A DNA stretch of 36,213 nucleotides, from contig JAJYZC010000037.1 in NCBI GenBank assembly GCA_021800255.1, positions 1 through 36,213 of the forward strand, in the 5' to 3' direction. Positions 1 to 36,213 of this stretch are shown here, piece after piece. Source of the DNA: Acidobacteriota bacterium. Its GTDB lineage: Bacteria; Acidobacteriota; Terriglobia; Terriglobales; Acidobacteriaceae. Under the pieces are notes generated by a model. It did not search any database. It was not told the DNA's origin and saw only the letters and a program-made list of their open reading frames with translations. Both the position numbers and the translations under genes were made by a program. The first letter of the stretch is position 1. The number at the start of each line of letters is the position of its first letter.

Positions 1-63
1 CTCCCGCGTTCGCTCCACACGCGGGTCTTTCATCTCGGCAAAGTACTTCAGGGGACTCTCCAT
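1..63 (-). CDS. ISAs1-family transposase, N-terminal fragment cut by window edge
   Basis: Only the first 21 codons are in the window. They read MESPLKYFAEMKDPRVERTR, which matches the usual start of ISAs1/H-repeat transposases, where an F-x-x-(M/L)-x-DPR-x-x-R segment precedes the first hydrophobic helix. These are DDE enzymes that move the insertion sequence. The start ATG is at 63 on the minus strand and the gene continues beyond base 1. A possible terminal inverted repeat lies 60 bases upstream. The family call rests on a short but characteristic segment. Confidence 0.7.
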   Translation of the reverse strand, partial: MESPLKYFAEMKDPRVERTRE

Positions 64-123
64 GTCCCCATCTCAACCTCTCTATCCCGCTCTGCATATA
101 GCGTTTAAGATGCGTTTGCCCTG
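1..123 (-). mobile_element. Right-hand end of an ISAs1-type insertion sequence
   Basis: The transposase start is followed outward by AT-richer sequence that ends at about 123 in a motif reading CAGGGCAAACGCATCTTAAA on the minus strand. A CAGGGC tip is typical of ISAs1-family terminal inverted repeats. The other end and any target duplication lie outside the window, so the exact boundary is inferred. The element sits directly upstream of the secreted-protein gene at 212. Confidence 0.55.
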
Positions 124-211
124 CCGGTCAGCCGAATTGGCTTGCCGGATTCCGGTCAAATAGAGCATGATAATACCTAACGTGCGATTTCCCCGTCCCC
201 TGGAGGTTCCC

Positions 212-541
212 ATGAAACGTGCAATTTCCCTGCTGACGGCGTTTTTTGCCCTGAGCGTGCTGGCCGCGCAAGCAGCCTCAACCACGGCCACTGGCTGGAT
301 TTCGGATTCGATGTGCGGCGCCAAAATGACTCAAGGAACCGCAGCCGATAAGACCTGTATTTCCAAGTGCATCAAGAATGGGATGGAGCCGGTGTTTGTG
401 GATTCCAAGAAAGAGGTCTGGTCCATCGACAACCCCAGTGCGGTCAATAAGGACTTCTACGGTTCTCATGTGAAGGTGACCGTTACTGAAAACGCGGCCA
501 AAAAGAGCGTGCACATCGACTCCATCCGGGCGGTAAAGTAA
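212..541 (+). CDS. Small secreted cysteine-containing protein (DUF5818-like)
   Basis: A 109-residue protein. A good ribosome site (TGGAGG, 201-206) picks the ATG at 212 over an upstream in-frame ATG at 167. It opens with a Sec signal peptide (MKRAISLLTAFFALSVLAAQA), giving a mature protein of about 88 residues that begins near TATGWISDSMCG. The mature part has three cysteines (MCG, TCISKC) and a C-terminal beta-rich stretch resembling a small OB-like fold (GSHVKVTVTENAAKKSVHIDSI). Similar short exported proteins are common in acidobacteria and, as far as I recall, are annotated DUF5818; their function is unknown. It stands alone, just after the insertion-sequence end. Confidence 0.75.
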   Translation: MKRAISLLTAFFALSVLAAQAASTTATGWISDSMCGAKMTQGTAADKTCISKCIKNGMEPVFVDSKKEVWSIDNPSAVNKDFYGSHVKVTVTENAAKKSVHIDSIRAVK

Positions 542-671
542 GGCCATCCCAACACCGCGCCTCTCAAAAGGACTCGCCACGCCGCGCAATCTCTGGTAGT
601 GTCGTATCCAAGGTTATTTGTGTGCGCGTTCTGGACGCGCAGGGTAGGATGCGGAAACGGCCGTTAGCGAT

Positions 672-956
672 ATGGCGCGAGCAATCTGGAATGGCAAAGT
701 CGTTGCCGAAAGCGATCAAATCGTGGAGTTGGATGGGGATGTCTATTTCCCTGAACCCAGCCTTAAACGCGAGTACTTTCGTCCCAGTTCTACAACCTCG
801 CTTCATCCCCTGAAGGGTCAGGCGCGATTCATGAGCCTGGTGATCGACGGGCAGGACAACCAGGACGCAGCCTGGTATTACCCCGACCCCAAACCCGCGG
901 CGCGCAAGATCAAAGGATACGTCGGATTCTGGCGGGGCGTGGAAGTGGAAAAGTAG
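672..956 (+). CDS. DUF427 family protein
   Basis: A 94-residue protein covering one complete DUF427 domain. Recognisable points are the opening ARAIWNGKVVAESD, the central YFPEPSLKREYF, the KGQARFMSLVIDG segment and the closing AAWYYPDPKPAARKIKGYVG. Family members are small beta-sandwich proteins of unresolved biochemical function, often found near redox or stress genes. No signal peptide is seen, so it is probably cytoplasmic. No clear ribosome site precedes the ATG, but the family's usual N-terminus fits this start. No operon partner is evident. Confidence 0.85.
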   Translation: MARAIWNGKVVAESDQIVELDGDVYFPEPSLKREYFRPSSTTSLHPLKGQARFMSLVIDGQDNQDAAWYYPDPKPAARKIKGYVGFWRGVEVEK

Positions 957-1273
957 GGCGCCAGCAGCGAGGGATTGCCGCAACGTTAGAGCGGTCGAAG
1001 CTGCTCCTCACCGGCTGCCAGGATAATGCCCAGAGCAAAACAAGATAGTAGATACTCACGCAGTTCGGAAGCAGCCCACGGACGGCCCGTCAGGGCTGAA
1101 GGCGACCGGACCGGCGGCGTTTTCGTTCTTGAACGGAATCAGAGGATTGCGGCCTCGCCGATCCGCGACCCCAGGGCAGAGCCTTTCCCATCTTTCCGCG
1201 CCGGTTTGCGAATTGTATTGACCGGCGTCCATCCTGGGGGCTACGATCCGTTACGCAAATGCGAGGTTCCTTT
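957..1273 (+). other. Intergenic region, nothing firm
   Basis: About 320 bases between the DUF427 gene and the next secreted protein. Open frames on both strands show no recognisable protein, no ribosome site and no family-like sequence. No strong hairpin or repeat was found. It presumably holds the promoter of the gene at 1274. Confidence 0.5.
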
Positions 1274-1777
1274 ATGTGCTCCGCCAAGCCTGCTTGCCGG
1301 CGCGCTTACATATGGATGATCGCTGCAGCGCTGGTGATGCCGCTGTGCGCCAATTCCCTCCCGCCCAGAATGCCGAAGGCGCAAAAGCACGAGAGCCGCC
1401 GCGAAATCAATCAGCTTGAGGAGGAGTGGCGTAATGCCCTCCTCAACTCCAATGTCCCCGTCCTAAATTCTCTGCTGGCCGATAATTACATGGCCGTTAC
1501 CTCCTTCGGCACTCTGCAAACCAAGGATCAGACTCTGGCCGGTCTTCGCTCCGGCCGGATTCACTTTACCACTCTCAATCTTTCTGACCGCAGGGTGCGT
1601 TTCTACGGACGCACGGCGCTGGTGACCTCCCGCGCTGAGGTGCTGGCCGTCATTCCAGAGGGTGGTATTGACGGCAGCTTCCGTTACACCAATGTCTACG
1701 TTCGGAATGCAAAGGGCGCATGGAAGATCGTGAGCTTTGAAGCCAGCCGGATTCGTGAGCCGGGAGTACGGAAGTAG
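1274..1777 (+). CDS. Exported SnoaL/DUF4440-like (NTF2-fold) protein
   Basis: The start at 1274 has GCGAGG seven bases upstream, while the in-frame ATG at 1259 has no ribosome site. The N-terminus (CSAKPACRRAYIWMIAAALVMPLCANS) looks like a signal peptide. The mature part fits the NTF2/SnoaL cone fold: helix EINQLEEEWRNALLNSNV, the LNSLLADNYMAVTSFG turn, then strands RVRFYGRTALVTSRAEV and FRYTNVYVRNAKGAWKIVS. Such proteins bind small ligands or act as scaffolds, and the substrate cannot be told from sequence. Length (167 residues) is normal for an exported member. Confidence 0.75.
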   Translation: MCSAKPACRRAYIWMIAAALVMPLCANSLPPRMPKAQKHESRREINQLEEEWRNALLNSNVPVLNSLLADNYMAVTSFGTLQTKDQTLAGLRSGRIHFTTLNLSDRRVRFYGRTALVTSRAEVLAVIPEGGIDGSFRYTNVYVRNAKGAWKIVSFEASRIREPGVRK

Positions 1778-1978
1778 GACAGGATCGCTGCACCCACCCC
1801 GTCGTTACCGCATGAAGCGCGTACTTTGCCGACAGCCTGTGCCCCCGGTGAGCCGCGCCTCGCCGGTGAGGCAGTAGCCTGTCTGGCAGCACTTTCTGGC
1901 AATCCCGCTGCGGCAACTTTGCAAGCTGGTGAATCCGCGCGGCTTGCCGCAATTATGGGGCAGATTTCATCAGCCTGA

Positions 1979-3748
<1,770 letters not shown>

Positions 3749-3781
3749 GATTGGCCTCTACCCCGAGGTGCGGGTAAAGCC

Positions 3782-3800
3782 AGCCGTTTTGCCGGTTTTT
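3782..3800 (+). terminator. Weak terminator candidate after pyrG
   Basis: A short stem (AGCCG pairing with CGGTT, one G-T wobble, loop of about six bases) followed by a T run lies about 35 bases after the pyrG stop. The stem is short, so this is a tentative call. Confidence 0.3.
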
Positions 3801-4021
3801 ATACGGCGAGGGCAATCCCCAGGGCAACCCGCCCGGCGGGGTGACTTGGCGGCGCTACAATTCTAACGTACCTGAGCAAGCGCGGATCGGCGCGGCAATT
3901 TCATTTCTTCTCTTTCTCAAAGCCGGAGGGCAAAGTTGCCCTTCCGGATGGAAAGGGGCCGCGTTGCAAACTTCCAAAGCGGCAACGCGTGATGCGAAGT
4001 GCTCAGGAACGGGGTGGGTAA

Positions 4022-6838
4022 ATGCCCGACACATTTGATTGGCCGGTGCGTGGCCGGGAGCACGGGCCGCGCCGCTGGGTTTTTTTTGCTGTTGCCGCCA
4101 TCGTGATCCTTGTCCTCTTCGGCGGACGAACCGCGATCTCCTATTGGGTGGACCTGCTGTGGTTCCGGTCGCTAGGCTATGCGCAGGTTTTCTGGACGGC
4201 GCTGCGGCTGGAGTGGGAAGTCTTTCTCGCATTCGCGGTCATCACGTTTGTGATCCTCTATGGGGCGTTTTATGCGCTCAAGCGGGCCCATGACCGCGAT
4301 CTGCCCGACACGCACACCATCTTTGTCGGCGGCCGCCCGCTGGAGCTGCCGGTGGCGAAGGTGCTGCGCTTCGCGGCCCTCGGCATTTCGCTGCTGGTGG
4401 CTCTGGCCACGGGCGCGGCGATGGAGGGGCAGTGGACCACGCTGGCGCTATTCTTCTATGCGCCTCGCGCCAGCACCGGAATCATCGATCCTATCTTCGG
4501 AAAGCCGCTCGACTTTTACCTGTTCACGCTGCCCGCGTGGCAGATTGTGGGAGGCTGGCTGCTGACGCTGGGCGTGCTGGTGACCATTCTCGCCGGGCTA
4601 TTTCTGCTGGTGGCGGGCGGGGCAAACGCGCTGCGTGGCAGCGCCGGCAGGTTTGCGCCGTTGCCCTGGCGCGGTGTTTCGATTACCGTGGGCTTCCTTC
4701 TGCTCGCCATTGCGTTCGAGGTTTACATCGGGCGCTTCGGACTGCTGATGCAGCAGCACACGATCTTCTCCGGCGTGGACTACACCGCCGCGCACATCAC
4801 CGTTACTGGGCTTCTGTTCGTGGCGGCGGCGCTGGTGATCGGCGCCGGGATCGCCATCGCCGGCGGAGTGATGAAGCCGGGCGGGCGCTGGATAGCGGCG
4901 GCCATCGCTCCGGCGGCGGTCTGTTACATGATCGTGGGCATCGCCGGCTGGTACGTGAGCACCTTCATCGTCAAGCCTAACCAACTGAACCGGGAACGGC
5001 CCTATATCGCGCACAACATCGAGATGACGCGCCGGGCCTATGGGCTGGACAAATTTTCGCAGCTTCAATTTCCCGCCGAAACCAGCGTGAACGCGATCGA
5101 CCCCAACAACGACAAGGCGACGCTTGCAAACATCCGGCTATGGGACGTGCAGGCACTCCAGGATACGCTGCGTCAGGTGCAGGAGATCCGCACCTACTAC
5201 GACTTTCCGGGCATCGACATCGACCGCTACGAGATCAACGGCGAGCTGACCGAGGTGATGCTGGCGGTGCGCGAGCTGGACCAGAACAAATTGCCGGCCA
5301 GCAGCAGCAACTGGATCAACGACAAGCTCATCTACACGCACGGCTACGGCGTGACCATGAACACCGTGAACGGCTTCACGCCGGAGGGCCTGCCGGTGCT
5401 GCTGCTGAGCAATATGCCGGTGCAGAGCACAGTGCCCGGCCTGAAGGTGACGCAGCCGGAGATTTACTTCGGGGAGATGACCGACAACGATGTGTACGTA
5501 AAGACAGGCCAGCGGGAGTTCAATTACCCGCAGGGCGAGACCAACAGTTACACCACATACTCGGGGACCGGGGGCATCGTAATGGGCGGCTTTTTGCGCC
5601 GCTCGCTGATCGCCTTCGGCCGCGGCGACATCACCAAGGTGCCGTTCAGCGACGACATCACCGCGCAGAGCCGGCTGCTGATGCGGCGCAACGTGCGCGC
5701 CCGCGTAGCCGCTCTGGCGCCGTTCCTGACCTTCGACAGCGATCCCTACATCGTCGTGGGCGACGACGGGCGGCTTTACTGGATCATCGACGCCTTCACC
5801 TCGTCAGGCACCTATCCTTACTCGGCAGAGGAAAACCTGGGCGACGGGTCCATCAACTACATCCGCAACAGCGTGAAGGCGGTGATCGACGCTTATAACG
5901 GGACAGTTACATTCTACGTTTTCGACGAGAACGACCCCATTATCTCCACCTGGCGCGCCATCTTTCCGGGAATGTTCCGGGATGCCTCGGCGATGCCGCC
6001 CTGGCTGCGCAAACACGTGCGCTACCCCAAGCCGCTGCTGGACGTGCAGGCGCAGGTTTACGGACTCTACCACATGACCGATCCGGAGGTGTTCTACAAC
6101 CGCGAAGACCAGTGGACGGTGGCTACGGAGACCGGCATAGTCGACAGTGGCGATCAGGTTCCGCAGCCGATGCAGCCGAATTTCATTCTCATGAAGCTGC
6201 CCGGCGAACCGAAACTGGAGTACGTGGAGATTCTGCCCTTCACGCCGCTGAACCGCAACAACATGATCGGCTGGATTGCGGCGCGCTGTGACGGGACGAA
6301 TTACGGCACGGCGATTGTCTACGACTTTCCTAAAACCAGGCTGGTGGACGGGCCGCAGCAAATAGAGGCGCGCATCGACCAAAACGCACAAATATCAGGC
6401 CAGCTCACGCTGTGGAACCAGCAGGGCTCGCACGTGCGCCGGGGCAGTTTGCTGGTGATTCCGCTGGGCAAGACTCTGCTCTACGCGGAGCCGATTTATC
6501 TGCAAGCCGCGCAAAGCCCCATGCCCGAGCTGCGGCTGGTGGTGCTGGCGCTGCAAGACCGCTTGGCCTACGGGCCGGACTTCGGAACGGCGCTGGCCTC
6601 GCTGTTCGGCACGGCATCGTCGTCGCTGACCGCGTCGGCGTCAGCCCAGGCCGCGCCCGCGCCGGCAGCCGCAGGAACGCCGCAGCCGGCCGAGAGCGAG
6701 AGCGCGCTCATTCAGCAGGCCGGCCGGGACTTCAACGACTACCAGAGCCTGACCGCGGCCGGTAAGCTGGGCGAGGCCGGAAAAAAGCTGGACGATTTGA
6801 AGGCCGTTCTCAGCAAGCTGAACGCGCAGGCGAAGTGA
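4022..6838 (+). CDS. UPF0182 (COG1615) integral membrane protein
   Basis: A 938-residue protein of the UPF0182 family, whose role is unknown. The N-terminal third carries about seven membrane segments (first VFFAVAAIVILVLFGGRTAI, then FLAFAVITFVILYGAFYAL and others to about residue 320). The rest is a large, probably extracytoplasmic domain with family signatures: FIVKPNQLNRERPYI, the NLWD-like NIRLWD stretch, ELTEVMLAVREL, WINDKLIYTHGYG and NYIRNSVKAVIDAYNG. The tail near residue 860-890 is a low-complexity Ala/Pro/Ser linker followed by a short helical end. The ATG at 4022 lacks a strong ribosome site, but the N-terminus fits the family. It is convergent with the hyi-like gene, 45 bases away. 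Confidence 0.93.
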   Translation: MPDTFDWPVRGREHGPRRWVFFAVAAIVILVLFGGRTAISYWVDLLWFRSLGYAQVFWTALRLEWEVFLAFAVITFVILYGAFYALKRAHDRDLPDTHTIFVGGRPLELPVAKVLRFAALGISLLVALATGAAMEGQWTTLALFFYAPRASTGIIDPIFGKPLDFYLFTLPAWQIVGGWLLTLGVLVTILAGLFLLVAGGANALRGSAGRFAPLPWRGVSITVGFLLLAIAFEVYIGRFGLLMQQHTIFSGVDYTAAHITVTGLLFVAAALVIGAGIAIAGGVMKPGGRWIAAAIAPAAVCYMIVGIAGWYVSTFIVKPNQLNRERPYIAHNIEMTRRAYGLDKFSQLQFPAETSVNAIDPNNDKATLANIRLWDVQALQDTLRQVQEIRTYYDFPGIDIDRYEINGELTEVMLAVRELDQNKLPASSSNWINDKLIYTHGYGVTMNTVNGFTPEGLPVLLLSNMPVQSTVPGLKVTQPEIYFGEMTDNDVYVKTGQREFNYPQGETNSYTTYSGTGGIVMGGFLRRSLIAFGRGDITKVPFSDDITAQSRLLMRRNVRARVAALAPFLTFDSDPYIVVGDDGRLYWIIDAFTSSGTYPYSAEENLGDGSINYIRNSVKAVIDAYNGTVTFYVFDENDPIISTWRAIFPGMFRDASAMPPWLRKHVRYPKPLLDVQAQVYGLYHMTDPEVFYNREDQWTVATETGIVDSGDQVPQPMQPNFILMKLPGEPKLEYVEILPFTPLNRNNMIGWIAARCDGTNYGTAIVYDFPKTRLVDGPQQIEARIDQNAQISGQLTLWNQQGSHVRRGSLLVIPLGKTLLYAEPIYLQAAQSPMPELRLVVLALQDRLAYGPDFGTALASLFGTASSSLTASASAQAAPAPAAAGTPQPAESESALIQQAGRDFNDYQSLTAAGKLGEAGKKLDDLKAVLSKLNAQAK

Positions 6839-6858
6839 GCGAAATGAGCCTCGCTGGA

Positions 6859-6878
6859 GGCGCGTTTCGATCCGCGCC
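6859..6878. terminator. Hairpin between convergent genes
   Basis: GGCGCG and CGCGCC form a six-base stem with an eight-base loop in the 45-base gap between the two converging genes. There is no T run on either side, so it is at best a weak bidirectional terminator. Confidence 0.3.
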
Positions 6879-6883
6879 CGCTG

Positions 6884-7684
6884 TCAAGCGGCGGGACGCG
6901 GATCTTTGAACCAGCCGAGACCCTCCGAGGTTCCGGCGGCGGGGATGTATTCGCAGCCGATCCAGCCTTCATAGCCAAGCTGATCGATGAGATCGAAGAG
7001 ATAGCTGTAGCGCACCTCGCCGGTCGAAGGCTCGTGACGCTCGGGAACGCCGGCGATCTGGAAGTGGCCGACGCGCGTCTCTTTGGGATTGCCGAGGTAC
7101 TTGCGAATCTTCGCGGCCAGATCGCCTTCTTCCACCTGGCAGTGGAAGAGATCCATGAGGATTTTCAGGTTGGCCTTGCCGGCTTCGGCGGCGATGGCGT
7201 GGCCTTCGTCCTGGCGGTTGAGGAAGAAGCCGGGAATGTTGCGCTGAGCGATGGGTTCGATGAGCACTTGAACGCCGGCGGGCAGGGCTTTCTCCGCGGC
7301 CCAGGAGAGATTGGCGAGGTAGGTCGCGCGCAAGCGGGCGTGATCGGAGCCGGCCGGAGCGAGGCCGGCCATAGCGTGGATGCGCGGGCACTCGAGGGCG
7401 TGGGCGTAATCGAGGGCGCGCAGAAAGCCGTCGCGGAACTCCTGCTCGCGGCCCGGCAGCGCGGCGATGCCGCGCTCGCCCGCGGCCCAGTTTCCAGGAG
7501 GCGCATTGAAGAGAACCTGGCACAGGCCGTTCTGCTTCAGCCGTTCCGCTACAGCCTGGGCCGGATGCTCGTAGGGAAAGAGGAACTCGACGGCCGTGAA
7601 GCCGTCTTTGGCGGCGGCGGCGAAGCGATCGAGAAAAACGTGCTCGTTGTACATCATGGTGAGGTTGGCGGCGAAGCGAGGCAT
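6884..7684 (-). CDS. hyi: Hydroxypyruvate isomerase-like sugar isomerase (TIM barrel)
   Basis: The ATG at 7684 (GGAG about eight bases upstream) gives 266 residues, the normal family size; the longer open frame upstream is not family-like. It belongs to the xylose-isomerase-like TIM-barrel superfamily, Hyi branch. It begins [20 protein letters not shown] and carries family points [74 protein letters not shown] and [13 protein letters not shown]. The Glu, Asp, His and Glu in these motifs are the expected metal ligands. Hyi interconverts hydroxypyruvate and tartronate semialdehyde, but relatives act on other ketoses, so the substrate is uncertain. It lies 210 bases downstream of the hydrolase-like gene on the same strand. 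Confidence 0.85.
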
Positions 7685-7894
7685 AGGAGTTACTCCATCG
7701 AAAAGATCAGTTGAGAATTTATCATGCTGCGCGAGGATGGCGGCGCGGTTCCTCCCCCGTAGTTTTGGAAGCGGCTTGGGTTGAAGTTTACAGGTGCACC
7801 ACAGTCGAACGCCCAGAACACCCGCGCCGCCGATGACGGGCACTTTCACGGGTTTGTTGGTTCTCTATTTTCTCTGAGTATTCCTTGCCGCCTT

Positions 7895-10069
7895 TCAGGC
7901 GGAGTAGAGCGCCGCGACTTCGTTATCCGCGACCGAAGGAATCGTGAATTCAACGGAGCCTCCGGCCATGTGGAACGGGATGTCGCGTTCGGCGCGCAGC
8001 AGTTCGATGCGCGTGACGCGGCGGCCGGCGGGCAGACGGAAGGTGACCTGCTGCGGGCCGATGGGATAGAGCGCGTGCATCCAGCCCTTGTGGGCGTTGG
8101 GGTTGGTGTAGTTGAGCACGTGCACGGCGAATCCCGGCTCCGTCTCCCAGGCAAAGGCTTCGATGAGGCCGTGGCCTTCAATGCGGACCGGCGTTTCGTC
8201 GCGCGAGACCCAGCGAATGGTGTTCTGGAGCAGGCGGCTGAGATCGGTATGGCCGGAGCGCCACATGGTGGCTTCGATGTCGCCGGGGAAGTAGGCCAGG
8301 CGGCTCTGGCCGCGCTCGGTGAGGACGGCGGCAGGCTGGTTGGTGTGGGAGATGGGTGGATAGGAGAGCTCGGGCGGATAGGCCACATAGCTGGGCACCA
8401 CAGTGAGCACGGGATTCTCGACCGGCTTGAGCGGCAAGAGATACTCGGCGCCGGGAATCCAATGCGTATCCACAAAGCCATCCAGGATGGGATGGGGACG
8501 CTCGATGCGCGCCATGTAGGGGTTGGAGTTGCCGCGGCGCCCGGTCATGACGCCAGCCAGGTGAATGCCGAAGACGTCAGCCAGACCGAAGTCGGCGCGG
8601 CGCTCGTTGGCTTCGTTGTACATGCTGGTCTCAAAGGTGGCCAGCAGCGAGCCGCCCTGATCGGCGTACTCGCGCAACTGCCGGCATTGCGCATCGCTGA
8701 GCAGGGCGGTGTTGGGCAGGATGATCGCCGAGTACTTTTTGATCCGCTCCAGTTCGAGGCGGTCCTCATGAACCAAGTCGAAGAGGAAGCGGCCTTCAAG
8801 GAGCGCGTAGTACATGGCGTCAAAGGTTTCCTGCTTGGATACGTCGTAGGGCTGCTGGTAAAAGAGCTGCGTGCGCTGGCCGAAGACCACGCCGATGTTG
8901 GCGATGGATCGCTTGTTGACGAAGTGGGCATCGTGGCGGGCGATCCACTGAAAGTAGTCGCGCCCGATCTTCTCCCAGCGCAGGTCCTCGCCGAGACCAT
9001 CCTCTCCGCCCACCTTGTGGTAGTAGGGAACCATGCCGCTGGCCAGGGTTTCGCCGAACCACATGTGTGTCTCTGCGGCCGTCTTGGTGACCTGGCGCCA
9101 GCGGATGGGGCCGGTGGACCAGGCGGCGGTGACGTTGGCGGCCATGCCGCCCTCGAGGACGGCATGGCAGACGCGGCCCTGCTGCGCAGCGCCCCAGATG
9201 GGCGCAGGCTGCCCGCCGCGGCCCTGGTTATCGGCCTGGAACCAGGGGCAGTACTTGCCGAACTGGGCGAGATTGGGAGTGGCGCGGATGCCGTTGCCGA
9301 TGTTGGGGAAGTAAAAACTCGACGCTTTCTTCTCCGTGGCGAGGGAGTCGTAGAGCTTCCAAAGCTGCTCGACGCGCGCGTTGAATTTATCCCAGTAAGC
9401 CGGCGTGCCGGGCGGCGGCAACTGGCGGCAGATGTTGCAGTAGCAGACGGGCAGCGAGAAGGAGGGCCAGCCGTTGCTGTAGTGCGCGTCCATGTCGTAG
9501 CGGGAGTTGACCTCGCGGATCACCGCGGGGAAGTAATCCGTCATATAGGTCGAAAACATGCAGGTTTGGAAGAGTTCAGGCGTGTCCGGAGTGGTCTTGG
9601 GATGGCCTTGCTCATCGCGCATGAACCACTCCGGATGGGCGGCCAGAGCGTCGCCCCAGTTGAGGTCTGGGCTGTAACGCGCAATGGTGTGCAGGCCGCG
9701 CTTCTTGGCCGCGTCGTGCAGCTCGCCGAGGAAATCGCGCCCGTTGAGGTACTTGGCGTGGCGGTGAAACGGCACCTTGCTGGGATAGAAGGCAACGATG
9801 CCAGTGACGCTGAGAAAGACCACGCCAACCTTGGCGCTGGCCCAATAGTCGGCCCAGGCCTCGACGTTCAAGACGGCGGGATCGTGCTCGGTGCTGTTGG
9901 TCTGGCCCACACGGCGGAGGGTCTGCTGCCAGGGCAGGTTGGCTGCCGCAGCAGCGGCGCCTTCGGGGCCAGATTGGGCTGCGGAAGCCAAAGGCAAGGC
10001 AAACGACTCGCTCATGCGCGCCAGCGGCACGGCGGCCGCGGCGGTCTTCAAGAACAGACGCCGGTCCAT
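7895..10069 (-). CDS. Tat-exported putative glycoside hydrolase (GHL6 plus trimerisation-like domain)
   Basis: A 724-residue protein beginning MDRRLFLKTAAAAVPLARM, a twin-arginine signal with RRLFLK, so it is probably exported folded. From about residue 70 the sequence resembles hypothetical glycosyl hydrolase family 6 (WADYWASAKVGVVFLSVTG, FLGELHDAAKKRGLHTIARY, HYSNGWPSFSLPVCYCNICR), a TIM-barrel type related to beta-galactosidases and fucosidases. Around residues 430-540 a Rossmann-like segment (YSAIILPNTALLSDAQCRQL, YADQGGSLLATFETSMYN) resembles the beta-galactosidase trimerisation domain. A beta-sandwich probably closes the protein. A GGAGG lies about 11 bases upstream of the ATG. The substrate is unknown. 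The downstream hyi-like gene suggests a sugar catabolic unit. Confidence 0.8.
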   Translation of the reverse strand: MDRRLFLKTAAAAVPLARMSESFALPLASAAQSGPEGAAAAAANLPWQQTLRRVGQTNSTEHDPAVLNVEAWADYWASAKVGVVFLSVTGIVAFYPSKVPFHRHAKYLNGRDFLGELHDAAKKRGLHTIARYSPDLNWGDALAAHPEWFMRDEQGHPKTTPDTPELFQTCMFSTYMTDYFPAVIREVNSRYDMDAHYSNGWPSFSLPVCYCNICRQLPPPGTPAYWDKFNARVEQLWKLYDSLATEKKASSFYFPNIGNGIRATPNLAQFGKYCPWFQADNQGRGGQPAPIWGAAQQGRVCHAVLEGGMAANVTAAWSTGPIRWRQVTKTAAETHMWFGETLASGMVPYYHKVGGEDGLGEDLRWEKIGRDYFQWIARHDAHFVNKRSIANIGVVFGQRTQLFYQQPYDVSKQETFDAMYYALLEGRFLFDLVHEDRLELERIKKYSAIILPNTALLSDAQCRQLREYADQGGSLLATFETSMYNEANERRADFGLADVFGIHLAGVMTGRRGNSNPYMARIERPHPILDGFVDTHWIPGAEYLLPLKPVENPVLTVVPSYVAYPPELSYPPISHTNQPAAVLTERGQSRLAYFPGDIEATMWRSGHTDLSRLLQNTIRWVSRDETPVRIEGHGLIEAFAWETEPGFAVHVLNYTNPNAHKGWMHALYPIGPQQVTFRLPAGRRVTRIELLRAERDIPFHMAGGSVEFTIPSVADNEVAALYSA

Positions 10070-10163
10070 GATGGAAAAAACCTCCGTACCGATGCTACTA
10101 CTGCGGAGCAGAGGCAGATGGCCCGGTCGACAGCCGGAGGCTCGCGCTGAGGCAGCCCTAAAA

Positions 10164-10188
10164 CTTACAGTTTTACGGTTTTACGGTT
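10164..10188. repeat. Short tandem TTTTACGG-type repeats
   Basis: The segment reads TTACAG followed by two TTTTACGG units; a further TTACAGTTTTACAG lies at 10250-10263 over the stop codon of the antitoxin-like gene. The units recur at eight-base steps and could be a binding array for a regulator or a small slippage repeat. They lie between the antitoxin-like gene and the exported hydrolase gene. Confidence 0.5.
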
Positions 10189-10249
10189 TCTGCAAGTCTG
10201 TGGGGATGGGCGGGCGGAAGCTATTGATTTTTCTATCTTTCCTGGAGCG

Positions 10250-10495
10250 TTACAGTTTTACAGCCCCGAAATCGCATTTTTCGTCAGCAGCCAAAGGCAT
10301 GGAAGAGCGGGCCGATGCGGCTGTATTGCCGAAGCTGGAGTCCTCTTCGAGGATCCTGCTCACGGCGCGCGAGATGGCGGACAGATTTTCACGGAGGAAC
10401 GGCACAGCGGCCGGCAGGGAGATGCCGTGCTGGGCCGCATAGACCCGCGCCCGGCGGTCCATCGGTTCGGGCACGCAGACGGTGATGTTTCTCAT
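10250..10495 (-). CDS. Orphan ribbon-helix-helix antitoxin-like protein
   Basis: The segment MRNITVCVPEPMDRRARVYAAQHGIS resembles VapB/CopG-type antitoxins that begin MRNITVSVP and bind DNA as ribbon-helix-helix dimers. The ATG at 10495 is chosen because it opens that motif; in-frame starts at 10504 (ATG) and 10549 (TTG) are possible, and none has a clear ribosome site. The later part (LRENLSAISRAVSRILEEDSSFG) fits the family, but the last 25 residues do not. The expected PIN toxin is absent downstream, where only short repeats and the hydrolase gene occur. It may be a remnant of a toxin-antitoxin operon and may not be expressed. Confidence 0.55.
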   Translation of the reverse strand: MRNITVCVPEPMDRRARVYAAQHGISLPAAVPFLRENLSAISRAVSRILEEDSSFGNTAASARSSMPLAADEKCDFGAVKL

Positions 10496-10596
10496 TCGTT
10501 GCATAAGATTGCGGGTGGAGGACGAGGCGAACAGCAGCTCGTCTTCCAAGTACGATTGTGCACCAGGGGAGGGTAATTTTCTGCAAAGGCGCTACT

Positions 10597-10677
10597 GCCC
10601 GCTCATCGCAAAGAACGCGATGAACAGGGCACGGCTCTTATCGCTCACTGCGACTTGAATGGCCGGGCCACCGGCCC
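10597..10677 (+). repeat. Hairpin repeat, copy A
   Basis: A member of a dispersed family in this window. It has GCCCGC, then the stem TCATCGC / GCGATGA round loop AAAGAAC, then ACAGGGCAC, a variable middle, and the tail GGCCGGGCCACCGG (first base of the usual GACCGGG replaced). It lies just downstream of the small membrane protein gene (minus strand). After the tail the sequence again reads CCCGCTC, like the start of another unit that is then lost. Confidence 0.85.
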
Positions 10678-10684
10678 CCCCGCT

Positions 10685-10996
10685 CTACTCAGTGGGCGAT
10701 GGGTAGATTTTCTCCAGATAACGAAGATTGCTCCAGGATTCCCACCACGCTGCTCCAAAATAAGCGGCAACAATCAGGAGCACCATTGAAAGCTGAATCA
10801 ATATTTTGCCTAGCTCAAAATGAGCATAAAGAGGCTCTCCTGCTGAGAACGGCACCACCGCTGCGCAGTTAAGAAGAAGTCCGATGAGAGAATTTACACA
10901 CCGCCTCCTCCAAAACCTTACTCGCATCCTTGCACCCTGCTTTGCTGCCAGGATTTCTCCCTCACTCGGAGCGCCTTCAATATTCAAAGTATTCAA
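10685..10996 (-). CDS. Small two-helix membrane protein, possible RHS immunity protein
   Basis: Up to 103 residues from a TTG at 10996; an ATG at 10927 is an alternative that would still keep both membrane segments. Two hydrophobic helices are visible (CVNSLIGLLLNCAAVVPFS and ILIQLSMVLLIVAAYFGAAW), joined by a short polar loop. I do not recognise a family. It begins 16 bases after the stop of the RHS tip gene on the same strand, the classic place for the immunity gene that protects the producer from an RHS toxin. A membrane immunity protein would suit a membrane-active toxin. The role is inferred from position only. Confidence 0.55.
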   Translation of the reverse strand: MNTLNIEGAPSEGEILAAKQGARMRVRFWRRRCVNSLIGLLLNCAAVVPFSAGEPLYAHFELGKILIQLSMVLLIVAAYFGAAWWESWSNLRYLEKIYPSPTE

Positions 10997-11012
10997 AGTT
11001 ATTTCCGCACCT

Positions 11013-12080
11013 TCATTGGCATCCTGACCAGCCAGTAGTCTGGCCCTGACTATCTGTCGCTATTGTTTGGGGGCATCCGCCTATGTTACCCATCCAGTAC
11101 TGGTACTGATACGGGCTGGGAGGGGCGACATAGTTGTTTGCCGGCCACTCATCTATCATCCACTCAGCTCCGTGGCTTGCCAGGGATCCTGCGACGGTGG
11201 AGATTCCAAGTTTATACAAAGGATAATTGATCTGGCCGGGCGATGGATTGGTCGCCGCTCCTTCCGTGATGCCTGTTCCGTTATAAACGGGGTCGTCCGG
11301 AACGTGTATATAATCACCGGCCAGATGAGCGGGTCCCGCCCCGACGAAGCCAAGTACTGCGTCCTTTGAGATCTCCCCGCCAGACAAGATCTCGCCGGAG
11401 CCCTTTCCACCACTAAACAAACTGGTCAACCCGCGTGTTGCAACGCCGCCAACAACGCTAGAGGTAGTTCCCGCAGCAAGGTCTCCGACTACAGCATTGG
11501 CTAGCAGGGAAGTGCCACCCGTTGCGCCAGCAAGCGCGCCGACAACCGCCCCGCCTCCGACGGCGCCTCCAAACTCTGACCAGCTAAAGCCCTTGAAGCT
11601 ATTACCATTCCGAAAAAACTGCTCTCCTGCATCAATTCCGCCTTCTACAATTCCGCCAATAATTGCGCCGACGCACGGCGGGCAATATCCATTTGGATCG
11701 GTCCCATAGGTGGGCCGGTCGTGTTCATAGTCGTACTTGTTCCATGTCTGTGGGATTTCCATGATGACACTGCTCACGGAATATTCTGGCTTCATCCACC
11801 TTCCAAGGTCCGTGTTCAGATGCCTGCCCCCAAAGTAGTCAAGCCCTGACTCGGCGTCGCGCACTTTGCCCGTGAAGTGCTGCTCGGTGGCGTCAGTGCC
11901 GGTGCAGGAGAGGCCGTCGCCGAAGGGATAACTCGAGCAGACCTCCTCCTGGCCGCCGGCGGCGTTGGTCTGCATGCGGTTGGTGCCCAGCCAGTCCGTC
12001 AGGTGGAAGTGGTAGCCGGCGGCCGCAGGCCCGGCGGGGCCCTCGTAGGTGGCCGGCAGACGCTTCAGGCCGCTCGGCAT
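11013..12080 (-). CDS. RHS C-terminal tip (truncated RHS core plus putative toxin)
   Basis: A 355-residue protein that starts inside the last part of an RHS core. It has a YD-repeat-like piece (YHFHLTDWLGTNRMQTNAAG, then YPFGDG), followed by the RHS-associated core signature HFTGKVRDAESGLDYFGGRHLN and TDLGRWMKPE. Thousands of bases of normal RHS N-terminus and its secretion signals are missing. After about residue 130 comes a variable region rich in Gly/Ala with hydrophobic stretches (VGGGAVVGALAGATGGTSLL), the position of polymorphic toxin domains; I do not recognise this one. The ATG at 12080 has a GGAGAGG nearby, so expression is possible. It may be a displaced tip cassette that recombines with a full RHS gene elsewhere. 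Confidence 0.75.
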   Translation of the reverse strand: MPSGLKRLPATYEGPAGPAAAGYHFHLTDWLGTNRMQTNAAGGQEEVCSSYPFGDGLSCTGTDATEQHFTGKVRDAESGLDYFGGRHLNTDLGRWMKPEYSVSSVIMEIPQTWNKYDYEHDRPTYGTDPNGYCPPCVGAIIGGIVEGGIDAGEQFFRNGNSFKGFSWSEFGGAVGGGAVVGALAGATGGTSLLANAVVGDLAAGTTSSVVGGVATRGLTSLFSGGKGSGEILSGGEISKDAVLGFVGAGPAHLAGDYIHVPDDPVYNGTGITEGAATNPSPGQINYPLYKLGISTVAGSLASHGAEWMIDEWPANNYVAPPSPYQYQYWMGNIGGCPQTIATDSQGQTTGWSGCQ

Positions 12081-12114
12081 CGCTCGATCCTCTCCGCCAC
12101 GATCTTACCGCAAC

Positions 12115-12205
12115 CCCGCTCATCGCAAAGAACGCGATGAACAGGGCACAGATCGTTGCAAATTATGATGGGGGAACGGCAGAATCGATGACCGGGCCAC
12201 CTGCC
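12115..12205 (+). repeat. Hairpin repeat, copy B (tandem with C)
   Basis: It has CCCCGC, the stem TCATCGC / GCGATGA with loop AAAGAAC, ACAGGGCACAG, a variable middle and the tail GATGACCGGGCCACCTGC. The tail runs straight into copy C, so the two form a direct tandem with a 90-base period. They lie between the RHS tip start and the end of the radical SAM gene. Confidence 0.9.
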
Positions 12206-12295
12206 CCGCTCATCGCAAAGAACGCGAGGAACAGGGCACAGCCACAACCACAACTCTTACCACTCACCGTGATTTGAATGACCGGGCCACCCGGC
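12205..12295 (+). repeat. Hairpin repeat, copy C
   Basis: The second unit of the tandem. Loop AAAGAAC is kept, but the right arm reads GCGAGGA, giving one mismatch in the stem. The tail is GAATGACCGGGCCACCC. The middle (about 40 bases) differs from copy B, which argues against a recent slippage duplication. Confidence 0.9.
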
Positions 12296-12300
12296 GGACA

Positions 12301-12335
12301 ACACGAAGGCCGTCCTTGCGGACGGCCTTTGGTGT
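12301..12335. terminator. Strong hairpin terminator after the radical SAM gene
   Basis: AAGGCCGTCC (12306-12315) pairs perfectly with GGACGGCCTT (12320-12329) round a TTGC loop, and flanking ACAC/GTGT can extend the stem. It begins about 40 bases after the radical SAM stop. The plus-strand side is followed by GTTTTTG, the minus side has only a short T-poor tail, so it could act in either direction. Confidence 0.7.
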
Positions 12336-12372
12336 TTTTGCGCCGAAGGCGCGATTCGCTGGACGCGCAGTC

Positions 12373-14514
<2,142 letters not shown>

Positions 14515-14611
14515 GGTGCATCTCCTTAAAAGTAAAAGGTCAGCTAACGGAAGTTAACGTCCAGGCTGCGTGTGATGCGGCGTTGGGCACAATAACCCCA
14601 CGCTCAAAAGT

Positions 14612-14630
14612 CTTACCTTGCAATGGTAAG
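14612..14630. promoter_or_regulatory. Palindromic operator candidate between divergent genes
   Basis: CTTACC and GGTAAG form a perfect six-base dyad round TTGCAAT. It lies about 100 bases upstream of the radical SAM ATG and 280 bases upstream of the cytochrome start, within the 395-base divergent region 14515-14909. The rest of that region shows no gene and no other clear signal. Confidence 0.4.
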
Positions 14631-14909
14631 GATGGGTTGGCCGCGCCCCAAGGGGGAAACAGCGAGCGGCGGAATGGCGGAGTGAACGGAGATTAAGGTC
14701 CGGCGAACGGCGCGCCGGAAGGCTGCAGAGGCGAAGAAAAAGCGCCAGTTACAGTGGTTTCCGGAAGAAAAACCGCGCCGGATGGAGCGGAATGCGGGGC
14801 TGGATTCGCCTGCACCGGCCAGAGGGAATCGCTTTACGCGCACAGCAGGACCGCCGTAGAATTCCCTGCATCAGGTAAGACAACTCCAATCCGCGAGGAA
14901 ACCCCGCAC

Positions 14910-15407
14910 TTGAAAAAACCTTCCCTGTTCTCATTAGCCGCAGTTGCTCTGTTGGCCGCGGGCCTGTTTGCCGCCGCTGCCGTTGCCCAGGCCCCACAAC
15001 CCGCCCAACCAACACCCGGCGGGCCGCCGCACCGGATGCCTCACTTCCCCAAGCCGCAAAATTTGAAGGTTCTGCCCAAGAACCTGACCGGGCTGCAGGT
15101 CCGGCAGATCATGCACGTGTGGGCCGGATCGCTGGGGGTGCACTGCGATACCTGCCACGCGGCATACCCGCACAGGCTCAACCGCTTCGGCCGCCCGGAG
15201 CTGGACTTTGCTTCCGACGCCAAACAGGACAAGTTGACGGCGCGGCTGATGTACAAGATGGTGCAGAAGATCAACAGCGGCACCATCAGCATGGTGACGG
15301 GCCAGAACGGCAAGCCGGCCCCGCCGGTGACTTGCGGAATGTGCCACCGGGGGCATTTGGACCCGCCGAAGTTCATCCTCCCGAAGGAGAAGCCGTTCCA
15401 TATGTGA
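14910..15407 (+). CDS. Exported dihaem cytochrome c (reaction-centre cytochrome family)
   Basis: The start is a TTG at 14910 with GAGGAA nine bases upstream, giving 165 residues; the longer upstream frame lacks family character. A Sec signal peptide (KKPSLFSLAAVALLAAGLFA to VAQA) precedes a Pro-rich linker. The mature domain opens with NLKVLPKNLTGLQVRQIMHV and has two haem sites, CDTCH and CGMCH. This matches the short periplasmic cytochromes of the photosynthetic reaction centre cytochrome c family that are numerous in acidobacteria and have nothing to do with photosynthesis there. Its likely role is periplasmic electron transfer; the partner is unknown. It is divergent from the radical SAM gene. 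Confidence 0.85.
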   Translation: MKKPSLFSLAAVALLAAGLFAAAAVAQAPQPAQPTPGGPPHRMPHFPKPQNLKVLPKNLTGLQVRQIMHVWAGSLGVHCDTCHAAYPHRLNRFGRPELDFASDAKQDKLTARLMYKMVQKINSGTISMVTGQNGKPAPPVTCGMCHRGHLDPPKFILPKEKPFHM

Positions 15408-15435
15408 GGCAGGCGGCCTGCCGGAGCCGCAGTGC

Positions 15436-15550
15436 GTTCCCAGGACTGCGCTGCGCTTGTCCTGGGCTATTTTCCAACCCTTTCTACGGGAGGGACGGTG
15501 CAGGCAATGGCTCTAACGCGGCTAACGGAGCCAGCATTGCGAACAAAATC
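15436..15550 (+). repeat. Three-hairpin repeat, copy 1
   Basis: This 115-base segment recurs at 31336-31452 with only scattered differences. Hairpins: CCCAGGA / TCCTGGG; CCCTTT / GGAGGG (two T-G wobbles); GGCTC / GAGCC. The second copy has perfect versions of the last two (CCCTCC / GGAGGG, GGCTCC / GGAGCC). It starts 29 bases after the cytochrome stop, so it may also end that transcript. Confidence 0.85.
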
Positions 15551-15945
15551 TGTTCATGCGATTACCTTGCGCCTGCTCTGTTCGCTCCAGCCGCGCATTT
15601 AAAATCTCCATCCGGCTCATCCATATCCGGCTCACCCATCACCGGGTGGAAACCGGGCAAGCGCCGAACACCATCCTCGCCGTGAATTCACACCGTCAAA
15701 AGGCCGGCTCACAGCTCCTTTGCCCCTACCCGCAATATGCCCGGTACAAAGGTTCGGGCAATCCGCACCACGCCGCGAACTTCGCCTGCATAGCTCCGCA
15801 GTCAACCGGAGAATCGCCGTAAACGGCAATCCATCCCGGCCCACAGAATTTTGCGGAAGAACCGATTCATGACAGTGCGCAGAGCAACCATGGCAGGCAA
15901 ACCTGTCGCGGCGTGATTATGGCGCTTGCAACTCGTATTCTTGCG
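15551..15945. other. Intergenic region, nothing firm
   Basis: About 395 bases between the repeat and the end of the glycoside hydrolase gene. Short open frames on both strands have no family-like sequence or ribosome sites. No strong hairpin, tRNA or repeat was recognised. Confidence 0.5.
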
Positions 15946-18318
15946 CTACTGCGTCCACTGCAACACGGCCATCGAGCAGGGCGCCAACACCAGCTTCGTG
16001 CCGGTCATCCGCTGCTCTTCGATCTTCACCTGAACGGTTTGCTCATTCGTGGCTCCGGGGCCGGGGCTGACCATTCTTGCCACGCCGATGCTCGAATGGG
16101 AGTTCAGACCGGGAGCTTCGACGCGAATCTGCCGGGACTGGTGCAGCCCGTAATTGAAGACGATGAGGCCGCGCCATCTGCCATCCTCAAAGCCATAGGC
16201 GTCGATCTCGTGAACGCCGTTGAGCTCAACTCCATCGTTGCCGAGGGGCTGATTGCGGGTTGGATTCTGGCCGCTCACGTCCACTCGAACCAGATTGCCG
16301 CGGATGACCCGGTTGGCCAAACTTTCGGCGATAAACTGCGGGCGCTTGCGGCCGTTGGCGCCCATCTCCACTACACTGCCCCACAGCCTGACTAACTTGC
16401 CGTCCGCGCGCTTGAATTCATACTGGGGCAGGCTGAAGAGCATCTGGTCGCGGATGCCGTGGTCGCGCATCATGCGCAGCATGTGCCCCGCGACGGCGAT
16501 TCCCGCGGCCGCCGAAGGAGTGAAGCGGTCCAGCACCGCTTGCGGAGGGTCGCCCTCCGTGGTGTGCAGGTTGACCTCGTAAACGGCCAATTGCCGCCCG
16601 CCCGCCGAGGCCTGCGTCTGGGCCACAATGCCCGTGCGCGACATCTCTTCCGGCTGCGCCAGCAGCGGCCCGTAAAGCTGGCCGTCGTTGGCCCACTGGG
16701 TGACGCTGTACATCAGATAGGGAGCGATGGCCAGTGAGTTAGCCTCGGGCGCGGCGGCCAGAAGCGCGGCGTTGCGCCCAGGGTTGACGGCCTGCGTGCC
16801 CACCACCAGATCGAACTGGCCGGCAGCGGCTCCGGCGGCGGCGCGAAAGGCCGTGAATACTTCGTTGGCCCGCCGTCCGTAGGCGCTCGGGTCCTCCATG
16901 GACTCGCCCTGAAAGCCGGAGTTCCAGGTTTCGTTGCCTAACTCGATGTGGATGGTGCGGAAGACCTGCGTCCACGGCGCTTGCTGTCCGCCGGCTGCGC
17001 GCAATGCGCCGCCCTGTGTCCGCGGCCCGCCGGCCAGGTATTGGGCCAGCGTGCGCGTTTCCCCCAGGCTCATCGCTGTGGGAACCACGATCCACGGCTC
17101 GGCCCCGATCTCCCGGCACAGTTCCAGGAACTCCGGAATCCCCACCGGAATGTCCTCGACCCGGCTGTACCAGCCGCGATAGCCGGAGCGCAGACGCGCC
17201 AGCGGAGGCGCCAGCAGATTGCCGATCGTGCTTCCTATGCCCGCGTAGCTGGCCATCATCCGCAGCACGCCGGGATGCAGCTCCTTGAGCGTCTCCACCA
17301 CCTGGTCGCGGAAGACAGTCTGGTTCGCCGGATCGCTGTCTACGCGCTCCAGAGCCACGTCGTCCAGCAGCAGCGATCCGCCCATCACGTAAAAGCCGGT
17401 TTCCACCGGCGCGGGCGGCAGGTTCACCTCTTCTGCGCTGAACTCCTCGCTGTAGAGTTTCCACTGCGGCGACAGGCGCACATCTTCATTCAGGTAATAG
17501 CGCAGCCCCGGCGCCAGCCTGCCCACGTGCACGTGCAGCACCGTGGATGCGGTAAGCCCCTTGGCCCAGAAGCTCAACCTGTAGCGCCCACGCAAAGGAA
17601 CAAACGTCATGCCGGCGCTGGAATCGAAGTAAGAGTTCACCTGCGCCACCGCGCTCGCGCCTGTGGCCACCATGCGCAGCGCCTGGCGGCCAGGCTGGTT
17701 CGGGGGCAGATCGTCGCGGTCAGCCTCTAACTGTCCGCCGCTGCGAACCGTGGGCCACCATCCGGCCGTGGGGTCGCCCGGAAACTGCTTCTCCGCCGCC
17801 AGCCAGTCTCCAGCGCCGATCGGATCGCTGGCTTCAGAATCGAGCGCCAGCGCGTAGCCGTCTCCCGCCGGTCCGGCCGCCGTCACGGTTCCGCGCCTTC
17901 CCGCCGCCGATCCCTCCAGCACGGTATACGCCGCCCCATCCCAGAAGTGCGCCGGGAAGTTGATCCCTCCCCGCGTATCGACGCAACGCGCCGGCCCGCC
18001 GTACTGGCAGTGGAAGATGGTGCGGTAATTCATCCCCGCGAAGGCGGGATTGCGGTAGAGCAGATTCTTCAGCATCTGCCCGGAGTCGTAGTAGTCCTGG
18101 TCGCCCAGGTTAATGCCGAGGCGCGTCACGCCGGGAAGAATCACCTGCCGCGTCATGCGCAGATCGGTCACGCTTCCCGTTCCGCTGTCCGCCCGCTGCC
18201 CGCGCCCATTCGACGAACAAGCCGCCGCGCCCAGGAGCGCCAGCGCCGCCAGTCCCACCCGCGCGTTTCCATGCACCCATCGCATTCCCGCGGCCATCCT
18301 CCCGGCAAAATCTTTCAC
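15946..18318 (-). CDS. Exported clan-A glycoside hydrolase, alpha-L-arabinofuranosidase-like
   Basis: A 790-residue protein with a hydrophobic signal (VGLAALALLGAAAC) ending in a cysteine (Cys34), a likely though imperfect lipobox, so it may be lipid-anchored. Residues of about 200-325 look like a carbohydrate-binding jelly roll (YRLSFWAKGL, GGSLLLDDVALERV). From about 335 comes a TIM barrel with the acid/base Glu463 in HIELGNETWNSGF and a nucleophile candidate Glu581 in LAVYEVNLHT, the arrangement seen in GH51-like and related clan-A enzymes. A C-terminal beta-sandwich follows. It probably trims arabinose- or other pentose-containing glycans in the envelope; the exact substrate is unknown. 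Several start codons are possible near the N-terminus. It is divergent from a glycosyltransferase gene. Confidence 0.75.
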   Translation of the reverse strand: MKDFAGRMAAGMRWVHGNARVGLAALALLGAAACSSNGRGQRADSGTGSVTDLRMTRQVILPGVTRLGINLGDQDYYDSGQMLKNLLYRNPAFAGMNYRTIFHCQYGGPARCVDTRGGINFPAHFWDGAAYTVLEGSAAGRRGTVTAAGPAGDGYALALDSEASDPIGAGDWLAAEKQFPGDPTAGWWPTVRSGGQLEADRDDLPPNQPGRQALRMVATGASAVAQVNSYFDSSAGMTFVPLRGRYRLSFWAKGLTASTVLHVHVGRLAPGLRYYLNEDVRLSPQWKLYSEEFSAEEVNLPPAPVETGFYVMGGSLLLDDVALERVDSDPANQTVFRDQVVETLKELHPGVLRMMASYAGIGSTIGNLLAPPLARLRSGYRGWYSRVEDIPVGIPEFLELCREIGAEPWIVVPTAMSLGETRTLAQYLAGGPRTQGGALRAAGGQQAPWTQVFRTIHIELGNETWNSGFQGESMEDPSAYGRRANEVFTAFRAAAGAAAGQFDLVVGTQAVNPGRNAALLAAAPEANSLAIAPYLMYSVTQWANDGQLYGPLLAQPEEMSRTGIVAQTQASAGGRQLAVYEVNLHTTEGDPPQAVLDRFTPSAAAGIAVAGHMLRMMRDHGIRDQMLFSLPQYEFKRADGKLVRLWGSVVEMGANGRKRPQFIAESLANRVIRGNLVRVDVSGQNPTRNQPLGNDGVELNGVHEIDAYGFEDGRWRGLIVFNYGLHQSRQIRVEAPGLNSHSSIGVARMVSPGPGATNEQTVQVKIEEQRMTGTKLVLAPCSMAVLQWTQ

Positions 18319-18584
18319 AAAACGCGCATCGGCTCTCTCTCAGCATAACTTGTGCGCCGGCGCTGGCCCTCCCGCGAAGCGCAATCGTTATGCCCCAAAA
18401 GTGGTGGTTCACCCTGCTTCTTTCTGGCGATAAAAGGCTGCCTATTCGCACTGTCGCCCGCATTATACTGAAGGCGTTTTTAACGCATCGCGCAGCATTC
18501 ATCCCTGATGGAACGGAGCAGGCGGCCGCCATACCGGGTGCGAAGGTTTTGTGCTCCGCTGGCGGTGCGGGAGGCCGGACGTTT

Positions 18585-19607
18585 ATGGAGATTCTTCCCT
18601 CTTACGACTACGAGCTTTCGGTCCTCATCGTCGTGCTCAATGTCCGCGACCTGCTGCGGGAGTGTCTGCAATCGCTTTTGGAGGAGTGCGCCCGTTTGCC
18701 GCAGGGCGTAACGGCTGAGGTTGTGGTCGTCGATAACGGCTCCGGCGACGGCACCCAGGAGATGGTCAGAGATGAGTTTTCCAATCTTCGTGTGCCGGTC
18801 AGGCTCATCCGCAGCGAGGTGAATCTCGGCTTTGCCTCGGCCAATAACCTGGCCATGGAAGCAGCCAAAGGCCGCTACCTGGTGCTGCTCAACTCCGACG
18901 CCTTCTTTCACGCCGGCGCCCTCGGCCGCGCCTTCGCCCACATGGAGGAAAACCCTTCTGTGGGAGCCGGCGGCGCGCGCCTGGTCTCCCGTGACGGCGC
19001 CTTGCAGCCCTCGGGGCGCAGGTTCCACTCCATCTGGCGCGACGCCCTCGTGCTCGCCGGCCTTGCCGCGCGCTTTCCGCGCTCGCGCATCTGCGGGGCG
19101 CTCGACCGCACCTGGGCCGACCCCAACCAGCCCGCAGAGGTGGATTGGGTGGTGGGAGCCTTCATCATTCTGAGCCGCGAGGCCCTGGCTAAAACCGGCC
19201 TCTTCGATCCGGCTTTCTTTCTCTACTGCGAGGAAGTGGACCTCTGCCGCCGCATCAAGGCTGCCGGGTTTCGCGTCTTTTATTGGCCCGATGTTGTGGT
19301 TACCCACATCGGTGGCGAAACCACCCGCAAGTTCCGTTCACTCTTGTTTTCCAAGACCGAAGCACAGGTGGTGCTGTGGCGCATGCGCTCCACCCTGCTC
19401 TACTACCGCAAGCACCACGGCGCGCAGGTCTGGCTGGCCCGTTGGCTCGAGGAGAGCCTCTACTCCCTGCGCCGCCTCCGCAATCTCTTCAGCCGCTCGG
19501 CTGCCCGGCGCGAGCGCGGACGCGAAGCGGCGGCTCTGGTCCGCCTGATGCGCCAAGCCTGGCGGGAAACCAGCGGCGGCCGCATCAGCCCGCCCCGCCC
19601 CTGGTGA
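18585..19607 (+). CDS. Family 2 glycosyltransferase (rhamnosyltransferase-like)
   Basis: The ATG at 18585 follows GGGAGG and gives 340 residues; the longer in-frame start at 18390 adds a non-family stretch. The GT-A fold is clear: LSVLIVVLNVRDLLRECLQS, VVVVDNGSGDGTQEMV, NLGFASANNLAMEAAKGRYL, and the nucleotide/metal site LLNSDAFF in place of the usual DxD. The acceptor side shows VDWVVGAFIILSREAL and FFLYCEEVDLCRRIKAAGF, typical of WbbL-type rhamnosyltransferases (COG1216). It probably adds a sugar to a cell-surface polysaccharide from the cytoplasmic face. A -10-like TATACT occurs at 18464. The basic C-terminus may bind membrane. Confidence 0.88.
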   Translation: MEILPSYDYELSVLIVVLNVRDLLRECLQSLLEECARLPQGVTAEVVVVDNGSGDGTQEMVRDEFSNLRVPVRLIRSEVNLGFASANNLAMEAAKGRYLVLLNSDAFFHAGALGRAFAHMEENPSVGAGGARLVSRDGALQPSGRRFHSIWRDALVLAGLAARFPRSRICGALDRTWADPNQPAEVDWVVGAFIILSREALAKTGLFDPAFFLYCEEVDLCRRIKAAGFRVFYWPDVVVTHIGGETTRKFRSLLFSKTEAQVVLWRMRSTLLYYRKHHGAQVWLARWLEESLYSLRRLRNLFSRSAARRERGREAAALVRLMRQAWRETSGGRISPPRPW

Positions 19608-19700
19608 GCGATCTCACGATGCCCGCTGCTGCGCGCATCGCCGGGGAGGCATTCTGAGAGCGCGCCGTAAGGCCTGCTTGTATCGCGGATGCTCTGGCGA

Positions 19701-20369
19701 TCACACCGGCGGCGGCCCGTTGACGACGGGTACTCCGGGCGGCGGCGTGAAGTGGAAGGTTCCCGCTGGGATAGCGGCGCCGGGCTGCTCATGGGTGAAG
19801 GTGAAGCGGGTGAGCGCGCCGCCGGTATCTTTGATGGAGATTCCGGTGATAACGCCCCTTGCGGTGACTATAAGGGCCACGTGTGCGATGCGATTTTGCG
19901 CATCCTTGGGCTGGCCGGCGAGGGTGAAGCAACCGCCGGGCGCCGGCGTCATAGTCAAGTTGGAGATCTCTTTTTCCAGTTCGGTGTGGCCCAGCAGATA
20001 GCGCAACGGAGAGCGCAGGTCATTGAGGTGCCTGGCGGAGATACGTTCCACCTGGGCATCGCCGGGGGTGTAGAACCAGGCGTATTTGCCGTCGAGAAGG
20101 AAAATTTTGCCGGGAGGCGAGTCGTACTCCCACTTCATGCGGCCGGGCTTTTCCAGGAGCAGCGTGCCACTGTCTGTACGCTCCATGCCCATGCCCTGGT
20201 AAGTCTCAGTGAATGCGGTTTGGAGGGTGCGCAGATGGTTGTAATGGCGGTCGACGCGCGCGGCAAGCTGCTTTGCGGAGAGAGCCGGCGCCTGCGCCAG
20301 CAAAGCCTGGGCTATGAATGCGGCGGCCAGGAGAAGGCCGCCGGGGCGCAGAGGCGCAAGGGCCCTCAT
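19701..20369 (-). CDS. lolA: Outer-membrane lipoprotein carrier protein LolA-like
   Basis: LolA shuttles lipoproteins across the periplasm. The ATG at 20369 overlaps the upstream pilin stop as ATGA, which points to translational coupling and decides the start. The 222-residue product has a signal peptide (LLLAAAFIAQALLAQA), then the LolA pattern: LAARVDRHYNHLRTLQTAFTETY, GTLLLEKPGRMKWEYDSPPG, KIFLLDGKYAWFYTPGDAQV and the closing strands with TFHFTPPPGVPVV. Length is normal. No lolB or lolCDE is nearby. Confidence 0.88.
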   Translation of the reverse strand: MRALAPLRPGGLLLAAAFIAQALLAQAPALSAKQLAARVDRHYNHLRTLQTAFTETYQGMGMERTDSGTLLLEKPGRMKWEYDSPPGKIFLLDGKYAWFYTPGDAQVERISARHLNDLRSPLRYLLGHTELEKEISNLTMTPAPGGCFTLAGQPKDAQNRIAHVALIVTARGVITGISIKDTGGALTRFTFTHEQPGAAIPAGTFHFTPPPGVPVVNGPPPV

Positions 20370-20851
20370 TGCAGAGTTTGGGTGCAGTCGGAGCCGCCCT
20401 TGGGATCGTACTTGATGGTCCCAAACTGGTCGCTGCAAAAGCCCCGGTCGCCGGTCTTGCCGACAGTCTGAGGAATCGCGGTGACGGTGTAGCCGGTCAC
20501 GCGATCGGTGCCGTTGACGGAAACCTTGGTGCAGTCGCCGATCTTGAAGATGTAGCCAGACTTGAAGCCCGAGACCAGATCACCATTCAGGATCTGCGAA
20601 GCGTCCGGCGTGGGAGGGCCCTTGCTGGGGTCGCCGCCCAAGGCCGTCAGCGAGCAGGCGTAGCCGTTGGCCGGATACGTGGAATCGTACTCAATCTCAG
20701 CCTTGGTGATGGCCTGGACAGAATTGATGGCCGAGGTCTCGTTGGCCCTCTTCTTCAGCGTGCCGAAGGTGGGGATAGCCATCAGCATAAGAATCAGGAT
20801 GATGGCGATGACGATCAACAGTTCCATCAGCGTGAAGCCGTTCTGCTTCAT
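20366..20851 (-). CDS. Type IV pilin / type II pseudopilin-like protein
   Basis: The ATG at 20851 places the prepilin peptidase site properly: MKQNG then FTLMELLIVIAIILILM, with Glu5 of the mature protein. The hydrophobic helix continues into KKRANETSAINSVQAITKAE. The globular part (to residue 161) has cysteines in YACSL, GDCTK, FCSDQ and SDCTQ, which could make disulfides. It could be a major pilin or a pseudopilin; no other pilus gene is near. An upstream in-frame start at 21013 exists but would bury the leader. Its coupling to lolA is unusual. Confidence 0.85.
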   Translation of the reverse strand: MKQNGFTLMELLIVIAIILILMLMAIPTFGTLKKRANETSAINSVQAITKAEIEYDSTYPANGYACSLTALGGDPSKGPPTPDASQILNGDLVSGFKSGYIFKIGDCTKVSVNGTDRVTGYTVTAIPQTVGKTGDRGFCSDQFGTIKYDPKGGSDCTQTLQ

Positions 20852-21065
20852 AGACGGAGACTTGTCAGCGGGATCCCCGCAGGACCGGCGCTCCGTCTTG
20901 CCCGGAGTTGACGGGAATTGAGCAGCGGTACTGCCGCTGACGGGAAAGAACGAAAGCGTGCGATTCATGGAATTCCAGCGCCTCATGGAACGGACCGGAA
21001 GGCTCAGGTCCATTCGTGAAAATGGTACACCGAACAGACGCAGCAGCGAAACAGGGCGCTCAAAA

Positions 21066-21092
21066 AGCAGCTTTCAGCCTTTCTTAGCTGCT
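21066..21092. promoter_or_regulatory. Inverted repeat between divergent genes
   Basis: AGCAGCT (21066-21072) and AGCTGCT (21086-21092) form a seven-base dyad with a 13-base loop, between the pilin gene and the PP-loop ATPase gene. It could be an operator or a hairpin in a leader. No further evidence. Confidence 0.3.
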
Positions 21093-21185
21093 GCGCCGGC
21101 GCTCTCAGCAGGCTTTAAGGCGCGCAGACCGTAAAGCTGCGGCGTGGCGCGAACGATGAGCGGCGCGGGCGGCTATGATGGCTCT

Positions 21186-21854
21186 ATGAAGCGCGTACTC
21201 CTGTCGTGGAGCAGCGGCAAAGACAGCGCCTGGACGCTGTATGTGCTGCGCCGCGACCCGGCCATCGAGATTTGCGGGCTGCTGACGACGGTCAACGCGG
21301 AGTTCGACCGCGTGGCCATGCACGGGGTGCGGCGCACGGTGCTGGAAGCGCAAGCCGCGGCTGCGCAACTGCCTTTGTGGAAGGTGCCGCTGCCCTGGCC
21401 CTGTCCCAACGAGGTGTACGAACAGCGCATGGCCGAGATCTGCCAGCGCGCGACGGACCAAGGCATCGGCGCGGTGGCGTTTGGCGACCTGTTCCTTGAG
21501 GATGTACGCGCGTACCGCGAGCGGCAGCTCGCGCCTACGGGGCTGGAGCCGCTGTTTCCGCTGTGGCGGATTCCCACCGATGCGCTGGCCAAGGAGATGA
21601 TCGCCGCGGGCTTGCGCGCGCGTATCTCCTGCGTGGATACGAAGCAGTTGCCCGCCGCCTTCGCCGGCCGCGAGTTCGACGAAAACTTGCTGCGCGATTT
21701 TCCGCCCTCGACCGACCCCTGCGGCGAGCGGGGGGAGTTCCACACCTGTGTTTACGCCGGCCCCATGTTTACGGCGCCGCTCCCGCTTGCCAACGGAGAA
21801 ATCGTAACCCGCGACAGCTTCGTCTTTGCGGATTTTCTGCTTCCGGCTTCGTGA
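21186..21854 (+). CDS. PP-loop ATP pyrophosphatase, Dph6/DUF71-like
   Basis: A 222-residue protein starting MKRVLLSWSSGKDSAWTLY, where SSGKDS is the PP-loop that binds ATP for adenylation chemistry. Later family points are LLTTVNAEFDRVAMHGVRR, AFGDLFLEDVRAYRE, LEPLFPLW and CGERGEFHTCVYAGPMF. In eukaryotes and archaea this fold includes diphthine-ammonia ligase, but bacteria lack diphthamide, so the substrate here is unknown. It lies 40 bases from the end of the convergent M16 peptidase gene. Confidence 0.88.
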   Translation: MKRVLLSWSSGKDSAWTLYVLRRDPAIEICGLLTTVNAEFDRVAMHGVRRTVLEAQAAAAQLPLWKVPLPWPCPNEVYEQRMAEICQRATDQGIGAVAFGDLFLEDVRAYRERQLAPTGLEPLFPLWRIPTDALAKEMIAAGLRARISCVDTKQLPAAFAGREFDENLLRDFPPSTDPCGERGEFHTCVYAGPMFTAPLPLANGEIVTRDSFVFADFLLPAS

Positions 21855-21894
21855 CTGCGCTGGCGGGTACGTGGTTTGAAGAGCGGATGCGATT

Positions 21895-23175
21895 TCAGCA
21901 GACCAGCTTCGACCGGCTGAGCTTTACGCCGTCGAGACGGCCCAAAAGGGTGACGGCGATGCGTGCCGGATCGAAGAGCCGCTGGGCCATGGCTTGCACC
22001 TGCTCGGCGTTCACCTCATCGATGCGGGCGACGATCTCTTCCACGCTAAAGAACTGGTGGAAGTACATCTCCTGGCGAGCCAGGTTGGCCATGCGCGAAC
22101 TGGAGCTTTCCAGGCCGAGCAGGATGTTGCCCTTCACCTGGTCCTTGGCGCGGGTCAGTTCTTCTTCTCCGAGGGGAACTTGCTTGAGCTTGGCGAACTC
22201 GGCCAGAACCAGGTCCACCGTCTTCAGGGCCTTGGCAGCCGATGTGCCGGCATAGACGCAGAGGGTCCCGGTGTCACGATAAGGGCTCAGATCGGAGTAG
22301 ATGGAATACGCCAGGCCCTGTTCCTCGCGGATGGTCTGGAAGAGCCGGGAACTCATGCCGCCGCCGAGAACAGTATTGAGGATGAGGGCGGCGTAGCGGT
22401 TGTCGTCGGTGATGGGCGGCGCCGGCACACCCAGGCAAATCTGGACCTGTTCGAGGGCTTTTTTGTTGCGCAGCAGGATGCGGGCGCTGGGCGCCGGCGC
22501 AGAGAGATCGTGCGGCGCCTCTCCGCCGGCCAGGGAGGAAAACTTGGCCGCCACGGCCTCGGCAAAGCGGTCGTGGTCCAGATTTCCGGCCGCAGAGAAA
22601 ACCATGTTGCCGGCGTGGAAGCGGTCGGCATGATAGGCGAAGAGATGGTTCTGCGCAAGCCGGCCTACGGTCTCTGTGGTGCCCAGGATGGGTTTGCCGA
22701 GCGGATGGCCCTTCCAGAAGCTCTGCGTGAACAGCTCATGTACCAGCACATCCGGGTTGTCCTCGTCGATCTTGATCTCCTCCAGAATGACGCCGCGCTC
22801 GCGCTCGATGTCCGGCGCGGCGAAGACGGGGTTGAGCACCAGATCGGTCAATATGTCGAGAGCGACGGGCACGTGGTCAGAGAGGGACTTGACGTTGAAG
22901 CAGATGGTCTCTTTGCCGGTGAAGGCGTCGAGATTGCCACCGATGGAGTCCATCTCGCAGGCGATGCGCTGCGCGGAGCGGGAGCGAGTGCCCTTGAAGA
23001 GCATGTGCTCGACAAAGTGGGAGATGCCGTTGATCTCTGGCGCTTCGCAGCGGGAGCCCGATTTGATCCACACGCCCATCGCCACGGAACGCAGATAATC
23101 CATGCGCTCGGTCAGAACGATCAGGCCGTTCGGCAATACGGTGCGGCGAAGATTGCGCTCAGTGGTCAAGGTCAT
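21895..23175 (-). CDS. M16 family zinc peptidase (processing-peptidase type)
   Basis: A 426-residue protein with the inverted zinc motif H53-F-V-E56-H57 (ISHFVEHMLFKGT) and a third ligand expected in RERGVILEEIKIDED. It has the usual two repeats, the second bearing the RLFQTIREEQGLAYSIYSDL segment that contacts substrate. No signal peptide is seen, so it probably acts in the cytoplasm on peptides. The ATG at 23175 gives the standard N-terminus; a start at 23235 would add 20 residues without a better ribosome site. The family often appears as pairs, but here it is single. Confidence 0.92.
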   Translation of the reverse strand: MTLTTERNLRRTVLPNGLIVLTERMDYLRSVAMGVWIKSGSRCEAPEINGISHFVEHMLFKGTRSRSAQRIACEMDSIGGNLDAFTGKETICFNVKSLSDHVPVALDILTDLVLNPVFAAPDIERERGVILEEIKIDEDNPDVLVHELFTQSFWKGHPLGKPILGTTETVGRLAQNHLFAYHADRFHAGNMVFSAAGNLDHDRFAEAVAAKFSSLAGGEAPHDLSAPAPSARILLRNKKALEQVQICLGVPAPPITDDNRYAALILNTVLGGGMSSRLFQTIREEQGLAYSIYSDLSPYRDTGTLCVYAGTSAAKALKTVDLVLAEFAKLKQVPLGEEELTRAKDQVKGNILLGLESSSSRMANLARQEMYFHQFFSVEEIVARIDEVNAEQVQAMAQRLFDPARIAVTLLGRLDGVKLSRSKLVC

Positions 23176-23322
23176 CGGCTCGAATCTCGATTGTAAGGCA
23201 GCGCGGCCAAGACGGTTGATGCGCCCACCAGCCATGCGCTGGACCTGTTGCTTGCGTTGTGAAACAGACTTTGGTCGTGGGGCTTCGCGGGATGTTTAGG
23301 ATCGTCTATCCTGAGCCCAGCC

Positions 23323-24513
23323 GTGGCGGAATTTACTCCTCAACCATTCATTCCGTTCGACTCATCCCGCGCGCCCCAAGGGAGCCGCACGCTTCTGTTT
23401 GGCTTAGATGCAACTGCGCTGGAAGCGTGTATGGCGGCCGTGGACGAGCCGGCCTGGCGCGGCCGGCAATTGGCGGAAGCCATGTATCGCCAATGGGTTA
23501 CCGAACTTGCCGCGATTACGGCGCTGCCCCAGGCGCTGCGGGCGAGGCTCGGCGCCGAGGGCTGGCAGGTTGGCCGGCCTGCCATTGCGCAGGCCTTCCG
23601 CTCGGCGGATGGCACGGAACGCTACCTCATTGAGTGCCATGCCGCCGGCCCGCAAATGGTTGAAACCGTGTGGATGCCGGAGGGCGACGGCGGCGAAACC
23701 GGCGACGGCAGCGAAGCGGGTGAACAGAACGGGACCGGGGAAGATAGCGCGCAGCGGGGCTGGCGGCGGGCGACGATCTGCGTCTCCAGCCAGGTAGGCT
23801 GCGCGGTGAACTGCCGGTTCTGCCTGACGGCCCGGCTCGGCTTGGAGCGGAACCTGAGCGCCGGCGAGATTGCCGGCCAGGTAGTGGCCGTTCTTGACCG
23901 CCAGCGCGTGGAGGTGGGCCGGGACCGCGTGAACGTGGTCTTTATGGGCATGGGCGAGCCGTTTCTCAATTACGACAACTTTATGGCTGCCGTCCGGCTG
24001 CTGGTGGAGGAGGTGGGCCTTAGCCCGCAGCGCATGACGGTTTCGACCTCCGGCATCGTGCCGGGGATTGAGCGCTTTGCCGAGGAGCCGGCGGAGGTGC
24101 GGCCGAAGCTGGCCATCAGCCTGAACGCGCCCAATAACGCGATCCGCGGCGAGGTGATGCCCATCAACCGCAAGTGGCCGATTGAGGCCGTGGTGGACGC
24201 TGTGCGCAAGGTGCGCTTGCGGCCGCGCGAGCGCGTGACGTTTGAATATGTGCTGCTGGGCGGCGTCACCGACCGGCCTGAACACGCGCTAGAGCTGACG
24301 CGCCTGATTCGGCGCACGGGACTGCCGGCCAAGGTGAACCTCATCGCGTGGAATCCGGGGCCTGATCTCCACTACACAACTCCAACGCCCGAAGCCGCGG
24401 AGCGTTTCCGCGAGACGCTGATCGCCGCCGGCGTTCCGGCGTACTTGCGCCGTCCGCGCGGGAGGGATATTTACGCCGCCTGCGGGCAGTTGAAGCGGAC
24501 GGTGGAAGGGTGA
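23323..24513 (+). CDS. rlmN: 23S rRNA A2503 / tRNA A37 C2-methyltransferase RlmN
   Basis: A radical SAM enzyme that methylates C2 of adenine 2503 in 23S rRNA and A37 in some tRNAs. The start is GTG at 23323, 396 residues. The cluster cysteines are 160, 164 and 167 in GCAVNCRFC. The catalytic cysteines are Cys153 (TICVSSQVGC) and Cys387 (YAACGQLK). Other family points are VVFMGMGEPFLNYDN, RMTVSTSGIVPGI and LAISLNAPNN. An acidic Gly-rich insert of about 25 residues (roughly 120-147) sits just before the catalytic segment, where other RlmN proteins have a short turn. It is followed by a strong hairpin at 24567. Confidence 0.95.
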   Translation: MAEFTPQPFIPFDSSRAPQGSRTLLFGLDATALEACMAAVDEPAWRGRQLAEAMYRQWVTELAAITALPQALRARLGAEGWQVGRPAIAQAFRSADGTERYLIECHAAGPQMVETVWMPEGDGGETGDGSEAGEQNGTGEDSAQRGWRRATICVSSQVGCAVNCRFCLTARLGLERNLSAGEIAGQVVAVLDRQRVEVGRDRVNVVFMGMGEPFLNYDNFMAAVRLLVEEVGLSPQRMTVSTSGIVPGIERFAEEPAEVRPKLAISLNAPNNAIRGEVMPINRKWPIEAVVDAVRKVRLRPRERVTFEYVLLGGVTDRPEHALELTRLIRRTGLPAKVNLIAWNPGPDLHYTTPTPEAAERFRETLIAAGVPAYLRRPRGRDIYAACGQLKRTVEG

Positions 24514-24566
24514 GCATTCGGCATCTCAGGTTCGTCGAACTGCCCTCATTAAGTGATTTAGCGATT

Positions 24567-24602
24567 GGGCTTCCATCAAGCCGGATTACCGGCGAGAAGC
24601 CC
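24567..24602 (+). terminator. Two-tier hairpin after rlmN
   Basis: Outer arms GGGCTTC / GAAGCCC and inner arms GCCGG / CCGGC (loop ATTA) pair perfectly, separated by an internal bulge. It starts 54 bases after the rlmN stop. The tail has only GTTTG, so it may be a terminator without a full T run or a 3'-end stabiliser. Confidence 0.55.
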
Positions 24603-24674
24603 GTTTGCGGGGAGTGATCGTGTTGTGGCTGCCCGGCTGCGCATCGAAAGCCGTCCGCCGGTCTGCCCCGTACC

Positions 24675-24753
24675 GCCCGCTCATCGCAAAGAACGCGATG
24701 AACAGGGCACAGCTCTTGCGGAGCACTGCGATCTTGATGACCGGGCCACCTGT
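24675..24753 (+). repeat. Hairpin repeat, copy D
   Basis: It has GCCCGC, the stem TCATCGC / GCGATGA with loop AAAGAAC, ACAGGGCACAGCTCTTG, a variable middle and the tail GATGACCGGGCCACCTG. It lies in the convergent gap 24514-24885 between rlmN and the PIN toxin gene; nothing else was recognised in the rest of that gap. Confidence 0.9.
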
Positions 24754-24885
24754 CATCGAGCAGGAAAACGGGGGCTCAATTGGCGAACGCCATCGAGGTC
24801 ATTCCCGCCGCTACAGCCGCTGAGTTCTGGAGCTTGCTGTCTCCTGAAAGACTGAGCTGGTTCCGCCCCTCTCAAAAATTGCGGT

Positions 24886-25299
24886 TCAATTCCCGTGCCG
24901 CGCCCAGAATTCGGCTGGAGTAAGAATCGGATACTTTCCGGTCAGCGCCAGCAGGTCTTTGTCGCCGGTGATAAGGTAGTCAGCCGCCGCCGCGCGAAAA
25001 GCCGCCAGCACCTGTTGATCGGCCGCATCGCGCAATGTTTTCTCCGTTTCCCCGGTGGGTTCGACGATATCGGCGAGGAACATGAAGATGTCGGCCAGAT
25101 CGCGGATTTCCGCCGCGCTCAGAGCGATGCGCGGGAGCCGCGGCAACACGCGGATCATCTCGTCGAGGATGTACCGCGAGAGAACGACTCGAAGACTGCC
25201 CTGGCGCCACGCGGCCAGAATGCGCCCAGGGATGCTGGCCGGATACGCCAGCCCGGATACCAGGACACTCGTATCCAGCACCACGCGGAGAGCGGCCAT
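24886..25299 (-). CDS. PIN-domain toxin
   Basis: A 137-residue PIN-fold ribonuclease of the type named putative toxin component, PIN family. The acidic metal-binding residues are Asp9 in VVLDTSVLVSG, Glu47 in YILDEMIRVL, Asp93 in DQQVLAAF and Asp112/114 in ITGDKDLLAL. Such toxins cut RNA when freed from the antitoxin. The ATG overlaps the antitoxin stop in a TGATG junction, typical of coupled toxin-antitoxin pairs. Confidence 0.9.
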   Translation of the reverse strand: MAALRVVLDTSVLVSGLAYPASIPGRILAAWRQGSLRVVLSRYILDEMIRVLPRLPRIALSAAEIRDLADIFMFLADIVEPTGETEKTLRDAADQQVLAAFRAAAADYLITGDKDLLALTGKYPILTPAEFWARHGN

Positions 25300-25568
25300 C
25301 AGCCGCGCCGCGCTTGGGCCACCGCTGTGTCGATCCCAGCCATCCCTTCAGCGGGAGGAAGATCGGCGTAGGCCGCGGCAATCCGGCCGCTCAGCTCATC
25401 GAAACGGTCCCTCATCCGGCGAATGCGCGCAAACGATTCGGCGTCAACCAGCGCCGCCACAGGTTTGCCGTCTTTGCAGATCACAATGCTGTCGTTGCGG
25501 TACTGGACTTGGCTGAGCATCTCGCCCAGATTCTGGCGGAAATGAACGGCATTGACTTCGGTAATCAT
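25299..25568 (-). CDS. Phd/YefM-family antitoxin
   Basis: Begins at the ATG at 25568, which has GGAGG eight bases upstream; a GTG at 25577 would overlap that ribosome site and is less likely. The 89-residue product has the Phd DNA-binding part (VNAVHFRQNLGEMLSQVQYRN, then SIVICKDGKPVAALVDAESF) and a helical C-terminal part that would wrap the toxin. It is the first gene of the pair and probably represses it through the AT-rich repeats at 25588-25616. Confidence 0.9.
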   Translation of the reverse strand: MITEVNAVHFRQNLGEMLSQVQYRNDSIVICKDGKPVAALVDAESFARIRRMRDRFDELSGRIAAAYADLPPAEGMAGIDTAVAQARRG

Positions 25569-25587
25569 TGCATCCACCTCCGATCAT

Positions 25588-25616
25588 TATAATCATTACG
25601 ATCAATATAATCAATA
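25588..25616 (-). promoter_or_regulatory. Operator-like direct repeats upstream of the Phd/PIN pair
   Basis: TATAATCATTA (25588-25598) and TATAATCAATA (25606-25616) are near-identical repeats spaced 18 bases start to start in an AT-rich stretch unlike the surrounding GC-rich DNA. They lie directly upstream of the ribosome site and are the expected position for an autoregulatory operator and promoter. Confidence 0.55.
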
Positions 25617-25699
25617 TGGAAAAAATGTCCAGCCGAGGCTCTTCGCAGCCTCAATTTCCGGTTGACTGAATGGAATGCGCGGTGGGTTGCGCAGGAAGA

Positions 25700-26770
25700 C
25701 TACCCCCGCCGCGCCGTCCGCCGCATCTCCAGCAAGGCGCTGGCCACGCGGTCGGCGGCGTGGCGGACGACATTCTCTTCACTGGCGAAGTCGCCGGCGA
25801 TCACGCGCACGCCCAGCGCCTCGATCTTCTCAATGTCGGGCACGATGGGCGCGGCGCTTTGGGCGGCGTAGCGGGCCAGGGTTTGAGGCGAAAACCGGCC
25901 GGTGTTTACGATGGCGCAGTCAAAGATGGAGGCGTGGGTATGGCGGTAGATGCGCTCGATGTGTTCGGAGGCTGTGAGATTGAGGCTTTCGTTGGCCTGG
26001 GTCATCAGGTTCGAGACGTAAACGCGCAGGCCGCGGGCGCGCTCCAGCGCAGAGGGAATCCCGTCGACCAGAAGATTAGTGATGAGCGAGGTGTAAAGCG
26101 ACCCCGGACCGACCGTGATGAGGTCCGCCCGCTCGATGGCATCGAGCGTCTCGGGCAGCGGAGCGGAGCCGGGAGGATCGAGCATCAGCTCTACGATGCG
26201 GCGGCGGCTGGCGGTGATCTTGGTTTCCCCGCGCACCAGCGAGCCGTCATCCATGCGCGCCACCAGCGTGGTGTTGGCCGTGGTGGCGGGATAGATGCGG
26301 CCGCGCGTAGCCAGAATCTTCGACGAGATCTCGATGGCCAAGGCAAAGTCGCCGGTAATCTCAGTGAGGGCGGCGACAAAGAGGTTGCCGAAGTTGTGCC
26401 CTTTGAGCGCGTCGCCGGAGCGGAAGCGGTGGTTGAAGAGCTGAGTGAGGAGATCCTCTTCTTCGCTGAGGGCGACCATGCAGTTGCGCAGGTCGCCGGG
26501 GGGCAGCATATTGAAGTCCTGGCGCAGGCGGCCTGACGAGCCGCCATCGTCGGTAACCGTGACCACCGCGGCGAGGTCTGAGATCTGGCCCCGCATCTCG
26601 CCGGCCCGGCCGGGAACAGCCACATGGCGGCGCAGGCCGCGCAGCAGCGTAGAAAGCCCCGTTCCGCCTCCGATGGCGACTACGCGCAGAGGCCTTACGG
26701 CAGAGGGAACTTCAAAGCCAGGCGCAAGGGCCTTTGACGGTTCGCCGAGAGCAAGAGTCGCAGAATTCAA
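25700..26770 (-). CDS. yvcK: YvcK/CofD-family UDP-sugar-binding regulator
   Basis: A 356-residue protein. It has the glycine-rich N-terminus VVAIGGGTGLSTLLRGLR, then VVTVTDDGGSSGRLRQDF, PPGDLRNCMVAL, HNFGNLFVAALTE and ITVGPGSLYTSLITNLLV, which identify YvcK. YvcK proteins bind UDP-GlcNAc and are needed for growth on gluconeogenic carbon sources and for normal peptidoglycan synthesis. The start is probably the TTG at 26770 with AAGG upstream. The TPR gene ends eight bases upstream, so the two are likely co-transcribed. Confidence 0.92.
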   Translation of the reverse strand: MNSATLALGEPSKALAPGFEVPSAVRPLRVVAIGGGTGLSTLLRGLRRHVAVPGRAGEMRGQISDLAAVVTVTDDGGSSGRLRQDFNMLPPGDLRNCMVALSEEEDLLTQLFNHRFRSGDALKGHNFGNLFVAALTEITGDFALAIEISSKILATRGRIYPATTANTTLVARMDDGSLVRGETKITASRRRIVELMLDPPGSAPLPETLDAIERADLITVGPGSLYTSLITNLLVDGIPSALERARGLRVYVSNLMTQANESLNLTASEHIERIYRHTHASIFDCAIVNTGRFSPQTLARYAAQSAAPIVPDIEKIEALGVRVIAGDFASEENVVRHAADRVASALLEMRRTARRG

Positions 26771-26778
26771 GACTGGCC

Positions 26779-27342
26779 TTAAGGAACCTCAGGATACAGC
26801 AGCTCGGTAAAGCGAGGATCATCGACCATGCTCTGAAAGTCGTTGTCCACGCGCGCTTGCAGCCGGTTCCTGGGATTGAGTTCGATGGCGCGGGCCAGGT
26901 TCGTTAAACAATCCTGAACGCGGGCTGTCATGGCGTCCAGCACCGCCAAGCCGTAAAAGGCGTAGTCCGCAGTGGGATGGCGGTCCAGAATGCTGTTGAA
27001 CTGCTCGCGCGCTTCCTCGTAATAGCCGGTGTTCAACTGCGAGATGGCGTAGTCGTAGTGCTCCTCAGGCGTGAGGAAGGTGAGCGCCGGACGTTCGAGT
27101 TGACGCTGGCAGGTGGCGATGTACATGCGGCAGCGCTCCTTCAGCTCCACAGGGGCCTCAGGAAGCAGCTTTTCAAGAGCGGCCAGCGCCTTTTCGTACT
27201 TGCCTTGCTGGAGCAGTTGTACGGCCGCCTGGTAGTGCTGAAAGACCGGCCCTGCGCCCGCTCTGGAGCGGCCGTCAGATTTGCTGCCGGCGGCGGAGGT
27301 TTTTTTGCGGCTCGCAGCCGCGGATGTTTGCCCTTGCTTCAT
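26779..27342 (-). CDS. TPR-repeat protein
   Basis: A 187-residue protein with a basic, disordered N-terminus (residues 1-30) followed by tetratricopeptide-like helices: FQHYQAAVQLLQQGKYEKAL, YDYAISQLNTGYYEEAREQF, then DYAFYGLAVLDAMTARVQDC and LARAIELNPRNRLQARVD. No signal peptide or membrane segment is visible. TPR proteins are protein-binding scaffolds. It is the first gene of a probable two-gene unit with yvcK; its partner is unknown. Confidence 0.85.
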   Translation of the reverse strand: MKQGQTSAAASRKKTSAAGSKSDGRSRAGAGPVFQHYQAAVQLLQQGKYEKALAALEKLLPEAPVELKERCRMYIATCQRQLERPALTFLTPEEHYDYAISQLNTGYYEEAREQFNSILDRHPTADYAFYGLAVLDAMTARVQDCLTNLARAIELNPRNRLQARVDNDFQSMVDDPRFTELLYPEVP

Positions 27343-27646
27343 AGATTTCCGCAGTCCATTGATTCCCGCCGGTGCGGCTGCGACGATTGGCGACGGCGCA
27401 GGGCGTGCGAGTGGAAATAATGCTGCTTAGGCCATGTTTATACGCATAACCCGGTAAGACGTCAAATGGGGCACCGCTTGGCAGCGGAGGTGAGGGTAAC
27501 CCGGCCTTTAGTAGCCGCTGCCGGCCTGGCGCGATGGCGGATGAATAGCGGCGTTCTCTGTTAGAAACCTGGCCCCGAATCTGCCCGGAATAGCCTGCCA
27601 TCCTAAACCAGCCCATGCAATCGCATAATACGGTAACGTAGCATTG

Positions 27647-27671
27647 ATATAGGATCAAAATGATCCTATAT
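27647..27671. promoter_or_regulatory. Perfect 25-base palindrome upstream of the TonB receptor gene
   Basis: Arms ATATAGGATCA (27647-27657) and TGATCCTATAT (27661-27671) are exact inverse complements with an AAA centre, 110 bases before the receptor ATG. This is a likely operator for a dimeric repressor. The remaining sequence between 27343 and 27781 shows no gene and no other recognisable signal; the open frame on the minus strand there is not protein-like. Confidence 0.6.
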
Positions 27672-27781
27672 TGAAATTAAACGGAGACCAAACCAGTCGG
27701 ATATTGTGGCCTTCTTTCGCCATGCATATTTTCTCGCAGCTTGACACCGTTCACGAGCCGCACTTTGGAGGATTTTTTCAG

Positions 27782-30700
27782 ATGAATGAACGGATTCTAT
27801 CTGTTTTTCTTCTCTTTTACTGGATTTGCTCGATGGGCTGGGCCGGCCAAAACGGCGGTGGATATGCGATCAGCGGGGTGGTGCGCGACACGACGGGTTC
27901 CATAATTCCCGGAGCCGCGGTGACGGTGAGACGTGCGAGCGCCGGCCGGGCAGCGACGGTGAAAACGGACGGGCAAGGAAGGTTTCGCATCGCCGCGCCG
28001 GCGCCGGGAAGCTACACGATTGAGGTGAAGGCCGCCGGATTTGCGGATTACCACGGGCAAGCGGCCGTGAGCGCGGCAGAGCCGGCCGCGACTGTGAACG
28101 TGACGCTGACGGTGGGAGCAAACAACGAGACCGTGGAGGTGACGGCAGATGCGCTGACAGCCGAGACCACGAGCACGCAACTGGGCGAGAGGTTGCGGGC
28201 GAAACTAATAGAAGGTGTGCCGTTGAACGGACGCAACTTCACCGATCTGATGGCGGTGCAGCCGGGGATTGTGCCGGTCAACACGGCGCAGCCGGGGGCG
28301 GTGGTTATGTCGGGCGTGGCCTCTACGCCGCCCTCGGGCGACGCCAACCCCGGCGATCTGTCGATCAGCGGGCAGCGGGAGTACTCGAACGGATTCCAGG
28401 TAAACGGTGCGGATGCAGAAGAAGACGTGAATATGGGCACGTCGATCATGCCCGATCTGGACGCCATCGAGAGCTTCCGGGTACTGACCTCGAACTTCGA
28501 CGCCGAATATGGGAATTCGAGCGGGGGAGAGATTCTGGTCACGACCAAATCGGGGACGGCGCATGTGCATGGCAGCGCCTTCGAATTCCTGCGCAATACG
28601 GGCTTGGACGCGCGGAATTATTTTTCCTCCGTGCGCGCGGCGTACCGTCAGAACCAGTTTGGCGCAACGCTGGGCGGCGAGCCGTTTCACAAAGGCGTGA
28701 TGCTCTTCGGCGACTACCAGGGAACGCGGCTGACGGAGGGAATTGACACGGGCGACGTTGCGGTGCCTTCGCTGGCCGAGCGGCGCGGCGACTTCAGCCA
28801 AGTCCCGCTGACCGGAAGCGTGAACGGAGACTACTGGGCGGCGCAGTTGTCCTCTGAACTGGGACGGACGGTGACGGCGGGCGAGCCCTACGCGCAGGTG
28901 TTTCCTGCGGGACAGATTCCTCCATCGATCTGGTGCGCGCCAGCCAAGTATTTGCTGGCCTCGATTCCGCAGCCGAACGTGGGGACGGCTCTCTTTGAGA
29001 CCGCCAACCAAGCGGAGACCCTGCGCGACGACAAGGGTGGACTGCGGCTGGACTGGAGCCGCGGCCAAAACGCGCTCACCGGCTACTACTTTCTGGACGG
29101 CTATTGGCTCGACAATCCCTATCCGGCTGGAACCGGTGGGGCCAACGTGCCGGGATTCGACGCCACCTCGAACGGACGGGCGCAGCTCATCACCCTGGAA
29201 GAAACAAGAACCTTTGGCGGCACGGCGCTGGATCAATTTCACCTGAGCTATATGCGCAACGCCAACGCCGTAGGCCAGCCGCGCGGCGGGGTAGGGCCCA
29301 CGCTTGCTGAGCAGGGATTCAGCGGGATCCTTCCGCTGCAGCCCTCGAGCGAGGGAATGGAGAACGTGGCCTTCAACGATTTCACCATCGGCGTGGATAC
29401 GACAGCGCTGACCCAGACCGAGAACATCTACGAGGTGAGCGATGCCTTTTCACGGATTGCCGGCAAGCATGGGCTGAAGTTCGGCGGCGAGATGCACGCC
29501 GACCAGATCAATACGGACCCCGACGTCTACTTCAACGGCAGCTTCAGCTTCACTGGGACGGAGACAGGCGTGGATTTTGCCGACTTTCTGCTGGGCGTGG
29601 CTTCGAACTACACGCAGGGGCAGGCGCAGAGCTTCTATAACCGCAACCTCTACATGGCGGCCTTTGCGCAGGACAGTTGGCGGGCCACAAACCATCTGAC
29701 GGTGAACTATGGCGTGCGCTGGGATCGGATTAGGCCGTGGAGCGAGAAGTTCAACCAGTTGCAGACACTGGTTGCGGGCGAGCAGTCCCAGGTCTTTCCG
29801 GGCGCGCCGGAGGGGTTGGTGTTTCCTGGCGATCCCGGCGTGGCGGACTCGCTGGCGCCGGCGCGCAACGACTTTTCGCCGCGCGTGGGCGTAGCCTACG
29901 CGCCCAGCCCTGCCGCTGCGCGGGGCAGCCTTTTGGACAAGATTTTTGGCCCGGCGGGCGCCACCAGCATCCGGCTGGGCTATGGGATGTACTACACGGC
30001 CTACGAGGGTTTGTCGGCGGGGATCATGAGCGCCAATCCGCCTTACGGGTACACGTATACTTCGGCCGCGCCGCCGCTGTTCGCCTCGCCGTTTACTGAG
30101 GCGGCGACGGGCGCGACCGTGGGACAGCGGTTTCCGCTGCAACATGTGGCCTTCGGCGCTAGCCGCGCGCATCCAAACTCCACCGTGAATTGGAGCCAGT
30201 TCGACCCGCTCATGGGGATTCCGGCGGTGGATCCGCGCGACGTGACGCCCTACGCCGAGCACTGGATGGTGAGCGTACAACGGCAGTTGAGCGCAGACAC
30301 GCTGGCGACTGTGAGCTACGTGGGGACCTCTTCGCACCATCTGCTGGTGCTCGAAGAAGCCAACCCGGCCAATCCGGCGCTGTGCCTGAGCCTGGGCGTG
30401 GCGCAGTGCGGGCCGTTCAACGAGCAGGCGGCGCGGACCATCTTCGGGCCGGAGTTCGGCAGCGTAGATCTGCAGCGGACGATCGCCAACTCCAGTTACA
30501 ACGCCCTGGAAGCCACGCTCAACCATCGCTCCCACGGGATGGAGTTGCTGGCCAGCTACACTTACTCGAAGTCCATCGATCAATCGGCAGGGCTGCCGGA
30601 GCAGGTGAACCCCGTCGATCCTTCGCTGAGCCGGGGGCTTTCGGCCTGGGATATGCGGCACAACTTCGTGACCAGCTTTCGCTACCAGATTCCCAAGCAC

Positions 30701-31210
30701 AGGGATACAGAGGGGTGGGCGAGCCGCCTGGAAATGGGGTGGGCAGTCTCCGGGATTGCGCGGCTGACTTCGGGATTGCCAGTGACGCTCATGAACAACA
30801 ACGATACCTCGCTGCTGGGCACGATTCCCGACGGCATCAACAACGAAGGTGTGGACACGCCGGAGTGGAGCGGCGGCTCGCTCCACCTGAAAACCAATCC
30901 GCGCAACGGAGCGGCGGTGTTTGACGCCAGCCAGTTCAGCTTGCCCGCGCTGGGAACCATGGGCAACGCGCGGCGGAGATTTTTTTCAGGGCCGGGGATG
31001 GAGAACCTCGACGCCGCAGTGATGCGCCAGTTCCAGATGCGGGAGAACCGCAGCCTTACCTTCCGCGCTGAAGCCTTCAACGCCTTCAACCACACCCAGT
31101 TTTTCGGTCCGGCCGCAGTTGACGGCAACATCTCCAGCGGGACGTTTGGCCATGCGGTGAACGCCATGGCGCCGCGGCTGATGCAGTTGGCGCTGCGGTA
31201 CAGGTTCTGA
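27782..31210 (+). CDS. Oar-type TonB-dependent outer-membrane receptor
   Basis: The ATG at 27782 has GGAGG ten bases upstream and opens with a signal peptide (ILSVFLLFYWICSMGWA); the longer upstream frame (from a TTG) lacks one. The 1,142-residue protein has a carboxypeptidase-like regulatory Ig domain (YAISGVVRDTTGSIIPGAAV to YHGQAAVSA), a plug (LNGRNFTDLMAVQPGIVPVN, FQVNGADAEEDVNMGTSIMP, ILVTTKSGTAHVHGSAFEFL) and a 22-strand-type barrel ending LMQLALRYRF with the terminal Phe needed for assembly. In acidobacteria these receptors are numerous and are thought to import plant or microbial glycans; the ligand here is unknown. A 25-base palindrome upstream suggests regulation. Confidence 0.93.
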   Translation: MNERILSVFLLFYWICSMGWAGQNGGGYAISGVVRDTTGSIIPGAAVTVRRASAGRAATVKTDGQGRFRIAAPAPGSYTIEVKAAGFADYHGQAAVSAAEPAATVNVTLTVGANNETVEVTADALTAETTSTQLGERLRAKLIEGVPLNGRNFTDLMAVQPGIVPVNTAQPGAVVMSGVASTPPSGDANPGDLSISGQREYSNGFQVNGADAEEDVNMGTSIMPDLDAIESFRVLTSNFDAEYGNSSGGEILVTTKSGTAHVHGSAFEFLRNTGLDARNYFSSVRAAYRQNQFGATLGGEPFHKGVMLFGDYQGTRLTEGIDTGDVAVPSLAERRGDFSQVPLTGSVNGDYWAAQLSSELGRTVTAGEPYAQVFPAGQIPPSIWCAPAKYLLASIPQPNVGTALFETANQAETLRDDKGGLRLDWSRGQNALTGYYFLDGYWLDNPYPAGTGGANVPGFDATSNGRAQLITLEETRTFGGTALDQFHLSYMRNANAVGQPRGGVGPTLAEQGFSGILPLQPSSEGMENVAFNDFTIGVDTTALTQTENIYEVSDAFSRIAGKHGLKFGGEMHADQINTDPDVYFNGSFSFTGTETGVDFADFLLGVASNYTQGQAQSFYNRNLYMAAFAQDSWRATNHLTVNYGVRWDRIRPWSEKFNQLQTLVAGEQSQVFPGAPEGLVFPGDPGVADSLAPARNDFSPRVGVAYAPSPAAARGSLLDKIFGPAGATSIRLGYGMYYTAYEGLSAGIMSANPPYGYTYTSAAPPLFASPFTEAATGATVGQRFPLQHVAFGASRAHPNSTVNWSQFDPLMGIPAVDPRDVTPYAEHWMVSVQRQLSADTLATVSYVGTSSHHLLVLEEANPANPALCLSLGVAQCGPFNEQAARTIFGPEFGSVDLQRTIANSSYNALEATLNHRSHGMELLASYTYSKSIDQSAGLPEQVNPVDPSLSRGLSAWDMRHNFVTSFRYQIPKHRDTEGWASRLEMGWAVSGIARLTSGLPVTLMNNNDTSLLGTIPDGINNEGVDTPEWSGGSLHLKTNPRNGAAVFDASQFSLPALGTMGNARRRFFSGPGMENLDAAVMRQFQMRENRSLTFRAEAFNAFNHTQFFGPAAVDGNISSGTFGHAVNAMAPRLMQLALRYRF

Positions 31211-31335
31211 ACAAAATGGCAGCGTGTTTGCTCTCCATGGGGCACCGGCGGGCAGGGAAATCGCACGAACGGCGCATGAGGAACTGGCTGAGGATTGCGC
31301 CGCCCCTGCGGGGCTGGTCTGCCGGGCGTGCGCAC

Positions 31336-31452
31336 GTTCCCAGGATTGCGCTGCGCTTGTCCTGGGCCATTTTCCGGCCCTCCACTACGGGAGGGACGGC
31401 GCAGGCAATGGCTCCAACGCGGCTAACGGAGCCAACCTCGTAAACAAAAATC
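31336..31452 (+). repeat. Three-hairpin repeat, copy 2
   Basis: The second copy of the 115-base repeat at 15436. Hairpins: CCCAGGA / TCCTGGG, CCCTCC / GGAGGG with loop ACTACG, and GGCTCC / GGAGCC, all perfect. It starts 125 bases after the receptor stop; the 31211-31335 stretch has no gene. Its right end coincides with the point where the integrase pseudogene sequence is lost. Confidence 0.85.
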
Positions 31453-31845
31453 GAGGGGATGCCGGTACTCCCTGTAGGTGCGTGCGCCGTTGGTTGCCTT
31501 GACCTCGACCAAGAATTTCTCGATGGCCTAATCGATGGAGAGCCCTTCGCCGGAGTCATCGGGATCCTCTTCAGGTTCGATTTCGCCGGTGCGGATACCT
31601 GACTGAAGATGCCAGGCATTGAGGGCTTGGCGCAGCGAAGTGCCGGCAGGCCGCGTGCGCCGCTTGCCATCCTCACGCCAATCGAGATTGAAGACATCAC
31701 CCTTGGGGATGACCGCTTTGCCGTCGATCAGGACCGGCTTCGGATTGGGTTTACCGTTCTCTTTGACGACGGGAACGAATTGCCATTTTCCGTTCAACCG
31801 GAGATACTGATTAAGGTTGACCGCATGTTCGTAGTGGTTTTCCAT
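31443..31845 (-). pseudogene. Broken tyrosine integrase, N-terminal part with an in-frame stop
   Basis: The open part (31845-31528, 105 codons) has the N-terminus of acidobacterial phage-type integrases: NQYLRLNGKWQFVPVV, NGKPNPKPVLIDGKAVIPKG, LDWREDGKRRTRPAG. It ends in TAG at 31528-31530. Reading through the TAG in the same frame gives AIEKFLVEVKATNGARTYRE then YRHPLDF, the SAM-like core-binding domain, until about 31443, where similarity ends at a repeat element. The catalytic domain is absent here. It lies 145 bases upstream of tRNA-Glu on the opposite strand, outside the island. Confidence 0.75.
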
Positions 31846-31944
31846 GTTGCGCTGAATCCCTCCCGCTGCCAGGCGGGCGAAGAGATTTTCGGCCGGATTG
31901 TGCGTGCGTCTGTGAAATCGGGTTCTAGCAGATTGGATAGTAAA

Positions 31945-31974
31945 TTGGACAGTAAGGTCGACTTATCAATGTAA
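31945..31974 (+). promoter_or_regulatory. Tentative promoter of tRNA-Glu
   Basis: TTGGAC at 31945-31950 is followed 17-18 bases later by a -10-like AATGTA/ATGTAA, about 16 bases before the tRNA. A related TTGGATAGTAA precedes it, so the -35 is part of a small direct repeat. Weak -10; tentative. Confidence 0.3.
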
Positions 31975-31989
31975 GCTGTTCGGAACAAA

Positions 31990-32064
31990 GGCGCTATCGT
32001 CTAGGGGTTAGGACGTGAGATTCTCAATCTCAAAACCCGGGTTCGATTCCCGGTAGCGCTACCA
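31990..32064 (+). tRNA. tRNA-Glu (anticodon CTC)
   Basis: A complete cloverleaf: acceptor strands GGCGCTA and TAGCGCT (a G-T pair at the end), D arm beginning GTCTAGGGG, anticodon stem TGAGA / TCTCA with loop TTCTCAA giving anticodon CTC (reads GAG), T arm CCGGG-TTCGATT-CCCGG, discriminator A and encoded CCA. The 3' half from 32018 is duplicated at 34355, which marks this gene as an integration site; the gene itself remains intact. Confidence 0.95.
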
Positions 32065-32065
32065 G
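32018..32065 (+). repeat. attL: left att repeat in tRNA-Glu
   Basis: This 48-base segment, from the anticodon stem to just past CCA, is repeated at 34355-34402 with one mismatch (C here at 32031, T there). Tyrosine integrases commonly use tRNA 3' halves in this way and restore an intact tRNA on insertion. Confidence 0.85.
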
Positions 32066-32077
32066 CCATTTGACGCT

Positions 32078-32103
32078 AAAGCCCATTAAATCAACGGGCT
32101 TTT
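32078..32103 (+). terminator. Terminator after tRNA-Glu
   Basis: AAAGCCC pairs with GGGCTTT across an 11-base loop and is followed by T and CGTTTGG. It lies 13 bases after the tRNA and has a diverged counterpart at 34415-34440. Confidence 0.65.
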
Positions 32104-32135
32104 CGTTTGGGTTGAAATCGTCCTAGCGCGTGTTT

Positions 32136-32178
32136 GGTCACAATGGCGCGTTTCGGGGTACACAGTTTGGTACACAGT
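32136..32178 (+). repeat. Left-end GGTACACA/GGTCACAAT motifs of the island
   Basis: GGTCACAAT at 32136-32144, then GGTACACAGT at 32157-32166 and 32169-32178. The same motifs occur near the right end (34286-34318). Repeated short motifs close to an att site are typical of integrase arm-binding sites. The 32065-32325 gap has no other recognised content. Confidence 0.55.
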
Positions 32179-32325
32179 GGTCCGGCCCCATTTAAGCGGT
32201 ACTCCCGACATTTCCCGCCACGGTGTCTTACAAGTCCGCAATCACCCGCTTAACTGCCAGCTCGCCGTCGTGATTCAGGTCCAGCGATTGAGAAGCCTTG
32301 CCGTACACCCGAAACCTTGCCCTCG

Positions 32326-32793
32326 CCCAGTGGCACGACGGGTATCCACGTTCGCCAGGGCAAGACGGACAGCGCACAGCGAAGCCTTCCCCTTACCCCG
32401 CGCGCTGCGGACGTGCTACAGAGGCGCTGGAAGGCCGCTGACGGCAAGGTGAACCCTTCCCCATTCGTGTTTCCGGGTGACGGCATCTCGGGGCATATCG
32501 TTTCCATGCAGCATCCCCACGAAAAGGCAATCGAGGATGCGGGCTTGGCGAGCTTTGAATTCTACTGCTGGCGTCACACGTTCGGAACCCGCGCCGCGCA
32601 GTCCGGCATGGACCGTTTCACGCTGGCCCGCCTGATGGGGCATAGCTCGCCCGCAGTGGCCGCCCGGTATTACATCCACGTCACAGAGACGCACGTTGCT
32701 GCCGGGTTCGGAAAGTTTGTCGAGTACCAGACGCGAAATGTGGCTGAGGGGCTGGCCGCGGCCTTCCCGCAAGCGAGCGAAGCGGTCCAATAG
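32326..32793 (+). pseudogene. Tyrosine recombinase, C-terminal catalytic fragment
   Basis: The recognisable part begins about IHVRQGKTDSAQRSLPLTPR (the catalytic lysine region) and continues with ADVLQRRW, FVFPGDG and the active-site run YCWRHTFGTRAAQSG, LARLMGHSS and RYYIH. These give the second catalytic Arg, a His and the tyrosine nucleophile. The first catalytic Arg and the whole N-terminal domain are missing, and upstream sequence in frame is not integrase-like. Its position 260 bases downstream of the tRNA is that of the island's own integrase. A TTG at 32317 could start it, but a working enzyme is unlikely. Confidence 0.8.
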
Positions 32794-32820
32794 ACAATTC
32801 CAGCCAGTGGGAACAGGGTT

Positions 32821-33108
32821 TCAGGCGTGCTGCAAGTGCGGGAGCGGGTCAACCTTGATCCGCTTCCGTTTCTCGATCTGCCACAGGTCGTACTGGGCCT
32901 GCATCCCCAGCCAAACCCCGGGCGTCGACGTGCCAAAGGCGTGGGCGAGGCGCACGGCCATCTCCGGCGAAACGGCGGCCTTGCCGTTGAGCACACGCGA
33001 CAGCGTGACCCGGCCCACGCCCAGATGCTTTGCCGCTGCCGCAACGCTCATCTCGCCGAGATACTCCCGGATCACAGCGCCGGGATGCGGGGGATTGTGC
33101 ATACGCAT
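32821..33108 (-). CDS. higA: HigA-family antitoxin
   Basis: The ATG at 33108 (GAGG eight bases upstream) gives 95 residues. It opens [20 protein letters not shown] and has the XRE helix-turn-helix [20 protein letters not shown] then [16 protein letters not shown], typical of HigA addiction-module antitoxins. It neutralises HigB and represses the operon. It is the second gene, 14 bases after the higB stop, the usual toxin-first order of higBA. Confidence 0.93.
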
Positions 33109-33122
33109 ATCGCTTTCCTCTC

Positions 33123-33401
33123 TCAGTGGTAGTCCTGGTAATCGACCAGAATTGCATCTTCGCCCTTGAAACGGAAGGTAAGACGCCAATTGCCGCTGAC
33201 CATCACGGCCCAATGGCCTTTGAGGTTCGCGCGCAGGGGATGCAGCCGCCATCCCGGAGCGTTCATGTCTTCCGGCCTGCGGGCATTGTCGAGCATGAGC
33301 AGTTGAACGCGCAGCCGCTCGGCGTGCTTCGCCTGGATTCCGGCCAGTGAACCGCTGCGGAAAAACTTCTCCAGCCCCTTATGGGCGAAGCTCTTAATCA
33401 C
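33123..33401 (-). CDS. higB: HigB-family toxin (RelE superfamily)
   Basis: A 92-residue ribosome-dependent mRNA nuclease-type toxin. It begins [16 protein letters not shown] and closes with the family's [20 protein letters not shown], then [20 protein letters not shown]. The start is GTG at 33401, which matches the family's N-terminus. The predicted -10 ends seven bases upstream of this GTG, so the mRNA may be leaderless. Confidence 0.92.
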
Positions 33402-33407
33402 GTTCCT

Positions 33408-33436
33408 AGTGTATCGTTAAGCGATACGGGAGTCAA
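33408..33436 (-). promoter_or_regulatory. higBA promoter with palindromic operator in the spacer
   Basis: On the minus strand TTGACT (33436-33431) and TACACT (33413-33408) are 17 bases apart. The dyad GTATCG / CGATAC with a five-base centre (33411-33427) fills the spacer and overlaps the -10, an ideal site for HigA repression. The start predicted from the -10 falls on the higB GTG. The region 33428-33570 holds nothing else recognised. Confidence 0.7.
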
Positions 33437-33570
33437 TTCGCGCTGATTGGCCGCTGTTCGCGCGAAACGGAGCAGGGATTCCGGCTTTCGGCCCAGTGTC
33501 GCTGCGGACACCCCGCCGCATTCCTGCAAGCGAGCGGGGCGGTACAGTAGGTTCCGGCGAAATCCGCGGC

Positions 33571-33876
33571 TTAGGCAGACTTCCTTTGCTGTACCGGAGT
33601 GGCAGACAGGCGCAGCCCCAGCGCCCGCACCACTCGCAGCACGGTGGCAAACTCTGGGTTGCCGTCTGTGCTCAGAGCGCGGTACAGGCTTTCCCGTGAC
33701 ACTCCGGCTTCCCGCGCAACTTCGCTCATGCCACGGGCACGGGCCACGACGCCGAGCGCGTCTGTGATAAACGCCGGGTCTTCGCTCTCCAGTGCCTCGC
33801 TCATGTAGGCAGCAATGGATTCGCTGTCGTCAAGGTACTCTGCCGGATCGAACGGTTTGATTTTGACTGTGCTCAT
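33571..33876 (-). CDS. HigA-like antitoxin (HI1420-type antidote)
   Basis: A 101-residue protein starting KIKPFDPAEYLDDSESIAAY, the hallmark of addiction-module antidotes of the HI1420 type (COG3636). The helix-turn-helix region is VARARGMSEVAREAGVSRES, LYRALSTDGNPEFATVLRVV. Its ATG overlaps the toxin stop as ATGA. It would bind the toxin and repress the pair. Confidence 0.93.
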   Translation of the reverse strand: MSTVKIKPFDPAEYLDDSESIAAYMSEALESEDPAFITDALGVVARARGMSEVAREAGVSRESLYRALSTDGNPEFATVLRVVRALGLRLSATPVQQRKSA

Positions 33877-34166
33877 TCCGTTTCCTTTGCCAGCCGTTTG
33901 GCTGTTTGAATGTCCCGGTCCTGGGTGCTCTTGTCTCCGCCGCAGAGCAGGAGAATCAGCACTGCCCCGCGCTGGATGTAGTACACCCGGTAGCCCGGCC
34001 CATAGTGAATCCGAAGCTCGCTGATGCCTTCCCCAACTGGTTTCACGTCGCCGGGATTACCGAAGGCCAGACGACGCACACGGGCTGCAATCCTCGCCTT
34101 TGCCTGACCATCCCGAAGCGCTTGCAACCAGTCTGAGAAGGTGTCAGTTTCCTGAATCTCGATCAC
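33873..34166 (-). CDS. RelE/ParE-superfamily toxin (HI1419-type killer protein)
   Basis: The GTG at 34166 opens IEIQETDTFSDWLQALRDG, the family's normal N-terminus; a GTG at 34184 would add six non-family residues. Later signatures are LAFGNPGDVKPVGEGISELR, IHYGPGYRVYYIQRG and LLCGGDKSTQDRDI, giving 97 residues. These Gp49-like killers are thought to block translation. As in higBA, the toxin comes first, and a -10 (TACAAT) lies just seven bases before the GTG. Confidence 0.92.
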   Translation of the reverse strand: MIEIQETDTFSDWLQALRDGQAKARIAARVRRLAFGNPGDVKPVGEGISELRIHYGPGYRVYYIQRGAVLILLLCGGDKSTQDRDIQTAKRLAKETE

Positions 34167-34172
34167 AGAGGT

Positions 34173-34192
34173 ATTGTAGCCCACAAGCTACA
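34173..34192 (-). promoter_or_regulatory. Promoter -10 and palindromic operator of the second toxin-antitoxin pair
   Basis: The minus-strand TACAAT (34178-34173) is a strong -10; no good -35 was found. The dyad TGTAGC / GCTACA with a six-base centre (34175-34192) overlaps it. A start seven bases beyond the -10 would fall on the toxin GTG at 34166, so the transcript may lack a leader. Confidence 0.6.
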
Positions 34193-34285
34193 GTTACGCT
34201 ATTGTTTTGATGCAGGCAGAGACTTGCGGGTGCCGGCCGCCGATTGGCTGCTTGTAACAGAAAAACAGGCTGATTTGATGAATCC

Positions 34286-34318
34286 GGTACACACGGCGGT
34301 ACACAGTCCGGTCACAAT
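34286..34318 (+). repeat. Right-end GGTACACA/GGTCACAAT motifs of the island
   Basis: GGTACACAC at 34286-34294, GGTACACAGT at 34298-34307 and GGTCACAAT at 34310-34318, in the same orientation as the left-end set at 32136-32178. They lie 37 bases from the right att repeat and are candidate integrase or excisionase binding sites. Confidence 0.55.
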
Positions 34319-34354
34319 TGGCTGTAAGCGATTGAATCCACTTGCTGCGCTGCT

Positions 34355-34402
34355 AGATTCTCAATCTTAAAACCCGGGTTCGATTCCCGGTAGCGCTACC
34401 AG
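34355..34402 (+). repeat. attR: right att repeat (tRNA-Glu 3' remnant)
   Basis: Identical to 32018-32065 except one base in the anticodon stem. It lacks the tRNA 5' half, so it is not a gene. It marks the right junction of the island with the chromosome. Confidence 0.85.
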
Positions 34403-34414
34403 AGATTTGACGCT

Positions 34415-34440
34415 AAAGCCCGTTCAATGAGCGGGCTTTT
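34415..34440 (+). terminator. Former tRNA-Glu terminator beyond attR
   Basis: AAAGCCCG pairs with CGGGCTTT and is followed by T and CGTTTG. It matches the hairpin after the intact tRNA, with one more base pair. It is probably the chromosome's original tRNA terminator, displaced when the island inserted. Confidence 0.65.
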
Positions 34441-34539
34441 CGTTTGCCCAGAAAACTCAATGGCGCGCGCCGCAGCCTCGACGGTCACGCTTCCATCTGG
34501 CTCCATTCCGCGTATACTTTCCGGCAAGGCTACCCGCGC

Positions 34540-35145
34540 ATGGACACATCGTCGATCTTCATTCCAAGTTTTCTGCAAAATGCGGCCATTCTCACGATTG
34601 TTTTGGCCTTTGCCGGCTACCTCGTCACCTTTCTGGGCACGCGCATGATGGCCCGCCGCGCCGATCGCCTGAGCTTGGTGAACAGCCGTCTGAATCAGTT
34701 TTATGGCCCGCTCTACGTGGCCACGGTCGCCGGAAACATCGCCTATCGCTCGCTGCTCGAAAAGCAGGGCAAGACCCAGTGCCATCCCATCACCGACGCG
34801 GAGATGAAGGAGTGGGTGCTGTGGATGACCACCATCTTCATGCCTCTCAACGATGTTCGCGAGAAGATCATCATTGAGAATGCGCATCTGATCATCGAGG
34901 AGGAGATGCCGCGCTGCCTGCTGGACTTTGTGACTCACGTAGTGGGCTATAAGGCTGTGCTGGCCAAGTGGGCCGATGGGAATTACTCCGAGAGCCGCTC
35001 CACCATCGGCTGGCCGCCGGAGTTCGACCTCTATGTCGAGCGATCCTACCGGGCCCTCAAGGCGGAGCAGACGCGGCTGCTGCGCAGTTCCGTGTGGAGG
35101 CTTTTTGCCCGCGTGAACGGGCGCACCCGGCACGCGGCAGATTAG
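34540..35145 (+). CDS. Membrane-anchored protein of unknown function
   Basis: A 201-residue protein from the ATG at 34540, with AAGG upstream. It has one N-terminal membrane helix (AAILTIVLAFAGYLVTFLG) followed by a basic segment (TRMMARRADRL) that would stay in the cytoplasm. The soluble part is helical with many charged residues (LNQFYGPLYVATVAGNIAYR, NDVREKIIIENAHLIIEEEM). I do not recognise a named family. A longer in-frame start at 34444 would overlap the displaced tRNA terminator and is less likely. The hairpin repeat F touches its stop codon. Confidence 0.75.
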   Translation: MDTSSIFIPSFLQNAAILTIVLAFAGYLVTFLGTRMMARRADRLSLVNSRLNQFYGPLYVATVAGNIAYRSLLEKQGKTQCHPITDAEMKEWVLWMTTIFMPLNDVREKIIIENAHLIIEEEMPRCLLDFVTHVVGYKAVLAKWADGNYSESRSTIGWPPEFDLYVERSYRALKAEQTRLLRSSVWRLFARVNGRTRHAAD

Positions 35146-35244
35146 CCAGGTAGCCCGCTCAAATGTAGCACCCTTCCTGATCGCATGATTGGAGGTGATG
35201 ATTGGCGGTGCCCCATTCAAAACGCGTTCTTTGCGTTTTGAGTA
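35146..35244 (-). repeat. Hairpin repeat, copy F (inverted)
   Basis: Read on the minus strand, it has the stem TCAAAACGC / GCGTTTTGA round loop AAAGAAC, then ATGGGGCACCG, a variable middle and the tail GAGCGGGCTACCTGGC. Compared with copies A, B and D, the stem has AAA in place of T on the left and TTT in place of A on the right, so pairing is kept. It faces copy E head to head. Confidence 0.8.
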
Positions 35245-35267
35245 AGAGACCACGAACCCAACCCTTT

Positions 35268-35369
35268 CCCGCTCATCGCAAAGTACGTGATGAACGGGGC
35301 ACAGCTTGATCGCACAGCTTGATCGGATTCACATCGTCCCTTTACGGTTGGTGACCGGGCCACCTGCCC
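35268..35369 (+). repeat. Hairpin repeat, copy E
   Basis: It has CCCGC, the stem TCATCGC / GTGATGA (one G-U wobble) with loop AAAGTAC, ACGGGGCACAG, a longer variable middle that includes a small internal duplication (GCACAGCTTGATC twice in part), and the tail GTGACCGGGCCACCTGCC. Together with copy F it fills the convergent gap 35146-35436; the last 65 bases hold nothing recognised. Confidence 0.88.
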
Positions 35370-35436
35370 GACAAAGCGGAGTCACGCGATCCCCTAGCTT
35401 CCGTTGATTCAGAATCTTCGCTGTTATCCGCCGGTC

Positions 35437-36213
35437 TCACCTTCGGGCGTTCAGCCCCAGGTTGTTCCACAGCCGCAGCGTAGGTTCGGATTGATTGATG
35501 GTGTAGAAGTGCAGGCCCGGCGCGCCGTTTTTGAGCAGCGTCTCACACAGCCTCGTGACCACGCCGAGCCCGAAGTCCTTGAGCGCCTCTTTGTCGTTCT
35601 CAAGCCCTTCCAGCCGCAGCCGCACCCAGCGCGGCAGGTCGGCCCCGCAGCCCGAACAGAAGCGCACGGTATTCGCGTAGCCGGTGATGGGCATGATCCC
35701 CGGCACAACCGGAATGCGGATGCCCGCCTTCGCGCACCGCTCCATAAAATCGAAGTAGGCATCGGCGTTGTAGAAGAGCTGCGTCAGCGCTCCGTCCGCG
35801 CCGGCCTCCACCTTGCGCCGGAAGTTTTCAAAGTCCACGGCCGGGCTGGGCGCCTGCGGGTGCATCTCAGGGTAAGCAGCGACCTCGATCTGGAACGCAT
35901 CTCCGTGCGTCTCGCGGATGAAGGCGACCAGTTCGTTGGCGTAATGAAAATCACCGGGCGCGGACGGGTTCATGGCCGTGGCAGGCAGGTCGCCGCGCAG
36001 GGCTACGATCCGCTTGATTCCCGCTTCCCGGTAACGGTTGAGCAGAGCCGCGATGTGCGAGCGCGTCGAACCCACGCAGGTCAGGTGCGGCGCCGCCTCC
36101 GCCCCGGTGTGCTTCACCACCGCCATGAGCGTTTCGTAGGTGCCCTCCTGGTTCGAGCCGCCGGCTCCATGCGTCACCGAGAAATAATCTGGCCGCACTG
36201 CGGCCAGCCGCGC
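35437..36213 (-). CDS. metF: Methylenetetrahydrofolate reductase, N-terminus beyond window
   Basis: The 258 visible residues lack only about the first 40 of a normal-length protein. MetF reduces 5,10-methylene-THF to 5-methyl-THF for methionine synthesis, using FAD. Family points are PDYFSVTHGAGGSNQEGTYE, LTCVGSTRSHIAALL, IVALRGDLPA, the FAD/folate region AAYPEMHPQAPSP, ADGALTQLFYNADAYFDF, PVVPGIMPITGYANTVRF and LHFYTINQSE near the end. The start codon is outside the window. It converges on the membrane-protein gene, with the inverted pair of hairpin repeats in between. Confidence 0.95.
   Translation of the reverse strand, partial: ARLAAVRPDYFSVTHGAGGSNQEGTYETLMAVVKHTGAEAAPHLTCVGSTRSHIAALLNRYREAGIKRIVALRGDLPATAMNPSAPGDFHYANELVAFIRETHGDAFQIEVAAYPEMHPQAPSPAVDFENFRRKVEAGADGALTQLFYNADAYFDFMERCAKAGIRIPVVPGIMPITGYANTVRFCSGCGADLPRWVRLRLEGLENDKEALKDFGLGVVTRLCETLLKNGAPGLHFYTINQSEPTLRLWNNLGLNARR

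Follow-up and report, generated by a model that had tools for sequence, protein, structure and literature searches.

Among the closest described systems to the repeat analysed here is REP/RAYT, in which a RAYT, an enzyme of the HUH-Tyr type, is flanked by inverted palindromic repeats (REPs) that recur between genes, and in which repeat and enzyme coevolve; each of these traits has its counterpart in the present system. REP copy number is usually over 100 (PMC2817692), and the REP foot reads GT[AG]G, with a marginal, GTGG-enriched set to which some TIRYTs have been assigned (PMC6006769). How TnpAREP reads the foot and the irregular stem is described in PMC8266576. The host phylum of our DNA, Acidobacteriota, is not mentioned in the text of PMC2817692 that was available. 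PMC3733652 describes RAYT-like genes that have long terminal inverted repeats (TIRs) in place of REPs, calling the genes TIRYTs and the units TIRtrons, and sets apart a TIRYT group from Acidobacteria. In T. saanensis, K. versatilis, A. capsulatum and G. mallensis the RAYT-like genes are flanked by such long TIRs, not by REPs; some acidobacterial TIRs belong to repeat families, some are self-complementary, and GGGGWSAS is common to some of them. The available text of that paper, its Figure 9 excluded, describes neither coevolution of stem and enzyme nor matching between arm and tail of the TIRs.

We analysed a stretch of 36,213 nucleotides from an acidobacterial contig (JAJYZC010000037.1), referred to below as the window. 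A first-pass annotation had listed six copies of a dispersed hairpin repeat in it, and all six were confirmed at their places. Their parts are as follows.

10597..10636, plus strand: copy A hairpin, TCATCGC-AAAGAAC-GCGATGA followed by RGGGCAC; it pairs better on the minus strand (the REP strand)
10661..10672, plus strand: copy A distal tail, GGCCGGGCCACC; on the minus strand a GTGG foot and a CCC half-arm
12114..12153, plus strand: copy B hairpin
12190..12201, plus strand: copy B distal tail, GACCGGGCCACC
12204..12243, plus strand: copy C hairpin, in tandem with B; right arm GCGAGGA, one pair lost
12280..12291, plus strand: copy C distal tail
24675..24714, plus strand: copy D hairpin, the top-scoring copy (68.8 bits)
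24739..24750, plus strand: copy D distal tail
35146..35369, no strand assigned: F/E inverted pair, hairpins inside and tails outside
35149..35160, minus strand: copy F distal tail, which reads GGTAGCCCGCTC on the plus strand; its GTAG foot is canonical, and the AAA that comes next matches F's own stem
35206..35245, minus strand: copy F hairpin, of another stem type, TCAAAACGC-AAAGAAC-GCGTTTTGA; the REP strand is the plus strand
35267..35306, plus strand: copy E hairpin, TCATCGC type, with a G.T in the stem and the loop AAAGTAC
35353..35364, plus strand: copy E distal tail, GACCGGGCCACC

The copies had been described as intergenic and as mostly lying just beyond gene ends. All six do lie between predicted genes taken as real. 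The second statement holds for C, D and the F/E pair, which are near 3' ends, but not for A, which is 528 and 341 bases from its neighbouring genes unless the 103-aa ORF at 10685-10996, for which no Pfam match was found, is itself a gene. D and F/E each have convergent genes on either side; in the case of F/E these are a gene ending at 35145, whose stop codon (35143-35145) is 3 bases from F's tail, and an MTHFR gene on the minus strand (35437-36198). Read in reverse complement, the left flank of copy B (12097-12113) is, by eye, the leader that adjoins a decayed RAYT-like start on another contig (C2), and B therefore probably descends from a RAYT end. The window also contains other repeats. A 113-bp direct repeat of 85% identity is present at 32018-32130 and 34355-34467; its first copy overlaps a tRNA-Glu gene (31990-32064) and the 3' flank of that gene, so that the second could be where a stretch of inserted DNA ends. 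At 15435-15548 there are two adjacent repeats that recur with 89-91% identity 15.9 kb away, at 31335-31449, and one of them has a short inverted repeat (CCCAGGAC...GTCCTGGG).

The genome holds further copies, whose absence the first-pass annotation had said would count against its reading. The 13-base core CGCAAAGAACGCG, used as seed, occurs 13 times in the 3.36-Mb genome, compared with 0 times for the same word reversed as a control. With copy D as the query, blastn found 20 places in the genome, which with F makes a total of 21 copies, and gave matches in 10 of 21 genomes, this one included. A covariance model (R1) was built from the 21 copies, so that its 21 matches here are its own seeds; it also matched 9 of 20 relatives, with 7-39 matches in 8 genomes of the same genus and 1 in a further genome (G014), and 11 of the 21 genomes gave no match, all of these counts being lower bounds, as at most 150 candidates were scored per genome. 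The repeat family occurs across soil acidobacteria. Its 21 copies by R1, including the 6 intergenic ones of the window, are far below the number usual for REPs. Six copies are identical over 35 nt (CCCGCTC...GGGGCAC). At two places (C2:18,200-18,750 and C24:43,100-43,300) copies are embedded in longer repeated modules, GAGGCGAACAGCAGCTCGTCTTCCAGGTACGATTGTGC...GTAATTTTCTGCAAAGGCG, part of which, by eye, also precedes copy A in the window.

The first-pass annotation had found no REP-associated transposase in the window and had left the agent of spread without a name. A search with PF01797 likewise gave no match on the window contig (C14), but it gave three matches to Y1 transposases elsewhere in the genome, on C2, C31 and C73. 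The C2 ORF (locus L022:7677-8294, 205 aa), which PF01797 matched, also scored 107.2 bits with NF047646 (curated cut-off 80), and its best PDB match was 4er8, TnpArep (E 1.2e-9). The frame is open from ATG to stop, and the translation has an HUH motif (EHVH) and YIHRNP. Comparison of its motifs (EHVH, WQ, YIHRNP) with the table available from PMC6006769 gave no subclass with a clean fit. The gene sits within a cluster of six repeat copies and is flanked on both sides by inverted ones: upstream a minus-oriented copy with its tail, 23 bases before the ORF, and downstream two plus-oriented copies, the first 7 bases past the stop. Such a placement of a RAYT, with inverted REPs on both sides, is the classical one (PMC2817692), and the C2 RAYT is probably the enzyme that spreads the window repeats. 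The other two matches are not likely partners. The RAYT on C31 (C31:1-600; NF047646, 108 bits) has its own palindromic inverted ends, of the GGAGCCTTCAGGCTCC type and unrelated to the window repeat, i.e. GGGAGCAGGAGCCTTCAGGCTCCTG and, by eye, its reverse complement; the match on C73 covers profile positions 53-121 only and has a repeat copy about 2 kb away.

The records with relatives of the C2 RAYT at 83-84% bore the titles Acidobacteriaceae or Acidobacteria. Of all 68 RAYT loci found, 63 had acidobacterial titles, Granulicella and Edaphobacter among them; the other 5 had titles from Verrucomicrobia, Planctomycetes/Phycisphaerales or Bacteroidia/Bacteroidales. We surveyed the flanks of 52 loci, i.e. 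51 of the 68 and the genome's own, leaving out 17 short or contig-edge matches. RGGGCA was present near the gene on 79 of the 104 flanks, and directly before it a stem of score at least 6 (pairs minus 3 per mismatch) was found on 68 of these 79, compared with 8.2% in base shuffles of the same stretches; these shuffles, like those of the tail matching below, preserve base content, not dinucleotides. The stems vary from locus to locus (e.g. TCATCGC, TCATGCG, CCATGACG, AGGTCTC, CCTTCCGC and CCTAGC) and the design is constant. In the relative G004, for example, hairpins at 228288-228329 (minus) and 228859-228900 (plus) lie around a RAYT match at 228372-228884, the plus-strand hairpin overlapping the 3' end of the match. 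Co-occurrence was not clean throughout: G010 and G012 have 24 and 7 hairpins with no RAYT at E 1e-10, only NF047646 matches below the cut-off, and G002, G005 and G008 have RAYTs at about 52-58%, none with this hairpin type. Beside a RAYT of G008 (L103:701-1260) there are seven tandem hairpins of the CCTTGCGA type, with 52-53 bases between neighbours.

Stem type follows RAYT phylogeny. On a tree of 36 RAYTs, with stem types binned by hand, 7 changes were needed, which is the minimum for 8 types, whereas 500 shuffles of the stem-type labels needed at least 14 (mean 18.1). To reach the 36 rows, the 52 were cut to 39 by hand after the first tree, which removed two outliers and the rows that were partial, out of frame or lacked a hairpin; a script then cut the 39 to 36 (2 with two in-frame stops, 1 without a hairpin). 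That first, uncleaned tree of 49 rows, several of them out of frame, needed 9 changes.

The stem-loop described in the first-pass annotation is present, but its stem is longer than was described, continuing past TCATCGC/GCGATGA through CCC-X ... Y-GGG to about 12 bp, and the loop AAAGAAC is shared by all of the window copies but E (AAAGTAC). The interruption in this stem is a C.A on the window plus strand of copies A-E, where the minus strand has a G.T. Summed over the 21 copies, the paired cells number 230 of 252 on the REP strand and 200 of 252 on its complement, and DNA folding gave the REP strand the lower energy for D, for the copy upstream of the C2 RAYT and for F, with a slight reversal for E (-7.7 vs -7.9). 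A strand that pairs better is also what a transcript would show and, with C, D and F/E near gene 3' ends, would suit an RNA element, i.e. a transcribed hairpin that terminates transcription or stabilises mRNA. We consider this explanation very improbable. In the copies inspected by eye no T run follows the hairpin on either strand; gene direction does not predict which strand is the REP strand (the genes on either side of D and of F/E are convergent, and the REP strand of F is opposite to that of E); the copies cluster round the RAYT and their stem type follows it; and Rfam at gathering thresholds matched only a tRNA in the window. The elements may nevertheless have a secondary role for the host beside their spread.

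Matching changes in the two arms had been taken as proof, from the six copies, that the folded form is selected. Neither the six nor the 21 copies show this, covariation among them being weak. Within the genome 88.6% of cells were paired compared with 87.9% after shuffling, a level reached by 86 of 500 shuffles, and changes on both sides were seen in 1 cell, or in 2 when the longer stem was used, which 14 of 500 shuffles reached. There is hardly any variation in the left arm, and decay in the right arm (GATGA to GAGGA and others) proceeds independently. Such decay without compensation, and the apparent RAYT-start remnants that by eye follow the copies on C73 and at C2:18689, are what would be expected if the repeats had spread long ago with a RAYT and were now passive, inert relics. 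We regard this as unlikely, as the reading frame of the C2 RAYT is uninterrupted and encodes both catalytic motifs, six copies have kept the identical 35 nt, and different genomes have different hairpin types at one site (see below).

By the first-pass annotation's own criterion the within-genome outcome comes close to refuting the claim of paired changes; the comparison between lineages rescues it. Among 114 hairpins of the class whose stem ends two bases before RGGGCAC, the outer X/Y pair is A/T in 58, G/C in 55 and A/C in 1, compared with 75 of 114 paired in the best of 5,000 shuffles, although these hairpins are related and represent 9 distinct flank combinations only. This pair, like the shuffled stem comparison on the RAYT flanks, is independent of the selection of the class. 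The first unpaired position, unpaired by construction in this class, is C.A in 113 of the 114; some other copies (e.g. in L017, L073, L081 and L091) are fully paired two bases before RGGGCAC. The repeat is a dispersed, REP-like folded element as first described, and its fold is kept through paired changes across lineages.

The distal tail is no independent box but a repeat of the hairpin's foot and lower 3' arm: on the REP strand GACCGGGCCACC reads GGTGG-CCC-GGTC, the lower 5' arm with its foot, which is GTGG here and GTAG in F. Compared in register with its own 3' arm, the tail has an identity of 0.655 at offset 0 and of at most 0.223 at other offsets. Tails match the arms of their own stem type: for 19 types the match was 0.640 (permuted mean 0.405, maximum 0.608; 0 of 20,000 permutations as high), and for 27 types with 84 tails, taken from well-paired stems only, so that stem pairing is by construction, it was 0.661 (permuted mean 0.367, maximum 0.557; again 0 of 20,000). 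Among the exceptions is L036, in which a TCAAAACGC hairpin has a TCATCGC-type tail. In a survey that also took well-paired stems only, and whose RGGGCAC anchor fixes the GTGC foot, the tail began 18-56 bases after RGGGCAC, with one case at 99. Directly 5' of the hairpin the foot is GTGC and neither GTAG nor GTGG: GCAC was read there on 71 of the 79 RAYT flanks, no more than GCA having been set by the anchor. A canonical foot is on the distal tail instead, where it is GTGG in 70 and GTAG in 1 of the 71 tails chosen by GGGCYACC. In sum, the tail duplicates half of the hairpin, its foot being GTGG or GTAG, and it changes with the stem. We found no description of a stem-matched tail in the available texts of PMC3733652, PMC6006769, PMC8266576, PMC3116915 and PMC12306157, figures and supplements excluded, or in related literature listings.

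Each full element has, on the REP strand, a single 3' arm (GATGAGYGGG) and two 5' arms that might pair with it, the hairpin arm with its GTGC foot and the distal tail with its canonical GTGG or GTAG foot; the tail would be the outer boundary and guide site and the hairpin the enzyme's grip. Alternatively, tail and arm may be alike only because arm and foot were repeatedly duplicated on the spot or copied through gene conversion, with no role for the second pairing. The single register in which foot and arm match fits this, as do single-strand folds of D, A and F, in which the tail is unpaired with the arm and the hairpin wins. It has to be reconciled, however, with a different foot (GTGG, not GTGC) kept at variable distance in many stem types, and with two arm positions in the two-base-gap class that are complementary in 59 of 61 and 58 of 61 tails; we judge it to fall a little short of an even chance. 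More tentatively, the element may be a two-state REP end in which the two 5' arms compete for the one 3' arm: the near arm (GTGC foot) would form the hairpin gripped by the RAYT, and the far arm (GTGG or GTAG foot, about 20-60 bases off) would replace it after cutting, for joining. If so, the joint change of tail and stem in many types would follow from selection on both pairings, and the 'long TIRs' of acidobacterial RAYT genes would be overlapping REP halves.

Copy F had been read as an E-like copy whose stem had gained two base pairs by compensating changes. The 9-bp stem, compared with 7 in the others, is there; F appears, however, to be a separate stem type, the partner of E's, and not a compensated mutant, because in both L034 and L036 the hairpin upstream of the RAYT is of the TCATCGC type and the one at the RAYT's 3' end is TCAAAACGC; L034 also holds a pair with both of these stems and no gene. 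The F/E pair resembles in its layout a RAYT unit from which the gene is missing. Folded whole as one strand it gave nothing clear (z -1.83). The gene pair around it is conserved in the relatives compared. At this site G011 has 101 bases between matched ends, compared with 364 in the window, and by eye no RGGGCAC hairpin in the stretch inspected; G010 has two hairpins of other types and G008 another type again. These differing contents at one site fit repeated insertion, although the emptiness of G011 could be a loss. The two hairpins of G010 (L164:1170-1590), which differ in stem type, are each followed by GGGATACCACGAACCC, and the spacer between F and E has ACCACGAACCC, which suggests a flank shared by several hairpin types. 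Of close hairpin neighbours in the loci fetched, mostly near RAYT genes, 35 of 44 pairs had the same orientation and 9 were inverted, and these counts weaken the view of F/E as a typical REPIN.

The flanked Y1/HUH gene, the 21 copies, the fit of stem type to RAYT phylogeny and an orthologous site without the element together argue for a RAYT system of acidobacteria in which the copies are non-autonomous elements of REP type, a reading to which we give a probability of roughly 90%. Counting against it are the low copy number, the unclean co-occurrence of hairpin and RAYT, the GTGC foot, the weak covariation inside the genome, and the fact that, of the 79 RAYT flanks that have the motif, no more than 29 show a recognisable tail. 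In such a system the RAYT would recognise the element as a folded single strand (the window minus strand for A-E, the plus strand for F), cut near the foot and join the element elsewhere, mostly in intergenic DNA. A dispersed repeat that had lacked an explanation is thereby linked to a named enzyme, and the match of tail to stem gives a testable way into how a RAYT chooses its cut site, a question left partly open in the discussion of PMC8266576 as available.

Compared with TIRtrons as described in the available text of PMC3733652, the present loci share the acidobacterial RAYT-like gene with terminal inverted repeats, and the TIRYT enzymes and the RAYTs found here are probably the same group, the two being set together by description, not by sequence. 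Unlike some TIRtrons, however, they do not have GGGGWSAS; the motif here is RGGGCAC, of which the form GGGGCAC misfits W at the fifth base. REP-RAYT coevolution is shown here in a major soil phylum whose RAYT-like genes that paper had placed with those that have long TIRs, not REPs, at their flanks. The ends of P. putida 607 and P. fluorescens 4255 (same source) likewise have a GTAG-type unit joined to a separate stem-loop, but there the unit is degenerate and the stem-loop unrelated, whereas here the halves match and change together. Like the REPINs described in the available text of PMC3116915, F/E joins two hairpins in inverted orientation and has no gene, although inverted doublets, at 9 of 44 close pairs, are not predominant here. 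As in REP/RAYT, and as with Y and Z2 of E. coli in the available text of PMC2817692, two different end repeats can surround one gene; the differences are the hairpin foot GTGC, the separate GTGG/GTAG half-arm about 20-60 bases outside it, and the few copies. The system works like REP/RAYT, but its hairpin does not carry the foot that formal membership would require, and we therefore file it as a variant.
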